From positions 620,001-684,000 of the forward strand of contig NC_014655.1 in the NCBI RefSeq assembly GCF_000166395.1: a DNA stretch of 64,000 nucleotides, in the 5' to 3' direction. This DNA comes from Leadbetterella byssophila DSM 17132. Lineage in GTDB: Bacteria > Bacteroidota > Bacteroidia > Cytophagales > Spirosomataceae. Made by a program: the position numbers and the translations under genes. A model generated the notes under the pieces. It was given only the letters and a program-made list of their open reading frames with translations. It was not told where the DNA came from and ran no database searches. Of the stretch, positions 1 to 64,000 are shown in pieces (positions within the stretch are counted from its first letter, which is position 1; every line of letters starts with the position of its first letter).

Positions 1-1414
1 TTTCCTCTGCCACGTGCATATCGAACTGCACGATGGGGAATCCCTTAGGGGGCATCTCGAGGGCGGAATAGGTAGTCAGGGGTTCTTCTGAGATCAGGAT
101 CCCACAGGCATGCATGCTGCGTTGGTTCGGGAATTTCTCCAGAAGACTGCCGTAAAAATGGATCTGCTGCACTACCGAGTTTTGGTCGTGAGTAGATTGG
201 GGAGAATTGGTCAAGACATCCAGCTCTTCTTTGGGTAAACCAAAGACTTTGCCTACTTCTCTCAGAATGGATCTGTATTTAAACTCTACGTTTGTGCCGC
301 AAAAGGCCACATGGTGCTTGCCGTACTTCTTGAAGATATAGTCCAAGATGATGTCGCGCTCTTTCCAACTCCAATCTATGTCAAAGTCGGGTGGCGACTT
401 ACGATTCAGGTTCAGAAAGCGCTCGAAATACAGGTCCAGTTCTATAGGACAGATGTTCGTGATGCCCAGGCAATAGCTGACTATACTGTTTGCCCCACTT
501 CCTCGCCCTATGTGCAGAAAACCTTGGGAGTTGCTGAACCTTACAATGTCCCAGGTGATCAGAAAGTAGCTGTTGAAACGGAGCGCGTGGATGACTTGAA
601 GTTCTTTTTTTAGTCGGGCGGAGGCTTCCGCGTTTTCCGTGCCGTACCTTTTTTCTAAGCCTTCGTAAGCGAGTTTTTCTAATAGTAGTCGGTCTTCCTC
701 CAAGGAAGAGGTGAAGTGCTTTTTGTTTTTTGGAGTTTTGAAATCAAATGAGAAAGAACATTGGTCTAAGATATATTGGGTGTTTTGAATGATCTGGGGA
801 TACTGTTTATACAGCTCCTTGAGTTCTTGTTCCGGGCGCATGTATTCGTGCGATTTACAGAAGTGGTCCAGTTTCGACAGGACCACATTTTTGTCTATGG
901 CTCGGAGGATACGGTGGAGTTGGTATTCGTTTTCGTCCCGAAAGGTCACGGGTGCCAAGACCACCATCCGGTCTAGGTAGGCCCGTAGCTCAGGGCGGAT
1001 GAGACTGTGGATCTCGTCCGGACGTATGCCCAGGTATTCCCGATTTCGGAGGGTAGGAGGGCAGTTTTCTAATGGATAAACCGTAAAGAGGTGTTTAAAC
1101 TCCGGAGCTATGGGCAGGAGAGGGGTACCTTCACAGTTGTGCTCCGTAAGCAGGGTGCAGATTTCCTTGATGCCTTGGGCATTTTGTGCCAAAGCGATGT
1201 ACAGCAATTGGTCCTCTTTTCGAACTTCCATGCCCACTACCGGCTTGATGCCGGCATCCTTGCAAGCTTTTTCGAAGTCATATATGCCCGTTACGGTGTT
1301 GATATCCGTTAGGGCAAGGGTTTTTACTCCGCAGCGTTTAGCTTCTGCGACGAGTTCCTCTAATGGAATGGTGCCGTAACGTAGGCTATGATAAGAATGG
1401 CAGTTGAGGTACAT
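1..1414 (-). CDS. dnaE: DNA polymerase III alpha-type (DnaE-like) polymerase, C-terminus cut by window edge
   Basis: C-family DNA polymerase; the first 471 codons are present and the reading frame runs open off the left edge. The N-terminus (from MYLNCHSYHS) is a PHP domain, and the active-site stretch PPDFDIDWSWKERD near residues 342-355 carries the catalytic aspartates of DnaE enzymes. The PHP metal site looks degenerate: where many DnaE2-type PHP domains have TDHN this protein has TDIN. The catalytic aspartates lie earlier than I would expect for the replicative enzyme (around residue 400 in E. coli DnaE), so this looks like a shorter, accessory DnaE. It lies on the same strand as the Y-family polymerase at 2150-3307, which points to translesion or damage-inducible synthesis rather than the replicative copy. 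That role is inference. The start was chosen because it is the only ATG at the beginning of the PHP homology, directly after the repeat array. Confidence 0.85.
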   Translation of the reverse strand, partial: MYLNCHSYHSLRYGTIPLEELVAEAKRCGVKTLALTDINTVTGIYDFEKACKDAGIKPVVGMEVRKEDQLLYIALAQNAQGIKEICTLLTEHNCEGTPLLPIAPEFKHLFTVYPLENCPPTLRNREYLGIRPDEIHSLIRPELRAYLDRMVVLAPVTFRDENEYQLHRILRAIDKNVVLSKLDHFCKSHEYMRPEQELKELYKQYPQIIQNTQYILDQCSFSFDFKTPKNKKHFTSSLEEDRLLLEKLAYEGLEKRYGTENAEASARLKKELQVIHALRFNSYFLITWDIVRFSNSQGFLHIGRGSGANSIVSYCLGITNICPIELDLYFERFLNLNRKSPPDFDIDWSWKERDIILDYIFKKYGKHHVAFCGTNVEFKYRSILREVGKVFGLPKEELDVLTNSPQSTHDQNSVVQQIHFYGSLLEKFPNQRSMHACGILISEEPLTTYSALEMPPKGFPIVQFDMHVAEE

Positions 1415-1468
1415 TTTGTGAGATTCTATATTTATTGTTTAGTCGTTCCACAGATCAGATGGTTCTTT

Positions 1469-2117
1469 GATCCGAAGCCCCTTTGTATACTCCTTCCGAA
1501 GCTCAACTTCGTTTTGATCCGAAGACCCTTTGTGTAGTCCATCTGAAGCTCAGCTCCGTTTTAGATCCGAAGACCCTTTGTGTAGTCCATCTGAAGCTCA
1601 ACTTCGTTTTGATCCGAAGACCCTTTGTGTAGTCCATCTGAAGCTCAACTTCGTTTTGATCCGAAGATCCTTTGTTTAGTCCATCTGAAGCTCAGCTTCG
1701 TTTTGATCCGAAGACCCTTTGTGTAGGCCATCTGAAGCTCAACTTCGTTTTGATCTGAAGAACCTTTGTATAGTCCATCTGAAGCTCAACTTCGTTTTGA
1801 TCCGAAGACCCTTTGTGTAGGCCATCTGAAGCTCAGCTTCGTTTTGATCCGAAGAACCTTTGTGTAGTCCATCCGAAGCTCAGCTTCGTTTTGATCCGAA
1901 GAACCTTTGTGTAGTCCTTCTGAAGGTCAGCTTCGTTTTGATCCGAAGAACCTTTGTGTAGTCCATCCGAAGATCAACTTCGTTTTGATCTGAAGACCCT
2001 TTGTATAGTCCATCTGAAGCTCAGCTTCGTTTTGATCCTAAGAACCTTTGTATAGTCCATCTGAAGCTCAGCTTCGTTTTGATCCGAAGAGCCTTTGTAT
2101 AGTCCTTCTGAAGGACT
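1469..2117. repeat. Tandem array of 47-bp hairpin units (13 full plus 1 partial)
   Basis: Unit starts, each marked by GATCCGAAG or a close variant, fall at 1469, 1516, 1564, 1611, 1658, 1705, 1752, 1799, 1846, 1893, 1940, 1987, 2034 and 2081. The period is 47 bp, with one 48-bp unit. Each unit contains GAAGCTCAGCTTC, a 6-1-6 palindrome, or a near variant of it. The commonest changes (CAGC to CAAC, CTTC to CTCC) become G-U wobbles if the minus strand is transcribed, so pairing survives in RNA from the dinB-to-dnaE direction. The last partial unit ends in a perfect hairpin, AGTCCTT-CTG-AAGGACT (2101-2117). The period is not a multiple of three, and the array is non-coding. It fills the gap between the two polymerase genes. 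Confidence 0.95.
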
Positions 2118-2149
2118 AGGCTGATTCCCTGTTGGATCTCTTCCTATGC

Positions 2150-3307
2150 TCATGTATGAGCCCTTTTTTTGATGAATCCTTCCGCTCGGATGACGGACTC
2201 GGGGCCAAAGCGATGTTTGATCTTGTCCATGGCTTGGTACAAGGACAGCATCTCTTCCGTGTCTTCAAATAATCGGATTTGTAGGTTTCCCCGGACCAGG
2301 CCGGTAAAGCGCACCCCTATGAGTCGGATACGCATACGCCTGTGGTAGAGTTTTTCAAACAAGTCCAATACGCAGGAGAGCAATACATGATCTGCAGAGG
2401 TATAAGGTACTCTGCATTGTTTGGTTTCCGTGTCAAAATTCGAATACCGGATCTTAACCGTGACGGTAGAGGTAAGCCAGCCTTCCTCGCGCAATTGGAA
2501 AGCCAACTTCTCCACCATGCCTGAAAGGACAGAACGGAGCAATTTTAAATCTATAGTATCTGTACCAAAGGTATTTTCGGTAGAGATAGACTTTCTTTCG
2601 GTATAAGGCTCCACCGGACTGTAATCTATTCCGTTCGCCTTCTTCCAAAGCTCAGCTCCATTCTTTCCTATCATCTGCTGAAGCACATCTACAGGCATTT
2701 CCGCCAAAGTGTGGATATAGCGTATGCCTATGCGGGAAAGGAGTCTGTAAGTAGCTTCCCCTAACATGGGAATCTTCTTGATGGAAAGAGGATTCAGAAA
2801 GGGCTTGATTCGGTCTTGAGGGATCTCTATCTTCCCGGCCGGTTTGGATTCCCCTGTACCTATTTTAGCTACCGTTTTGTTCACGGAAAGAGCGTAGCTG
2901 ACCGGCAAGCCTGTCTCCTTCTGTACTTTTTCCATGAGTTCCAGGGTCCACTTGGAAGCCCCGAAGAAGCGGTCTATGCCGCTGATGTCCAGATAGTGTT
3001 CGTCTATACTGGCTTTCTCTACTATAGGAGCACTGTCTTCTAGTACTTGGGTGACCAGAGAAGAGAGTTTAGAGTACTTCTCCATGTCTCCACGTATCAC
3101 CCGTGCATCCGGGCAGAGGCGTAGAGCCATTTTCATGGGCATAGCAGAATGTACTCCAAAGTACCGCGCTTCATATGAACAAGAGGCCACTACTCCTCGA
3201 TCCCCCCCGCCAATGATGACAGGTATACCTACTAGCTTACTGTTCTCCAAACGCTCACAAGACACAAAGAAGGTGTCTAAGTCCATGTGTACTATTATGC
3301 GATCCAT
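2150..3307 (-). CDS. dinB: Y-family DNA polymerase (DNA polymerase IV/DinB type)
   Basis: Translesion polymerase of 385 residues, normal for DinB/UmuC-family enzymes. The palm motifs are clear: HMDLDTFFVSCE gives metal-binding Asp9, and SIDEHYLD gives Asp102 and Glu103. The second Phe of DTFF (Phe14) sits at the steric-gate position. A helix-hairpin-helix stretch follows near residues 185-215, then the little-finger domain. The ATG at 3307 was preferred over an upstream in-frame ATG at 3346, because the family starts directly with this first beta strand and the upstream stretch contains the probable operator. A short hairpin (GCTCAT-GT-ATGAGC, 2148-2161) spans the stop codon. The gene is divergent from an S24 repressor and reads toward the DnaE-like polymerase, so the three genes look like one damage-response unit. 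Confidence 0.93.
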   Translation of the reverse strand: MDRIIVHMDLDTFFVSCERLENSKLVGIPVIIGGGDRGVVASCSYEARYFGVHSAMPMKMALRLCPDARVIRGDMEKYSKLSSLVTQVLEDSAPIVEKASIDEHYLDISGIDRFFGASKWTLELMEKVQKETGLPVSYALSVNKTVAKIGTGESKPAGKIEIPQDRIKPFLNPLSIKKIPMLGEATYRLLSRIGIRYIHTLAEMPVDVLQQMIGKNGAELWKKANGIDYSPVEPYTERKSISTENTFGTDTIDLKLLRSVLSGMVEKLAFQLREEGWLTSTVTVKIRYSNFDTETKQCRVPYTSADHVLLSCVLDLFEKLYHRRMRIRLIGVRFTGLVRGNLQIRLFEDTEEMLSLYQAMDKIKHRFGPESVIRAEGFIKKRAHT

Positions 3308-3327
3308 TTTGAAAAATTTTACGAAAA

Positions 3328-3346
3328 TTACTACGTTTTGTAGCAA
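3328..3346. promoter_or_regulatory. Palindromic operator candidate between dinB and the S24 repressor
   Basis: TTACTAC-GTTTT-GTAGCAA is an inverted repeat with 7-bp arms (one mismatch) and a 5-bp spacer. It lies 21 bp upstream of the dinB ATG and 33 bp upstream of the repressor ATG. The position and symmetry fit binding by a dimeric XRE-S24 protein controlling both directions. Binding is inferred. Confidence 0.6.
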
Positions 3347-3353
3347 TAGGTCT

Positions 3354-3361
3354 TATATTTG
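3354..3361 (+). promoter_or_regulatory. -7 promoter box of the S24 repressor gene
   Basis: TATATTTG matches the Bacteroidota -7 consensus TAnnTTTG exactly and predicts a leader of roughly 15 nt before the ATG at 3380. I see no well-spaced -33 TTG. The operator candidate occupies that region. Confidence 0.6.
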
Positions 3362-3379
3362 TTGTTATAAATTATAGCA

Positions 3380-4138
3380 ATGTCATTACTATCTGATAAT
3401 ATGCGGTTTCTGCGGGCCCGGATGGGGCTTTCGCAGCAGGCAGTGGCAGATGAGCTGATCATCACCCGGGGACGCTATGCTAAGTATGAGGACGGGATGT
3501 CTGAGCCTCCTATAGAGTTATTACTCAAGATCTCTCGCTTCTATAAGGTGAGTATAGACTTGTTGGTATCCGTTGATATTCGTAGGGTTCCGCTGGATGA
3601 ACTGCAGCAATTGCCGGATAACCGTATCCTGCTTCCTATAGTCGTGGATACGGAAGGCAGGAATAGGATAGAGATCATTCCGCATAAAGCCCGAATGGGG
3701 TATTTGTCAGGATATAGTGATCCGGAGTATATAGAGAGCTTACAGCATATATCCTTGCCTTTCCTTTCTCATGCGAAGTATAGGGCTTTCCCTGCTACCG
3801 GTGATTCCATGCCTCCCCATACAGAAGGCTCCTTTATCATAGGTAAATATGTTTCCTCCCGTGCAGATTTAAGAGTAGGTAAAACCTATGTTTTTTTGAC
3901 ACGGCAAGAGGGGATCTCTTATAAACGTTTAGGAGAGATTAAAGCCCACGGCTTAGTGCTACACTCGGATAACCCTTTTTACAAGCCTTTTGAAGTGGAG
4001 TATGCAGACCTATTGGAGATTTGGGAATTTGCCTGCAGTATAGCTACTCGGGAGAGTGATCCGGATGATCTTCCGGCTCAGACCATCAAAGAGATGTTAG
4101 TGGCCTTAAGAAAGGATATTCAAGCACTTCAAAAATAA
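3380..4138 (+). CDS. XRE-family HTH repressor with S24/LexA-like peptidase domain
   Basis: Predicted self-cleaving repressor of 252 residues. Residues 5-62 form a Cro/CI-type helix-turn-helix (MGLSQQAVADELIITRGRY). The C-terminal half is a LexA/UmuD-like S24 domain with Ser143 in ATGDSMPP and Lys182 in ISYKRL, the expected Ser-Lys dyad. The usual autocleavage bond in this class is Ala-Gly; at that place this protein reads KARMGYLSGY, so the bond would be Met106-Gly107. Whether it cleaves is open. The gene is divergent from dinB across 72 bp containing a palindrome, which suggests it represses dinB and itself and is released after RecA activation. Family membership is clear; the regulon is inference. 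Confidence 0.88.
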   Translation: MSLLSDNMRFLRARMGLSQQAVADELIITRGRYAKYEDGMSEPPIELLLKISRFYKVSIDLLVSVDIRRVPLDELQQLPDNRILLPIVVDTEGRNRIEIIPHKARMGYLSGYSDPEYIESLQHISLPFLSHAKYRAFPATGDSMPPHTEGSFIIGKYVSSRADLRVGKTYVFLTRQEGISYKRLGEIKAHGLVLHSDNPFYKPFEVEYADLLEIWEFACSIATRESDPDDLPAQTIKEMLVALRKDIQALQK

Positions 4139-4159
4139 AAAATTACCGTTAACAAGAAC

Positions 4160-4186
4160 AGGCACTAGGGCAAGTGCCTACCTTTG
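4160..4186 (+). promoter_or_regulatory. Hairpin plus -7 box upstream of the MFS gene
   Basis: AGGCACT-AGGGCA-AGTGCCT (4160-4179) is a perfect 7-bp hairpin that runs directly into TACCTTTG (4179-4186), an exact TAnnTTTG box, 19 bp before the MFS start. A T-run follows at 4193-4201. It could be the repressor gene's terminator, an operator over the MFS promoter, or both. Confidence 0.5.
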
Positions 4187-4205
4187 CAAGCTATTTTTTT
4201 TCGCA

Positions 4206-5399
4206 TTGATAAAGTACTATATAGATTCATTTCGAGGCCTCAGTAAGGAGGTCTGGATGTTGGCCCTCGTTATTCTGATCAACCGTACTTCCGCCATGGT
4301 AGTCCCCTTCCTGGGCGTATACATGACGCAGGCCTTAGGCTTCAGTCTGAAAGAGACAGGTGTGGTTTTGAGCTTTTTCGGAATGGGGGCTGTGTTAGGT
4401 TCGTATGTGGGTGGCCGACTGACCGATATTTTCGGATTTTACAGTACGCAGTTGTATAGCTTCCTTTTGACTATCCCCATCTTCATGATTTTGCCGGAGT
4501 TAAAAACGGTGTATTCTTTGTCTATAGGGGTCTTTGTTTTGAGTGCGGTGGCGGATGCGTTCCGACCAGCCAACTCCGTAGCTTTGTCCTATTATACCCC
4601 TCAGGAAAAGATCACTAAGGCTTTTTCTTTGAACCGTATGGCCGTGAACTTAGGATTTTCTATTGGGCCGGCTTTGGGCGGTTTTTTGGCCGGTTTTTCT
4701 TACCATTGGCTTTTTTATGGAAATGCTCTTGGGGAATTACTAGCCTCTATCCTCTTTGTTTATTATTTCAAAAGTAGGATGCCTAGGCATCAGAAAAAGG
4801 AGAGATCGGTTTTAAAGTCGGTAGAATCTCCGTATAAGAACCTGAGAATGCTGGCATTCACATTTCTCTGTGCCTTGTATGCCATTTGTTTCTTCCAGTT
4901 GTTGAATACTTTGCCTCTATATTATAAGACGGAGCATCAGTTGACAGAATTCCAGATAGGGGTGATCCTAGGTTACAGTGGTTTGTTCATCGTTTTGTTT
5001 GAAATGCTGATCGTACAAATAGCCGGAAAGGTGATGAGTATATCCCAAATTATCATCTTGGGGACTTTGCTCTGCGGTCTGGCTTTCGTGGTCTTAAACT
5101 TGAGCTTCACGCATGTGATGTTATATATAGGCATCAGTATTCTTTGTGTTTCTGAGATCTTGGCCATGCCGTATATGTCTACGGTATATGTTCAAGAGTC
5201 TTCTGAGCATAATAGAGGGGCTTACATGGGTATGTATTCTTTGGCCTTCTCTGTAGCGCATATCTTCTCCCCATACTTGGGTACTTTCATAGTGGAGAAG
5301 CAAAGTTTTGAGGTGCTTTGGTACCTCACAGGTTTGGCTTCCTTGGGTATAGCATTTGGATTTTATATGCTTATGAAGAAGAGAGTAAGTGCACACTAG
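4206..5399 (+). CDS. MFS transporter
   Basis: Twelve-helix major facilitator of 397 residues in the inner membrane. The sequence is hydrophobic throughout, with a loop 2-3 signature near residues 65-78 (GSYVGGRLTDIFG) that matches the MFS GxxxDRxG-type motif. The substrate cannot be told; the sequence looks like the drug/metabolite permease branch rather than a sugar symporter. The start is TTG at 4206. No in-frame ATG exists upstream, and the next one (4257) would remove the FRGLSKEVW segment that precedes helix 1 in relatives. Its stop lies one base from the stop of the convergent gene, leaving no room for a separate terminator. It has its own TACCTTTG promoter box. Confidence 0.85.
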   Translation: MIKYYIDSFRGLSKEVWMLALVILINRTSAMVVPFLGVYMTQALGFSLKETGVVLSFFGMGAVLGSYVGGRLTDIFGFYSTQLYSFLLTIPIFMILPELKTVYSLSIGVFVLSAVADAFRPANSVALSYYTPQEKITKAFSLNRMAVNLGFSIGPALGGFLAGFSYHWLFYGNALGELLASILFVYYFKSRMPRHQKKERSVLKSVESPYKNLRMLAFTFLCALYAICFFQLLNTLPLYYKTEHQLTEFQIGVILGYSGLFIVLFEMLIVQIAGKVMSISQIIILGTLLCGLAFVVLNLSFTHVMLYIGISILCVSEILAMPYMSTVYVQESSEHNRGAYMGMYSLAFSVAHIFSPYLGTFIVEKQSFEVLWYLTGLASLGIAFGFYMLMKKRVSAH

Positions 5400-5400
5400 C

Positions 5401-6255
5401 CTACCATTCTTTCAGTACCTTTTCTAATCCGGGATGTACGGAATAGAGGACTTGGTTTAGTTCTTCATCTGGAAGTAGGGTTTTAAGGGATAGTAATGTG
5501 TTCCAAAGTTTCTTTACTCCTTCTTCTCCTATGGAATCGTAGATATCACCTGCTTTGGCGTGAAATTGGCATTGGTACCAACCGTAATTGTCGGGATGCT
5601 GGGTTCCAAGTTCATTGTACTTCTCGTCAAAGTCTTTTAGGGCGGTGTATTTTAGTCGGTCAGGAGGAAAAGCTTCAATATTTGATTTTGCAAACACTAA
5701 GATGTTGGGGATTCTTTCTTTGTGATTCTCTGCCAGGTAAGTATGAAGGAGAATATTGCAAAGGAGTTCGTTTAACCAGTTTCTTTGCTTGACCATGCCT
5801 GCTTTTTGTTGGTATACATGACCTAGTTCATGGATGGCCAGTAGATCAAACGCAGACATGAGAGAGGGAGGGTTTCCGTAGGTTTCTTTCATCTGTTTTG
5901 CGCTTTCTTGTGAAAGCCTATCCAGGGAAGGAGTATTTCTTTTCCAGAAGATATTATCCTCAGCTGCTACTATGAGTTGGCCCTTGCCATTGTAGTGAGG
6001 CATGCCGTAGATAATTTGGGGATGCGCATATTTTTTCCAGTCTTCAGGAGATAATACGTACAATTGGTATTCGGGTTGTACTCCCATCCATGAGTTGAAG
6101 TATTGATCCGCTTTTTGGAGTTCTTCCTGAATGCTAATGGCTCTGTTCTTAGCGTTTGCACTATGCCAAGCTACGGTTTGCCCTAATTGCATTAATGATT
6201 CCTGTGCTAAGCAGGCTTGAGATAAAAATAAACTGATGATGAGGAGTGGTTTCAT
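5401..6255 (-). CDS. Secreted protein with HExxH (gluzincin-like) metal site, function unknown
   Basis: 284 residues beginning with a clear Sec signal peptide (MKPLLIISLFLSQACLAQ, cleavage near residue 18), so exported to the periplasm or beyond. Residues 142-146 read HELGH, followed 17 residues later by Glu163 in LNELLCN. This is the spacing of a gluzincin zinc peptidase (HExxH plus a downstream Glu), and a zinc-dependent peptidase activity is therefore plausible. I do not recognise a named family. There is no C-terminal sorting domain for type 9 secretion. It lies 58 bp downstream of the GH65 gene on the same strand and may be co-transcribed with it, though the functions show no obvious link. 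Confidence 0.7.
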   Translation of the reverse strand: MKPLLIISLFLSQACLAQESLMQLGQTVAWHSANAKNRAISIQEELQKADQYFNSWMGVQPEYQLYVLSPEDWKKYAHPQIIYGMPHYNGKGQLIVAAEDNIFWKRNTPSLDRLSQESAKQMKETYGNPPSLMSAFDLLAIHELGHVYQQKAGMVKQRNWLNELLCNILLHTYLAENHKERIPNILVFAKSNIEAFPPDRLKYTALKDFDEKYNELGTQHPDNYGWYQCQFHAKAGDIYDSIGEEGVKKLWNTLLSLKTLLPDEELNQVLYSVHPGLEKVLKEW

Positions 6256-6313
6256 GTGGCTTTTGTTATGGTTACGATATGAAGTTAGGGGAAATAGTCT
6301 GAATTTTAAGTGG

Positions 6314-8518
6314 TTATATGTTTTTTATCTCAAACCTCTCATTCTCTATTCTAATCCTTTTAACTCCTTCCACAGTGCGAAAGCTAAATGAAAGTGATTT
6401 CCAGTGAGATGGTAAGTTAGGTTTAGCTTCTACTTGCGTCCCTCTGACCTTTAGTCCTGCAAATCCTTTTACTACAGATAACCAGGTTCCGGCCATGGAA
6501 GTGATGTGGAGCCCGTCTTCTGTATCCTGATTGTAATTATCCAGATCTAAGCGGGACGTTCTCAAGTACATTTCGTAGGCTTTGTCTATTTGTCCTATTC
6601 TGCATGCCAAAATGGAGTGCACGCAGGGGGAGAGAGAGGATTCATGAACGGTCATGGGTTCATAGAAATCAAAATTCCTTTTTACGGTTTCCAGATCAAA
6701 ATCCTCTTCGAAGAAATAAATGCCTTGTAGTACATCCGCTTGCTTAATAAAGCAGGACCTTAGGATCCTATCCCACGACCATTTTTGATTGATAGGGCGA
6801 TGTTCCTTGATCTGATCCACGTTCAACAGTTCCTTGTCTAGGAACCCGTCTTGCTGTAGAAATACCATTCTGTTCTGATCATAGGGAAAATACATTTGAT
6901 CTATGATAGCTTGCCATTTTTCTGTTTTGTCCACCTGTTTTTTGTATTTCTTAATACATTCCAAAGTGTACTTTAAGGTCCAAACGGCTATGTAGTTCGT
7001 GTACCAATTGTTATTTACGTTGTTTTCATATTCATTGGGACCTGTAACACCCAGTATGACATAGGCTTTTTTCGCATCTGACCATTGAACTCTTTGCTCC
7101 CAGAATCGAGAAATAGCTACCAGTACTTCCCACCCGAACTCTTTTACATAGTTCTCGTCTCCCGTGTAGCGGGTATAATCATAGATGGCATAGGCTATGG
7201 CTCCGTTTCTGTGTATCTCTTCGAAGGTGATTTCCCATTCGTTATGGCATTCCTCTCCATTCATGGTCACCATGGGGTACAGGGCTGCTCCATCACTAAA
7301 GCCTAATTTCTCAGCATTTTCTATGGCTTTGGGGAGCTGTCTGTACCGGTACATCAGCAGGTTCTTTGCTACCGAAAAATCACAAGATGAAAGGTAGAAA
7401 GGAATGCAATAGGCCTCAGTGTCCCAGTAGGTTACTCCTCCATATTTTTCACCTGTGAACCCTTTCGGCCCTATGTTCAAACGGGCGTCTTTTCCATTGT
7501 AGGTTTGTAGAAGATGGAATATATTGAAACGGATACCTATTTGTGCTGAAAGATCTCCCTCAATTTGTATGTCTGCCTCCTCCCAAGCTTTTTCCCAAGC
7601 CTGGATATGATCTTCTTCCAGATGTGCCGGTGCTTGTATTAAGGCATTCTCTGTATAAGAATAAAGGTTTTCCGCCTTATGGTCCAAGGTATGGGAAATG
7701 ACCACGGTTTTGGTTAAGGAAATGCTGTCCCCATCCTGAGCAGGAACGTCAAAATGATGAAAGGCCCTCATGCTTTTAATTTCTTCCAAGGGTTCGATAA
7801 GAGTGCCGTTTTGTGTGCAGGAATTCTTCATTCCTACGCCTACCTGATATTGAGGAACCTCGAATGGGTTGGGTTTGGTTTTAACTTGGACATAGCCCAT
7901 TTCATGGTCAGCCATCTGAAATACTTCTTCCCAGAAATGTTCGTCGTGATTGCTGTCCTTATTGCGTACAACTCCGTTGAGGTAGGAGGAAAGTCGAACC
8001 TTCCCTGAGAGGTTTTCTAAACGGATTTCGTAATGGATTTGTGCGAAATGGGGACTGTCTACAGAGCAGAATCTTCTGGAAGAGATATGCAGATATTTCC
8101 CCTCTTCCCATTCTATTTTGCAGGTTTTAGAAAGTATGCCCGTTTTTAGGTTTAGTTCTCTATAGAATGAGGTAAATCTACAAGTGCCTAGGTCAAGGAT
8201 TTTGCCATTTATTGCTAAATTGATACCTATCCAGTTGACCGAGTTGATGACCTTAGCAAAGTAATCCGGATAACCGTTTTTCCACCAGCCAACTCTCGTC
8301 TTGTCCGGAAACCAAATCCCACCGATATAGGAACCAGGAAGACTAGGGCCGGTAAAACTCTCTTCAAAGTTTCCTCTTAATCCAAATTTACCGTTGCCCA
8401 GGGACATGATACTTTCAGTGACTTCATTTTTATCTACATGAAAATGATCTTCCCAAATTTTCCAATCGTCGTGTTTTAAGTAGGTTTCCATTTCAAGCAT
8501 TTTTCTCAAACCTAGCAT
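6314..8518 (-). CDS. Maltose phosphorylase-type glycoside hydrolase family 65 enzyme
   Basis: Cytoplasmic phosphorylase of about 730 residues, a normal GH65 length. It splits maltose (or a related alpha-glucobiose) with phosphate to glucose and beta-glucose 1-phosphate. GH65 blocks are well kept: GVTYWDTEAY (361-370), the catalytic-acid region CHNEWEITFEEIHRNGA (425-440), and VTGPNEYENNVNNNWYTN, which is the maltose phosphorylase form rather than the trehalose or kojibiose form. No signal peptide. Three ATGs lie close together (8518, 8500, 8491); the last (METYLKHDDW) matches the usual family start best, so the first nine residues are doubtful. The product beta-G1P needs a beta-phosphoglucomutase, and one is encoded at 11843-12481. 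Substrate choice among disaccharides is inference. Confidence 0.88.
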   Translation of the reverse strand: MLGLRKMLEMETYLKHDDWKIWEDHFHVDKNEVTESIMSLGNGKFGLRGNFEESFTGPSLPGSYIGGIWFPDKTRVGWWKNGYPDYFAKVINSVNWIGINLAINGKILDLGTCRFTSFYRELNLKTGILSKTCKIEWEEGKYLHISSRRFCSVDSPHFAQIHYEIRLENLSGKVRLSSYLNGVVRNKDSNHDEHFWEEVFQMADHEMGYVQVKTKPNPFEVPQYQVGVGMKNSCTQNGTLIEPLEEIKSMRAFHHFDVPAQDGDSISLTKTVVISHTLDHKAENLYSYTENALIQAPAHLEEDHIQAWEKAWEEADIQIEGDLSAQIGIRFNIFHLLQTYNGKDARLNIGPKGFTGEKYGGVTYWDTEAYCIPFYLSSCDFSVAKNLLMYRYRQLPKAIENAEKLGFSDGAALYPMVTMNGEECHNEWEITFEEIHRNGAIAYAIYDYTRYTGDENYVKEFGWEVLVAISRFWEQRVQWSDAKKAYVILGVTGPNEYENNVNNNWYTNYIAVWTLKYTLECIKKYKKQVDKTEKWQAIIDQMYFPYDQNRMVFLQQDGFLDKELLNVDQIKEHRPINQKWSWDRILRSCFIKQADVLQGIYFFEEDFDLETVKRNFDFYEPMTVHESSLSPCVHSILACRIGQIDKAYEMYLRTSRLDLDNYNQDTEDGLHITSMAGTWLSVVKGFAGLKVRGTQVEAKPNLPSHWKSLSFSFRTVEGVKRIRIENERFEIKNI

Positions 8519-9101
8519 TTTTTTTCTTAACCTTTTATGAGCGAGTATATTTTGGACTCATTCTCGCTTAATTTTTTGAGAACGGTGGAACTTTGGACAG
8601 TACGCATTGTAATAATCTAGTTTTATAGTATCTGGCAGCCTTTTAAAACCTTCATAGGAAGTTATTTCTAATCACCTTACTTTTTGCCTCTCACTGAAAA
8701 CTGGCGATTATAGATTTGGTACCCCTTCATTTTTTTTCTTGTTTTATTGACAAAAAATTACTAACTTAATAGTATGTACCTGCTTAAAATTCAAGCAAGT
8801 GCATAAACCTAAGGTATAGTTTTTGGGGTATTACTACCCTTTTACTTCCTCTGTTCCGGACAGGTATAATTAGTTAAAGGATATTTTCTGCAATGTAGCT
8901 TACTATTCAAAGATCTTCCTAAGTTGATCATTGCTGAGGAATGGTGGAATTTCCTACTGCACTGAAATTCGTTTCCCCGCCCTTTTTTTGCACGATACGG
9001 TGCGTTCCACCTAATTTTACGCCTTGGTTTTTAGCCCCATCTCTGCAAACGTTCTCGGTAATATTTTGATTATTAGTCGAAGTAGACCTCTGTGCCTAAC
9101 G
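8519..9101. other. 583-bp intergenic region between divergent GH65 and pectinesterase genes
   Basis: No open frame of note and no tRNA-like fold seen. Near the GH65 end is an inverted repeat AGCGAG (8540-8545) / CTCGCT (8563-8568) with a 17-bp spacer, a possible operator or leader hairpin for GH65. Near the other end TGCAAACGTT (9044-9053) resembles half of a LacI-type operator. Both are weak calls. Confidence 0.4.
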
Positions 9102-9109
9102 TATATTTG
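9102..9109 (+). promoter_or_regulatory. -7 promoter box of the pectinesterase gene
   Basis: TATATTTG, exact match to TAnnTTTG. It ends only 6 bp before the ATG at 9116, so the transcript should start within a few bases of the start codon. It also argues against the in-frame ATG at 9092, which lies upstream of the box. Confidence 0.6.
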
Positions 9110-9115
9110 TTTACT

Positions 9116-10039
9116 ATGAAAACCTTAATTCTACTTTTAATTAGTTTTCCCCTTTTTGCGAAAGATTTAGTGGTTGCACCCGACGGTAGTGCGGATTATC
9201 GGACCATTCAGGAGGCCGTCATGGCAGTGAGGGATCACAGCCAGGAGAAAGTAAAGATCATCATCAAAGAAGGTGTCTATCCTGAGAAGTTGGTTATTCC
9301 TTCCTGGAAACCTAACCTGCATTTAGTAGGAGAAGGTAAGGTAAGGATAATAGGGGATGATTACTCTGGTAAGCCGCTTCCTACGAGGGACCCTGTGGGT
9401 AATTCTACCTTTGTGACATATACCACTTACGTGGTTCTAGTGGATGCAGATAACATCACTTTTGAAAATCTGACCATCGAAAACATAGCAGGTCCTATCA
9501 GTCAAGCGGTGGCCTTACACGTAGAAGGCGATAAGTTTGAAGCCAGGAATTGTACATTTTTAGGGAATCAAGATACACTTTTTGCTTCGAGAGAAGGTAC
9601 CATGCAATATTATGTGGATTGTAGAATAGAAGGCACAACCGACTTTATTTTCGGTAAAGCTATGGCAGTTTTTGAGCGTTGTGTCATTCATAGCAAAAAG
9701 AAATCCTATATCACTGCAGCGGCAACACCTAAAGGGCAGGCGTACGGCTTTGTTTTTTTGGATTGTACCTTAACGGCTGACCACGCAATTAAAGACGTAT
9801 ATCTAGGTAGGCCATGGAGACCCTATGCACAGACGGTTTTTATTCGTACTGATATGGGTGGACATATCCATCCTGACGGTTGGGATAACTGGAGAGACCC
9901 CGAGAATGAGAAGACGGTGTTATATGGAGAATATGGATCCAAAGGTGCTGGGGGAGGAAAGAGACGCGTGAAATGGGCCAAGACTATAACCAATCTAGAG
10001 CAATACACCGTAAGAGAGATATTCAAGGGATGGAAATGA
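9116..10039 (+). CDS. Pectinesterase (carbohydrate esterase family 8)
   Basis: Pectin methylesterase, 307 residues, de-esterifying homogalacturonan outside the cytoplasm. A Sec signal peptide (MKTLILLLISFPLFA) is followed by the right-handed beta-helix fold with all three family signatures: GNQDTLF, DFIFGKA (containing the catalytic Asp) and LGRPWRPYAQT (substrate-binding Arg and Trp). The upstream Gln/Asp pair is in place. The start at 9116 was chosen over 9092 because the signal peptide begins there and a promoter box lies between the two. The stop overlaps the next gene's ATG (ATGA), so this gene and the GH43 gene are translationally coupled. No SusC/SusD pair or pectate lyase is in view, so this is a small pectin-side-chain unit at most. 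Confidence 0.92.
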   Translation: MKTLILLLISFPLFAKDLVVAPDGSADYRTIQEAVMAVRDHSQEKVKIIIKEGVYPEKLVIPSWKPNLHLVGEGKVRIIGDDYSGKPLPTRDPVGNSTFVTYTTYVVLVDADNITFENLTIENIAGPISQAVALHVEGDKFEARNCTFLGNQDTLFASREGTMQYYVDCRIEGTTDFIFGKAMAVFERCVIHSKKKSYITAAATPKGQAYGFVFLDCTLTADHAIKDVYLGRPWRPYAQTVFIRTDMGGHIHPDGWDNWRDPENEKTVLYGEYGSKGAGGGKRRVKWAKTITNLEQYTVREIFKGWK

Positions 10040-11547
10040 AAAAGCTACTTATACTTATCTTTTGGAGTAATGTTTTATTTGGTCAGCAGACCTACACCAA
10101 TCCTATCATTCATGCAGATTACTCTGATCCAGACGTATGTAGAGTAGGAGAAGACTTTTATATGGTAGCTTCTAGCTTTAATGCGGTGCCTGGTCTACCC
10201 ATCCTTCATTCTAGGGATTTGGTCCATTGGAATTTAATTGGTCACGCTTTACCCCGATTACAACCTGAAGAACATTTTAGTGTACCTAGGCACGGTCAGG
10301 GAGTATGGGCACCCTCCATCCGCTTTCATCAAGGGGAATTTTATATCTATTATCCTGATCCGGATTTTGGCATATTTGTGATCAAGTCAAAGAATATTCT
10401 AGGACCTTGGTCTGAGCCTGTGTGCGTGGAGGCCGGGAAAGGTTTGATAGATCCTTGTCCTTTATGGGATGATGATGGAAGGGTTTACCTGGTTCATGCA
10501 TTTGCTGGGAGTAGGGCAGGGATCAAAAGTATTTTAGTAGTGAAACCTCTGAATGCGGAAGGTACAAAAGTGATAGGGCCAGGGGTAATCGTTTATGATG
10601 GACACGAGATAGATCCTACCGTTGAAGGTCCCAAATTTTACAAAAGGAATGGATATTATTACATATTAGCTCCTGCTGGAGGTGTGAAGACCGGATGGCA
10701 ACTGGCACTTCGATCTAGGAGTCCCTTTGGTCCTTATGAAAGAAAAGTAGTCTTAGAACAAGGAGAAACTCCTATAAATGGACCGCATCAAGGAGGATGG
10801 GTAGATACACCGGATGGAGGAAACTGGTTTATTCATTTTCAGGATAAGGGTTTGTACGGTAGAATTGTGCATTTGCAACCTGTAGAATGGATAGAGGATT
10901 GGCCCATGATGGGTGATAAAGGGAAGCGCCAGCCGGTGTTGAAGCATAATTTTCCCCTACCTTCACATACATGGTCAAGTCCTAATGACGCACTAGAATG
11001 GCAATGGCAGGCGAATCCACAAGCAACTTGGAGTATGTATACCTCAGAAGGTAAAATGCGTTTGTTCGCATTGCCGGGAGTAACCAACAATCTTTGGAAC
11101 TTGCCTCAAGTTTTACTTCGGAAATTTTCAGCAGAGTCCTTTGAGGCGACTTTTAGATTAAAGTTGGCACTGAAAGAAGGCGAGGAGGCCGGTTTAGTGG
11201 TTATGGGAAAGGATTATGCTTCTTGGGTGCTAAAGCCTACTAAAGAAGGTATACAATGGCTGTATCGTACACAAAATAACGCACAGGACGGTCTTGAACC
11301 TGAGGATCAGTTGCTAGGCTCAATTAAATTTACAAAAGAAGTACATGTGAAATTAAGGGTCAAAAGCGGTGGTTTGACACAGGTTTCTTACAGTTTAGAC
11401 GGGAAGAAATTTGAAAGATTAGGTCCAGGATTCCAAGCCAAAGAAGGACTATGGATAGGTGCCAAATTTGGACTGTTTGCTAAAAGAAAGGATTTTACAA
11501 ACGATTCCGGTTATATAGAACTTCAAAACTTTACCATTCATGATTGA
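10036..11547 (+). CDS. Secreted glycoside hydrolase family 43 enzyme
   Basis: Five-bladed beta-propeller glycosidase, 503 residues from the ATG at 10036 with signal peptide MKKLLILIFWSNVLFGQ. The GH43 catalytic residues can be placed: the base Asp in YSDPDVCRVG, the pKa-modulating Asp in LIDPCPLWDDDG, and the acid Glu in DPTVEGPKFYKR. The C-terminal ~190 residues form a second beta-sandwich domain, as in two-domain beta-xylosidase/arabinofuranosidase relatives. The linkage cleaved (arabinan, xylan or galactan side chains) cannot be read from sequence. The ATG sits inside the stop of the pectinesterase gene, so the pair probably acts on the same plant polymer, likely substituted pectin. The signal peptide and ATGA overlap support this start over an upstream in-frame ATG at 9973. 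Confidence 0.88.
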   Translation: MKKLLILIFWSNVLFGQQTYTNPIIHADYSDPDVCRVGEDFYMVASSFNAVPGLPILHSRDLVHWNLIGHALPRLQPEEHFSVPRHGQGVWAPSIRFHQGEFYIYYPDPDFGIFVIKSKNILGPWSEPVCVEAGKGLIDPCPLWDDDGRVYLVHAFAGSRAGIKSILVVKPLNAEGTKVIGPGVIVYDGHEIDPTVEGPKFYKRNGYYYILAPAGGVKTGWQLALRSRSPFGPYERKVVLEQGETPINGPHQGGWVDTPDGGNWFIHFQDKGLYGRIVHLQPVEWIEDWPMMGDKGKRQPVLKHNFPLPSHTWSSPNDALEWQWQANPQATWSMYTSEGKMRLFALPGVTNNLWNLPQVLLRKFSAESFEATFRLKLALKEGEEAGLVVMGKDYASWVLKPTKEGIQWLYRTQNNAQDGLEPEDQLLGSIKFTKEVHVKLRVKSGGLTQVSYSLDGKKFERLGPGFQAKEGLWIGAKFGLFAKRKDFTNDSGYIELQNFTIHD

Positions 11548-11842
11548 TGGTCAAATGGCTAATTTTCCAATTTATCTACGATGATAGGGAGCAAGGGTTC
11601 TTGCTTTACGCTATAAATGGATGAAAGTTTGTGCAGTTATCAGTACCTGCAATTTCCCTGTTTTGTGGTTAATAGAGCTTATGTAAATGAGAGCCAAAGT
11701 TTCCTGATATGTCTTGAATTAGGAGGTCTTTCCTTAGCGATTTATTTATATTCAAACCGAAGATACTAACGTTCGTCTTGCTACAAATAAAAGTAAATGA
11801 AACCTTCTATACGCCTCTTATCCTTTTGGTACAAAAAAGTCT
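11548..11842. other. Intergenic region between convergent GH43 and beta-PGM genes
   Basis: 295 bp, AT-rich, with no convincing gene, RNA fold or strong terminator. It holds an isolated AACGTT hexamer at 11768-11773, noted only because a similar one occurs at 9048-9053. Confidence 0.4.
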
Positions 11843-12481
11843 TTAAAGTGGGTCTAAGATAAACTGTTCAGGATCCTGTCCCTCAAATCCCGATATCATT
11901 TCATCTGCCTTCTCTAAATCTCCTACACCTACAGCATACATTCCTGCAGCTAAAGCCGCTTCAATTCCGGCTTCCGCATCTTCGAATACTACGCATAGGG
12001 CAGGGGATAGTTGTAGGGTTTTCGCCGCCAATAGGAAAACCTCCGGATCAGGCTTACCCTTGCTGATTTGATTTCCGTCGATGATGACTTGAAAGTAATC
12101 CTTGATTTCTGTAAGTGTTAAAATGGCGACGGCATTCTTACTAGCTGATCCCACCGCCATAGGAATTTTCAATTGTTTTGATTTTTCAAGAAATGCGAGC
12201 ACTCCCGGCAAAACATCTGCTTTTGTCATCTTTTGAACCCTGGCTAAGTAGTTTTGATTTTTTTGTTCTGCCCAACTAAGCTTTTGATCAGAAGATGCAT
12301 CTATATTTCCTTTTTGAAGGATTTTTTCCAGTGATTCCATTCTACTTACTCCCTTGAGTGTTTCGTTAAAGGTCTCATCCATATCAAAACCTAAGTCTCT
12401 AGCTAATTCGCGCCAAGCTTCGAAATGAAATTTGGCCGTATCAACGAGTACTCCATCCAGATCAAATATAAATCCACTCAT
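11843..12481 (-). CDS. pgmB: Beta-phosphoglucomutase (HAD superfamily)
   Basis: Converts beta-glucose 1-phosphate to glucose 6-phosphate, linking maltose phosphorylase to glycolysis. 212 residues, normal for the family. HAD motif I is FDLDGVLVD, with nucleophile Asp7 and acid/base Asp9; the next conserved segment TAKFHFEAWRELA belongs to the cap. Motif II is VGSASKN, the KGKPDPEVF stretch carries the motif III Lys, and motif IV is FEDAEAGIEAA. The ATG at 12481 was chosen: an in-frame extension to 12628 is possible but would run through the divergent GH13 start and has no family counterpart. It is divergent from GH13 with 68 bp between the start codons, a likely shared control region. Confidence 0.92.
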   Translation of the reverse strand: MSGFIFDLDGVLVDTAKFHFEAWRELARDLGFDMDETFNETLKGVSRMESLEKILQKGNIDASSDQKLSWAEQKNQNYLARVQKMTKADVLPGVLAFLEKSKQLKIPMAVGSASKNAVAILTLTEIKDYFQVIIDGNQISKGKPDPEVFLLAAKTLQLSPALCVVFEDAEAGIEAALAAGMYAVGVGDLEKADEMISGFEGQDPEQFILDPL

Positions 12482-12549
12482 TTTTTGTAAGTTTACCCCT
12501 CTAAGATAGTTATTCTTAACGTAAAAGTTTGGAGAAGGTTTAGTAGTAT

Positions 12550-14175
12550 ATGGATAAAATAGCGGTTTACCAACTGTTTTTACGTGTTTTCGCCAATAAA
12601 AATACGAACAATACAATTTACGGAACATTAGAACAAAACGGAACCGGGAAGTTTAATGACATTAATGAGGAGATTCTAGACGCTTTAAAATCCTTTGGGA
12701 TTACGCACATCTGGTATACTGGGGTGATTGAACATGCTACCCTAGTGAATTCTGAAGATCATCCACAAATAGTGAAGGGCATAGCCGGTTCTCCCTATGC
12801 CATAAAAGATTATTATGATGTGAATCCTTATTTGGCGGAGGATCCTTCGAATAGGATGGGAGAGTTTGAGGCATTGGTGCGAAGAACACATGCAAAAGGT
12901 CTAAAGGTCTTGATCGATTTTGTACCCAATCATGTGGCTAGGCAGTATCGTTCAGATCAAAAACCTGAAGGGGTAAAGGACTTTGGGGAAGATGATGATA
13001 GCACTTTAGCTTTTCACCCCCAGAATAATTTTTACTATCTACCAAATAAGCCCTTCGTAGTTCCGGACGGAGTACATCCTCCAGTAGCTTTTTTAGATCC
13101 TTACACAGAATTTCCTGCAAGGGCCACAGGAAACGATGTGTTCTCAGAAGCACCAAGCATTAATGACTGGTTTGAGACTGTCAAATTGAATTACGGAGTA
13201 GATTACCTGGATGGAAGAAAGGGTTACTTTGATCCTATCCCTGATACCTGGAATAAGATGCTGGACATTTTGCTATTTTGGGCCGGCAAGGGCGTGGATG
13301 GTTTTCGGTGTGATATGGCAGAAATGGTGCCGGCTGAATTTTGGCATTTTGCCATAAATAAGGTGAAAGAAAAGTATCCTCAGACCATATTTATTGCTGA
13401 GATATATAATCCCCAATTGTATAGGTATTTCCTTGATTTTGGAGGGTTTGATTATCTGTATGATAAGGTGGGTCTATATGATGCCTTGAGACGACTCATA
13501 GAGGGTCATGGTGATGCTATGGATATCACACGCGTTTGGCAGAGGGAATCCGGCGACTTTTCCTCTAGGATGCTACGTTTTCTGGAGAATCATGATGAGC
13601 AGAGAATCGCATCTGACTTCTTTGCCGGTAATGCAGAAAAAGCTTTTCCTGCCATGATGCTAGCGGCTACCTTACATACGGGGCCGGTGATGATCTATGG
13701 AGGACAGGAATTTGGCGTTAAACCGGAAAGGGCAGAAGGCTTTCAGGGGAATGATGGTAGAACCACGATCTTTGATTTCTGGGGACTGCCTGAGCTACAA
13801 GAATGGCTAAAGGGAGGACAAAGCATGGAGAAAGCTAATGTACGGCACTTTTATGAGCGTATGTTACACTTTATTCGTGACAATGAAGCCGTACATTCAG
13901 GGCATTTTCATGACCTGCAATATTTGAATCATTACAATACCCATCAGATTTATTGTTACTTTCGATATACGGAGAATCAGATCTTGCTCTTTGCCTATAA
14001 TTTTGGTAAGGAGGAAGAATTTGATGTTCAGTTGCCTGAATACCTATTACCGTCCGCTCAGTTAATGTACATGCCTGTCTTTCATGTGGGCTCAATAGCG
14101 GAGGGAGGATCGAAAGTGAAGGTTTATTTAGGAGAGAATAGCTTTAAGATTTGGCAGGTTTATGCTGCCGAATAG
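12550..14175 (+). CDS. Cytoplasmic alpha-amylase family (GH13) enzyme
   Basis: Alpha-glucan-active enzyme of 541 residues with the four GH13 regions intact: DFVPNH (123-128), GFRCDMAE with nucleophile Asp255, FIAEIYNP with acid/base Glu284, and LENHDEQR with Asp349. No signal peptide, so it works in the cytoplasm on imported malto-oligosaccharides. Together with GH65 and beta-phosphoglucomutase this gives a complete path: longer maltodextrins to maltose, maltose to glucose plus beta-G1P, then glucose 6-phosphate. The exact activity (alpha-glucosidase, maltogenic amylase, cyclomaltodextrinase) is not decidable here. It is divergent from pgmB. Confidence 0.88.
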   Translation: MDKIAVYQLFLRVFANKNTNNTIYGTLEQNGTGKFNDINEEILDALKSFGITHIWYTGVIEHATLVNSEDHPQIVKGIAGSPYAIKDYYDVNPYLAEDPSNRMGEFEALVRRTHAKGLKVLIDFVPNHVARQYRSDQKPEGVKDFGEDDDSTLAFHPQNNFYYLPNKPFVVPDGVHPPVAFLDPYTEFPARATGNDVFSEAPSINDWFETVKLNYGVDYLDGRKGYFDPIPDTWNKMLDILLFWAGKGVDGFRCDMAEMVPAEFWHFAINKVKEKYPQTIFIAEIYNPQLYRYFLDFGGFDYLYDKVGLYDALRRLIEGHGDAMDITRVWQRESGDFSSRMLRFLENHDEQRIASDFFAGNAEKAFPAMMLAATLHTGPVMIYGGQEFGVKPERAEGFQGNDGRTTIFDFWGLPELQEWLKGGQSMEKANVRHFYERMLHFIRDNEAVHSGHFHDLQYLNHYNTHQIYCYFRYTENQILLFAYNFGKEEEFDVQLPEYLLPSAQLMYMPVFHVGSIAEGGSKVKVYLGENSFKIWQVYAAE

Positions 14176-14214
14176 AGCGCATATGATGTATATTCGTGCA
14201 CATTTTTTATTATC

Positions 14215-15405
14215 ATGACCAAATCTCAACAATATCTAATAGGGGCAGTGGTAGCCCTTTTTGGTTTAGTTATCCTACTTTTCCGACCGGAATTATTTAT
14301 CATTGAAAACAGACCGGGGGTGACTCATTTAATGCAAAATCTTGTCCTTCCTTATGGGTTTATCGTTTGCTTGATCCTGTTCGCGTATCTATTAGGAAAA
14401 GGGATAGGGATCAAACCTTGGATACCGGTGGTATTGGTGGTAGGTGTTGAGGTAGTTTATTACGTTGTGATCAACTTTGGGGCGAGTTTTTTACCTGAAA
14501 AGGCGAAATTAACGGCTTGGTTAGGGCATTTTAAGGGTGTTGCGGTGAATAACCGTTCCATGATTCAGTTTCAGGAAGAATCAGCCCAATATGACCCGGA
14601 GCTTTTTTATACCCTGAAGCCGGGGAATTCTCATTTCCGTTCCTTTGAATTCAATACTTCCTATGATGTGAATAGTTTAGGAGTGCGTGACGATGAAGCA
14701 AGCCTGGATCATCCTACGGTAGTTTTTATAGGAGACTCATTTACCATGGGTTGGGGTGTGGAAGGAAATCAGACGTATGCATCCCGGTTCGAAGAGTTAA
14801 CGGATGAAAAGGTGCTAAATACTGGGGTTTCATCTTACGGTACAGCCAGAGAATACAGAATGCTTTCAAGAGTAAAATTAGACTCTGTTAAAGCTATTGT
14901 GCTACAATTCCATGATACGGATCTGGAAGAGAATGCTTTCTATTTGGAACAAAAGAAATTAGGTACACGCACCAAAGAAGAGTTTGACGGTCAGGTAAAT
15001 GACAATAAGAAATACATGAAGTATCGTCCTTTCCAATTCATGAAGACCGCACTCTTGAATCTGTTGGTCCCCGCAGGTAGCAAGGCTGAGGAGGCCTTGA
15101 CTGGAAATACAAATGAGAACCCTAAATATGTAGAGGAGTTTTATGCCATTTTCTCAGAAATTCAAGCTTTAAAAGCAGTTCCGATCATCTTTACTTATAC
15201 CGGGAGTTTTTATACTGCTCCGGAAAAAGTGAAGCTTTTTGAGGATTTTGCTAAGAAGAATCAGATTCAAAATATCTATTTCGTCAACTTAGGTGAACAC
15301 CTGAATCACGAGGACTATTTCTACTTTGATGATCATATCAATGCCAAAGGACATGAAAAGGTGGCAAAACTTTTGGTAGATCGTTACAAAGAAGTGGTTA
15401 AGTGA
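14215..15405 (+). CDS. Membrane-anchored SGNH/GDSL-family hydrolase
   Basis: 396 residues. Three hydrophobic segments (about 8-28, 41-62 and 68-90) anchor the protein, followed by an SGNH hydrolase domain beginning at VVFIGDSFTMGWG with nucleophile Ser175. The C-terminal block FDDHINAKGHEKVA (371-384) supplies the Asp-x-His of the catalytic set. Such membrane-tethered SGNH proteins usually act on acyl or acetyl esters of lipids or polysaccharides. No partner acyltransferase is adjacent, and the substrate is unknown. Upstream, TATATTCG (14189-14196) is a one-mismatch -7 box. It lies between the amylase gene and leuS without obvious functional linkage. Confidence 0.75.
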   Translation: MTKSQQYLIGAVVALFGLVILLFRPELFIIENRPGVTHLMQNLVLPYGFIVCLILFAYLLGKGIGIKPWIPVVLVVGVEVVYYVVINFGASFLPEKAKLTAWLGHFKGVAVNNRSMIQFQEESAQYDPELFYTLKPGNSHFRSFEFNTSYDVNSLGVRDDEASLDHPTVVFIGDSFTMGWGVEGNQTYASRFEELTDEKVLNTGVSSYGTAREYRMLSRVKLDSVKAIVLQFHDTDLEENAFYLEQKKLGTRTKEEFDGQVNDNKKYMKYRPFQFMKTALLNLLVPAGSKAEEALTGNTNENPKYVEEFYAIFSEIQALKAVPIIFTYTGSFYTAPEKVKLFEDFAKKNQIQNIYFVNLGEHLNHEDYFYFDDHINAKGHEKVAKLLVDRYKEVVK

Positions 15406-15426
15406 GGTTTGTTGGTTGAAATACTT

Positions 15427-15434
15427 TAATTTTG
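15427..15434 (+). promoter_or_regulatory. -7 promoter box of leuS
   Basis: TAATTTTG, exact TAnnTTTG match, 27 bp before the leuS ATG. T/G-rich sequence with several TTG triplets lies upstream (15408-15418), but the spacing to the box is short. Confidence 0.55.
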
Positions 15435-15461
15435 CAGCATTTTTAGTATTAAACAGGTAAA

Positions 15462-18266
15462 ATGGCGGAATATAATCATCGGGAAATCGAGAAGAAGTGG
15501 CAGAAGTACTGGGAAGATCATCAAACCTATAAGGTAGAGATAGACAAATCCAAGCCTAAGTTTTATGTTTTAGATATGTTTCCTTACCCTTCCGGGGCGG
15601 GATTACATGTGGGTCATCCGCTAGGATACATTGCCTCTGATATTTATAGCAGATTCAAGCGTCTGAAGGGATTTAATGTCTTGCATCCTATGGGGTTTGA
15701 CTCATTTGGTCTGCCAGCAGAACAATACGCCATTCAGACCGGTCAGCATCCGGCCATTACTACTGAAAAGAATATTAATACGTATATCGCTCAGTTGAAG
15801 AACATAGGCTTCTCTTATGACTGGTCAAGAGAGGTGAGAACTTCAGAGCCTGATTATTATAAATGGACTCAATGGATCTTCTGTCAGATCTTTAATAGTT
15901 GGTACAATAAGGATACAGATAAGGCAGAGCCTATCTCCACTTTGTATGATGCCTTTTCTAAAGGAGGTTCAGCAGCGGTTAATGCGACTACGGAAGATGA
16001 TCTATCGGAGTTTAGTGCGGAAGAATGGAATAGTTATTCTGAAGAGAAGAAATACGAAGTTTCTCTTGATTATCGATTGACCTATCTTGCAGATTCTGTA
16101 GTGAATTTCTGTCCGGCTTTAGGTATGGTTCTTTCGAATGACGAGGTGAAAGACGGTGTTTCTGAGCGCGGAGGCTATCCGGTGATCCAAAAAAAGATGA
16201 GCCAGTGGATGATGAGAATCACGGCTTATGCAGATCGTTTGATCCGTGGTCTGGACGAGATCGACTGGTCTGAGTCTTTGAAAGAGCAACAAAGAAACTG
16301 GATCGGTAAATCTGTAGGAGCTTCGGTGAAGTTCAAAGTGGAGAATTCTGATAAGGAAATAGAAGTATTTACTACTCGAGTAGACACGATCTACGGGGTA
16401 AGTTATTTGGTTCTGGCGCCTGAGCATGAATGGGTGGCAGAATTGACCACTCCGGACCAGAAAGCAGCAGTGGACAAATACATTGAAGATACACAAAAGA
16501 GAAGCGAACTAGATAGGGTTTCAGATGTGAAAACCGTCTCAGGTGCCTTTACAGGTTCTTATTGTATTAATCCGGTTAATGGAGAAAGAGTACCACTGTG
16601 GATTGCAGATTATGTACTTGCCGGATACGGAACAGGAGCTGTGATGGGAGTTCCTTCAGGTGACCAGCGCGACTGGAACTTTGCTACTCATTTTAACTTG
16701 CCTATTGTTCCCATATTAGATACTCAAAAGGATCTGGATAAGCAAGCTGACGCTACTAAAGAAGGTAAGTACATCAATTCAGGAATGATCAATGGTTTAG
16801 AGTACAAGGAGGCTACTCAGAAATTGATCTCTTGGTTAGAAGAAAATAAGATAGGCAAAGGGAAAGTGAACTTCCGTTTGCGTGATGCCGTATTTGCAAG
16901 ACAGCGTTACTGGGGTGAACCGGTTCCGGTCTATTTTAAGAAAAATGAGGAGGGTAGAGATATTCCTTATTTGGTTTCAGATAAAGATTTACCTTTGATA
17001 CTTCCGGAGATTGACAAGTATCAGCCTACGGAGACCGGAGAACCGCCTTTAGGTCGTGCGGCAAACTGGACTTACACTCCGGAGGGAGAAAGCACGGCTT
17101 ATCCTTTAGAGATGAGTACCATGCCGGGATGGGCAGGAAGCAGTTGGTACTGGTTCCGCTATATGGATCCAAAGAATAAGGAAGCATTTGCTTCAAAAGA
17201 AGCTTTGGATTACTGGAAGGATATAGATCTTTATTTAGGTGGGACTGAGCACGCTACAGGACACCTGCTTTATAGTAGATTCTGGAACAAGGTGCTAAAA
17301 GATTTGGGCTATGTTCAGGAAGAGGAGTTTGCTAAGAAGTTAATTAACCAAGGTATGATCCAAGGTAGATCCAGCTTTGTATATCGTGTGAAAAACACGG
17401 CTGTCCCTACTTTTGTATCCTTTGGCTTAAAAGATCAATATGAAGTTACTCCACTACACGTGGATGTGAATATTGTAGACGGGGATGTTTTAGATGTAGA
17501 GAAATTCAAGGCCACAAGGAACGATATCGGAGATAATCCTGAATTTATCCTAGAAAATGGCAAATACATCTGCGGTTCAGAAGTAGAGAAGATGTCAAAA
17601 TCCAAGTTTAATGTGGTGAATCCGGATACCTTGGTAGAGAAGTTTGGTGCTGATACCCTGCGTTTATATGAAATGTTCCTAGGTCCATTGACAGAAAGTA
17701 AGCCATGGGATACTAAGGGTATAGAAGGAACTAGCAGATTCTTAAGGAAATTATGGAGATTGTATTTTGACCCGAATTTCCGTGTAGAAGAAGTAGAGCC
17801 TACGAAGGAAAACTTGAAAACCTTACATAAGACCATCAAGAAGGTTCAGGAAGATATAGAGAACTTCTCTTTCAATACTTCCGTGAGTACCTTTATGATT
17901 GCTGTAAATGAGTTTACAGAGCAAAAATGTAAGTCGAAGTCAGTATTACGTGATTTCTTGATCGTGATTTCTCCGTATGCTCCTCATATTGCAGAGGAAT
18001 TATGGGAGGCTTTAGGAGAGAAAGCGTCCATTACTTTGGCTTCCTACCCTCAGTGGAATGCAGAATTCTTGAAAGAAGATGCCTTTGAATATCCTATTCA
18101 AGTGAATGGAAAGGTGCGTTTAAATCTGAGTTTCTCTGCTGAAGCAAGTAAGGAGGAGATAGAAAAGGCTGTGCTTGAAAACGAACAAGTGATTCGCTGG
18201 ATGGAAGGTAAACCTTTGAAAAAGATTATAGTGGTTCCAAAAAGAATCGTTAACGTAGTGATATGA
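15462..18266 (+). CDS. leuS: Leucyl-tRNA synthetase
   Basis: Charges tRNA-Leu with leucine in the cytoplasm. 934 residues with class I signatures HVGH (49-52, the HIGH motif) and KMSKS (710-714). The editing CP1 domain lies between them (for example TTRVDTIYGVSY and the GVPSGDQRDWNFA region), and a Bacteroidota-type insertion precedes the KMSKS loop. The C-terminal tRNA-binding domain ends with YPIQVNGKVRLNL. Its last four bases overlap the start of the TlpA-like gene (ATGA), so the two are co-transcribed and coupled. Single promoter box at 15427-15434. Confidence 0.98.
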   Translation: MAEYNHREIEKKWQKYWEDHQTYKVEIDKSKPKFYVLDMFPYPSGAGLHVGHPLGYIASDIYSRFKRLKGFNVLHPMGFDSFGLPAEQYAIQTGQHPAITTEKNINTYIAQLKNIGFSYDWSREVRTSEPDYYKWTQWIFCQIFNSWYNKDTDKAEPISTLYDAFSKGGSAAVNATTEDDLSEFSAEEWNSYSEEKKYEVSLDYRLTYLADSVVNFCPALGMVLSNDEVKDGVSERGGYPVIQKKMSQWMMRITAYADRLIRGLDEIDWSESLKEQQRNWIGKSVGASVKFKVENSDKEIEVFTTRVDTIYGVSYLVLAPEHEWVAELTTPDQKAAVDKYIEDTQKRSELDRVSDVKTVSGAFTGSYCINPVNGERVPLWIADYVLAGYGTGAVMGVPSGDQRDWNFATHFNLPIVPILDTQKDLDKQADATKEGKYINSGMINGLEYKEATQKLISWLEENKIGKGKVNFRLRDAVFARQRYWGEPVPVYFKKNEEGRDIPYLVSDKDLPLILPEIDKYQPTETGEPPLGRAANWTYTPEGESTAYPLEMSTMPGWAGSSWYWFRYMDPKNKEAFASKEALDYWKDIDLYLGGTEHATGHLLYSRFWNKVLKDLGYVQEEEFAKKLINQGMIQGRSSFVYRVKNTAVPTFVSFGLKDQYEVTPLHVDVNIVDGDVLDVEKFKATRNDIGDNPEFILENGKYICGSEVEKMSKSKFNVVNPDTLVEKFGADTLRLYEMFLGPLTESKPWDTKGIEGTSRFLRKLWRLYFDPNFRVEEVEPTKENLKTLHKTIKKVQEDIENFSFNTSVSTFMIAVNEFTEQKCKSKSVLRDFLIVISPYAPHIAEELWEALGEKASITLASYPQWNAEFLKEDAFEYPIQVNGKVRLNLSFSAEASKEEIEKAVLENEQVIRWMEGKPLKKIIVVPKRIVNVVI

Positions 18267-19369
18267 GAAAGTTCTGGGTTCTGTTCTTGTTGGCTTTTGC
18301 TGTTCAAGGGCAGAGCCCTTTGGACACTTCAAAAGTATATACGGAAAAGTTACCTTGGGATAGCCCAAGGTTCTTTGACAATAATTATCAATATTCCCGT
18401 TTCCAGTCTCATGGAATAGATGCCTTGGAGATGGAATGGTTTGAGGAAAAAGCTAAACTAAAGAAGTCTCTTCCCGACAAATCCAATTGGGCAGAGGAAT
18501 TAGAATTCCAGTATTGGCACTTGATCTTCGCTTATCCAGTTGAGCGTGGGAATGCAGATCGGAAGCTCAGAAGACTTCAATCCTTACCTACAGATATCAC
18601 CAAACCTTTTCAAGTCGCTTTACTACAGGACGAAAAATACTTGCAATCCAGGGCTTTCAGGAATCTTTTGCCTTATTATATCACTTATGAAAATTCCAAA
18701 GCCAGAGGGTTCGAAAAATATTCGAACGGACTGGAGATGGCTAATGACAAAGTGGAGTATATAGAAAAGCATTTTAAAGGCAAGATTAGGGATTATGCGC
18801 TGGCAAGAATACTTCTGGATCAGCAAAAGTATATTCAGGCCGCTGTAGCTAAAAGATGGGTAGAGCGTATAGAGGACAAGGAAATTAAGGCACAATTTGG
18901 AGAAAAGTATTTTGCTCAGTTTACTACATTAAAACAAGAAGTGACTCTTCCTGAATTAAGTTTTGTGGATATGGCTGGTAATGCAAAGAGCCTAGCTGAC
19001 TTCAAAGGTAAGGTGGTTTACATTGACTTTTGGGCATCTTGGTGCGGGCCATGCAAGGTACAGTTTCCATTTGCTAAGAAATTACATGAGCAGTTGAAAG
19101 GCAAAGACATTGTGTTCCTGTATTTGTCTCTGGACGATACCGCGGAAAGATGGAAAGAGGGAATAGAGGATAATGGATTGGGGTCTTTTGCTAATGGATA
19201 TTTAGAGCAGGGCTGGAAGACGCCATTCTTAGTACAAAGGGGTGTAAACGGGATACCTCGCTATATGATATTAGATAAAGAGGGTAAATTGGTTGATGAA
19301 AATGCCAAGCGACCAAATGACGCGGATTTACTTCCAGTGCTGTTAAAATACATAGGCGAAGGAAAATAA
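18263..19369 (+). CDS. Exported TlpA-like thioredoxin-fold protein
   Basis: 368 residues with a signal peptide (MRKFWVLFLLAFAVQGQ). The N-terminal ~220 residues are charged, alpha-helical and of no recognised family. The C-terminal thioredoxin-like domain (about 230-365) carries DFWASWCGPC with Cys261 and Cys264, the redox centre of TlpA/ResA-type periplasmic thiol-disulfide reductases. Bacteroidota encode many such two-part proteins. The specific partner is unknown, and it is probably a periplasmic disulfide reductase. The start overlaps the leuS stop by four bases, a coupling that need not reflect shared function. Confidence 0.85.
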   Translation: MRKFWVLFLLAFAVQGQSPLDTSKVYTEKLPWDSPRFFDNNYQYSRFQSHGIDALEMEWFEEKAKLKKSLPDKSNWAEELEFQYWHLIFAYPVERGNADRKLRRLQSLPTDITKPFQVALLQDEKYLQSRAFRNLLPYYITYENSKARGFEKYSNGLEMANDKVEYIEKHFKGKIRDYALARILLDQQKYIQAAVAKRWVERIEDKEIKAQFGEKYFAQFTTLKQEVTLPELSFVDMAGNAKSLADFKGKVVYIDFWASWCGPCKVQFPFAKKLHEQLKGKDIVFLYLSLDDTAERWKEGIEDNGLGSFANGYLEQGWKTPFLVQRGVNGIPRYMILDKEGKLVDENAKRPNDADLLPVLLKYIGEGK

Positions 19370-19434
19370 GGAATCCAATGAATGGTTTTTGAAAAATTAT
19401 CGTTATTTTATAATACAAGTCTATTCTAAAACTG

Positions 19435-19659
19435 ATGAAATTTCTTTTAGTTCTGCTTCTGTTTTTTATACTTCTAGGGCCGATTTTGCGTTTATTATTA
19501 CGCACGATAGTGATGAACAAGGTGATGAAGGAGCAGAAGAAATACACTACTACTACACGAAAAGAGGGAGATATAAGAGTGGAGAACGCTACACCTCATC
19601 GTTCACAGCGTACGCGCGACACTGACGGGCAGTACATAGATTACGAAGAAATTAAATAA
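19435..19659 (+). CDS. DUF4834 small membrane protein
   Basis: 74 residues: one N-terminal hydrophobic helix (about 2-24, rich in Leu and Phe) followed by a basic, polar tail ending in YIDYEEIK. This matches the Bacteroidota-restricted DUF4834 family, which has no assigned function. The competing frame at 19389-19625 lacks any such pattern and was rejected. It lies 2 bp upstream of the DoxX-family gene and is likely in the same transcript. Confidence 0.75.
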   Translation: MKFLLVLLLFFILLGPILRLLLRTIVMNKVMKEQKKYTTTTRKEGDIRVENATPHRSQRTRDTDGQYIDYEEIK

Positions 19660-19661
19660 CA

Positions 19662-20057
19662 ATGCTTAAAAAAATCAGGTCAACAGCTCCCATATCTTTA
19701 GATTTGGGTCTATTGGTATTACGTTTTTTCTCCTTTGCTTTTCTATTAACCCATGGATGGCCTAAATTTCAGAAGATGGTGGTGGGAGATTTTAGCTTTG
19801 GAGATCCTGTAGGTTTAGGTGAGAGCAACAGTTTAGGTCTAGCTGTTTTTTCGGAGTTCTTTTGTTCCATTTTGATCATGATAGGCTTTTTTACTCGCCC
19901 AGCACTGATTTTTAATGCCATTACCATGGGAGTTGCAGCCTTTGTAGTTCATAGTGGCCAACCCTTCAAGCAAAAAGAGCTGGCCTTAGTCTATTTTGTG
20001 ATCTGTGTAGCCCTTTATTTCACAGGACCTGGAAAGTATTCTTTAGACAAGAAATAA
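19662..20057 (+). CDS. DoxX-family membrane protein
   Basis: 131 residues with four predicted membrane helices. The DoxX-type first helix reads LGLLVLRFFSFAFLLTHGWP, followed by FFCSILIMIGFFTRPALIF and a last helix ending in FTGPGKYSLD. DoxX proteins are inner-membrane proteins linked in some bacteria to thiosulfate:quinone oxidoreductase or redox stress, but most Bacteroidota copies have no assigned role. It follows DUF4834 with a 2-bp gap. Its stop is one base from the stop of convergent purN, with no terminator between. Confidence 0.82.
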   Translation: MLKKIRSTAPISLDLGLLVLRFFSFAFLLTHGWPKFQKMVVGDFSFGDPVGLGESNSLGLAVFSEFFCSILIMIGFFTRPALIFNAITMGVAAFVVHSGQPFKQKELALVYFVICVALYFTGPGKYSLDKK

Positions 20058-20058
20058 G

Positions 20059-20619
20059 TTATTTTCTTATTTCCTCTGCAATCACCCTAGGGAAGTGTTC
20101 GTATTCCAGTTCATGGACTTTTGCAGCTAGGCTATCTGGAGTTTCCTTTTCTTCAAGGGCGCATTTAGCCTGAAAGATGATCTCTCCCTCGTCATACTTC
20201 TCGTTTACGTAGTGGATGGTGATGCCGGAATGGGATTCTTTGTTAGCTACTACCGCCTCATGTACATGGTGTCCCCACATGCCTTTACCTCCATAATTCG
20301 GTAGTAGTGCGGGATGAATGTTGATGATTCTGTTCGGGTATGCTTGTATCAATGTAGGGGGGACTAGCCATAAGAATCCTGCTAAAATGACCCAATCTAC
20401 CTTTCTTTCTTGTAGTATTTCTACCACTTCTTTTTCAAAGTTTCTGCGGGAAAATACTAAGGTGGGCACATTTAATTTGTGAGCTCTTTTGATTACACCG
20501 GCTTCAGGATTGTTGCTGAGTACTAGGATAACGTCAAGATCTTGCTCTGCGGCAAAGGTTTTAATGATATTTTCTGCGTTCGAACCTGAACCAGAGGCTA
20601 GGATTGCTATTCTTTTCAT
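20059..20619 (-). CDS. purN: Phosphoribosylglycinamide formyltransferase
   Basis: Transfers a formyl group from 10-formyl-tetrahydrofolate to GAR in de novo purine synthesis. 186 residues. The GAR phosphate loop is ILASGSGSNAENI near residues 6-18, and the catalytic centre is INIHPALLPNYGGKGMWG (Asn and His) followed by the family Asp in YDEGEIIF. Its own promoter at 20624-20656 sits almost directly on the start codon, so the mRNA is probably leaderless. Upstream on the same strand is a UbiA-type gene 37 bp away. Standard purine gene, here away from other pur genes. Confidence 0.96.
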   Translation of the reverse strand: MKRIAILASGSGSNAENIIKTFAAEQDLDVILVLSNNPEAGVIKRAHKLNVPTLVFSRRNFEKEVVEILQERKVDWVILAGFLWLVPPTLIQAYPNRIINIHPALLPNYGGKGMWGHHVHEAVVANKESHSGITIHYVNEKYDEGEIIFQAKCALEEKETPDSLAAKVHELEYEHFPRVIAEEIRK

Positions 20620-20623
20620 GTCG

Positions 20624-20656
20624 CAAATTTACCGCATATTTTTGGACCTCCTCAAA
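20624..20656 (-). promoter_or_regulatory. Consensus promoter abutting the purN start codon
   Basis: Read on the minus strand: TTTG (20656-20653), a 21-bp spacer, then TAAATTTG (20631-20624). This is close to the ideal Bacteroidota primary promoter. The -7 box ends 4 bp before the ATG (20619), which puts the transcription start within about a base or two of the start codon. Confidence 0.7.
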
Positions 20657-21490
20657 TTAATTTATTTGAAAGAGCGGTAAGGTAAGCATACCTAATAAGA
20701 TGATCCATTTACATAAGTAGCTCAGCATAGAAAAGTGGGATTTCCTATCTGCCTTTGTGATAGCTCTCAGTAGGAATAACCAAAGTCCCAATAGTACGGC
20801 TGAAAAGATCCGGATCTTTAGGTCTTCCACTTTGTACATGAAAAAGAACATAGAAATCAGGAATATACCCATAAGAGCGTAAAGCAGCTCTTTGGTTTTA
20901 TGAATCCCGTATAGAATAGGAATTGTTTTAGCCCCATGGGCCTCATCTCCCTTCATGTCTTCCATATCCTTTATGATCTCTCGAATGAGATTTATAAAGA
21001 AGGCGAATACCGCATACATGTAAATTAGTCGGTTCGATGGATCATACACCAGGGCTATTTCAGCGATCACCAGCGCGGTAAGTAAGGCCACTACAAAATT
21101 TCCTATAAACGGCTTTTTCTTGAAGCCCGAAGCGTAGAACCAGAGGAGCCAAACGCTCAGAACATTGATCAGCACTGCTTTCCACCCTATCAAAAATGCC
21201 AGTAATATGCCCGCTGCGCTGAAGAGTTGATGTACTAGCAAGGCGGATCTCCTGGAGATGGTTTTTCCTATCCAGACTTTATGCGGCTTGTTAATCCTAT
21301 CTATTTTGACATCAAAATAGTCATTTATGATATACCCTCCGGCTGCTATCAATAGGGTTGTAACTACAAGTAAGGTAAAATGTTTTACGCCATGCTGTGG
21401 AGTATCAAAGATCAAGGAGTACCTCACCAGGATCTGTGTCATGGCGACGATCAATAAATTCTTCCAACGAATCAGCTGTAGAAATGGCAC
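20657..21490 (-). CDS. UbiA-family prenyltransferase
   Basis: Integral membrane prenyltransferase of 277 residues with about eight helices. The first Asp-rich motif is NDYFDVKIDRINKP (near residues 56-69) and the second is DMEDMKGDEAHGAKT (near 171-185); both bind Mg-prenyl diphosphate. The acceptor cannot be told. Bacteroidota relatives are often annotated geranylgeranylglycerol-phosphate geranylgeranyltransferase or as quinone-type UbiA enzymes. The start is GTG at 21490 (MPFLQLIRWKN): no in-frame ATG lies upstream, and the family begins with this segment. Divergent from bshA. Confidence 0.85.
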   Translation of the reverse strand: MPFLQLIRWKNLLIVAMTQILVRYSLIFDTPQHGVKHFTLLVVTTLLIAAGGYIINDYFDVKIDRINKPHKVWIGKTISRRSALLVHQLFSAAGILLAFLIGWKAVLINVLSVWLLWFYASGFKKKPFIGNFVVALLTALVIAEIALVYDPSNRLIYMYAVFAFFINLIREIIKDMEDMKGDEAHGAKTIPILYGIHKTKELLYALMGIFLISMFFFMYKVEDLKIRIFSAVLLGLWLFLLRAITKADRKSHFSMLSYLCKWIILLGMLTLPLFQIN

Positions 21491-21593
21491 TATGGGTCTT
21501 CTCTTTTTTTTGCTTAGTAAAGTTAAGTATGAAACGGCCTTGTATGGAATTATTTAGGATGATTTCTACGTTAACTATGGAAAGAACGAATCT

Positions 21594-22730
21594 ATGAAGA
21601 TAGGAATTGTATGTTATCCTACTTTCGGTGGCAGCGGTGTAGTAGCTACAGAATTGGGTAAAGCCCTGGCCCAAAAAGGACATCAAATTCATTTTATTAC
21701 TTACGCCCAACCCATACGTTTAGATTTCTTTAGTGAGAACATTTGGTACCATGAGGTAAATATTAACTCGTATCCTTTGTTCCAATATCCTCCCTATGAA
21801 TCAGCATTAGCCGGTAAGATGGTAGATGTGGTGAAGTATGAGAAATTGGATCTTTTGCACGTGCATTATGCCATTCCTCATGCTACGTCCGCATTTTTGG
21901 CCAAACAGATCTTACAACAGGAAGGATTAGATATACCGGTGATAACTACGCTTCATGGAACAGACATTACTATTGTAGGGAAGGATCCAAGTTTACGTCC
22001 CGTAATCACCTTTAGTATTAATGCTTCTGACGGCGTTACTTCAGTTTCGGAAGATTTGAAGAAGGAGACCTTGTCGGCATTTAATATTGAAAAGGAAATC
22101 AAGGTTATTTATAACTTTGTTGATTTAACGCGTTTTTATAAGCAGGAAAAGGAACACTTCAAAAGATTTATCTGTCCGAACGGCGAAAAGCTCCTGGTGC
22201 ACGCATCTAACTTCAGAAAAGTGAAGAGGATAGGTGATGTTATACGCGTATTTGCAGGGATTAGGGAGAAAGTGCCTAGTAAGCTATTGTTGATTGGAGA
22301 TGGAGAGGAAAGACCTAATATGGAGATTCTGGTCCGTCAATTAGGAATTGCAGAGGATGTACGCTTCATAGGGAAATTGGAAGCCATAGAAGAGGTGTTG
22401 TCTGTAGCTGATTTGTTCATCATGCCTTCAGAAAAAGAGAGTTTTGGTCTTGCCGCCTTAGAAGCCATGGCTTGCCAGGTTCCTGTGATTTCTAGTAATA
22501 CAGGTGGACTGGGAGAATTAAATATCAACGGGGTGACCGGATTTTTGAGTAATATTGGTGATATTGAAGACATGGTTCAGAAGTCTTTGTTCATTTTGGA
22601 TGATAATCAGTTGGAAGGATTTAAACAAAGAGCATTAGAGAGAGCAAAGGAATTTGATATGAACCGAGTGGTTTCTCAATATGAAGCCTATTACCAAGAA
22701 ATCGTAGATCACTTCACCGTGAAGTCATGA
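21594..22730 (+). CDS. bshA: N-acetyl-alpha-D-glucosaminyl L-malate synthase
   Basis: GT4 glycosyltransferase that joins UDP-GlcNAc and L-malate in the first step of bacillithiol synthesis. 378 residues. The N-terminus MKIGIVCYPTFGGSGVVATE is diagnostic of BshA, with a glycine-rich loop for the donor. The LHGTDITIVG stretch and the C-terminal EKESFGLAALEAMAC motif (EX7E-type donor site) follow. This indicates that the organism makes bacillithiol; bshB and bshC are not in the window. The stop overlaps the following ABC transporter ATG (ATGA), so the two genes are coupled. Confidence 0.94.
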   Translation: MKIGIVCYPTFGGSGVVATELGKALAQKGHQIHFITYAQPIRLDFFSENIWYHEVNINSYPLFQYPPYESALAGKMVDVVKYEKLDLLHVHYAIPHATSAFLAKQILQQEGLDIPVITTLHGTDITIVGKDPSLRPVITFSINASDGVTSVSEDLKKETLSAFNIEKEIKVIYNFVDLTRFYKQEKEHFKRFICPNGEKLLVHASNFRKVKRIGDVIRVFAGIREKVPSKLLLIGDGEERPNMEILVRQLGIAEDVRFIGKLEAIEEVLSVADLFIMPSEKESFGLAALEAMACQVPVISSNTGGLGELNINGVTGFLSNIGDIEDMVQKSLFILDDNQLEGFKQRALERAKEFDMNRVVSQYEAYYQEIVDHFTVKS

Positions 22731-24511
22731 AAGAATTAGCCCATCTGAATAAATACTTATATAAGTATAGGGGACTTTTATTATTAGGAGTCCTTTTTAC
22801 TGTTTTATCTAACCTGTTTGGGGTAATTCCTGCGCAGATCGTTAGACATGCCTTAGAATTAGTGGAAATGAATGTAGACCACTATTTCTTATTTAGAGAT
22901 TCCTCTTTCCAAACTGTAACCTATAAGACCTTGACTTTCGGAATCACGGTTTTAGGTGGTTTGATCATTTTAATGGCCATCATTAAGGGAGTATTTCTCT
23001 TTGCGGTTCGTCAAACCATTATCGTGATGTCCAGACATATTGAATATGATCTTAAGAATGAGATCTATGGTCATTATCAAACCTTGCCTTTGGCATTCTT
23101 TAAACAGAATTCTACTGGGGATTTGATGGCTAGAATTTCTGAAGACGTTTCAAAGGTGAGGATGTATCTGGGACCAGCTATCATGTATCTCCTGAATATG
23201 TTTGTGTTAGTAGGGATAGTGGTGAGTTATATGTTTTCTGTGAATGTCCGACTAACCTGGTTCGTTCTTATCCCCCTTCCTCTATTGTCATTAAGTATTT
23301 TTATAGTAAGTTCTATTATCAATAGACGTTCAGAGCGGATTCAGAAGAGTTTAGCTAACCTATCCACAAATGCTCAGGAGACATATTCAGGCATTCGTGT
23401 GATCAAATCCTTTGCGGCGGAGGACAAGTTCTATGACCAATTTGAGAAGGAAAGTTTGAAGTATCAATACGAATCTCTCAAACTGGCCAGAGTGGATTCT
23501 CTTTTCCATCCTATCATGATCTTCTTGATAGGTATGAGTACCATCATTTGCGTGTATGTAGGTGGCCAAGAGGTAATGGCGGGAAAGATTAGCCTTGGGG
23601 TGATAGCAGAGTTCGTGATGTATGTTTACATGTTGACTTGGCCCATGACCGCATTAGGTTGGACCTCCGGACAGATACAAAGGGCTGCCGCCTCGCAGAA
23701 AAGGATAAATGAGTTCTTGAGGTTAAATAATGACATTATATCCACAGAGAATTTGAAGGTGGATATTCAGGGAGGCATTAGATTTGAGCATGTTTCCTTC
23801 GTATATCCAGATACTGGAATAAAAGCTTTGGACAATGTTAGCTTTGAGATCTTGCCGGGAGAGAGTGTAGCTATCATAGGTACCACGGCATCCGGTAAGA
23901 GTACTTTGGCAAACCTTATCCTCCGACTGTTCGACATTCAGGAGGGTCAAATCTACATAGACGGTATAGAGTTGAAGAAATTAGATCTGTCGTATTATAG
24001 ATCACAGTTGGGCTACGTAACCCAAGAAGTTTTCCTTTTTTCTGATACTATCACGAATAATGTGAAGTTTGGCAAGGAAGATGCCACAGATGAGGAAGTA
24101 GTCAAGGCTACCCAGGAAGCGGAAGTGTATCACAATATCATGGGATTTCCTGAAGGATTTAACACCAAAGTGGGCGAGAGGGGAATTACCCTTTCCGGTG
24201 GTCAGAAGCAGAGAATCTCCATAGCTCGGGCCTTGATCAGGAAACCTCAGGTGCTTTTGTTGGATGATAGTCTCTCAGCAGTAGATACGGTTACTGAAAA
24301 TAGGATACTGCACCATTTGAAGGGTATAGGTAAAACCACCATTCTGATTTCTCACCGCATCTCTAATGCCCGACTAGCAGATAAGATCATTCTTATGGAT
24401 GAGGGCAAAGTGATAGACGTAGGTACGCACGAAGAGCTGCTTAGCAAAGGAGGCTTATATGCCGAATTGCATGAAAGCCAAAGCAGTGAATCTCTTACTC
24501 TTGATTCTTGA
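22727..24511 (+). CDS. ABC exporter half-transporter with degenerate ATP site (MdlA/YheI-like)
   Basis: Membrane and ATPase domains fused in 594 residues. Six helices lie in about 1-320, with the ATPase domain after about 350. Walker A is GTTASGKST, with Ala where Gly is usual. The signature is the canonical LSGGQKQR, and Walker B ends LLLDDSLSAVD, where the catalytic Glu is replaced by Asp. The DDSLSAVD form is typical of the degenerate subunit of heterodimeric exporters such as YheI/BmrC/MdlA. A matching subunit with a catalytic Glu and a variant signature is encoded at 47135-48883. Overlaps bshA by four bases. It overlaps the convergent yihY gene by 17 bp at its 3' end. Substrate unknown. 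Confidence 0.9.
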   Translation: MKELAHLNKYLYKYRGLLLLGVLFTVLSNLFGVIPAQIVRHALELVEMNVDHYFLFRDSSFQTVTYKTLTFGITVLGGLIILMAIIKGVFLFAVRQTIIVMSRHIEYDLKNEIYGHYQTLPLAFFKQNSTGDLMARISEDVSKVRMYLGPAIMYLLNMFVLVGIVVSYMFSVNVRLTWFVLIPLPLLSLSIFIVSSIINRRSERIQKSLANLSTNAQETYSGIRVIKSFAAEDKFYDQFEKESLKYQYESLKLARVDSLFHPIMIFLIGMSTIICVYVGGQEVMAGKISLGVIAEFVMYVYMLTWPMTALGWTSGQIQRAAASQKRINEFLRLNNDIISTENLKVDIQGGIRFEHVSFVYPDTGIKALDNVSFEILPGESVAIIGTTASGKSTLANLILRLFDIQEGQIYIDGIELKKLDLSYYRSQLGYVTQEVFLFSDTITNNVKFGKEDATDEEVVKATQEAEVYHNIMGFPEGFNTKVGERGITLSGGQKQRISIARALIRKPQVLLLDDSLSAVDTVTENRILHHLKGIGKTTILISHRISNARLADKIILMDEGKVIDVGTHEELLSKGGLYAELHESQSSESLTLDS

Positions 24512-25409
24512 TCTTATATTTCTCGGCTCTTAAGTCTACATTGATTTCGAATCCTAAAATAAGGATAAGACAAATCAAATAGGTCCAAACCATGATGGCA
24601 ATCAAGGTACCGATAGAGCCATAAAGCTTATTGTACGAGCTAAAATTCTCCAGATAGTAAGAGAATAAGTTGGTAGCTAAGATACTAAGCACAGAGGAGA
24701 AGAATGCCCCAAAATTGAAGAAACGGATCTTCTTGTCCATGGCCGGTGCGAAGTAGTATAGACAAGCTATACCAAAGTAAAAGATGAAGAAGATGGATAA
24801 ATAGCCCAGGGTTCTGATTCCCCAAATATTGATTTGATCGTCCAAAATCCCCGCACGGGCAATATAGTTCAGTACTATCTTTCCTGCAATCAGTATTACT
24901 ACAGAGATTACCAAAACGGTGACCAAGAGCACCAGTACTAGCGCAGCTGTTCCTCTGGAGCGCATAAAGCCTCTGTCTTTCTTCTTTTCCAGTGCTCCGT
25001 TAAAGGCATTGGTCAATGAATTAATGCCGTTAGTGGCAGCATATAGTGAAAAGAAAAAACCGAAGGACAAGATATCTCCTCTGGGTCTGCTGATGATTTC
25101 GTAGATGGTTTGTGCTACTACATCATAAAGTCCCTCCGGCATCAGGTTCCTACTGAAATCCATAATTTGGATATCTAAATGATCAATAGGAATATAAGGA
25201 ATGAGTGTAAAAAGGAAAAGTATGCCGGGGAATACCGCCAATAGGAAGCTAAAAGCCACCGATGTAGCTCTTTGATCCAAATCAAAGGTGATGATGTTGT
25301 TCCAAATGATCTGTAGGAATCTGTATACGGATATAACAGATCCAAATGGATATACGGTATCCAGATAATTCTTTAAGGGGCGAAGTATTTTCTTTATTTT
25401 CTTCAGCAT
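24495..25409 (-). CDS. YihY/BrkB-family inner membrane protein
   Basis: 304 residues from the ATG at 25409. Six predicted membrane helices, with the family's first-helix pattern DQRATSVAFSFLLAVFPGILF and the later IGTLIAIMVWTYLICLILILG. YihY/BrkB proteins are widespread inner membrane proteins of uncertain function; the old label ribonuclease BN was a misassignment. The start at 25409 (MLKKIKKIL) overlaps the upstream thioesterase stop by seven bases and matches family length; an in-frame ATG at 25451 lies deep inside the thioesterase gene. Last gene of the hisS-mltG-thioesterase-yihY operon. Confidence 0.87.
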   Translation of the reverse strand: MLKKIKKILRPLKNYLDTVYPFGSVISVYRFLQIIWNNIITFDLDQRATSVAFSFLLAVFPGILFLFTLIPYIPIDHLDIQIMDFSRNLMPEGLYDVVAQTIYEIISRPRGDILSFGFFFSLYAATNGINSLTNAFNGALEKKKDRGFMRSRGTAALVLVLLVTVLVISVVILIAGKIVLNYIARAGILDDQINIWGIRTLGYLSIFFIFYFGIACLYYFAPAMDKKIRFFNFGAFFSSVLSILATNLFSYYLENFSSYNKLYGSIGTLIAIMVWTYLICLILILGFEINVDLRAEKYKIKNQE

Positions 25410-25813
25410 GCAAAGTAGGGGAGTAGTTTTTCTATAATCATGTCCGGACATGGCATCACTCTTTTCGTCTCGCCATTTAAGAAGACCAAGGTGGTTTTAC
25501 CCACATGAATCAATACTCCTGCTTCGTTTTTTATTTCTGATGTAAATATAATACGAGTATTTGGAAGGGTTTCTAATCTGCAATCTATTTGTAATAAATC
25601 ATCATAGACTGCAGGTTTGATGTATTTGGAATGGTTTTCATACACCGGCATCCAAACACCGCTCTCTTCCATCTCTTTATAACTTACTCCTAAGGCTCTT
25701 AAGGCCTCAACCCTCCCAATTTCGTATAATCTGGAATAATTACCATAATACATGTAGCCCATCTGGTCCACATCCGCATATCTTACTCTATAGGTAGATA
25801 GGTGACTGTACAT
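25403..25813 (-). CDS. Acyl-CoA thioesterase, hotdog fold (4HBT/YbgC type)
   Basis: 136 residues forming one hotdog domain. The family pattern is YADVDQMGYMYYGNYSRLYE near residues 13-32; Asp16 is the expected catalytic residue of the 4-hydroxybenzoyl-CoA/YbgC class. Likely hydrolyses short- or medium-chain acyl-CoA in the cytoplasm, with the exact substrate unknown. Translation is coupled to mltG (TAATG, one-base overlap) and to yihY downstream (seven-base overlap). Confidence 0.85.
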   Translation of the reverse strand: MYSHLSTYRVRYADVDQMGYMYYGNYSRLYEIGRVEALRALGVSYKEMEESGVWMPVYENHSKYIKPAVYDDLLQIDCRLETLPNTRIIFTSEIKNEAGVLIHVGKTTLVFLNGETKRVMPCPDMIIEKLLPYFAC

Positions 25814-26850
25814 TAGCGAATTCCTCTTTGATTTAAAGCTGTTTGGTACCTTTGAGCATTCTTAATATGCTCATTGAAGTTTTCTGCAAAATTATGATAT
25901 CCTGAGAAATCTTCTTTGGCACTAAAATAAGTATAGTTATGTTTTTGATAATTCAATACCGCATCTAAGGCTACTCTTTCCGGTAATGCTATGGGTCCCG
26001 GAGGTAGGCCTGTGTTCTTATAGGTATTGTATGGGGAATCTATACTAAGATGCTTATGCAGAATTCTTTTCAGACTAAAATCTCCTACAGCAAACTTAAC
26101 CGTGGGGTCTGCTTGTAAAGGCATTCCTATACGTAGACGATTCATATACACTCCCGCTACAACCGGCATTTCATCTTTTTTGTTCGTCTCACTTTGAACT
26201 ATAGAAGCCAGGATGCCCACTTGATCCGGACTCAATGCTATGCTTTCTGCTTTGGCTTTTCTCTCTTCCGTCCAAAACTTCTTATATTCCGAATGCATTC
26301 TGTCTAAGAAGGCATCAGGCGTTACGGTCCAATAGATGAAGTACGTGTCCGGTAAGAACATGTTCATGAAGGTTTCCGATTTAAAACCGTATTTGTTAGC
26401 CGTATCTTCATCTTGTAGTTTTGCCAAAAGTTCTTCACCATTAAAGGCTAACCTTGAACCTATCTTTCTTACTAAATCTTCTTTGGTTCTGATATTGTTG
26501 AAAGTCAGCTTTACAGGATCCTGTCTACCTGCTAATAATTTGGAAATGATGGTATTGTTAGAAGAATTTGGGGGGATTTCATATCTACCCGCCTTGATTT
26601 CCTCTCTGTATCCTTTTCTTTTGGTTAAGAAGCCAAAGGCTATCTCATTGTGGATGATATTATGGCTTCTTAAGGAGTCAAGGACCTGGTTATAATCTGA
26701 ACCTTCAGGGATATAGAGAACAAAGGTTTCCTTCCCGTCTACGTTCAAATTAGGACTGGAATACACTTGCCATAAGTAGAACGCAAAGGACGCGGCTACC
26801 GTGGAGAACAAAACCAGGAAATGGGTGAACAGTTTTCTTTTCTTAGTCAT
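25813..26850 (-). CDS. mltG: Endolytic murein transglycosylase
   Basis: Cleaves nascent glycan strands at the inner membrane, setting glycan length during wall growth. 345 residues: one N-terminal membrane anchor (about 9-27), then a LysM-like segment and the YceG domain. The catalytic Glu is in SIVQSETNKKDE, and the conserved tail reads DSPYNTYKNTGLPPGPIALP. Overlaps hisS by eight bases and the thioesterase by one. MltG next to hisS is an ordinary housekeeping arrangement here, not evidence of joint function. Confidence 0.94.
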   Translation of the reverse strand: MTKKRKLFTHFLVLFSTVAASFAFYLWQVYSSPNLNVDGKETFVLYIPEGSDYNQVLDSLRSHNIIHNEIAFGFLTKRKGYREEIKAGRYEIPPNSSNNTIISKLLAGRQDPVKLTFNNIRTKEDLVRKIGSRLAFNGEELLAKLQDEDTANKYGFKSETFMNMFLPDTYFIYWTVTPDAFLDRMHSEYKKFWTEERKAKAESIALSPDQVGILASIVQSETNKKDEMPVVAGVYMNRLRIGMPLQADPTVKFAVGDFSLKRILHKHLSIDSPYNTYKNTGLPPGPIALPERVALDAVLNYQKHNYTYFSAKEDFSGYHNFAENFNEHIKNAQRYQTALNQRGIR

Positions 26851-28207
26851 TGACTTTATGGATTATGTCTTGAAGGGATAAGGCGGATTGCTCCCCATTT
26901 ATCATGTTTTTCAATTGGTATTGACCTTTTTCTATCTCTTCTGTGCCTACAATCACTACAAAAGGTATTCCCTTTTTGTCTGCATACTCAAATTGTTTCT
27001 TCATTTTGGCACTATCCGGATAGATTTCCGCGCTGATCCCTGCATTTCTTATTTCAGAAAGTATACCTAAGCTACTAGCTAAAGTATCCTCACCGAAATT
27101 TGTCACCATAACGCTAGTGGAAGAGTAGTTCAGGGCTTCAGGGAAAAGTTTCAACTCTTCCATTACGTCATAGATTCTATCCACACCTAGGGAGATTCCT
27201 ACGCCGGACATACCGTTTACACCAAAACTGCCGGTCAAATTATCATATCTTCCACCACCTGAGATACTACCTATGCTTACATTCAGGGCTTTCACTTCAA
27301 AAATGGCTCCAGTATAGTAGCTTAATCCTCTGGCTAGTGATGGGTCAAATTCTATTTTTGGAGATGTAAGACCTAGGTGGTCTACTAAGGTCCAAATGCT
27401 TTCCAATTCTTCTACGCCCTTAAGTCCGGTTGCAGAATCTTTCAACCAGGTTTTTAGGAAGGAGAAGATGTCTTTTTCTTCTGAAAGGGAAAAGAGCGGT
27501 TGTAGAGCGGCAATGTTTTCCGGTGTAAATCCTCTCTCTACTAGCTCGGCTTCTACTTTTTCCTTACCTATTTTGTCTAATTTATCAATGGCTACGCTCA
27601 GGTCTGCTTCTTTTCCTGCTGCACCTACTGCTTCAGCTATACCGGCTAGTACCTTACGATTATTGATCTTTACTACAAATTCCGTCAGTCCTAAGGCTGC
27701 AAAAACCTCGTGAAGCATCAAGACGATTTCCGCTTCGCAAATGAGAGAATCTGTGCCCACCACGTCTGCGTCACATTGGTAGAATTCTCTGTACCTGCCT
27801 TTTTGTGGACGATCTGCTCTCCAAACGGGTTGGATTTGGTATCTTTTAAAAGGTATGGCTAATTGTTGACGGTTCATAGCCACATAACGGGCAAAAGGAA
27901 CAGTCAAGTCATACCTTAGCCCTTTTTCTGAGATCCTTTTAAGCACCTCTTTTGAACCCTTGGTAAGGGAATCTTCAGTGATGTCTTTAGCGAAATCACC
28001 GGAGTTGAGGATTTTGAATAGGAGTTGGTCGCCCTCTTCTCCATACTTCCCCATTAACACGGAAAGGTTTTCTATGGAAGGAGTTTCGAGGGGAAGGAAT
28101 CCAAATTTCTTATAAACTTTCTTGATGTTATCAAAGATGAAGTTTCTTTTGGCCATTACTTCAGGTCCAAAATCGCGCGTTCCTCTGGCCAGACTGGGTT
28201 TTGACAT
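26843..28207 (-). CDS. hisS: Histidyl-tRNA synthetase
   Basis: Class II synthetase of 454 residues. Motif 2 lies in YQIQPVWRADRPQKGRYREF (near residues 114-133). The His-specific blocks are the histidine-A region near ARGLSYYTGAIFEV and the downstream GGGRYDNL, and the C-terminal anticodon-binding domain ends the protein. The ATG at 28207 (MSKPSLARGTRDF) was chosen over 28234 because the family begins with this Lys-Pro-Arg-Gly segment and a promoter box sits between the two possibilities. First gene of a four-gene overlapping operon. Confidence 0.97.
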   Translation of the reverse strand: MSKPSLARGTRDFGPEVMAKRNFIFDNIKKVYKKFGFLPLETPSIENLSVLMGKYGEEGDQLLFKILNSGDFAKDITEDSLTKGSKEVLKRISEKGLRYDLTVPFARYVAMNRQQLAIPFKRYQIQPVWRADRPQKGRYREFYQCDADVVGTDSLICEAEIVLMLHEVFAALGLTEFVVKINNRKVLAGIAEAVGAAGKEADLSVAIDKLDKIGKEKVEAELVERGFTPENIAALQPLFSLSEEKDIFSFLKTWLKDSATGLKGVEELESIWTLVDHLGLTSPKIEFDPSLARGLSYYTGAIFEVKALNVSIGSISGGGRYDNLTGSFGVNGMSGVGISLGVDRIYDVMEELKLFPEALNYSSTSVMVTNFGEDTLASSLGILSEIRNAGISAEIYPDSAKMKKQFEYADKKGIPFVVIVGTEEIEKGQYQLKNMINGEQSALSLQDIIHKVND

Positions 28208-28231
28208 AATGATATAGTAGAAAAAATCATT

Positions 28232-28239
28232 CAAAAATA
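28232..28239 (-). promoter_or_regulatory. -7 promoter box of the hisS operon
   Basis: TATTTTTG on the minus strand, exact TAnnTTTG match, about 24 bp upstream of the hisS ATG at 28207. A TTTG lies 12 bp further upstream, closer than the usual spacing. Confidence 0.5.
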
Positions 28240-28362
28240 GCTCATTCCTGACAAAGCTCGTTCAGAATCCTGTAAAATGTTACAGAATGGAGTAAAAATG
28301 GGGTGGGTTTTTAGGTATTGGGTACCTAGACAGACATATGATATAAGCTGAAGAAAATATCT

Positions 28363-28370
28363 TAATTTTG
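28363..28370 (+). promoter_or_regulatory. -7 promoter box of the interrupted acetolactate decarboxylase gene
   Basis: TAATTTTG, exact TAnnTTTG match, 23 bp before the ATG at 28394. The broken gene therefore still has an intact-looking promoter. Confidence 0.55.
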
Positions 28371-28393
28371 AGGATTAGTATTAGGGTATTCAT

Positions 28394-29077
28394 ATGAACT
28401 TTAGGATTCTTATAGCCATTTGTTTTTCAGTTTTTAGTGCCAAAGCTCAGGTTCACGTTATTGGACAGATGCGAGACGTCATGTGGAAGGGCGAATTGGA
28501 AGGGAAGATTCATTTAGACACTATTCACAACAGGACTAATCTATACGGTCTAGGACCGGAAGACTATTTGCGAGGTGAGATAATGATTATAGATGGAAAG
28601 GCCTATCGTTCTAGAGTAAGCTCCGGAGAAGATATGGTGGTGGAGGAAACATTTGATTTGAAGGCTCCTTTCTTCGGCTATGGATGGGTGCAGAAGTGGA
28701 ATTCAAAGGTTTTACCAAAGAAAGTGTGAAGCATAAAAGATCTAGAGGATCATTTAGCCGCTTTGGATCTGGAGGAACCCTTATTTTTCCGATTGAAAGG
28801 GAGAGTGAGAGAGGCTCATATCCATGTGGTGAATTTACCCGAAGGGAGAAAGGTTAGTTCTCCTCAGGAGGCTCATGAGGGTCAAGTGAATTATTTGCTT
28901 AAAGATAGGGAGGTAGAAATATTAGGCTTTTATTCCAAACATCATAAGGCGATTTTTACGCATCATGATACAGACGTGCATATGCATTTGTTAACCTCTG
29001 ATAAAAAGATGATGGGGCATGTGGACGAAATGGTATTGGGAGATGGGATGGAGTTGTGGTGGGCTGGTGGGCAATAG
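28394..29077 (+). pseudogene. budA: Acetolactate decarboxylase interrupted by an in-frame TGA
   Basis: Two stretches in the same reading frame make up one exported alpha-acetolactate decarboxylase (acetolactate to acetoin) of about 227 codons. A single TGA at 28727-28729, after codon 111, separates them. Part one has a signal peptide (MNFRILIAICFSVFSAKAQ), then LYGLGPEDYLRGEIMIIDG and the ETFDLKAPFFGY block. Part two resumes without a gap (SIKDLEDHLAALDLEEPLFF) and holds the metal site FTHHDTDVHMHL. Family continuity across the stop is direct from sequence: no base is missing and the frame does not shift. The causes to consider are a recent nonsense mutation (CGA to TGA would suffice), a base-calling error, or stop readthrough. 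As written, the product lacks the metal-binding histidines. Confidence 0.85.
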
Positions 29078-29309
29078 AAAAAATAATTATAAAGCTCTAA
29101 GCTAAATGATAAAAGGCAATTCAGTTCAATTCATTCAAATGGACTTTAACTTGAATAGAATAGGCACAGTAGTAAAGTAGTGTAATAGGAATGAAAATGC
29201 TCCGATTAAAATTCTAACCAACTTATCTGTCTTTTCCATTGCATGAGCAAAAAAACTCCCCCATACCTGAAAAAACTAATATTATCTTCCCGTTCTGGGA
29301 ATTTATTTC

Positions 29310-29317
29310 TATATTTG
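29310..29317 (+). promoter_or_regulatory. -7 promoter box of the 46-codon basic protein
   Basis: TATATTTG, exact TAnnTTTG match, 27 bp before the ATG at 29345. It favours that ATG over the in-frame ATG at 29243, which lies upstream of the box. Confidence 0.6.
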
Positions 29318-29344
29318 CACCTCGAAATACAAAAATGGATCACC

Positions 29345-29485
29345 ATGGGAGTTACTCAGTTAAAAAGAAAGAGCAGAAAAAACAGAGCGGTAGCTAATAA
29401 TAAAACTGCAGCGATCAAAAGACTTACGCTGAAGCCTACAATCAAGAAAGTTGATGTAGAAGAACTAAAGCAGCAAAGTAATTAA
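29345..29485 (+). CDS. Small basic protein, conserved in Bacteroidota, function unknown
   Basis: 46 residues starting MGVTQLKRKSRKNRAVANNK, strongly basic at the N-terminus and acidic toward the end (VDVEELKQQ). I recall similar short MGVTxLKRKxRKN proteins as widespread but uncharacterised in Bacteroidota; that is from memory. The charge pattern would suit binding to RNA or the ribosome, which is inference only. A longer in-frame reading from 29243 was rejected because it starts upstream of the promoter box. The gene is a clean monocistronic unit: exact -7 box, short leader, start, then a strong terminator that overlaps the stop codon. Confidence 0.72.
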   Translation: MGVTQLKRKSRKNRAVANNKTAAIKRLTLKPTIKKVDVEELKQQSN

Positions 29486-29512
29486 GCCCTAAATTTTAGG
29501 GCTTTTATTTTT
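29485..29512 (+). terminator. Rho-independent terminator of the 46-codon gene
   Basis: AGCCCTAAA-T-TTTAGGGCT (29485-29503) is a perfect 9-1-9 inverted repeat that begins on the last base of the TAA stop and is followed by TTTATTTTTT. The convergent gene ends at 29505, inside the T-run. Confidence 0.9.
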
Positions 29513-29864
29513 TAGGCGTCCTTTCAATCTTCAATTTAGCATTCTCTAAATGCTGTGAACTCTTCTTTATCAAAGAGTTTTGTCTCTTCTTGAAGTACTT
29601 TCTCGCCTTAATATGGGAGCTGAATACCAAAGCTTTGCCCATTATTAATAATCCCGTCAAAGTAAGTACTAGCCCTAGGATAATCATGAAGATCCACGTA
29701 GGAGCATGGTATCCGTCAAATAATTTAAACCATGATACAGCAAATAAGCACTGGCCTATACTGAAGAGTATAGCTCCACCTGATGCATGAAGCCAAGATT
29801 TTTGTCTCAAGCTAAGGCGTTTAATCATGCGTTGACCAGGGGCTTTTTTATATTTTACTATCAT
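29505..29864 (-). CDS. Small two-helix membrane protein, function unknown
   Basis: 119 residues. Two hydrophobic helices (about 27-47 and 57-77) are bracketed by basic segments, and the C-terminal ~35 residues are Lys/Arg/Ser-rich and cytoplasmic by the positive-inside rule. No family is recognised. A second start at 29828 (MIKRLSLRQKSWLH) is possible. It is convergent with the 46-codon gene, whose terminator T-run overlaps its stop codon, and divergent from the MalY-type gene at 29945. Confidence 0.65.
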   Translation of the reverse strand: MIVKYKKAPGQRMIKRLSLRQKSWLHASGGAILFSIGQCLFAVSWFKLFDGYHAPTWIFMIILGLVLTLTGLLIMGKALVFSSHIKARKYFKKRQNSLIKKSSQHLENAKLKIERTPKK

Positions 29865-29944
29865 TTCGGTTAAATTTAATCTGTACTTTTATGGCACGTT
29901 TATAGCGTACGAATACAAATTTAAGGAAATAACATCATTTATTC

Positions 29945-31090
29945 ATGGATTTTGAACGGCTTTTCGATAGGAAGAAGGATGGAAGTATAAAGTGGAATAA
30001 GTATTCTGAGGATATACTGCCCATGTGGGTAGCAGATATGGACTTTGAAGTGGCTCCCGCCATCAAGGAATCCTTGCTTCAATACGTGCAAACCGGTATA
30101 TACGGATATGCTGCACCAAATGATGATCATGCTGAAGCAGTCAAAAATTGGCTTTCCAAGCAGTACCATTGGGAGATTGAAAAGGAATGGATTGTGTGGT
30201 TACCTTCCGTCCTTTCAGGTATAGGGACCACCGCTAGATTGATCTCTTCTCTGCCTTATGGAGTGATGACCTCCATCCCGGTCTATAGACCCTTTATCGA
30301 TTTTGCAGAAGGTGATGGAAGATACTTACAAGCCGTACCATTAAAGCTCCAGGATAATAAATGGACCATGGATTTTGAGGCCATGGAAAGCATGGTGACG
30401 GATGAAACGAAGATGTATATCCTTTGTAACCCACATAATCCTACGGGAAGGATGTATAACGAAGACGAACTGAAGAGACTCGTAGATTTCTGTGAACGGC
30501 ATGATATTCTCCTTTGTTCTGATGAAATCCATGCAGATATCATTCTGGAAAAGGGAAGGAGGCACATCCCAGTAGCTTCTTTAAATGAATCAGCAGCTAT
30601 GAGAACCGTTTCTCTTTTCTCTGCAGCTAAAGCATTCAATATTCCTGCTCTGAATTCGGCTTTTGCCATCATTCCTAATTCGGAGATTCGCAAGAAGTTT
30701 GAACGTACTAAACTTCATACCGTTCCTAACCTTTATAAGCAGGGAGCTGACGCTATGGTAGCTGCGTACAGAAATAGTGAGGACTGGTTGAATGCTTCAT
30801 TGGATTATTTGCGTTCCAATTACGCCTACCTTTACTCCGAAATTCAAGCTATTCCGGGTCTGAAGATGTTGCCTATGGAAGCTACCTACTTAGCGTGGAT
30901 AGATTATTCCGATCTTGGGGTAGATACCTTTGCGGACATCCTTGAAAATCATGGAGTAGGGGCCATGGAAGCCTCCATCTTTTTAGGAGAAAAGCATATA
31001 CGTTTAAATTTCGGAACACAGCGTTTCCGACTAGAACAAGCCGTGACCCGAATCAAGGAGGCAGTAGAATACCTTAAAACTCGGGTTTAA
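29945..31090 (+). CDS. MalY/PatB-type PLP-dependent beta-lyase (cystathionine beta-lyase)
   Basis: Fold-type I aminotransferase of 381 residues in the MalY/PatB subgroup, which mostly cleaves cystathionine or related C-S bonds. The subgroup signature PMWVADMDFEVAPAI lies at 25-39, the PLP Asp/Tyr stretch is CSDEIHADI, and the Schiff-base lysine is Lys229 in SLFSAAKAFNIPAL. A carboxylate-binding Arg lies in the C-terminal LNFGTQRFRLEQA. Reaction by homology is L-cystathionine to homocysteine, pyruvate and ammonia. Its 3' end overlaps the convergent RluA-type gene by 17 bp. Confidence 0.88.
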   Translation: MDFERLFDRKKDGSIKWNKYSEDILPMWVADMDFEVAPAIKESLLQYVQTGIYGYAAPNDDHAEAVKNWLSKQYHWEIEKEWIVWLPSVLSGIGTTARLISSLPYGVMTSIPVYRPFIDFAEGDGRYLQAVPLKLQDNKWTMDFEAMESMVTDETKMYILCNPHNPTGRMYNEDELKRLVDFCERHDILLCSDEIHADIILEKGRRHIPVASLNESAAMRTVSLFSAAKAFNIPALNSAFAIIPNSEIRKKFERTKLHTVPNLYKQGADAMVAAYRNSEDWLNASLDYLRSNYAYLYSEIQAIPGLKMLPMEATYLAWIDYSDLGVDTFADILENHGVGAMEASIFLGEKHIRLNFGTQRFRLEQAVTRIKEAVEYLKTRV

Positions 31091-32726
31091 CTTCAAAGCT
31101 CATTCTCTCCTTCTTAACAGGATGTAAGAACTCTAAATAAGCGGCGTGAAGGCATAGTCTTTCCGCCGCTTTTCCGTACATGTCATCTCCCTTGATAGGT
31201 GCATTTAAGCCCTCATGATGTGCTGCATGCATTCTCAACTGATGGGTTCGGCCGGTTACCGGAAAGAATTTTACCCGTGTGTACGGACCTTCAATTCCTA
31301 TCTTTTCCCAAATGGTATGCGCCTTCTTTCCATGCTCATAGCAGACCATTTGCCTTGGCCTATCATCTAGGTCTACTCTCAATGGCAAATGTATTTCCCC
31401 TTTATCCTCTACTAAATGGCCTTCCAATAGGGCGATGTAATGTTTTATCACCGTTCTCCTAATAAACTGACTCTGCAGGTGTTTGTGCACGTTTTTGTTT
31501 CTGGCCATGACCAGTATCCCACTCGTATCCTGATCCAGTCTATGAACTACTAAAGGTGCTTCATGGTCCCATCTGGCTTGAAGCCTGCTGTAAACGGAAT
31601 CGTAAATCTGAATACCGGGAACAGAAAGTAGTCCGGAAGGTTTGTTGACCACGGCTAAATAGTCATCTTCATAGATGATTTCTATGTCCTTCTCAACCGT
31701 ATCTAGTAGGGGATTGGGATCCAGTTCTATACCTTCTAACATATGTCCCAATATCGGTTCACATTTACCCCTACAGGCCCCGTAGTAATGTTTATGCTTC
31801 CTTACTTCCGACTTAGGTGATGCTCCCCACCAGAATTCTGCCATGGCCAAAGGTTCATACCCGTTTAGGAAGGCATACTGTAAAAGTTTGGGAGTGGCAC
31901 ATTCACCTGCCGCTGCCGGTGGTTTGCCAAATGGAGAATTTCGGAAGATATCGTAAAGGCTTTTGGTCTTTCCTTCTTTATTTAGAAATGAGTATTGGCT
32001 GAAAAGTTCAGCTTGGATTTCAGCAGAACGGGTTTTCCTCTTTCTTCTTAAATCCTCCAACTGGTCTTCAGTCTTAGCTATTTGAAGTTTGTACAGATGT
32101 AGCCTCTCTTTTGATTCCCTTACTTCCTTATTCAATAATCTCTTATCAGATAAGCTCTGTTTGACTAATTCCTCTTCGGGAACCTCTCCGGTCTTTCTGC
32201 AACGATCCCTCTCCGCTTTTCTAACTCTTAGTGTTTCTTTTAGTGTATTGATTTTTTTTTCTTCCTGATCAGTGAGTTCTTCATATTCAGTGAGTAATTG
32301 GACAAATTTTGGATCATTTTCCAGTCGCTCAATCTCTTCGTTGATGGCATTAATCTCTACTATTTCTCTCAAGAAAAAGCCTTCTTCTGTGAGCATATCA
32401 AATACGGGTGGTACTAAGAACTCATGCTCATTGCTCCCAGCTAATTTTCCGGATACTCCAGAAAGGAAACCTATTTTTCCCTCAAGGTCTTTGATGAGCA
32501 ACACACCAAACATTTTCCCAATTGTAGGCAAATGTTCGTGTTTTCCTAGACCAAAATTATGCTCTAAGGATTCATCCGTTTCCAGACGGTGCATCAACTG
32601 CTCTGCTGCATAAGCCGTCAAAGGATGAGGTTCGTAGTAAAATGGAAAGGTAAAACGCTCCGGAAGCGGATGCTCCCGGAGTATATGTTCTGGAAAATAC
32701 GTTATCTTAGAATCCAATCTGCGCAA
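31074..32726 (-). CDS. Long RluA-family pseudouridine synthase
   Basis: 550 residues, roughly twice the size of typical RluA/TruC enzymes. The catalytic domain lies in the last 200 residues: the RluA motif VVHRLDQDTSGILVMA contains catalytic Asp398, and KHYIALLEGHLVEDKGEI and VTGRTHQLRMH follow. The first ~330 residues are an extension with a charged coiled coil (about 125-235) and a Cys-containing segment (GECATPKLLQYAFLNG and GACRGKCEP). This N-terminal part is seen, in my recollection, in a subset of Bacteroidota RluA proteins and has no assigned role. The target uridine (rRNA or tRNA) is unknown. It ends 17 bp inside the convergent MalY-type gene. Confidence 0.88.
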   Translation of the reverse strand: MRRLDSKITYFPEHILREHPLPERFTFPFYYEPHPLTAYAAEQLMHRLETDESLEHNFGLGKHEHLPTIGKMFGVLLIKDLEGKIGFLSGVSGKLAGSNEHEFLVPPVFDMLTEEGFFLREIVEINAINEEIERLENDPKFVQLLTEYEELTDQEEKKINTLKETLRVRKAERDRCRKTGEVPEEELVKQSLSDKRLLNKEVRESKERLHLYKLQIAKTEDQLEDLRRKRKTRSAEIQAELFSQYSFLNKEGKTKSLYDIFRNSPFGKPPAAAGECATPKLLQYAFLNGYEPLAMAEFWWGASPKSEVRKHKHYYGACRGKCEPILGHMLEGIELDPNPLLDTVEKDIEIIYEDDYLAVVNKPSGLLSVPGIQIYDSVYSRLQARWDHEAPLVVHRLDQDTSGILVMARNKNVHKHLQSQFIRRTVIKHYIALLEGHLVEDKGEIHLPLRVDLDDRPRQMVCYEHGKKAHTIWEKIGIEGPYTRVKFFPVTGRTHQLRMHAAHHEGLNAPIKGDDMYGKAAERLCLHAAYLEFLHPVKKERMSFEVKPEF

Positions 32727-32739
32727 TAAAACCGCAAAT

Positions 32740-34107
32740 TTACTTCAATACCATATTTTGCGCATCCCATTTGATTACTTTTTGTTGGAAATAGCTGTCG
32801 TTACAAGCTAATACCGGTGCAGCTGCACGGAAACCGAAGATAGGATCTTCATTGATTTCCTGGGTATTCTTACGGATGGCATTGAAGAAGTTAGCGAAGT
32901 GATTCATGTGCTCATCTTCACCTTTGGGCGCTTCGAACTTGATCTCCTTAACGGGTTCAGCTACTCTGTCAGCTTCTGAATACATAGCATCATATTGCTT
33001 TTTGAATTCCGCTTGCTGAGCTTCAGAGAAGGTGAAGTGCGAATCATAGTTGCCGTATCCCGGAGCTTTAGGAAGTTTCTTTTTGGTAAGTACCAAACTG
33101 TTACCACCCACTTCAATTTGTCCTTCTGTACCTATGATTCTAGTTACATTCTTGATGGAACCAGCGTTGGCAAAATTGACGCGCAATACCATTTGGAACT
33201 TCTCATGGTCATTGTTCTTTGGATAATCAAAAACAGACACCATCACATCCGGCACGTCTCTGCCGTCATTCCAATAGCTCAGTTCTCCCGAAGAAAAGAT
33301 TCTCTCCGGCCCTTTGCTTCCTGTAATATAATGTACGCCTGTTACCAAGTGAACAAATAAGTCGCCTGCCACTCCTGTTCCATAGTCCTTATAATTTCTC
33401 CAGCGGAAGAATCTTTTGGCATCAAAAGCCCTTTTTGGTGCATCTCCTATGAAGGTATCCCAATCCACAGTATCCAGTGAAGCATCCGTAGGGATGGAGT
33501 AGTTCCATGCTCCTATAGCATTGAATCTATCGTATGTGGCTTCCACAAAGTTGATATTCCCTATTTCCCCGGCCTGAACTAATTTTCTAGCTTCCTCGAA
33601 AGCTGATCCACTGATTCTTTGGCTACCTACCTGCATGGTCTTTCCGGATTTCTTCCAGGCATCAATGACGCCTTTGCCCTTTTCTATTCTGTTCACCATA
33701 GGTTTTTCGCAGTACACCGCTTTGCCAGCTTTGAGCGCGTCAATAGTGATTCTGTCGTGCCAATGATCCGGGGTAACTACTAATACTGCATCAATATCTT
33801 TTCTCTGCAAGATTTCTCTGTAATCACGAGTAGTGAATATGTCTTTACCAAATACCTCTTTGACTCTGGTAAGGCGACCGGTATACAGGTCTGCTGCGCC
33901 CACAAATTCTGTACCGCCAGATTTAAGGGCACTTTGGGTGTCAAAATTTCCTTGTATACCCATGCCTATGGTGGCAAAGCGTATTTTATCGTTAGGGCTT
34001 ACCCGCATATCTTTTATGATATTAAAGGGCTTTGCAAAGGATTCTGTAGCCGCTAAAGCACCGGCTGCGCTTAAGGTTTGAATAAAAGTTCTACGGTTAG
34101 ATTTCAT
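32740..34107 (-). CDS. Tat-exported Gfo/Idh/MocA-family oxidoreductase
   Basis: NAD(P)-dependent sugar or polyol dehydrogenase family member, 455 residues. The N-terminus MKSNRRTFIQTLSAAGALAA is a twin-arginine signal (NRRTFI), so the protein folds in the cytoplasm with its cofactor and is then exported. A Rossmann domain follows (IRFATIGMGIQGNFDT), with the family lysine block YCEKPMVNRIEKG. The C-terminal alpha/beta substrate domain occupies the rest. The start at 34107 matches the Tat signal; an in-frame ATG at 34134 would add nine residues ahead of it. It sits 54 bp downstream of sprA and 13 bp upstream of the RluA-type gene on the same strand. Substrate unknown. Confidence 0.9.
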   Translation of the reverse strand: MKSNRRTFIQTLSAAGALAATESFAKPFNIIKDMRVSPNDKIRFATIGMGIQGNFDTQSALKSGGTEFVGAADLYTGRLTRVKEVFGKDIFTTRDYREILQRKDIDAVLVVTPDHWHDRITIDALKAGKAVYCEKPMVNRIEKGKGVIDAWKKSGKTMQVGSQRISGSAFEEARKLVQAGEIGNINFVEATYDRFNAIGAWNYSIPTDASLDTVDWDTFIGDAPKRAFDAKRFFRWRNYKDYGTGVAGDLFVHLVTGVHYITGSKGPERIFSSGELSYWNDGRDVPDVMVSVFDYPKNNDHEKFQMVLRVNFANAGSIKNVTRIIGTEGQIEVGGNSLVLTKKKLPKAPGYGNYDSHFTFSEAQQAEFKKQYDAMYSEADRVAEPVKEIKFEAPKGEDEHMNHFANFFNAIRKNTQEINEDPIFGFRAAAPVLACNDSYFQQKVIKWDAQNMVLK

Positions 34108-34161
34108 AAGGAATTTAAGGTCATTTGATCCCAATTTACAAGTTTCCCATTATTTATGCAC

Positions 34162-37100
34162 TTAGTCGGCTAAATTAAATCTTGCAGTAACTCCAAATGT
34201 GGCGTTATTGGTATAATATTGTTGGGTCACATACGGATTATTCACCATTTTCTCCCAATACATGGTCATACTTACACGCTTATTGAAGGTGTATTGAAGA
34301 TTAGGTCTTACTTGTAAAGTCCTAAAACCGCTCTTGATCAATGCATCCCCGTCCAGTTTCCTTTGGATCATTTTCAAATCTCTTAGCGTAAAGTCAATTC
34401 TAAACACTAAATCATTTGGAAGAATAATATTATTTCCATCTCTAGTACGAAGAGGAAGAACTACATTATTCTTCTTCATTCCGAAACCGAATACGAAGTC
34501 ATTGCCATGGGTTTCACTCACCTGAGCATTAGAGAGGTTCATCAAAGCCATTCTATCCTTGTTCCAAGCGAAGTTTCCGGAGAAGCTTCCCTTAGTGGTG
34601 AAGTTGACGCCTAAGAATGGAGCAAATTTCTCTTCCATAACTATGGAACTCATGATGTAAACCGGATCAAGCAGATTAGTGAAGGAATTCAATTCTGAAC
34701 CTAAAGTATACCCTCTACCCATAGAAGCTCTATAATCCAGCAGTGCTAGGTCAGAATACATCAAGTTTGATGTAAAATTACCTACGCTATAGGAAGATAC
34801 GAAGGAGTGAGATAAGGTGATGTTAGAGAACAAACTTCGTAATCCAACAAATTTTTCTATACCTCCATAGTTAATCTGCCAGTTAGGCATAGGGAATCCA
34901 AGGAATGGGTTGAAGGTATTGCTGCCCTTACGGGTGTATTTCTTCTTGCTCATGATGTCTTCCACGTCCCTTCCTGTGTACGCAGCAAAGAAGGCGGGGA
35001 TCAGCACATCTTGGGAGTTTTCAGAAAGTTGAATACCAGGATTTCTCATCTCTATGATATCTAAAACCTTTCTCCTGTTCTCTTGCAGGTTAGCAAATGG
35101 CTCGTAGTAATAACCTGATGAAGGATCCGAGTTAACTTTTTTGAAAGAAGTCTTGAAGGACCAGAAAGACATTTTGAAACTACCACCTCTCACAGGAGAG
35201 AACTTCTCAAAGTTGTTCTCTTCATTAGGCTGGTAGATATAGGAAAGGTCATTGTTTCTAGCTATGTTTCCTTTTATGATGATTCTCAAATCCTTTATTG
35301 GCTCTAGATTGGTAGAATAATCGAAAGTATATCCACGCGTTTGAATCACTGGATTGTATTGCTGGACATTACGGGATAGCCAACCGTTCTCTACTGCTCT
35401 TTCAATGGTTTTGTTAGGATCTTGACTTCCTAATACAAAAGGAATTCCAGGAGCTAAACCTCCATTAGCACTACTTAATCCGAAGAATTCCGGTATCTCC
35501 AAGAATCCAGGTAGGGTAGTGGTTTCTGTTAATGCAAATCTTCCGTTTATGCCTCTGGCTGCCATTAATAGACGGGTTACGGCTTTGGCGAATTTATTCG
35601 CTTCTGGTGCCATTTCATCGTCGTCACCGGCTGCACGTGTGAATCTCTGCCTAGGAGCATTTGGGGTATTAGCTCTTCTTAGATATCCTACTTTATTGTA
35701 AAGTTTCACAAGATCCACTCGCCCATCTAATCCCAGGTCTCTACCGTTTTCTAATAAGTGTCCGAATTGATACTCTGCCGGTCCGTCTGTAGGTTGGCCG
35801 AACGCTACACTTCTAAATCCGTATTTGGTATCAAATGTGGAATTCGCAGTGATCCAGTCCAAAGCATAGATATCCTGTAGCGGAAGTCTCCAGGTGGCCT
35901 TGATGTTTTGGGTGTAGTTCTTTGTCCTTCCTTTAGAGAATAGTCTGGAACCGAATTTTACATCCTGCTCTGCGGTCACTTGACCATCTACATCATCTAG
36001 TATAGCCTGCATTCTTGCGCCATACACTAAGGTGATGCTACGGGTAAGGTTCCATTGCAAGTCGTAATTTCTGTTTCCGTAATAGTATTTAATTAGGTTT
36101 TCGCCCGGCAGATCTTGTAGATTCCTGTCTCTGTATTTTGTTCTGTAGAATACCTGCTCATTGTACATTTCGAAATTCACCATGCTCGGGATCGGAGCGA
36201 AACTTAAAGCCCTTAAGAATTTCAAGCCTGTACTGTCTAAACGTGCAGCTTTTTTAAATGGCTCCCATTGTACACCTTTCGGAGAATAACGGTAGGTTAG
36301 ACCTGCACTGGTGAAACTTTGGTCATTATTGGCCATCAAGATATTGCTTCTGTATATTCTATTTTGGGCATAAGAAATACTGAAGTTTTCAATATCATAG
36401 AAATGGTTTTTGGTAGCGTTTGCCCCCTTAACTTTATGCACATTCATAAAGTTAAACCCAGTGGTAGTGGAGATATCAGAGACTAAATCTCTCGTTAGAT
36501 TCTTTTGGAAGGGATTCAAATTGTCTTCTTGTAAGGCTACATCCAAACGAATGTCTCTGTCCAAAGGATTGAATCCTGGCACTGAAACTTGTTTGTCGTA
36601 GTTAACAAAGAACGGAATATTCAATCCCCATTTCATAGGGAGGAATTTGTCCAAAGCCAGGTTCAATGCACCACCGTAGGAGTAGTTATCTTCTTGAAGA
36701 CGATTGGATATTTTGTCCTGTACACTACCGAAACCAAAGTTTCTGAAGTTTCCGTTCAGGTTCAAAGTTCCTAGATCAGCCAGTTTAACATCCATACTGA
36801 CTAAACCTGCTGTCCCCTTGTCCTGGGTATCAAATCCAGAAGCCCGTAGTTCATTGGTCCAGATGGTAAAATCCTTGATTTCTCCACTATTATTTCTCAC
36901 CCCAATCATGATGGTCATGACCTTACTCAAATCAGGGTTCCCTTTTACTGCAAGTCTGTACTCGCGCATCACTGGACTTTCTGTTCCTGAAGCGGTACCG
37001 TCTACCATTACCATTTCAGCATATTCCTGACGGAAATTTTCCGTAGTGCTGTTTTTATTTCTTCTCAACTTTAGATTGCGGAGCTCTTCTAAAGGTATAT

Positions 37101-40100
37101 CAATCTCATTTTCTTCCGGCCAAATGAGGGTAGGGGCTGTTTCTCCCCTCATGGATCTCTTTAATCTCGGGATTTCTACTTCATAGTAGTTGTTTTTTAA
37201 GTCGGTTCCGATACGAAGGAACATGCCCAAATTTTCTGCATTACTTTCTTCTGTGTGCATGTGTACAAACATCTTGATGCGTTTGTACATGTTTAGGTTC
37301 AGATCCGTATTCTTAAATACGCCACGGGAGTCTTTAGGATCCAACTTTTCAACGGATAAGCTCAAGGCCTGCTCATTAAATTCCATCCTAGCCTGAGTAG
37401 CGTAGTTCACATCCCTTACAAATCCCGGAGGAACGGCGTAGGGATAAGGTTTGGAATCACCACAATCTACACCTGTAGGGCAACCGTTCTCTTCTATACT
37501 AACCGTAGTACTTTTTATGACGGTCTTGCTGAGAGGATCAATAGGAGTCTCCTGATACGATGAGGTAGTGTCTTGGATTTTATTAGCATACACCCTGTAT
37601 TGATTCGAAACCAATTGCATAGTGGCAAAACGCATAACTACAGGTTGTTCCCAATCCGTAGTCACCAAGCGCATAAATCGGATTGACTTGAAAGATGCAT
37701 TTTCAGATTCTGAACTTTTGCGGGTGTAGTTGCGGATAGGTACACGGAACAAATACCAGGTAGTTTGTGGTCTTTGGTCTGTGGCTGCTACTTCAACTTT
37801 ATCTACTATATATGGACTGGAAGCAATACCTCGTCCTGCATCCGGGCGAAGGTCAATTTCGTATTCGTAAAAGTCTTCTAGCTCGTTAATGGTATTGTCT
37901 TGGTTGATATCTTCCTTGTCAATAGAGTTGGTATTGGCATAGATGATATCTGCATTGGCTTGGTCTTTATTGTACGGAGAGTTATTCTCCATTCCCAAGT
38001 AATCTTTGTATCGCTCAATAAATGTTGCTCCATTATCAAATGAAGGATCTAAGAAATGTCTGAAGTCGTCCTTAGAAGGGTCATCCAAGATCTTTTGAAG
38101 GGCTGCCAGATTTGTAACCTTTTTTCTAACTTCTTCCAAGTAGCCTTTGATCCCTCTTGAATTAGGAGCATTTGGGTTTACATATTCACGTTCTTCTTCA
38201 TTAGACAGTCCATCTAAACCTACGTCCTGAAGCTTTCTGATCATTTCGTCATTCTCAAATGCATCCACCATGAACTGTATGTCCGGAGCTTTACCCCATG
38301 GTGTCTTGATGTAAGGTCTGTTTGCGGCTGATCCATTTAAGGAATCCGGACGAATACCGTTTTCAAAGTTGAATCTTCCATCAGGGATTACGTCTTCCGA
38401 AACGTCACCCAATTGAATGAGTAATTTTCCTCCCGTAGTATTAGTGACCGGTTGGCTCAATGGTATTTCACCCGCAAAAGGGTTCATCATCCAGAATTCA
38501 AGGTATTCAACATTGGAATTATCGAAGTCTGCATCAAAGGTGATTCCTCTCATCACTGAACCGAAATTGGTCCTAGGATTAGTATTGAGGGTTCCGTCCG
38601 GTTTTAGATTAGTATTGTAATTGTACATTCCTGGTTCGGAAGGGAAGTAGGAGATGTCCAATATGCTGGTGGGAATTTGCTCTGCAAATGTGGGCATGGA
38701 TCTACCCACTAGTATATCTTGTATATTGAAATTCGCGGTGAAAGGGTTAGTTCTGGCTTCATTACTCAAATTTGGAGGGATGATTCCCGCTCCTCCCTGA
38801 CCGGAGAAATAGGTGGTCATATCTACCGTATACACGGACATTTTTGCTCTCCTGTAATGATATTGATAAGCCATATCCTGAGTTGGGTCAGGAGTGATGT
38901 CTTTCAAGAACTGGGGTGGGGTAGATCCTAATCTCCATCTGTTAGGTTGCCTTGAGAGGTCATTGATATTTCTGGCATATTCAAAGTCATCAATCATAGA
39001 GCTGTTGTTGACTTTTTTACTATTCACCCCCGGAATCAGTTGGGCGAATTCCGCATTCAATAAAACGGAGGATGGCTCTTTTGTTTGTACACCTGGTAGA
39101 GCATCCAATAGTTTGGTTAAGCCTATTCCCGTTTTCTTGTAATTCAGATCAAGTCCCCAAATGGTATTATTGACCGGTTCATTTCCTATTGAGGTTCTAG
39201 TAGTGAAGCCTGGAGTGTTTTCTCTCAGATCTTGCAGGGTTGCTCCAATTCGTAAGTTCCTGTTTACTGTGTAATCCATACGTAAACCGAACATTCTACG
39301 AATCTGAGTTTGGAACATATCCGCTTCTTCGTAGTCCACTCGGATGGCTTTTCCGGAGTTTAGGAGGCTACGGTTAACTAATTGTACGGTTCCCATTTGC
39401 TGGTCAACCGTATAATCTACCCCCATTTTTAATTCAGTTCCTCCTGCATAGACGCGTACGGAAGACGGGGATGCACCTAAAGGCAATGGGATATCCGCAC
39501 CTCCGGACAGGAAGGTTCCGGACAGAAAGAATTTGTTTTTTAAAGTGTTCTGTTGAGCATCAGTAAGCGTTTTGTCGTACAGGTCATCAAAAACGTATTT
39601 CTGTACATAATTCCCTCCTTCATTCTCAATCTTGGATCTTAAATGATCTCCAAAGGGTTCTAGTACTGGGAAGATGATTCTACCCAGACGGGAATGCACT
39701 GTCACTCCCTCTATGAAGTCAAAGTTGCCATCTCCAATCTGTCTGCTCGTAATGGCTTCATTATTGTAATTCAATCTATCTAGTCCAAGTAAACTAAGAA
39801 GGGGAACCTCTTTCAGGCTAGGAATATCCGCTAGGAAAGGTACGTCCATACCGCTATCGTCATCCTTATAGACGATGCGCATTTGGAAGCCGTCCTGTTT
39901 TAGTTGGCCCTGTCCCAGATTATAAATGTTTTTCATCATCAGATTCCACATGGGATGGTTCAAGTGGTTTCTGATATTGCTGGATTTTAGCATCTTCAAG
40001 ACTATGGCGTCTGATTCGCTTCTGTTGACATAGTCTTCTGTTAATTCTCCTACCCGATAGGTTTCTGATTTATTGGTTCGAGGGTTTCTGTAGGTATATT

Positions 40101-41559
40101 CATAGGCTACAGCGATAACCTCATCATTCCTAAGTGGAGTTCTAAGAGAAATGTAACCTAGATCCTTATTGAATTCGAAGTCAGATTCTTGTAATCTTTT
40201 AGCTCCTCTTAAGATTTCAAAATCCCTTCCTAGCGTTAAGCCTAAAGCACTAGCGGAGCTGCTGATTTGATCTATATTTCTGGAAAAACCATTGTTCTTA
40301 ATGACATTGTCATTGAGGTTATTGGCCCGGTTATCTGCGGTGGAATATTCAGGATTCGGGTTAACGGTATTACCGAACGGGGCATTTTCAGCTAGATCAC
40401 TCAGGGCCAAAATGTTCCTGTTCGTCTCTACACTGTAAGTACGGTTAGTTACATACACTTCTACACGGGTAATCATGACACCCGATGTGATGATGGGCAG
40501 GCTTTTAAGGGATCGTTCGTAATTGTCACGAAAGAACTGAGCCAGGAAGAAATGACGGTTTTCTTCGTAATTATCTGCCCTTATTTCAAAGTTTCTATTC
40601 TGACTGCCGTTATTGAGGACTATGGATTTGGTTTTAGAGTTTTGTTGGGCCACCACTCCGGTGATGTCTAATTTTCCGAATTTTAGCCCCACTTTGGCTC
40701 CTAGTAAGTTTTCTACTCCGGGTATCAACTGGGAGCGGTTAGGGAAGGAGATATTACCTAATTCTACGGCTTGAAGGATGTCTTCTGGATCATTACGGAA
40801 GTTGATCTTCATGCGGTTATCAAAGGTAAAGATGGACTTGGTGTCAAAGTTCCCCTGTATGTTTACCTTTTCTTTGATCTCTCCGGGCTTCTTCATCAAA
40901 TTATTGATGTCTTGAAGCCTTCCGTCACTCATGATTTCCCTGGAAATTTGTTCCGTGTTAGGGAGATTTTGTTTGTTGAAGAAGTTGTTGAAGTTGACGG
41001 CTATTTGTTGGTCAAAGTCAAAATAACTTCTGTCACGATTGTAAAGGCTGGTAGGATTATCGTTCCTCAGTCTATGGTGGTAAGCCATGACCTGAATAAA
41101 GCCGTTAGGTTTAAATTCAGGTAGTTTGTCTCCAAAAATCTTATCAAAGATCTTATTTGATTCCAGTAGGGGGCGAATTCTTTTACCGGTGTAATCAGTG
41201 TACCCATCTTGAGCTCTTTCTATATCCCGGATAATGGATTTTCTGAGCATAGCGTTTTGTATGCTAGAATACTCATTGAAAGTCAGGGCTTCCGGTATCT
41301 TGACATCTACATTTTTTCCTGCTTTTTCTGTTACGCTGAAATTTCCTACTTGAGGGTTAAAGAGTACATTAGTAGAGAGCTGATTCGGGTTTAAGTTAAA
41401 CAGTGGGGGACGGTTATAACTAAAGCGATTTAGATAGACATCCGTCCAGTTGTAAAATGCCGGTATTTTACTTCTAGTCGAGTCAGTTTTTTGCGCGGCG
41501 GAGGAAAAGCAAGCGCCAAGTAGTATTAGGATTAAATAACAGGGTACTCGTCTTCGCAT
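34162..41559 (-). CDS. sprA: SprA, outer-membrane translocon protein of the type 9 secretion system
   Basis: Giant outer-membrane protein of 2465 residues; F. johnsoniae SprA is of similar size. It forms the beta-barrel channel through which type 9 cargo crosses the outer membrane, and is needed for gliding in motile species. An N-terminal signal peptide (MRRRVPCYLILILLGACFSSAAQ) is followed by a long series of beta-strand-rich segments with the SprA_N domain, then a C-terminal barrel region ending in alternating aromatic strands (TFGVTARFNLAD). The start at 41559 matches the signal peptide; an in-frame ATG at 41592 adds eleven residues. The sole long frame here is unbroken. It lies 75 bp downstream of ruvA, an arrangement I recall from other Bacteroidota. 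Confidence 0.97.
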   Translation of the reverse strand: MRRRVPCYLILILLGACFSSAAQKTDSTRSKIPAFYNWTDVYLNRFSYNRPPLFNLNPNQLSTNVLFNPQVGNFSVTEKAGKNVDVKIPEALTFNEYSSIQNAMLRKSIIRDIERAQDGYTDYTGKRIRPLLESNKIFDKIFGDKLPEFKPNGFIQVMAYHHRLRNDNPTSLYNRDRSYFDFDQQIAVNFNNFFNKQNLPNTEQISREIMSDGRLQDINNLMKKPGEIKEKVNIQGNFDTKSIFTFDNRMKINFRNDPEDILQAVELGNISFPNRSQLIPGVENLLGAKVGLKFGKLDITGVVAQQNSKTKSIVLNNGSQNRNFEIRADNYEENRHFFLAQFFRDNYERSLKSLPIITSGVMITRVEVYVTNRTYSVETNRNILALSDLAENAPFGNTVNPNPEYSTADNRANNLNDNVIKNNGFSRNIDQISSSASALGLTLGRDFEILRGAKRLQESDFEFNKDLGYISLRTPLRNDEVIAVAYEYTYRNPRTNKSETYRVGELTEDYVNRSESDAIVLKMLKSSNIRNHLNHPMWNLMMKNIYNLGQGQLKQDGFQMRIVYKDDDSGMDVPFLADIPSLKEVPLLSLLGLDRLNYNNEAITSRQIGDGNFDFIEGVTVHSRLGRIIFPVLEPFGDHLRSKIENEGGNYVQKYVFDDLYDKTLTDAQQNTLKNKFFLSGTFLSGGADIPLPLGASPSSVRVYAGGTELKMGVDYTVDQQMGTVQLVNRSLLNSGKAIRVDYEEADMFQTQIRRMFGLRMDYTVNRNLRIGATLQDLRENTPGFTTRTSIGNEPVNNTIWGLDLNYKKTGIGLTKLLDALPGVQTKEPSSVLLNAEFAQLIPGVNSKKVNNSSMIDDFEYARNINDLSRQPNRWRLGSTPPQFLKDITPDPTQDMAYQYHYRRAKMSVYTVDMTTYFSGQGGAGIIPPNLSNEARTNPFTANFNIQDILVGRSMPTFAEQIPTSILDISYFPSEPGMYNYNTNLKPDGTLNTNPRTNFGSVMRGITFDADFDNSNVEYLEFWMMNPFAGEIPLSQPVTNTTGGKLLIQLGDVSEDVIPDGRFNFENGIRPDSLNGSAANRPYIKTPWGKAPDIQFMVDAFENDEMIRKLQDVGLDGLSNEEEREYVNPNAPNSRGIKGYLEEVRKKVTNLAALQKILDDPSKDDFRHFLDPSFDNGATFIERYKDYLGMENNSPYNKDQANADIIYANTNSIDKEDINQDNTINELEDFYEYEIDLRPDAGRGIASSPYIVDKVEVAATDQRPQTTWYLFRVPIRNYTRKSSESENASFKSIRFMRLVTTDWEQPVVMRFATMQLVSNQYRVYANKIQDTTSSYQETPIDPLSKTVIKSTTVSIEENGCPTGVDCGDSKPYPYAVPPGFVRDVNYATQARMEFNEQALSLSVEKLDPKDSRGVFKNTDLNLNMYKRIKMFVHMHTEESNAENLGMFLRIGTDLKNNYYEVEIPRLKRSMRGETAPTLIWPEENEIDIPLEELRNLKLRRNKNSTTENFRQEYAEMVMVDGTASGTESPVMREYRLAVKGNPDLSKVMTIMIGVRNNSGEIKDFTIWTNELRASGFDTQDKGTAGLVSMDVKLADLGTLNLNGNFRNFGFGSVQDKISNRLQEDNYSYGGALNLALDKFLPMKWGLNIPFFVNYDKQVSVPGFNPLDRDIRLDVALQEDNLNPFQKNLTRDLVSDISTTTGFNFMNVHKVKGANATKNHFYDIENFSISYAQNRIYRSNILMANNDQSFTSAGLTYRYSPKGVQWEPFKKAARLDSTGLKFLRALSFAPIPSMVNFEMYNEQVFYRTKYRDRNLQDLPGENLIKYYYGNRNYDLQWNLTRSITLVYGARMQAILDDVDGQVTAEQDVKFGSRLFSKGRTKNYTQNIKATWRLPLQDIYALDWITANSTFDTKYGFRSVAFGQPTDGPAEYQFGHLLENGRDLGLDGRVDLVKLYNKVGYLRRANTPNAPRQRFTRAAGDDDEMAPEANKFAKAVTRLLMAARGINGRFALTETTTLPGFLEIPEFFGLSSANGGLAPGIPFVLGSQDPNKTIERAVENGWLSRNVQQYNPVIQTRGYTFDYSTNLEPIKDLRIIIKGNIARNNDLSYIYQPNEENNFEKFSPVRGGSFKMSFWSFKTSFKKVNSDPSSGYYYEPFANLQENRRKVLDIIEMRNPGIQLSENSQDVLIPAFFAAYTGRDVEDIMSKKKYTRKGSNTFNPFLGFPMPNWQINYGGIEKFVGLRSLFSNITLSHSFVSSYSVGNFTSNLMYSDLALLDYRASMGRGYTLGSELNSFTNLLDPVYIMSSIVMEEKFAPFLGVNFTTKGSFSGNFAWNKDRMALMNLSNAQVSETHGNDFVFGFGMKKNNVVLPLRTRDGNNIILPNDLVFRIDFTLRDLKMIQRKLDGDALIKSGFRTLQVRPNLQYTFNKRVSMTMYWEKMVNNPYVTQQYYTNNATFGVTARFNLAD

Positions 41560-41634
41560 ATGTACTGCGATCTTCTGATTTAATGGTAACAACGTAATTT
41601 AAGGTTCAATATTCTAAGAACAAAGTAATTCTTT

Positions 41635-42210
41635 CTAACGTAGAGATAACTTGATCACTTCTTCTAAAGTAATATCTGCCGGAGCTCTTTTTAGAATATT
41701 GTCCACGCTTTTTTCTGCAGTGGCTTTAGGTATGCCCAGGGTTACTAAGGCGGCTAAAGCTTCCATACGAATTCGAGCAGGTAGTGTGCCAGTAGTAGCC
41801 ATAGGTTCTTTCTTTAATTTATCTTTTAATTCAATCACTGCTCTTTGAGCCGTTTTAAGTCCTATCCCTTTGATTCCCTGTATGGTTTTTACATCTTCTG
41901 AAACTATAGCTTGGACTATTTCCGGTCCCGTCATTGAGGATAAGAATACTAGAGCAATGGCCGGACCTATTCCTGAAACACTGATCAAGTGTTCAAAAAG
42001 TACTCGTTCTTCACGAGTGGCGAAACCATAGAGGGTGTGAGCGTCTTCTCTGATGATTTGAAGACAAAAAAGTTTACATTTTTCTCCCACAGCCGGTAAA
42101 GCTGCACTGGTTTGAAGGGAAATTTTCAAAAGGTAGCCCACTCCCTGTACATCTATTACAGCTTGAGCAGGTTCCTTTTCACTAAGTATGCCGTTAAGGT
42201 GTGCTATCAT
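41635..42210 (-). CDS. ruvA: Holliday junction branch migration complex subunit RuvA
   Basis: Junction-binding subunit of the RuvAB motor, 191 residues. The N-terminal OB fold runs from MIAHLNGILSEKEPAQAVIDV, two helix-hairpin-helix motifs follow (SGIGPAIALVFL and KGIGLKTAQRAVIEL), and a short linker leads to the C-terminal RuvB-contact domain (EALAALVTLGIPKATAEKSV). Length and layout are typical. It lies 20 bp downstream of the rhodanese/thioredoxin gene and upstream of sprA, so the three are probably one transcript. Confidence 0.96.
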   Translation of the reverse strand: MIAHLNGILSEKEPAQAVIDVQGVGYLLKISLQTSAALPAVGEKCKLFCLQIIREDAHTLYGFATREERVLFEHLISVSGIGPAIALVFLSSMTGPEIVQAIVSEDVKTIQGIKGIGLKTAQRAVIELKDKLKKEPMATTGTLPARIRMEALAALVTLGIPKATAEKSVDNILKRAPADITLEEVIKLSLR

Positions 42211-42230
42211 TTCAGGTACAAAGATAAGCT

Positions 42231-42929
42231 TTAATAGATATTTTCCTTGATTTTAGAGGTTTTAATGTCTTGAGATTCCCTCCATACCTGAACGCCTTCT
42301 TTGTATAAAACCAGGGTGGGGTTTTTATTGATATTGAGCTTTTCTGCTAGGTTCTTTTGTTCGGAAATGATGATCTTCTGAATAGCAAGTTCCGGGTACA
42401 GAGCTTTAAGTTCGGCATAATGAAGATTTTCACAAGGGGGACAATGCAATTCTTGAAATACCACTAAGGTCCATTTCGACTGTCTTACCATTTGAGAATA
42501 TTCTTCAGGAGTTATGAAACCTAGGGGTTTAAAGCTGGGAGAAACTGAAACATAGGGACGAGAAGCTTTTATCCATTTTTCGAATCCTCCGTTTAACACC
42601 GTCAGGTTTTGGTAACCTAGTTCATGGAGATATTGTGCACATTCTAAAGTGCTTTCACCCGCTTGAGCATATAAATATATTTTAGAATCTTTAGGGTATT
42701 TAGCTGTAAAATATTCCTTGAAGTCATCCCTAAGAAAATCCACCACTATAGATTTTCTGATATGTCCGTTTATGTAGCTATCTACGTCTCTAAAATCTAT
42801 CAGAACACCGTCTTTGTTCGTTCTTAGAACTTGTTCAAAATCATAGGGTTCCAATAACTTGTATGCATGCTGTGCAAAGTTCACATAAGGCAGTAGAAAC
42901 AAAAGAAGAATAATACGAGTCATGGACAA
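42231..42929 (-). CDS. Exported rhodanese-like/thioredoxin-like fusion, rhodanese cysteine missing
   Basis: 232 residues with an N-terminal signal peptide (MTRIILLLFLLPYVNFAQ; the start may be at 42923). Residues 25-125 are a rhodanese domain, but its active-site loop reads YAQAGEST with Ala88 where the catalytic Cys of CxxGxRS should be, so sulfur transfer is not expected. Residues 135-230 look like a thioredoxin fold with a HCPPC redox pair (Cys163, Cys166) and a cis-Pro segment NKNPTLVLY. The protein is therefore probably a periplasmic thiol oxidoreductase with a binding-only rhodanese module. That reading is inference. First gene of the run into ruvA and sprA. Confidence 0.72.
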   Translation of the reverse strand: MSMTRIILLLFLLPYVNFAQHAYKLLEPYDFEQVLRTNKDGVLIDFRDVDSYINGHIRKSIVVDFLRDDFKEYFTAKYPKDSKIYLYAQAGESTLECAQYLHELGYQNLTVLNGGFEKWIKASRPYVSVSPSFKPLGFITPEEYSQMVRQSKWTLVVFQELHCPPCENLHYAELKALYPELAIQKIIISEQKNLAEKLNINKNPTLVLYKEGVQVWRESQDIKTSKIKENIY

Positions 42930-43038
42930 ATCAAAGAATTTATGGTAAGATATTCGTAGAAAAGCATCTAAGGTTTACTGACGAATAAGCATTATACTAA
43001 AAAAATGTTTTATTTGTGTTCAAAAGTACAAAACTCGT

Positions 43039-43056
43039 GCCGATATACCCATCGGC
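43039..43056 (+). promoter_or_regulatory. Hairpin in the enolase upstream region
   Basis: GCCGAT-ATACCC-ATCGGC is a perfect 6-bp stem with a 6-nt loop, about 41 bp upstream of the enolase ATG. It could be a leader hairpin or an operator. No exact TAnnTTTG box was found; TTTATTTG near 43010 is close. Confidence 0.4.
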
Positions 43057-43094
43057 TCAGCCCATTTATATATTAACTATTAATCATCATTTGA

Positions 43095-44375
<1,281 letters not shown>

Positions 44376-44396
44376 GTAGAAGGTTTTATATAGAAG

Positions 44397-44430
44397 GCAT
44401 CGGAATTTTTATTCCGATGCTTTTTTATTT
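44397..44430 (+). terminator. Rho-independent terminator of eno
   Basis: GCATCGGAAT-TTTT-ATTCCGATGC (44397-44420) is a perfect 10-bp stem with a 4-nt loop, followed by TTTTTTATTT. Confidence 0.95.
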
Positions 44431-44443
44431 TCAATAGGTTTCC

Positions 44444-44451
44444 TAGTTTTG
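44444..44451 (+). promoter_or_regulatory. -7 promoter box of the FtsB/DivIC-like gene
   Basis: TAGTTTTG, exact TAnnTTTG match, 20 bp before the ATG at 44472 and shortly after the enolase terminator, so the following genes start a new transcript. Confidence 0.55.
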
Positions 44452-44471
44452 GTATAAATTGCTTTCCCATT

Positions 44472-44783
44472 ATGAAGTTGTCCACTTTTTTCTACCGCTA
44501 TAAGTTCTACATCATTTCCTCCATATGCCTGTTGCTATGGCTCTTATTCTTTGATCGTTCTAATCTGATTAAACAAGCAGAGATGTATTTTATGCTGAGA
44601 GACATTAACTCAGAAATCTTATATTACGAGGATGAGATTAAGAAATTAGAGAAAGAAGAAAAGGATTTATTAGGTAGCGAAGCGGCCCTGGAAAAGTATG
44701 CCCGGGAAAAGTACTTCTTGAAAAAAGAAGGTGAAACGGTTTTTGTACTGGTAGATGGAGATGATAAAGTAATCACTGAATAA
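44472..44783 (+). CDS. FtsB/DivIC-like septum formation initiator
   Basis: 103 residues with a short cytoplasmic start, one membrane helix (about 11-30), then a periplasmic coiled coil (40-75, INSEILYYEDEIKKLEKEEK) and the family's closing block EKYAREKYFLKKEGETVFVL. This is the layout of FtsB/DivIC proteins, which form a complex with FtsL and FtsQ at the division septum. Co-transcribed with a low-molecular-weight phosphatase gene one base downstream. The division role is from family knowledge. Confidence 0.88.
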   Translation: MKLSTFFYRYKFYIISSICLLLWLLFFDRSNLIKQAEMYFMLRDINSEILYYEDEIKKLEKEEKDLLGSEAALEKYAREKYFLKKEGETVFVLVDGDDKVITE

Positions 44784-44784
44784 T

Positions 44785-45288
44785 ATGGTTAAGGTATTGT
44801 ATGTTTGCTTAGGTAATATTTGTAGGAGCCCGCTAGGTGAAGTAACTTTTAATGCTTTAGTGAAGGAAAGAGGCTTAGAAGAGGAATTTCAGGCGGACTC
44901 TGCCGGTACTGCAGGATATCACGTAGGAAAGCAGGCTGATGCCCGCTCCCAGAAAGTGGCGCAAAAACATGGCTTAACTATAGACCATGTGGTTCGCAAG
45001 GTTTCTTTGGAAGATCTGGATGAGTTTGACCATATAGCCGTTATGGATGAACAGAACTTTGAAGATCTACATACGATGTACTATGAAGCCAAAGGGTTTC
45101 CCCCGTCTACAGATAAGTTATTTTTAATTCGCGATTTTGATCCGGAGGTCCGTGGCGTGCATGAGGTGCCGGATCCCTATTTTGAAGGCGACAAAGCCTT
45201 TGAAGAGGTTTTTCAAATCCTGCAAAGAAGTAATGAGAAACTCCTTGAGCATTTGGTAGATAAATATGAGATCTCAGCGCCCGAGTAA
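44785..45288 (+). CDS. Low-molecular-weight protein tyrosine phosphatase
   Basis: 167 residues. The P-loop is VCLGNICRSP with nucleophile Cys8 and Arg14, and the general acid Asp is in HEVPDPYFEGD near residue 131. Hydrolyses phosphotyrosine or small phosphoesters; in bacteria this family often balances tyrosine kinases of capsule export, but no such kinase is nearby. One base after the FtsB/DivIC-like gene, and its 3' end overlaps the next frame by 23 bp. Confidence 0.93.
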   Translation: MVKVLYVCLGNICRSPLGEVTFNALVKERGLEEEFQADSAGTAGYHVGKQADARSQKVAQKHGLTIDHVVRKVSLEDLDEFDHIAVMDEQNFEDLHTMYYEAKGFPPSTDKLFLIRDFDPEVRGVHEVPDPYFEGDKAFEEVFQILQRSNEKLLEHLVDKYEISAPE

Positions 45289-45775
45289 GGAACAACTGCT
45301 ACAGATGGCTAAAGAGGCCATAGAGAAAAACAGTCTACCATTCGAGTGGAAGGAGGCAGATGTCTATGATTTCTGGTTACTTACTACCATAGCTGACATT
45401 GATAAGTTTTTCTTAGTGCCTTATCTGTATCAAATCTATTCCATTATTCAAGGTAAAAGTGTTGATGAAGCCATTTTAAGAAATGGACTTGGGGTATTCC
45501 GAAAAGTACCTATCCCAGAGGATATAGAAGGGCAGATCTATCAGTTTTGTATGACTATTATTAATGAAGGCAAAGCTTCCACTGCAAATCTAAGTTTTAG
45601 TATTAGTATTTGTGGAAAGATTGCTCAAAAGTACCCTGATCTGAGATCAGAGACACTTAATGCTGCATATCATTTACGTGATACCCGTCATTCTCCCGCC
45701 ATTCAGTCAGCGTCAAAGAATGTGATCCAGAGATTACTCCACGTTAGAGTAAATGGTGTCCATGATTCTCACTAA
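45266..45775 (+). CDS. Unrecognised protein, overlapping the phosphatase gene
   Basis: 169 residues in a long frame with no membrane helix or signal peptide. Most of it looks alpha-helical. The repeated hydrophobic/charged pattern (FWLLTTIADIDKFFLVPYL, then ATPase-free helices) resembles no family I can name. It starts 23 bases before the phosphatase stop and may be translationally coupled to it. Its last 42 bases overlap the convergent marR gene. Codon use looks like its neighbours. A start further in is possible but no better one is seen. Confidence 0.6.
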   Translation: MRSQRPSKEQLLQMAKEAIEKNSLPFEWKEADVYDFWLLTTIADIDKFFLVPYLYQIYSIIQGKSVDEAILRNGLGVFRKVPIPEDIEGQIYQFCMTIINEGKASTANLSFSISICGKIAQKYPDLRSETLNAAYHLRDTRHSPAIQSASKNVIQRLLHVRVNGVHDSH

Positions 45776-46165
45776 GGTGTCATAATCCTTTTCATTCAGA
45801 TTATTCCAGGCCTGTCGTCTCACTTGTGTTATAATTTCGCTGGCTTGAATATGAATCTCTTTTCCCTTTTCCGTAAGATTTATGGTGAACTTTCTACGGT
45901 CGCTTGGGTAACTTAGACGGGTTACATATCCCTTTTTTACCAATAAGTCCAAGATCCTGGTCATGGTTGGAGGATCTTTAAAGGTGATGTTCCCTAGTTC
46001 AATTTGAGAGATTCCGGTGTTAAAAGAAAGGTGATCTAAGACTACCCATTGGTCCACGGTCAAGTCAATTTTGGCATCCGTAAGACCCCTCTGCATGTAG
46101 TTCCGAATTTTCTTGATGGTAGTGTCAATTTTAAAAAAATAGGCTTTGTTGTAGTTTTGCAACAT
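45734..46165 (-). CDS. MarR-family transcriptional regulator
   Basis: 143 residues from ATG 46165 (MLQNYNKAYF); an in-frame ATG at 46198 would add eleven residues. The winged helix is plain: QWVVLDHLSFNTGISQIELGN, then the recognition region DPPTMTRILDLLVKKGYVTR, and the wing with SYPSDRRKFTINLTEKGKE. It binds as a dimer to inverted repeats and is usually released by small aromatic ligands or oxidants. Divergent from the alpha/beta hydrolase gene, which is its most likely target, together with itself. The effector is unknown. Confidence 0.88.
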   Translation of the reverse strand: MLQNYNKAYFFKIDTTIKKIRNYMQRGLTDAKIDLTVDQWVVLDHLSFNTGISQIELGNITFKDPPTMTRILDLLVKKGYVTRLSYPSDRRKFTINLTEKGKEIHIQASEIITQVRRQAWNNLNEKDYDTLVRIMDTIYSNVE

Positions 46166-46269
46166 TATATAGCTGTTTTTATGAGGTTTAAAGAACAAAT
46201 TAAATGTTATTTCCTGTTTTAAAAAAATAATTATAAATTTTTTAAATATTGTTTTGCGAATACTTATTG

Positions 46270-46298
46270 TTGTTCATCTTTTTATTTGTGTAATTTCG
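46270..46298 (+). promoter_or_regulatory. Promoter candidate of the alpha/beta hydrolase gene
   Basis: TTG (46270-46272), 18-bp spacer, TAATTTCG (46291-46298), one mismatch to TAnnTTTG. Very AT-rich sequence between the divergent MarR gene and the hydrolase; the MarR operator is probably in it. Confidence 0.5.
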
Positions 46299-46317
46299 AT
46301 TAAAATAGTCTGTAAAT

Positions 46318-47160
46318 GTGATAAGAACACCATTGGGTTATACCATCTCTTTAGAGTATTTTCTACATCCGGATGCCACTCAAATCTTGATTATAGCCTC
46401 TGCCACCGGTGTGGTTAAGGGATTTTATAAGCATTTTGCTAGCTACCTGCAGGAGAATGGTATTTCTGTAGTGACCTTTGATTACGGAGGAATAGGTGGT
46501 TCAAAACCTATTTCTTTGAAAGGTTTTTCTACTTCTGTCACTAAGTGGGCAACGAACGACTTAGAATCTGTAATTCGTCATGTAAGTATGACCTGGCCGC
46601 ATAAAAGGATTAGTTTATTGGGACATAGTTTAGGTGGGCAGTTAATTGGAATTACATCTTCATCCCTAGCTGCAGATAAGATAATTTTGGTGGGTGCCCA
46701 ATGCAGTTATTACAAATTTTGGCCATGGAGAGAAAGGATGAAAATGCTCTTTGCATGGAAAGTGCTATTTCCGGCTTTTAGTAAGAGTATAGGCTATGTG
46801 CCTACTAAAAGATTTACTGCCATGGAAGACTTGCCCGGTGGAATGGCTATGGAATGGGCCAGATGGTGCCTAAATCCTAATTATCTTTTTGATTATTTTA
46901 CGGAAAAAGACCTTTATTTTCATAGGATATCTGCTCCCGTAATATCTTATTCCACCAGCCATGACAAGTTTGCATCAGAAGAGAGCACCGACTGGCTAAC
47001 AGAAAAGTTTTCCCAAGCCGCTGTCAAGCGTTACCATTTGATTCCAAAGGAATATGGAGTAAAACATATAGGGCACTTTGGATATTTTCAGAAACGTTGC
47101 AGTCATAGCGTTTGGCCGCATTTGTTGTCACAGATTAAAGAGCCTTCAATTCCGGCTTAG
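46318..47160 (+). CDS. Alpha/beta hydrolase, serine aminopeptidase-like
   Basis: 280 residues, cytoplasmic. The nucleophile elbow is GHSLGGQL with Ser104; oxyanion-loop and lid regions sit around DYGGIGGSKP and the Trp-rich segment 120-190. The likely acid Asp is in STSHDKFASEES, and the catalytic His in KHIGHFGYF. Esterase or lipase-like activity; substrate unknown. The start is GTG at 46318, because the nearby ATG (46316) is followed at once by a stop. Divergent from marR and probably under its control. Its end overlaps the convergent ABC transporter by 26 bp. Confidence 0.82.
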   Translation: MIRTPLGYTISLEYFLHPDATQILIIASATGVVKGFYKHFASYLQENGISVVTFDYGGIGGSKPISLKGFSTSVTKWATNDLESVIRHVSMTWPHKRISLLGHSLGGQLIGITSSSLAADKIILVGAQCSYYKFWPWRERMKMLFAWKVLFPAFSKSIGYVPTKRFTAMEDLPGGMAMEWARWCLNPNYLFDYFTEKDLYFHRISAPVISYSTSHDKFASEESTDWLTEKFSQAAVKRYHLIPKEYGVKHIGHFGYFQKRCSHSVWPHLLSQIKEPSIPA

Positions 47161-48883
47161 CAAATTGTACTTCTACCAGATTGGCATAGATGCCTTTTTG
47201 TTGCATTAGTTCGTCGTGATTACCTACCTCTTTGATCTCTCCCTTCTGCAAAACTATGATCTTGTCAACGTTCTGAACAGTGCTTAGTCTGTGAGCAATG
47301 ATGATAGAAGTCCTGTTCTTCATTACTTTGTCAATGGCGTTCTGGATCAATTCCTCTGATTCGGAATCTATAGAGGAAGTAGCTTCGTCTAAGATCAAAA
47401 TGCTTGGATTATGGACTAGTACACGTACAAAAGAGAGCAGTTGTCTTTGACCCATCGATAGGGTAGACCCCCTCTCCATTACTTCATAATCGTACTGTCC
47501 CGGTAGTTTTTGGATAAATTCATGTATGCCTACTTCTTGTGCCGCTGCTATTACCTTGTCTTTAGATATGCTTTCATCCCCTAGTCGCAAATTGTCCAAA
47601 ATGCTACCTCTAAATAGGAATACATCTTGAAGTACTACTCCCACCTGTTTTCTTAGACTGTTCAGCGTAATTTCTCTGATCTCCTTTCCGTCTATATAGA
47701 TGTTACCTTTTTGGAAGTCATAAAAACGGGTCAATAAGTTGATAGTAGAAGTCTTACCTGCACCGGTAGGTCCTACAAAAGCCAAGGATTTTCCTGCAGG
47801 AAGATCAAAGTTGATATTCTTAAGTATCCAATCTTCACCCTTATAGGCGAAGCTTACATTATCAAACTTTAGATGCCCTTTGATTTCATGTGTACTACCG
47901 GATTCCTGTTCCATTTGGTCTTCATCATCCAGGATCTCCATGATACGTTCAATACTGACCATTCCCATTTGAATAGTATTAATCCTATCTGCGATCATGC
48001 GTATAGGACGAAAGAACTGATTACTATACATGATAAAGGCCGTGATCATACCGAAGGAGATTTCTTCGGCTATCACTCCTTTGGCACCATACCATACTAT
48101 TAAGCCAATGGAGATGGCGGAGATCAAGTCAGCAACCGGAAAATAAACTGAGTAATAGAACACGTTCTTGATCTGAGCATCTCTGTGCTTTTGATTCAAT
48201 TGATCGAACTTCTTAAACTGCTGCGGTGCTACGTCAAAGATCTGGATAAGATTCATTCCCGTAATCCTCTCTTGCAGAAAAGCATTGAGATTTGAAACAT
48301 GTGTTCTTACTTCTCCATAGGATTTCTTAACCAGTTCCTTAAAGATATAGGTACTGATGATCAGGAAAGGGATAGCTGCAACACTGGCCAAGGTCAACTT
48401 CCAGTTTAAGTATATCAGCATTCCTAGAATGACGATCAATTGGAGTAGATCTCCTACCAGTGCCGCAAGTCCGGAACTGAAGACTTCACTCAAGGTCTCT
48501 ACATCTGATATGGTTCGGGTTACTAGCCTGCCAATAGGTGTATTATCGTAATAGCGAAGTTTTAGATTAAGGGTTTTTCTATAAACTTTTAGTCGGATAT
48601 CATGAATGATTTTTTGGCTCACCCAACCTGACTCATAGGTACTAAAAAAGGTCACGAAGGCATTCAAAACCAATAGCGCTACCATCCACCCCAGATCTCT
48701 TAATAGTCCGGCTTTGTCACCTTCTATGATGGGGCCATCTATAGCTTTCTGAACAACCAGGGGCATTAAGGGTGCAGTAACCGCACCTAAGATCATTAAG
48801 AAGACCAATCCAAAGAAACGGAACTTGTAAGGTTTTACAAATCCATAGAGTTCTTTGAAAAGGTGAAAGTCCAGTTTGTTCAA
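47135..48883 (-). CDS. ABC exporter half-transporter with catalytic Walker B and variant signature (MdlB/YheH-like)
   Basis: 582 residues. Six membrane helices lie in about 20-300, with the ATPase domain from about 340. Walker A is canonical (GPTGAGKT near 370), Walker B ends LILDEATSSID with the catalytic Glu, and the signature is LSMGQRQ instead of LSGGQ. This pattern, catalytic Glu plus a non-canonical signature, belongs to the BmrD/YheH/MdlB-type subunit of heterodimeric exporters. The complementary subunit is at 22727-24511. Exported substrate unknown. Convergent overlap of 26 bp with the alpha/beta hydrolase gene. Single gene by position. Confidence 0.9.
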   Translation of the reverse strand: MNKLDFHLFKELYGFVKPYKFRFFGLVFLMILGAVTAPLMPLVVQKAIDGPIIEGDKAGLLRDLGWMVALLVLNAFVTFFSTYESGWVSQKIIHDIRLKVYRKTLNLKLRYYDNTPIGRLVTRTISDVETLSEVFSSGLAALVGDLLQLIVILGMLIYLNWKLTLASVAAIPFLIISTYIFKELVKKSYGEVRTHVSNLNAFLQERITGMNLIQIFDVAPQQFKKFDQLNQKHRDAQIKNVFYYSVYFPVADLISAISIGLIVWYGAKGVIAEEISFGMITAFIMYSNQFFRPIRMIADRINTIQMGMVSIERIMEILDDEDQMEQESGSTHEIKGHLKFDNVSFAYKGEDWILKNINFDLPAGKSLAFVGPTGAGKTSTINLLTRFYDFQKGNIYIDGKEIREITLNSLRKQVGVVLQDVFLFRGSILDNLRLGDESISKDKVIAAAQEVGIHEFIQKLPGQYDYEVMERGSTLSMGQRQLLSFVRVLVHNPSILILDEATSSIDSESEELIQNAIDKVMKNRTSIIIAHRLSTVQNVDKIIVLQKGEIKEVGNHDELMQQKGIYANLVEVQFAKPELKAL

Positions 48884-49054
48884 AGCTATTCGATGTCTAT
48901 TAAATATAGTAACGCCTCTGCAGGGAAATTTGTTCTATCTCCTTATAAAATAGCTTCTGAGGGAGGAATTTTATCCTCAAATATGGCAAGTTTGCAGATA
49001 AAAGTATCTTATTTCTACGCTAAGGCAGTATATTTCGGTACTATTATTTCAATT

Positions 49055-51514
49055 ATGATCAAAAGAATACCTTTCCTCTTATTACTATGTTTCTCTGCGT
49101 GGGCGCAGAAAACCCCGGATGACTATTTTGGCCATGGATTTGGTGAAAGATTCCATTATCATCACCAGGTGGTAGAGTATGCAAAACACGTGGTGGCATC
49201 CCGACCACAAACCACCAAATTACTACCTTACGGTAGAACTACTGAAGGGCGAGAGCTCCTGGTGGTAGCTTTTGGTACTGAAAAGAATATGGCCCGTCTG
49301 GAGGAAATACGTAAGGGTAACCTTCAGAAGATAGGTTTAGAAAAAGGAACTCCTCCTGCTGACCTACCTGCCATAGCCATGCTTTCTTATAATATTCATG
49401 GAAATGAAGCAGTGAATACAGAGGTAGCCTTGCAGATGTTGTATGATTTATCGGGAGCTAATCCTCAAGTTTCAGCTAAGATCTTAGAAAATACGGTAGT
49501 ATTAGTAGATCCTTGTGCAAACCCTGATGGTTTTGACCGTTACAGCCAATGGTATAACAGACATATCGGTAAAAATCCTAATCCTAATCCGGATGCAGTG
49601 GAGCATAAGGAGCCATGGCCGGGAGGGCGTTTCAATCACTATTTCTATGATATGAACCGTGACCTAGCTTGGCAAACTCAGTGGGAAACTCAGCAGAGAG
49701 TAGGCTTCTACAATTCATGGATGCCACATTTCCATGGTGATTTCCATGAAATGGGACCTAATAGTTCTTATTTCTTTGCTCCTTCAGCTAAGCCTTTTCA
49801 TGAGGATTTTACTCCATACCAAAGGGACTTTCAACATTTGATTGGAGAATATCATAAAAAGGAATTTGATCAAAACGGTTGGTTATATTACACCAAGCAA
49901 AACTTCGATTTGCTTTACCCAAGTTATGGCGATACTTATCCTTCCTACAATGGAGCTATAGCTATGACCTACGAGCAAGGTGGTTCGGGTATTGCGGGTT
50001 TGGCTATTGCCAGGGCAGAAGGAGATACTTTGACGCTTAAGGAGCGTATGCTTCACACAAGAAGCACAAGTAGAGCAGCCTTGACCGCTGTTTCTGAGCA
50101 TGCTTCAAAATTGAAAGAGGCCTTTTATGCGTACTTTAATGAGCCAAGTACTAAAGGTCACGGTGTATACAAGTCTTTTGTTTTGAAGGGTATTGAAAGC
50201 GATAAGCTAGCTTTGACGGAACTTCTAAATAGATTGAATATTCAGTATTCCTTCGGAAATGGTAAGAAGAGCTTGCAAGGTTTCAGTTATCAGTCTCAGA
50301 AAAAGGAGAACTTTACTGTAGAAGAAAACGATTTGATTGTAAACACCTACCAACCTAAAGGAATACTCACCAAGATCCTATTTGAACCTCACACCATGTT
50401 AGAGGATTCTAATACTTATGATATTACAGCGTGGGCGCTTCCTTATGCCTATGGTTTAAAAGCCTATGGTGTAGAAGCCAAAGTGGAAGGTGGATCTTAC
50501 CAGACAGTGAAATCTGAAACAACAAATACTGTAGATCAGGTATTTGCTTATATACTTCCTCTGGAAAGTTTTGAGAGCTACAAGTTTATGGCAAAGGCCG
50601 TTCAAGCGGGTCTTAAAGGTAGGGTAATGCCAGAGGCCTTCAAAGTGGAAGGTAAGGAATATAAGGCAGGTTCAATAGTGTTTACTCGTCAAGCAGATCC
50701 AGGAATGGATGCGAAAATGAGGAAGTTGATGAGTGATAGTAAGATCAAGCCGGTAGCTGTACGTTCAGGAATGGTTGAAAAAGGATATGATTTAGGTGGA
50801 GATGCCGTTCGTTATTTAGGTGCTCCAAGAGTAGGAGTAGTGATGGGACAAGGTGTATCTGCTACTTCCTTCGGTGATGTTTGGCATTTCTTTGATGTAG
50901 TGTTAGAGTATCCTTTGACTTTGATAGAAAACAGAAACTTGTCTACTATCAACTGGAATAATTATGATGTATTGATCTTCCCTGGCGGTAGATATGGAAA
51001 GGATATGGTAGATTCTCCGGCTTTGAAGGATTGGATCAATAAAGGAGGTAGATTAATTTTGATGGAGGAAGCTTGTGCTGCTGTAGCAGGAGTAGACGGA
51101 TATGAATGGAAGGAAAAGTCTAATTCTGAAAAGAAAAAGGCAGATCTTACTAGAAAATTTGGTGAAGCGTCTAGAAAGTCCATCTCCAATACTATTCCTG
51201 GAGCTATCTATGAGGTGAAGCTGGATAATACCCATCCACTTGCCTATGGATACGATGACCACATGTATATGTTAGTAAAGGATCCTAATAACTATGAAAA
51301 CTTACAAAGTGGCTGGAATGTAGGTTTAATCGGAGATTTGAAGAGTGGTTTTGTAGGAAGTAATGTAAAAAACGGCATGAAGGATGCAACTATCTTCGGT
51401 GTGCAAAACAGAGGCAGAGGAAAAGTGATTTACCTTACGGAAAGTCCTATTTTCAGAGGCTTCTGGCATAGCGGAAAGGCACTCTTTGCGAATGCAGTTT
51501 TCTTTGTTAAATAA
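49055..51514 (+). CDS. Exported M14-family zinc carboxypeptidase with C-terminal amidotransferase-like domain
   Basis: 819 residues with a signal peptide (MIKRIPFLLLLCFSAWA). The M14 zinc site can be placed: YNIHGNEAVN gives His115 and Glu118, and the third ligand His is in FHGDFHEMGPNSSYFF. The likely catalytic Glu is in MTYEQGGSG. The region after about 620 contains LIFPGGRYGKDMVDSP and resembles a class I glutamine amidotransferase-like fold, a pairing I recall from long Bacteroidota M14 proteins. The ATG at 49055 was chosen because the signal peptide starts there and TATATTTC (49029-49036), a near -7 box, lies just upstream; the longer reading from 48863 would overlap the divergent ABC gene. 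Exopeptidase at the cell surface, substrate unknown. Confidence 0.87.
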   Translation: MIKRIPFLLLLCFSAWAQKTPDDYFGHGFGERFHYHHQVVEYAKHVVASRPQTTKLLPYGRTTEGRELLVVAFGTEKNMARLEEIRKGNLQKIGLEKGTPPADLPAIAMLSYNIHGNEAVNTEVALQMLYDLSGANPQVSAKILENTVVLVDPCANPDGFDRYSQWYNRHIGKNPNPNPDAVEHKEPWPGGRFNHYFYDMNRDLAWQTQWETQQRVGFYNSWMPHFHGDFHEMGPNSSYFFAPSAKPFHEDFTPYQRDFQHLIGEYHKKEFDQNGWLYYTKQNFDLLYPSYGDTYPSYNGAIAMTYEQGGSGIAGLAIARAEGDTLTLKERMLHTRSTSRAALTAVSEHASKLKEAFYAYFNEPSTKGHGVYKSFVLKGIESDKLALTELLNRLNIQYSFGNGKKSLQGFSYQSQKKENFTVEENDLIVNTYQPKGILTKILFEPHTMLEDSNTYDITAWALPYAYGLKAYGVEAKVEGGSYQTVKSETTNTVDQVFAYILPLESFESYKFMAKAVQAGLKGRVMPEAFKVEGKEYKAGSIVFTRQADPGMDAKMRKLMSDSKIKPVAVRSGMVEKGYDLGGDAVRYLGAPRVGVVMGQGVSATSFGDVWHFFDVVLEYPLTLIENRNLSTINWNNYDVLIFPGGRYGKDMVDSPALKDWINKGGRLILMEEACAAVAGVDGYEWKEKSNSEKKKADLTRKFGEASRKSISNTIPGAIYEVKLDNTHPLAYGYDDHMYMLVKDPNNYENLQSGWNVGLIGDLKSGFVGSNVKNGMKDATIFGVQNRGRGKVIYLTESPIFRGFWHSGKALFANAVFFVK

Positions 51515-51521
51515 ATTAAAC

Positions 51522-51546
51522 GCCCCGGTCACCGGGGCATTTTTTT
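51522..51546 (+). terminator. Strong terminator between the M14 and aldo/keto reductase genes
   Basis: GCCCCGGT-C-ACCGGGGC (51522-51538) is a perfect 8-1-8 GC-rich hairpin followed by ATTTTTTT. The T-run ends exactly at the ATG of the next gene (51547). Confidence 0.9.
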
Positions 51547-52530
51547 ATGAAGTTTAATACATTTAGAAAGGATGCCTGGGCTGAAATGGGCCTCGGAACC
51601 TGGCAATTAGGAAGTGCAGATTGGGGCAACTTAGATGAAGCTAAAGCCCTGGATATTCTGGATGCATATGTGCAGGGTGGCGGTAACTTCATAGACACAG
51701 CTGATGTTTATGGATTAGGTACTAGTGAAAGGGTGATAGGAAAGTATTTACGTCAGAGCGGAAAGCCACTTTTCGTGGCTACCAAGCTTGGTCGTAGACA
51801 GGATGGTACAAATGGCTGGCCTCAGAATTTTTCCTACGAGAAGATGAAAGAGCATGTAGAGTCCTCTCTAGAAAATCTTGGGATAGATTCCCTATACCTG
51901 GAGCAATTGCACTGTATTCCCAAAGAAGAATTGATCAATGGAGAGGTTTTTGAACATTTGAGAAGATTGAAACAGGAGGGACTTATTCAGAACTTTGGAG
52001 TAAGTGTAGAGTCTATTGAAGAGGCAGAAATCTGTTTACAGCATGCAGACGTGTCCTCATTGCAGATTATATTCAACTTGTTTCGGCAGGATGCAAGCTA
52101 TGCCCTATTAGGAAAAGCAAAAGCACAAGGGGTTGGCATCATTGCTCGTGTCCCTCTGGCTTCCGGTTTACTTTCCGGGAAGTTTGATGCTAACACTACT
52201 TTTGACTCTACGGATCACCGCAACTATAATGCAGACGGAAATGCCTTTAATGTGGGAGAAACTTTCTCAGGACTGCCGTTTTTGGCAGGTACAGAATGCG
52301 TTAAAGAGATCTCAGGAATCTTACCCAAAGGAAATCTGGCTGCGTGGAGCTTGAAATGGATACTGCAACAAGAAGGGATTACCACAGTCATACCCGGAGC
52401 CTCCAGAATCAGTCAAGTAGAAAGTAATTTGTCAGCAAGCAAATTACCGGATCTATCACCTGAGATTCTTGTTGAATTAGATCGATTTTACAGAGAGAAA
52501 GTAAGGCCTCAAGTAAGAGGTGAGATATAA
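51547..52530 (+). CDS. Aldo/keto reductase
   Basis: NADPH-dependent oxidoreductase, 327 residues, TIM barrel. The catalytic tetrad is visible as Asp and Tyr in DTADVYGLGTSE, Lys in VATKLGRR and His in EQLHCIPKEE. The C-terminal cofactor segment is TTVIPGASRISQVESNL. The start MKFNTFRKDAWAEMGLGTWQLG fits the family well, yet it sits directly behind the upstream terminator, so the gene's own promoter must lie inside or just before the terminator, or it relies on readthrough. Reaction is reduction of an aldehyde or ketone. Substrate unknown. Confidence 0.9.
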   Translation: MKFNTFRKDAWAEMGLGTWQLGSADWGNLDEAKALDILDAYVQGGGNFIDTADVYGLGTSERVIGKYLRQSGKPLFVATKLGRRQDGTNGWPQNFSYEKMKEHVESSLENLGIDSLYLEQLHCIPKEELINGEVFEHLRRLKQEGLIQNFGVSVESIEEAEICLQHADVSSLQIIFNLFRQDASYALLGKAKAQGVGIIARVPLASGLLSGKFDANTTFDSTDHRNYNADGNAFNVGETFSGLPFLAGTECVKEISGILPKGNLAAWSLKWILQQEGITTVIPGASRISQVESNLSASKLPDLSPEILVELDRFYREKVRPQVRGEI

Positions 52531-52606
52531 AAAAAGCCTTCCGTGAGTGGACTGCCCTCCAATTAGTGTGTAACTTTTTCGGGGCACTCTATGAGGAAGG
52601 CTTTTT
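52531..52606. terminator. Bidirectional terminator with unusually long loop
   Basis: Perfect 12-bp arms AAAAAGCCTTCC (52531-52542) and GGAAGGCTTTTT (52595-52606) serve both convergent genes (AKR and lepB). The arms are separated by 52 bp, which itself contains weak inverted matches (GAGTG 52545-52549 / CACTC 52585-52589, CCC / GGG). Typical terminator loops are under 10 nt, so the middle looks inserted. Confidence 0.75.
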
Positions 52607-52608
52607 GC

Positions 52609-53727
52609 TTACTTAATGATATTGAATAATCTCTTCCATCTGATCTTGTTGAAGAGAGATGCATCTCTGTCAATGGACATCCAAATGAAGGCTGCTTTTC
52701 CTACCACGTGATCTTCCGGCACAAAGCCCCAGAAACGGGAATCATCAGATTCATATCTATTATCTCCCATCATGAAATAGTAATCTTGCTTCCAGGTGTA
52801 TTCCTTGATTTCTTGACCGTCAATGAAGACTTTGCCGTCTCTAAATTCAGCATTTTTATTCAAATCGAAGGTTGCGATTACACTACCGTAAAGGGCAGCA
52901 TTTTTTTCATCCAAAATGATTTTATCACCTTTTTTAGGTACAGTTATAGGGCCAAAGTTATCTCTATTAAAGGCAAACAATCGAGAATTATATGGGAAAG
53001 CTGCACCATAGATGCTCGAAGTATCTCCTTTAGGAAGGATCTCAGGATAAACATTGGTTACGAAATCATATTTCTTGATCTCTTCTAAACCTTCCGCTGT
53101 AGCATTGATTCTATAGAAATACTTTCCACCTTCGCCTCTCCTTGCTAATACAGAAACGTCTGCCTTTTCAAAGATCTTTTCGTTTGGATTAGTATTGAAT
53201 TCTATATCATAGTACTTCTGAATACCTTTTACTTCCGGTAGTTTCTCTCCATTGATATACACAACAGCGTCTTTCACTTCTAACACATCACCCGGGATAC
53301 CCATACATCTTTTGATGTAGTTTGTTCTAAGGTCTACTGGATATTCTGCATGTCCTCCGTAGGGATCAGGTCGAAGTGGAGTGCCCGGATAGTTGAAGAC
53401 AACTACATCATTATTTTTGATCTTAGTAAAACCAGGTAAACGGTAGTTAGGCAGTTGAATCCAATCCAAGTAGGAAGGAATATTAGTAAACCAGATCTTC
53501 TGGTGGGTTAAAGGTACCTGAAGTATGGTCTTAGGTGTTCTGGCACCGTAATGTACCTTTGATACAAAGAGAAAGTCATCTACCAAAAGGCTTTTCTCCA
53601 TAGATGGAGTAGGAATAGTATAGGCTTCTAAAAACAGTCCCCTAATGAGTGTAGCAGCGATTACCGCAAACAGAACGGAATCCCACCATTCTCTCGTAGG
53701 TGATTTTTTTTTCTTCTTTTCAGACAT
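52609..53727 (-). CDS. lepB: Signal peptidase I
   Basis: Inner-membrane signal peptidase, 372 residues, the long form seen in Bacteroidota. After a Lys-rich start and one membrane anchor (about 16-33) comes the catalytic Ser42 in TIPTPSMEKSLLVDDFLFVSK. The Lys general base is in YIKRCMGIPGDVLEV, and the closing box is MGDNRYESDDSRFWGFV. Between the boxes lies a ~180-residue insertion. It has a consensus promoter of its own (53747-53776), so it is transcribed apart from the glycosyltransferase upstream. Confidence 0.96.
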   Translation of the reverse strand: MSEKKKKKSPTREWWDSVLFAVIAATLIRGLFLEAYTIPTPSMEKSLLVDDFLFVSKVHYGARTPKTILQVPLTHQKIWFTNIPSYLDWIQLPNYRLPGFTKIKNNDVVVFNYPGTPLRPDPYGGHAEYPVDLRTNYIKRCMGIPGDVLEVKDAVVYINGEKLPEVKGIQKYYDIEFNTNPNEKIFEKADVSVLARRGEGGKYFYRINATAEGLEEIKKYDFVTNVYPEILPKGDTSSIYGAAFPYNSRLFAFNRDNFGPITVPKKGDKIILDEKNAALYGSVIATFDLNKNAEFRDGKVFIDGQEIKEYTWKQDYYFMMGDNRYESDDSRFWGFVPEDHVVGKAAFIWMSIDRDASLFNKIRWKRLFNIIK

Positions 53728-53746
53728 AGGTCAACATTAGTTTGTG

Positions 53747-53776
53747 CAAAAATAGGGTTTTCGACCCTTCTTACAA
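53747..53776 (-). promoter_or_regulatory. Consensus promoter of lepB
   Basis: Minus strand: TTG (53776-53774), 19-bp spacer, TATTTTTG (53754-53747), matching the Bacteroidota primary promoter. It predicts a leader of roughly 16 nt before the ATG at 53727. Confidence 0.75.
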
Positions 53777-53792
53777 CTTTGATTACTTTATT

Positions 53793-54692
53793 TTATTGCT
53801 TTTTAACTACTGAACGAATGACAAATTGAGGTTTTCCGGAGTGCATCAGGAAACCTTTTCCTACATATTCGCCAACCAAAGATAAAGCACATAGGATGAC
53901 ACCACACATAAATATGATGATCGGTGATCCCCAAGTACTAATGATATTTAAGGCATATAGGATCATATAAGATAAGGAAAATATGATGGATAATAAGCCG
54001 GCTAGCAGAGTGAGTCTTAAAGGAATAAGGGAGTATCCAAAGAGTATGGTTAAAGTTAAACTTAACAGTTTAGAAACAGTATAATTGGAGTGACCTTCCT
54101 TTCTTTCCAGATGAACTACTTTTTGCTTACCCACATGGTTCGTTACCTGAAATATCAGACCATCAATGTAAGGATGAGGAGTTTTGCACTTGATGATTTC
54201 CTCTACCACGTCTTTTTTGATCAATTTAAAACTGCTTAAGTATAAATCTTTAGGCTTTTTCAAAAGATAAGTAGTAAGCAGATTTATTACCTTACTTCCG
54301 AAATTACGCATCCAGTGATGTTGTTTGTCTTCATAATAACTATACACCACATCGTAATCTTCTTCCTGAGCCTTCTGGTATAATTTGATTATCTCAGATG
54401 GAGGATTCTGGAAATCATCATCTATGATTACCGCATAGTCTCCATTTACATAGTTTAAGCCGCACATGACGGCATTAAACTCCCCAAAGTTCTTTCGAAG
54501 ATTGATAAAGGTAATTTCGCTGTGGTCAGTGGCTAAGGACTTACACTTTTCTGCTGAATTGTCTTTTGATCCATCATTTACCAGAATTATTTCAAATGAA
54601 TAGGAATTCAGCTCCTTCTGCAAGATTTCTACCAGTGAAGTTATGGAGCTTGCTCCATTATACACCGGTATTATTATAGACAACTGACACAT
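53793..54692 (-). CDS. Glycosyltransferase family 2, polyprenyl-phosphate sugar type
   Basis: 299 residues. The N-terminal GT2 domain starts SIIIPVYNGASSITSLVEIL, with metal-binding Asp residues in AVIIDDDFQNPP. Two C-terminal membrane helices (about 222-245 and 256-280) follow, the layout of ArnC/GtrB-like enzymes that load a sugar on a polyprenyl phosphate. Follows the DegT aminotransferase gene by one base. With FdtA- and FdtB-like genes just upstream, it probably handles an amino-sugar destined for a surface glycan; that is inference. Confidence 0.87.
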   Translation of the reverse strand: MCQLSIIIPVYNGASSITSLVEILQKELNSYSFEIILVNDGSKDNSAEKCKSLATDHSEITFINLRKNFGEFNAVMCGLNYVNGDYAVIIDDDFQNPPSEIIKLYQKAQEEDYDVVYSYYEDKQHHWMRNFGSKVINLLTTYLLKKPKDLYLSSFKLIKKDVVEEIIKCKTPHPYIDGLIFQVTNHVGKQKVVHLERKEGHSNYTVSKLLSLTLTILFGYSLIPLRLTLLAGLLSIIFSLSYMILYALNIISTWGSPIIIFMCGVILCALSLVGEYVGKGFLMHSGKPQFVIRSVVKKQ

Positions 54693-54693
54693 T

Positions 54694-55782
54694 TTAATAG
54701 TTATTTAGGGTTTCTATGATATAACTTACTTCCGGGGTCGTAAGTGAACCATTGAGTGGAACGCTTATCACTTGTTCATGTATTCTCTCCGTTATGGGCA
54801 GAGAGTAGTGCCTGAACTCAGCAAAGGCATTTTGCTGGTGAGGAGCCTTCGGATAATGAATATCATAACCTATTTCGGCCTTTTCTAGATGTTGTATTAG
54901 TTGGCTTCTATTCGCGGTTTTTACTACAAATAAATGCCATGCGTCCTCTTTTAGTCGGTCCCCTAAAGGCAGTTCCAATTTAGGATTGTGAATTTCTGCT
55001 AGATAGGAACCGGCTATGGCTCTTCTCTTCCGGGTTTCTTCTGGCAGTCCTTTTAACTTCGTTCTTAAGAATCCTGCTTGAAGTTCACTTAGGCGACTGT
55101 TCCTTCCTTTGTGTTCAAATTGATATCGTACTGTTGATCCGTAATTTCTTAAGCTTTTGATCCTCTCTGCCATCCAATCATGTTGGGTAACGACTGCTCC
55201 TGCATCTGCCAATGCTCCAAGATTCTTGGTAGGGTAGAAGCTATAGGCTATAGCATCAGCTCCCGGGCAGTCTCTACTACCATCATAGAGAGCATCATGA
55301 CTCTGTGCGGCATCTACCACTAGATACAGGTTCTCTGCCTTGCAGATATTTGCTATTTCGTGGAAATCACACATTCTGCCATAAAGATTTACCGCTAGTA
55401 CTCCTTTGGTTTTAGAACTTATGGCATTTAGGATGGATTCTGTACTTATTAAAAAGGTGCGTTCATCCGGTTCCACCAATATGGGAGTGAGTCCACAATT
55501 TACAATAGAAAGTATGGAGGCAAAATAGGTGTTAGCGGGCACAATGATCTCTGAGCCAGGCGGTAGATCTAAACTTTTAAGGATCAATTCTAAAGCATCA
55601 AGTCCGTTAGCTACACCAATAGCATGTTTTGCAGAACAAAATTCAGCAAATTCGGTCTCGAAGTTTCGAACATTATCGTGCAGCATGTAGAAACCTCTTT
55701 CAAGGAATTCCTCAAAATCAGAATGGAATTGGCTCAGGTAAGGTGCATTTAGTTTTTTTAGAGAGAGGAAAGGAATCTTCAT
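54694..55782 (-). CDS. DegT/DnrJ/EryC1-family sugar aminotransferase (FdtB-like)
   Basis: PLP-dependent aminotransferase of 362 residues that aminates a nucleotide-linked keto-sugar. Asp157 in VVDAAQSH binds the pyridine nitrogen, and Lys186 in SFYPTKNLGALADAGA is the internal aldimine. The substrate is suggested by the adjacent 3,4-ketoisomerase: a dTDP-3-keto-6-deoxyhexose giving dTDP-3-amino-3,6-dideoxyhexose. Its ATG overlaps the stop of the FdtA-like gene by four bases. The N-acetyltransferase that would complete Fuc3NAc or Qui3NAc is not present here. Confidence 0.9.
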   Translation of the reverse strand: MKIPFLSLKKLNAPYLSQFHSDFEEFLERGFYMLHDNVRNFETEFAEFCSAKHAIGVANGLDALELILKSLDLPPGSEIIVPANTYFASILSIVNCGLTPILVEPDERTFLISTESILNAISSKTKGVLAVNLYGRMCDFHEIANICKAENLYLVVDAAQSHDALYDGSRDCPGADAIAYSFYPTKNLGALADAGAVVTQHDWMAERIKSLRNYGSTVRYQFEHKGRNSRLSELQAGFLRTKLKGLPEETRKRRAIAGSYLAEIHNPKLELPLGDRLKEDAWHLFVVKTANRSQLIQHLEKAEIGYDIHYPKAPHQQNAFAEFRHYSLPITERIHEQVISVPLNGSLTTPEVSYIIETLNNY

Positions 55783-56195
55783 TCGTTGTTTAATAGGGAA
55801 ATTCTATGGCCGATTACTTTTTCATGATTATAGGGTGTATCTAGGTAATCATCCGGATCATAATTCCTGTTGGCCAAAACCAGTAAAATACTACCAGGTG
55901 AAAAGTTGTACATCTGGTGCCAGTCGGAAGGTTTAAGTAACAAACATTTATGTGGGCTATCCAGAGTTATGATTTGTTCATGAAATTCGTCTTCTTGGAC
56001 ATAAATGTCACATGAACCATTCAAACAGATCAAGCCTTGCCAAGTTTGCTTATGGCAATGACCGCCCCGAATGCTTTCGCCGGGAACATTGTAGATAAAG
56101 TATGCCCTTTCAATGTGTCCGGGCATCAAATGCTCAAATACTGAAAGAAAACCGTCCTGATTTTCTATCGACTTTAAGGTGATGATGGAAGCCAT
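55779..56195 (-). CDS. FdtA/QdtA-like dTDP-sugar 3,4-ketoisomerase (WxcM-like cupin)
   Basis: 138 residues, single cupin-fold domain. The active-site block RGGHCHKQTWQGL puts His46 and His48 at the catalytic position of FdtA/QdtA, which moves the keto group of dTDP-4-keto-6-deoxyglucose from C4 to C3. Fuc or Qui stereochemistry cannot be read from this sequence. Directly upstream of, and overlapping, its aminotransferase partner, so the two reactions are matched. The 39-residue lipoprotein gene ends 20 bp upstream and may share the transcript. Confidence 0.87.
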   Translation of the reverse strand: MASIITLKSIENQDGFLSVFEHLMPGHIERAYFIYNVPGESIRGGHCHKQTWQGLICLNGSCDIYVQEDEFHEQIITLDSPHKCLLLKPSDWHQMYNFSPGSILLVLANRNYDPDDYLDTPYNHEKVIGHRISLLNNE

Positions 56196-56215
56196 GGCTA
56201 TACTGTAGAAATGGT

Positions 56216-56335
56216 TTAGAAAGCTACAGTATGGCTAGGCTGATTCACTGCGGAATAGGCCGGACAGGTCTGTTTTCTACAACCTGTAGCCGTAATTCCT
56301 ATCATTAGGAGTGCGATGATGAGCGTTTTTTTCAT
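56216..56335 (-). CDS. Small lipoprotein, 39 residues
   Basis: Short gene that size-limited gene finding would miss. It starts MKKTLIIALLMIGITATGCR: charged start, hydrophobic run and a lipobox ending TATGC with Cys19 as the lipidated residue. The mature part is only about 21 residues (KQTCPAYSAVNQPSHTVAF after Cys19-Arg20). A near-consensus -7 box (TATATTTA on the minus strand) lies upstream. Similar tiny Cys-Pro-containing lipoproteins exist in Bacteroidota, as I recall, without function. It lies between the arginine decarboxylase and fdtA-like genes on the same strand. Confidence 0.7.
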   Translation of the reverse strand: MKKTLIIALLMIGITATGCRKQTCPAYSAVNQPSHTVAF

Positions 56336-56378
56336 AATAGGACTGAATAGTAAATCTGGTTGTTAGTACGTAAATATA

Positions 56379-57851
56379 CTATTTTTCTTTCGAATCCTCA
56401 TGAAATTGCATTTTACTTGCACTTTCTAAGAGAGGTTCTGCTGGCTTCCTTTTGCTTCTATATCCTAAAATTTTCAACATAGACTCTTCTGTCTGCTCAT
56501 CAGCAAAGAGTTCAGTAGTTATATTTCCATTCTCATCTCTGTCTATCAATACATGTTTAGGTGCTGGGATTAGACAGTGTTGTATTCCACCATATCCTCC
56601 TAAACTTTCTTGGTAAGCACCGGTATGGAAGAATCCTATATACTGATCATTCTTTTCATCAATGATAGGCATATATAAATCCTCAGAATGAGATTCTGTA
56701 TTGTAATAATCTGCTGAATCACAGGTTAATCCTCCTAGATTGACCTTGGTGTATGGTGCATCCCAGTTATTGATAGGAAGCATGATGTACTTTTGTCCTA
56801 TACCCCAAGAGTCAGGAAGCTGAGTGATGAATGATCCATCAATCATGTACCAAAGCTCTCTGTCGTTCTGCTGCTTTTGATCAATGATCTTATATAGTAT
56901 AGCTCCACTTTCTCCTACTGTATAACTTCCGAATTCAGTAAAGATGTTAGGAACGGGTACATTGTTCTTGTGACAGATCCACTGAATGTTCTCAATGATT
57001 TCATCCACCATAGCCTGGTAGTCGAAATTATAAACTACGGATGTCTGAATAGGCATACCTCCACCGATGTCTATGGAGTCTAATTCAGGACAGATGCGTT
57101 TCATTTCACAGTATTTGAACATGAAACGAGTTAGTTCCGACCAATAGTAAGCTGTATCCTTAATACCTGAGTTGATAAAGAAATGGAGCATTTTTAATTT
57201 GAAACGCTCATCCGGTTTGATCTTTTTCAGGTACAAGTCATCTACGTCTTTGTAGCGGATACCAAGACGAGAGGTATAGAAAGAGAAGGTAGGTTCCTCA
57301 TCTGTAGCGATACGGATTCCTATATTCACATGATCTGCTGTAACATTCTCCAGATAATGATCTATTTCATCCAGATTGTCGAGAATAGGAGTACAGTTAA
57401 CAAATCCTTGATTGATGAGATTAGTAATATTCTTTAGATACTGAGGCATCTTATGTCCATTACATATCACATAAGTGTCTTTAGTGATCTTTCCTTCTTC
57501 ATACAAAGTCTCAATAAGAGGAATGTCAAATGCAGAAGATGTTTCCAAATGGATATTATGCTTTAACGCCGTATCCAAGATGAATTTAAAGTGCGAAGAC
57601 TTCGTACAATAACAGTAGGTATAATTCCCTCTGTAATTGTATTTCTTCATGGCATTCTTAAAGAGAATTTTAGAATGCTCTATGTGCTCACCAATCTTAG
57701 GAAGGTAGCTGATCCGTAGGGGAGTCCCGTACTTTCGGATCACATCCATCAGAGGTACGTTATTAAATAAAAGATTATTTTGGGCATCTACACCAAATTC
57801 CCGAGTAGGAAATTCAAACGTCTGCTGTATTAAATCGATGTACCTCTTCAT
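56379..57851 (-). CDS. Arginine decarboxylase (biosynthetic, fold type III PLP)
   Basis: Decarboxylates arginine to agmatine for polyamine synthesis. 490 residues, alanine-racemase-like barrel followed by a beta domain. PLP Lys84 lies in YCYCTKSSHF, and the glycine-rich phosphate loop is SIDIGGGMPI. The acidic cluster and Cys in LGGLTCDSADYYN near residue 370 complete the family pattern. It belongs to the short-form ADC found in Bacteroidota rather than the 630-residue SpeA of enterobacteria. The other polyamine enzymes are not in the window. Substrate specificity is by homology. Confidence 0.86.
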   Translation of the reverse strand: MKRYIDLIQQTFEFPTREFGVDAQNNLLFNNVPLMDVIRKYGTPLRISYLPKIGEHIEHSKILFKNAMKKYNYRGNYTYCYCTKSSHFKFILDTALKHNIHLETSSAFDIPLIETLYEEGKITKDTYVICNGHKMPQYLKNITNLINQGFVNCTPILDNLDEIDHYLENVTADHVNIGIRIATDEEPTFSFYTSRLGIRYKDVDDLYLKKIKPDERFKLKMLHFFINSGIKDTAYYWSELTRFMFKYCEMKRICPELDSIDIGGGMPIQTSVVYNFDYQAMVDEIIENIQWICHKNNVPVPNIFTEFGSYTVGESGAILYKIIDQKQQNDRELWYMIDGSFITQLPDSWGIGQKYIMLPINNWDAPYTKVNLGGLTCDSADYYNTESHSEDLYMPIIDEKNDQYIGFFHTGAYQESLGGYGGIQHCLIPAPKHVLIDRDENGNITTELFADEQTEESMLKILGYRSKRKPAEPLLESASKMQFHEDSKEK

Positions 57852-57991
57852 TCGCCTTTTGCCTGCTGCTTTTAGAATTTAAAAAGTCGTGCAAAATTGA
57901 TATATTTTTTACAACTTTGCAAAGGAAATAACGGGTTCTTACTGCTCACATTTTGCAGTTCTTAGAAAATATCATTAGCATTTAATTTTTC

Positions 57992-59350
57992 ATGAATAAA
58001 GTCCATTTTATAGCTGTCGGTGGGGCAGTTATGCATAATCTTGCGTTAGCATTGCAGAGTAAAGGTTTTGAGGTTACGGGATCAGACGATGAAATCTATG
58101 AGCCGGCTTTGTCCAGATTGCAGCATGCAGGCATTTTGCCTCCGGATTTTGGTTGGTTTCCTGATAAAATCCATACTGGATTAGATGCAGTAATTTTGGG
58201 TATGCATGCCCGAAAGGACAATCCTGAACTTCTGAGAGCTCAGGAATTAGGGATAAAAGTGTATTCTTTTCCTGAATATGTTTATGAACAAAGCAAGGAT
58301 AAAAAACGTGTAGTCATAGCTGGTAGTCATGGGAAAACTTCCATTACAAGTATGATCCTGCATGTACTTGCTTACTATAAGAAGGATTTTGACTATTTAG
58401 TAGGGGCTCAGATCGAAGGTTTTGATCTCATGGTGAGACTAAGTCATTCAGCACCTATCATGGTCATAGAAGGGGACGAATACTTGGCCAGTGCTTTGGA
58501 TTTAAGATCTAAGTTCTTGTTCTATAAGCCCCATATTGCTCTAATCAGTGGAGTAGCCTGGGATCATTTTAATGTATTTCCAAAGTACGAAGATTATACA
58601 GGCACCTTTAGTAAACTTGCAGACAGTATTGAGCGACCAGGCGTCTTGCTTTATGATAAGACTGACGCAGATGCTGCTAAATTAGGAAGCGTTCCGAGGG
58701 AAGGAGTAGAAGAGATTCCATATGAAGCTTATCCTTATAAGGTGGAAGAAGGCAAGGTTTTTGCTTTAACGCCTAAAGGAGAAGTGGGATTAGAGGTCTT
58801 TGGAGAACACAATTTGAAAAACCTGAATGGAGCACGAATCATTTGCGAGAAATTAGGTATATCTGAGGATGAGTTCTTTGCGGCCATTGCCAGCTTTAAA
58901 GGTGCAGCAAAACGTCTCGAAACCGTAGCACATTCTGATTTGACCCACGTATTCAGAGATTTTGCACATGCACCTTCAAAAGTGAATGCTACTACTAAGG
59001 CGGTGAAAGAATTATACGGAGATCGTCCCTTAGTGGCAGCGTATGAATTGCATACTTATTCCAGCTTAAACAAAGACTTTTTACCTCACTATGCAGATAC
59101 TTTAGAAGCGGCAGATACTGCCATAGTTTTCTTCTCTCCTCACACGCTTGAGATGAAGAGGATGCCGGCCTTAGATGCGGAGGAGATCAAGAAGTTCTTT
59201 AATAGAGAAGACCTTTTAGTATATACGGATTCCCTTGCTTTACAAGAATACCTGAAGAAACAAGATTGGAAAAACAAGAACCTATTACTGATGTCTTCCG
59301 GTACCTTTGGTGGCATGGATTTTAAGGAGTTTGGAAATTCTCTTTTATAA
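57992..59350 (+). CDS. mpl: UDP-N-acetylmuramate ligase-like protein (Mpl type)
   Basis: Mur ligase fold of 452 residues. It starts with a Rossmann-like domain (HFIAVGGAVMHNLALALQ), followed by the ATP P-loop VIAGSHGKTSITSM (111-117) and the central catalytic block AHAPSKVNATTKAVKE. The family is either MurC or the recycling ligase Mpl, which joins UDP-MurNAc to a recovered tripeptide; start and overall pattern fit Mpl. Peptidoglycan recycling in the cytoplasm. Divergent from arginine decarboxylase, and its end overlaps the convergent GT9 gene by 29 bp. Confidence 0.85.
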   Translation: MNKVHFIAVGGAVMHNLALALQSKGFEVTGSDDEIYEPALSRLQHAGILPPDFGWFPDKIHTGLDAVILGMHARKDNPELLRAQELGIKVYSFPEYVYEQSKDKKRVVIAGSHGKTSITSMILHVLAYYKKDFDYLVGAQIEGFDLMVRLSHSAPIMVIEGDEYLASALDLRSKFLFYKPHIALISGVAWDHFNVFPKYEDYTGTFSKLADSIERPGVLLYDKTDADAAKLGSVPREGVEEIPYEAYPYKVEEGKVFALTPKGEVGLEVFGEHNLKNLNGARIICEKLGISEDEFFAAIASFKGAAKRLETVAHSDLTHVFRDFAHAPSKVNATTKAVKELYGDRPLVAAYELHTYSSLNKDFLPHYADTLEAADTAIVFFSPHTLEMKRMPALDAEEIKKFFNREDLLVYTDSLALQEYLKKQDWKNKNLLLMSSGTFGGMDFKEFGNSLL

Positions 59351-60338
59351 TATTAAGTACCTTTTCTGGGGAGATTTGCTCTAAACAAGCATAATCTCCT
59401 CTTTTACAAGGTTCTTTACCAAATACGGAGCATGGCCTGCATGTAAGTTCCGCTCTAGATATTTCTATCTTAGTATTTTGATACAAAGGACCAAATCCTA
59501 ACATGCTGTGAGTTGCTCCCCAAATGGAATAGACCTTGGTTCCAGATAAACACCCAAAATGTAGATTAGAAGTATCTCCACTGATCAGGAAATCTAATTT
59601 TGAGATTAATTCCAGTTCCTCCTCCAAACTAAAAAGTCCCACGGTATTATATACCCGTTCTGAAACCATTTGATCTAAGAGTTCTTTTTCTCTTTTTCCT
59701 CCACCAAGGAGTAGGATGTTATACTTAGGGTAGGCATTTTTAAGTTTTGGAACAAAGTCCAAATACTTTTCAAAAGGCCAAATTTTACCTTTATGTTGGG
59801 CAAACGGAGCAATGCCTATATAAGGAGGCTGGATCTCCCAGTTTTTGATCTTTTGCTGTGTAGCTTCTGTAGTAGTAAAGGCAGGGAGTGCAATTTCCCT
59901 GGCCGTGGATATGCCAGCAGAGGTAAACACATCTCGGTACTGCTCCGTAACATGTTTAACCGGTGTACTAGATTTGCCTTTAATGATGTCCTTTTTTTCT
60001 TTTCTGTGCTTATCTAATGTGTAGCACTTTTTACCTAGGAAATAGGTCTTTAAGGCAAAAGTCCTAAGGTTTTGGTGGAGATCAAGTATATAATCGGGCT
60101 GGTATTCAGTAAGCTCTTTATACAATCTGTAAAGGCCAAATGGCCCTTTGTGCTTACTTTCAAAATGACACTCGTGGACCTTGATTCTTTCTTCGTTTTG
60201 AAAAAAGGCGGAGAACTTGGGGCGTGTGACCATGATCACACGCAAATCAGGATTTTCTTTGAGTGCCCATTTGATAGGAAGAAGTGTTAATGCCACATCT
60301 CCCATAGCAGAGAATCTGAATACCAGCGCCGTTTTCAT
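59322..60338 (-). CDS. Glycosyltransferase family 9 (heptosyltransferase-like)
   Basis: 338 residues, cytoplasmic GT-B fold. The start MKTALVFRFSAMGDVALTLL is the GT9 N-terminal nucleotide-sugar loop, and the C-terminal donor region includes FLISGDTSNLHFGCLSG and SIWGATHSMLGFGP. Likely adds a heptose or similar sugar to lipopolysaccharide core, by family. Last gene of the thr operon, overlapping DUF4254 by four bases. Four Cys near the C-terminus (CRPCSVFGKEPCKRGDYAC) form a small cluster of the sort that can hold a metal. Confidence 0.87.
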   Translation of the reverse strand: MKTALVFRFSAMGDVALTLLPIKWALKENPDLRVIMVTRPKFSAFFQNEERIKVHECHFESKHKGPFGLYRLYKELTEYQPDYILDLHQNLRTFALKTYFLGKKCYTLDKHRKEKKDIIKGKSSTPVKHVTEQYRDVFTSAGISTAREIALPAFTTTEATQQKIKNWEIQPPYIGIAPFAQHKGKIWPFEKYLDFVPKLKNAYPKYNILLLGGGKREKELLDQMVSERVYNTVGLFSLEEELELISKLDFLISGDTSNLHFGCLSGTKVYSIWGATHSMLGFGPLYQNTKIEISRAELTCRPCSVFGKEPCKRGDYACLEQISPEKVLNIIKENFQTP

Positions 60339-60931
60339 TTCTTGCCGTAGAAGATAGGATTCAAGCTAGGGTCATTGTACATTTTCATCTGCTTATACAG
60401 CTTCATGTACTTTCTACCTGCTTGCAGATCTTCCATTAATTCATCATAAGCTATTTCTAAGTCTTGCTCTTGAATCTTTAAGATGTAGAGTTTCTGCTTA
60501 ACGGATTCCAGGTGGGCAGCGTCTACATCTGTTCTTTTCAATTGGTCCTCAAAATGATAGATTTTCAATTGTAAAATAGACATTCTATCCAGTAGCCACG
60601 CAGGAGTTTCAGAATTAAGTCTAGCTCCTTCCTGAATCTGCACCCCGTCTAAGGTTTTATAAAGATACTCGTCCATTTGTTCTACAGTATCCGTCCTATG
60701 CTGGTTAGAAGCATCAATTCTACGTTTAAGGCCTACCAGCTGAGAAGGATCAATCTCAGGATCGCGAATTAAATCTTCCAGGTGCCACTGCACCGTATCG
60801 ATCCAGTTTTTTAGATACAAGAGGCCTTCAAAACCTTCGTATTTTTCTGGTTTTGGCGCGTCAACATGGTCAGTTATATGGTAGTCTTCAATAGACTCCC
60901 TGAATATTTTGTTTATTTCTTTGGCTTTCAT
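60335..60931 (-). CDS. DUF4254 protein
   Basis: 198 residues, all-helical and highly charged, with no signal peptide or membrane helix. It matches the Bacteroidota-type DUF4254 family (ITDHVDAPKP, then NWIDTVQWHLEDLIRDPEID and LKRRIDASNQHRTDTVEQMD), which has no assigned function. Overlaps thrB upstream and GT9 downstream by four bases each, so it is translated between the two. Close linkage to a GT9 enzyme suggests a lipopolysaccharide-related role. That is inference. Confidence 0.85.
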   Translation of the reverse strand: MKAKEINKIFRESIEDYHITDHVDAPKPEKYEGFEGLLYLKNWIDTVQWHLEDLIRDPEIDPSQLVGLKRRIDASNQHRTDTVEQMDEYLYKTLDGVQIQEGARLNSETPAWLLDRMSILQLKIYHFEDQLKRTDVDAAHLESVKQKLYILKIQEQDLEIAYDELMEDLQAGRKYMKLYKQMKMYNDPSLNPIFYGKK

Positions 60932-61854
60932 AAGATTTTAGGACCACCTACATTTATCGTAGATACGTAAGTGGTAGCTTGTATGTTTACAGTTTCAAAT
61001 TCATTCTTCATGGCAGTTGCCACTTTTTCCGCTGTCTCTCTCCCTTTAGAAAAAGCAAATATTGAAGGTCCTGCTCCTGAGATACTGCAACCCAATGCAC
61101 CGGCATCCATGGCTGCCATTTTAACCTCGAAGAAGCGCGGAATTAAAATAGATCTGATGGGTTCAATGATAAAATCTACCATTGATCTTCCTATCAGACC
61201 ATAGTCTGAACTCATAAGTCCGGCTATCATCCCACTCACGTTACCCATTTGCGAAATGGCTTTGTTCATGGATACTTCGTTTTTAAGTATATGTCTCGCA
61301 TCCTTTGTATTCACTTCCACGTCAGGATGTATTAGGCTCACAAATAAGTCTTCAGGAACCGGTACTTGAAATACATCAAGTGGGGAATAGGACCTTACTA
61401 CTACAAAACCTCCTAGAAGAGCGGGTGCTACATTATCTGCGTGTGCTGCACCACATGCTACTCTTTCGCCTTCCATCGCAAAAGGGAGTAGTTCTTTCCT
61501 TTTCAAAGGTTGGCCTAGTAATTCATTGGCCGCAAAAACTCCGGCTACTGCACTTGCAGAGCTGCTACCTAGGCCTGAACCCAGAGCCATTTTCTTATGC
61601 AGTACCACATCAAATCCGGCATTTGAGCCTATACTTTCCAAATATTTAATAATGGGTACAGTAACCGTGTTCTTATTAGGGTCTTTGGTTAATTTGCCTC
61701 CATCCCCCGTGATCTCCTGTATACATATCTGAGAGTCATTTCTGCGTGTGAGAATGACCTCGTCTCCAGGATTATCCACGGCCAAGCCGAAGATGTCAAA
61801 TCCGCAAGCTACGTTAGCTACAGTGGCCGGTGCAAATACTTTTATACTATTCAA
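60928..61854 (-). CDS. thrB: Homoserine kinase
   Basis: GHMP-family kinase of 308 residues that phosphorylates homoserine on the way to threonine. The ATP-binding GHMP motif is LGSGLGSSSASAVAG near residues 90-104; the N-terminus MNSIKVFAPATVANVACGFD and the C-terminal GCSISGAGPSIFAF complete the family pattern. Ten bases separate it from thrA, and its stop overlaps DUF4254. Threonine synthase (thrC) is not seen downstream, unlike in the E. coli thrABC order. Confidence 0.96.
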   Translation of the reverse strand: MNSIKVFAPATVANVACGFDIFGLAVDNPGDEVILTRRNDSQICIQEITGDGGKLTKDPNKNTVTVPIIKYLESIGSNAGFDVVLHKKMALGSGLGSSSASAVAGVFAANELLGQPLKRKELLPFAMEGERVACGAAHADNVAPALLGGFVVVRSYSPLDVFQVPVPEDLFVSLIHPDVEVNTKDARHILKNEVSMNKAISQMGNVSGMIAGLMSSDYGLIGRSMVDFIIEPIRSILIPRFFEVKMAAMDAGALGCSISGAGPSIFAFSKGRETAEKVATAMKNEFETVNIQATTYVSTINVGGPKIL

Positions 61855-61864
61855 AACTATGTTT

Positions 61865-64000
61865 TTAGGCTAAGAAACTACTTAAACTGATAATATCTGC
61901 AAATACGCCCATAGCGGTTACTTCTGCACCCGCTCCAGGCCCTTTAATTACCAGTGGGTTATGTAAATAACGGTCTGTGGTAAATGAGACAATATTTTCT
62001 GATCCTGCCAAGCTATAGAAAGGGTGTGTGGCATCCACAGCAGTCAATCCTATTTTTGCTTTGCCTTCTTCAAACCGGGCAATGAATCGAAGTCTTTTTC
62101 CTTCTTCATGGGCAGTCTGGATTTGTTTGGCGTATATCTCATTTTCCTCTTCTAATACCTGGTAAAATGCATCTACGGTAGGAGCGGCTAAGGCTCTTTC
62201 GCTTAGGATAGGAGTGATTTCTACGTCTTCTAATTCTAATTTTATACCACACTCTCTAGCTAATATGAGTATTTTTCGAGCTACGTCCGTTCCGCTTAAA
62301 TCATCTCTGGGGTCCGGTTCCGTGTAGCCTTTTTCTTTGGCCTCCTTTACCACATCTACAAAAGATCTGTCTATATCAAAAGTGTTGAAGATATAAGATA
62401 AAGTACCGCTCAGTACGGCTTCAATCTTCTGGATTTGGTCACCGCTATTGATCAAACCTTGTAAGGTGTTAATGATAGGCAAACCTGCTCCTACATTTGT
62501 TTCGTATAAGAATTTAACGTTTCTCCTTTTTGAGATGTCTCTAAGTAAGGCATATTCTTCATATGATCCGGAATTAGCTACCTTATTCGGAGTGACGATA
62601 GATATATTACTTTGCAGTAAAGGGGCGTAATACTGAATGATGTTTTTGTCGGCAGAACAATCTACAAATACGGAATTGCTCAGGTTCAAAGCTTGCATAT
62701 CTTCAAAGAACTCACTTTGATTCACTACTTCTCCGTCCTCTAATAAACGCTCAATGGCGTCATCGAGGGGAATTCCTTCCGGGTTTAAAAGCATTTTCCG
62801 AGTGTTAGTCATACCTACTAATCGGATACTTACGTTCTTCTCCTTCTTCAGGTATTCCCTTTGTGCGAGTATCTGTCTTAGCAGTGTTCGTCCTATTAAT
62901 CCAGTCGGACCTAAGATAAACAAGTTGATGGTAAAGCCATCAATCTCAAAAAAGGATTCATGCACTGCATTCAGGGCTTTGGCAATGTCCTTTTTCTTGA
63001 TTACCACAGAGATATTTAGCTCAGATGAGCCTTGGGCAGTAGCTACTACATTAATACCGTTCTTACCTAAAACGGAGAATAGTTTACCGGAAATACCGGA
63101 GCTGGAACGCATTCCTTCACCTACTGTAGCCAGGATAGAGAGGTTATATTGGATAGAGACATTCTCTATCTCTCCATTCTCGATCTCAGATCTAAAGCCT
63201 CTTTCTAAAATGTTTCTTACCTTCTCACCCGCAGTAGGTTCTACTGCAAAACAGATGGAATGCTCAGATGAAGCCTGGGTGATCAGTATGACAGATATGT
63301 TATTATCTGCTAATAGGCCAAACAACTTAGCTGATACCCCAGCTACTCCTATCATGCCATTACCTTGTAAATTCACTAAAGCTATGTCATCGATGGAGCT
63401 GATTCCCGTAATGGAATATGCCTTTTGTGCTACGGTTTTGCTAATAATGGTTCCCGGATGTGCACTATCGAAGGTGTTCAGGATACGTATTGGAATATCT
63501 CTTTGAAAGGCAGGAATCAAACTAGGAGGGTAGATGACCTTTGCTCCAAAATGAGAGAGTTCCATGGCTTCTGAATACGAGATCTCAGGTATAGAAAAAG
63601 CATTCTTCACTTTTCTGGGATCTGCGGTCATCATGCCGTTCACGTCAGTCCAAATCTCTATGACTTCAGCATTTAGTGCAGCCCCTAGGATGGAAGCTGT
63701 ATAGTCTGAGCCACCTCTGCCTAAGGTAGTGGTTACACCTTTTTCATCTGATGCGATAAATCCGGTTACACAGTATATTACCTCCGTATTGTTAAGATTT
63801 TGGATAATATTTTCATGTGTGCTTAAGGTATCAACTTCCGCACAACCGTAAGTACTATTCGTTTTTATAATCTTCCTAGCATCCCAATATTCGGTAGGTA
63901 TACCTCTTTCTTGTAGAATGAAGGCTAGCATTTGGGTGGATAGTCTTTCACCGAAGCTCACCAGGAAGTCTGATGTTCGGGGAGTGAGTTCCTGGATGTA
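61865..64000 (-). CDS. thrA: Bifunctional aspartokinase/homoserine dehydrogenase, N-terminus off window
   Basis: 712 codons visible, the frame running open past the right edge. The first part is the aspartokinase C-terminal half (ELTPRTSDFLVSFGERLS, then LGRGGSDYTASILGAAL), followed by two ACT-type regulatory repeats (about residues 200-345). The homoserine dehydrogenase domain then has LFILGPTGLIGRTLLRQIL as nucleotide loop, VSIVTPNKVANSG as active-site lysine region and KEAKEKGYTEPDPRDDLSG as the family signature. It performs the first and third steps of threonine/methionine synthesis. The GTG at 63961 is only an internal alternative; the true start lies beyond 64000. The ACT repeats suggest threonine feedback control. 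Confidence 0.96.
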   Translation of the reverse strand, partial: YIQELTPRTSDFLVSFGERLSTQMLAFILQERGIPTEYWDARKIIKTNSTYGCAEVDTLSTHENIIQNLNNTEVIYCVTGFIASDEKGVTTTLGRGGSDYTASILGAALNAEVIEIWTDVNGMMTADPRKVKNAFSIPEISYSEAMELSHFGAKVIYPPSLIPAFQRDIPIRILNTFDSAHPGTIISKTVAQKAYSITGISSIDDIALVNLQGNGMIGVAGVSAKLFGLLADNNISVILITQASSEHSICFAVEPTAGEKVRNILERGFRSEIENGEIENVSIQYNLSILATVGEGMRSSSGISGKLFSVLGKNGINVVATAQGSSELNISVVIKKKDIAKALNAVHESFFEIDGFTINLFILGPTGLIGRTLLRQILAQREYLKKEKNVSIRLVGMTNTRKMLLNPEGIPLDDAIERLLEDGEVVNQSEFFEDMQALNLSNSVFVDCSADKNIIQYYAPLLQSNISIVTPNKVANSGSYEEYALLRDISKRRNVKFLYETNVGAGLPIINTLQGLINSGDQIQKIEAVLSGTLSYIFNTFDIDRSFVDVVKEAKEKGYTEPDPRDDLSGTDVARKILILARECGIKLELEDVEITPILSERALAAPTVDAFYQVLEEENEIYAKQIQTAHEEGKRLRFIARFEEGKAKIGLTAVDATHPFYSLAGSENIVSFTTDRYLHNPLVIKGPGAGAEVTAMGVFADIISLSSFLA

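Follow-up and report, generated by a model that had tools for sequence, protein, structure and literature searches.

A single-locus 47-bp tandem repeat array between dinB and dnaE2 in a probable SOS polymerase operon of Leadbetterella byssophila

The dinB-dnaE2 locus and its repeat array

The window analysed here, the whole stretch of 64,000 nucleotides at positions 620,001 to 684,000 of contig NC_014655.1 of L. byssophila DSM 17132, contains near its start two polymerase genes that lie on the minus strand. The upstream gene, dinB (2150–3346), is an open reading frame with domain matches to the IMS domains of Y-family polymerases, and comparison with relatives places its likely start at an ATG at about 3307. 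Downstream of it is the 5′ part (1–1414) of a dnaE2-type polymerase III alpha gene, likewise recognised from its open reading frame and domain matches, which is intact (1014 aa) with its remainder outside the window. A gene with HTH and S24 peptidase domains is divergent from dinB (3380–4138, plus strand), and its role as a LexA-like regulator is assigned from the published account of such proteins (PMC8565304). In the Bacteroidetes SOS response LexA-like regulators act through palindromes such as CTAA-N5-TTAG, and a polymerase III alpha gene and a dinB homologue often form one operon (PMC8565304), with DnaE2 paired with a Y-family polymerase (PMC6511836). The L. byssophila locus is alike in gene content, and we note by eye the palindrome CTAC-AAAAC-GTAG at 3331–3343, which has the dyad form of that motif and is a candidate operator of the S24 regulator. 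We infer that dinB and dnaE2 are damage-induced, and together they probably constitute an SOS polymerase operon. The array between the two genes is a feature of L. byssophila that goes unmentioned in the available portions of these accounts (PMC8565304, PMC6511836).

The entire gap between dinB and dnaE2, defined on the minus strand from the open reading frame list and the locus comparison, is 735 nt long (1415–2149). Tandem Repeats Finder reports an array at 1466–2113 with a period of 47, 13.8 copies, 91% matches, 0% indels and a score of 1042, the remaining three rows in the 64-kb window scoring only 51–53. Alignment of the units is in agreement and gives 13 full units at 1465–2076, 12 of 47 nt and one of 48 nt, with a mean column identity of 93%. 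The partial, diverged unit adjoining dinB (minus strand, 2077 to about 2113–2118), located by unit reading and a search for inverted pairs, has 11 differences from the consensus and includes a perfect palindrome, TAGTCCTTC-T-GAAGGACTA, at 2100–2118, for which a hairpin is predicted in the transcript. At the dnaE2 end there is a degenerate unit remnant at about 1435–1465, identified by 71% identity over 24 nt and by reading of the sequence. A sequence-only reading of this DNA had described fourteen units, 13 of them full, at 1469–2117, with a nearly constant 47-bp period and a self-complementary core in nearly all of them; its boundaries are correct to within a few bases, the period holds, and the five core pairs are kept in 11 of the 13 full units, wobbles counted.

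The array has the head-to-tail copies and the unit of tens of bases by which prokaryotic minisatellites are recognised. A CRISPR array was considered and rejected, as the whole 47-bp unit is conserved at that column identity and there are no variable spacers. A coding array was also rejected: there is no open reading frame of at least 60 aa fully within 1415–2149, and stop-free runs in the gap extend to no more than 62 codons on the minus strand and 53 on the plus strand. Divergence among the 13 is greatest in the unit at the dnaE2 end, which has 7 differences from the consensus versus 1–4 in the others, and a most diverged unit at the array end is usual for arrays homogenised from within. The similarity of neighbouring units does not significantly exceed that of random pairs (0.22; 0.03 at lag two), and thus gives no direct support for a history of growth. 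The genome is a finished 454 Titanium and Illumina assembly; single reads of that assembly were probably shorter than the array, and the exact copy number is therefore uncertain.

Distribution of the array and variation at the junction

A search of the 4,059,653-base single-contig genome with the full array finds one place only. Two degenerate patterns allowing up to three mismatches have all of their genome matches (12 of 12 and 14 of 14) inside the array, and a covariance model of the unit has 14 matches of 46–79 bits, all in the array, the 10 further genome matches having E values of 0.97 or worse. A dispersed repeat family was rejected, since every above-chance match in the L. byssophila genome lies inside the array; the genome-wide search for the unit that the sequence-only reading had proposed therefore reveals a single locus and no scattering. 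Among 10 genomes of the genus, a DNA search finds the array in that of L. byssophila only. The covariance model has matches at E values of 0.01 or less in 28 of 150 family genomes, L. byssophila included, and the other 27 have one or two matches each at 19.5–28.4 bits, compared with 46–79 in the array. Nine of these 27 were inspected with Tandem Repeats Finder, which finds no comparable array in their 3-kb loci, and six alignments of such matches show gaps, mismatched stem pairs or skipped parts of the model. We judge all 27 to be chance matches, from the nine inspected and with a model whose calibration was short. Phages and plasmids have model matches at E values of 3 or worse only, a search of viral contigs with one core pattern finds no match, Rfam has no match at the curated threshold in window positions 1–6000, and with the terms searched in the open-access literature we recognised no publication describing this array.

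The dinB-dnaE2 junction was compared in a selection of best matches comprising 111 rows, which are 79 named loci (from the best 80 of 522 matches), 30 loci from genomes of the family (150 searched, of which 75 matched and the best 30 were kept), L001 and the window. A dnaE2 start is found downstream of dinB in 109 of them; the other two, L098 and L100, are stretches of ~4.1 kb, too short to call absence. Three of the 109 are this very locus, and the L082 row probably comes from the L002 genome. The gap has a median of 3 nt, a 75th percentile of 12 and a 90th of 139, and the maximum of 735 nt among the 109 rows is that of L. byssophila. In L002, a Leadbetterella MAG with a DinB 84% identical and the nearest relative among those fetched, dinB and dnaE2 overlap by 11 nt and the array is absent. 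Because the L002 genes overlap and those of most relatives lie within a few nucleotides of each other, the long gap of L. byssophila is, on this comparison of sequences, a derived state.

Gaps of at least 30 nt are present in 22 of the 106 rows from relatives, and by eye their contents bear no likeness to the 47-bp unit. L072 has a 9-bp repeat in the gap and L076 has repeats based on 7 bp, the gaps of L045 and L085 contain hairpins, and that of L108 contains a HigB-like toxin gene with an HTH partner. The unrelated contents of these 22 gaps indicate that the junction tolerates insertions in several lineages, and this tolerance weighs against a special role for the L. byssophila array. We also note that in L108 the HigB-like gene and its HTH partner, on the opposite strand, occupy 2752–3339, and that the L110 gap is equally long; in a comparison of this junction alone, it seems to collect insertions in several Bacteroidota lineages.

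Other arrays were sought in a 464-kb sample of the genome, consisting of 20 stretches of 20 kb and the window. A second long array cluster, with units of ~300 bp, is present at L125 between open reading frames of at least 150 aa, and the dinB-dnaE2 junction is thus not the only place with a long intergenic array. These intergenic clusters of L125 (L. byssophila 2800001–2820000) are at 4350–6496, 7815–8630 and 11589–12902 of that stretch, and the ~300-bp tandem units contain 65-bp sub-repeats. Long arrays are also present in L113 and L123, their coding or non-coding status aside. In another family genome, L106 has at 331–670 about 3.3 units of 103 bp (or 51–52 bp) with self-complementary stretches, at the same locus as its dinB and outside its dinB-dnaE2 gap, which is 2 nt.

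Predicted RNA fold and changes among the units

On the minus strand, which is that of the transcript, most units are predicted to form two short hairpins. The 735-nt gap has a fold z of −6.43 on this strand (0 of 20 shuffles equal) and of −0.80 on the plus strand (4 of 20 equal). The array-level value is weak proof because it counts one unit 14 times, and we rejected it as proof of selection on the grounds of this pseudo-replication, which unit-level shuffles reveal. Tandem copies of a shuffled unit fold equally well in 0.048 of shuffles for the minus strand and in 0.212 for the plus strand; for a lone unit these fractions are 0.133 and 0.490, and with two other variants of the unit they are 0.045 and 0.265 (minus) and 0.280 and 0.885 (plus). 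In these models the unit-level fold excess on the minus strand is marginal.

Comparison of the units was restricted to the 13 full ones, the partial unit at 2077–2118 being left out of the alignment and of the covariation, core-hairpin and substitution tests, and the extra base of the 48-nt unit being left out of the substitution tests. Covariation among units is within the range of shuffles: one pair is changed on both sides, in 2 cells, a level that 399 and 121 of 500 shuffles attain, and 97 of 500 attain the covariation score; in the core hairpin no pair is changed on both sides. The stems cover 24 of the 47 positions and hold 8 of the 14 variable columns and 10 of the 17 distinct changes, and are as variable as the rest of the unit.

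The energetic effects of the 17 single changes differ between the strands. With the majority unit as ancestor, their mean on the minus strand is −0.21 kcal/mol, a value reached by 0.010 of null sets, versus +0.48 ± 0.31 for type-matched random changes, and on the plus strand +0.84 versus +0.60 ± 0.44 (0.70); for kept stem pairs the fraction is 0.077. With five ancestors and two energy measures, the minus-strand fractions are 0.011, 0.019, 0.038, 0.039, 0.084, 0.079, 0.213, 0.149, 0.041 and 0.055. When the whole array is compared with 240 relocations, the fractions are 0.267 (minus) and 0.762 (plus), with 0.029 for the strand difference, the five substitution-test fractions being nominal values, uncorrected for multiplicity. 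There is thus a hint, from modelled energies and dependent on the ancestor chosen (0.01 to 0.21), that the minus-strand fold is less affected by changes in the unit than by random ones.

According to the sequence-only reading, most core changes keep pairing as G-U wobbles only on the minus strand, pointing to selection on an RNA structure. The first of these claims stands in part, in that the four distinct changes in the 5-pair core are two minus-strand wobbles and two mismatches, but when the closing pair is added (78 cells) the plus strand has more wobbles, with 10 and 8 mismatches compared to 6 and 12 on the minus strand. A C to T wobble change is common to 6 of the 13 units, with the wobble formed in 5, and may represent one event. 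The claim of selection is supported in part: it draws on the better minus-strand fold and on changes that are milder than random, as well as on the position of the array between genes of one strand and on the absence of copies elsewhere in the genome, where scattering had been set as a refuting result; it finds nothing in the covariation or in the stems, which vary as the rest does, and little in the whole-array test or the marginal unit-level fold.

Origin of the array and its possible effects on expression

There is no exact TANNTTTG box in the gap (1415–2149). A scan of 1300–3500 for sigma-70-type promoters gives two sites, compared with a mean of 2.7 in shuffles; the site at 1404–1432, which is on the plus strand, overlaps the gap. 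The same region has 10 terminator-like sites (shuffles mean 2.0), all on the plus strand and 8 of them within the array, so that none of those found is an intrinsic terminator (hairpin and U run) on the transcript strand; as for a Rho signal, the gap RNA, with 146 C to 176 G, shows no C-over-G bias. With neither such a box nor a transcript-strand terminator in the gap, a single transcript from the dinB promoter is the simplest inference, and from gene order one transcript would cross the array. The last 40 bases of the dnaE2 leader are 30% G+C with a predicted mean pairing of 0.34, compared to 0.56 in the neighbouring array, and the dnaE2 start carries an A at −3, a base that promotes initiation in Flavobacterium johnsoniae (PMC6847099).

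We favor, with a probability of about 0.6, the explanation of a lineage-specific minisatellite, enlarged by replication slippage or unequal recombination, which broke a close dinB-dnaE2 junction. This reading is based on the 735-nt gap where the median is 3 nt and L002 has an 11-nt overlap, on the insertions that the junction tolerates in relatives, on the single genomic locus, on the position of the most diverged unit at the dnaE2 end, on the marginal unit fold with covariation at shuffle level and stems as variable as the rest, and on the presence of another long intergenic array in the 464-kb sample. The tendency of changes to spare the minus-strand fold (0.010) and the whole-array strand difference (0.029) argue against it. 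A damage-induced transcript would start at the dinB promoter, cross the array and continue into dnaE2, and with the close junction lost dnaE2 must be translated independently; the array would thereby uncouple dnaE2 translation from that of dinB, with dnaE2 initiating alone at its A-rich leader. The RNA would fold into a ladder of short hairpins, which might shield the dinB mRNA from 3′-end decay or alternatively reduce read-through, both being more tentative suggestions, and any such effect would be a side effect rather than the reason for the existence of the array. Its copy number would be expected to be variable and largely tolerated. Our confidence that the array does more than separate dinB and dnaE2 is weak.

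The main rival is that the array is a selected RNA element, in which the two hairpins of each unit build a ladder that sets the polymerase ratio by protecting dinB mRNA and lowering dnaE2. We consider this possible and rather doubtful. It would account for the strand difference in the fold of the gap and for unit changes that on the minus strand alone are milder than random ones (0.011–0.213 over the five ancestors and two measures), and in the galE region of E. coli an intercistronic hairpin does stop 3′–5′ decay (PMC9239205), by analogy with which the ladder could favor dinB mRNA. These points have to be set against a unit-level fold that 0.048 of shuffles equal in tandem and 0.133 alone, the covariation within shuffle range, the 10 of 17 changes in stem positions, the whole-array null of 0.267, and the failure to find a homologous array in the relatives searched. 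A further idea, which we regard as quite improbable, is a self-tuning mutability switch, with hairpin number in the SOS transcript setting the DinB:DnaE2 ratio and slippage promoted by these error-prone polymerases altering repeat number; if true, lineages would shift their mutation rate up or down via repeat number.

The remaining explanations concern the DNA or the opposite strand. It is improbable that the minisatellite was brought in by a miniature inverted-repeat element, even though there is a Bacteroidetes precedent for a minisatellite within a MITE in BrickBuilt of Porphyromonas gingivalis (PMC4596501): the element is single-copy in the genome, and among the 25 of 27 inverted pairs viewed at 1380–2200 (pairs of at least 8 nt) none joins the array flanks. 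The minus-strand unit motif CACAAAGG(G/T)TCTT does resemble the 12-nt terminal inverted repeat CACAAAGGTCTT of BrickBuilt_6 (PMC4596501) with one inserted base, a likeness that may be chance. Very improbable in our view is that the plus-strand units are weak intrinsic terminators that halt antisense transcription entering via dnaE2 from a convergent gene; the 8 terminator-like sites in the array and a plus-strand open reading frame that ends 23 bases before the dnaE2 3′ end would fit, but the sites are one motif repeated, with stems of 5–6 pairs and tails of TTTTG or similar, and the plus-strand fold is not exceptional. We give least credence to a DNA-level array of protein-binding sites, for example for a LexA-like regulator, for although the constant 47-bp spacing and invariant blocks are of that kind, the consensus unit by eye has no CTAA-N5-TTAG-like site, and such a palindrome sits between the regulator and dinB instead.

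We conclude that the array is real and confined to a single locus, a lineage-specific minisatellite that lies in what is probably an SOS polymerase operon. It resembles the prokaryotic intergenic satellites in being a head-to-tail, constant-unit array in an intergenic place, and some species have unique, unrelated satellites (PMC6749651); it differs from those surveyed in splitting a nearly gapless polymerase junction and in having a unit that can fold into hairpins, and Leadbetterella is not named in the portion of that survey available (PMC6749651). BrickBuilt is also a Bacteroidetes intergenic array of short direct tandem repeats whose copy number varies, but it is multi-copy, with a leader, a tail, terminal inverted repeats and a 23-nt unit (PMC4596501), whereas the L. 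byssophila array is at one locus, with a 47-bp unit and no flanking inverted repeats found. REP and BIME sequences are intercistronic palindromes, with REPs dispersed over the genome. They are alike in being hairpin-forming repeats in a probable operon gap, and a similar effect of the L. byssophila array on mRNA stability could be envisaged by analogy; unlike them, the L. byssophila unit is present at one place only.

The locus provides a natural example of two closely adjoining SOS polymerase genes that have been separated, in a single lineage, by a large block of repeats. Should the array alter the polymerase ratio, the number of repeats would influence mutation supply; if it has no such effect, the array together with the 22 long-gap rows of relatives would indicate that a tight dinB-dnaE2 junction is dispensable. 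We also note that in Chryseobacterium shandongense a similarly ordered set of dnaE, dinB and a LexA-family gene is found on plasmid NZ_CP033916.1, at 56952–60022, and thus the cassette can be mobile.
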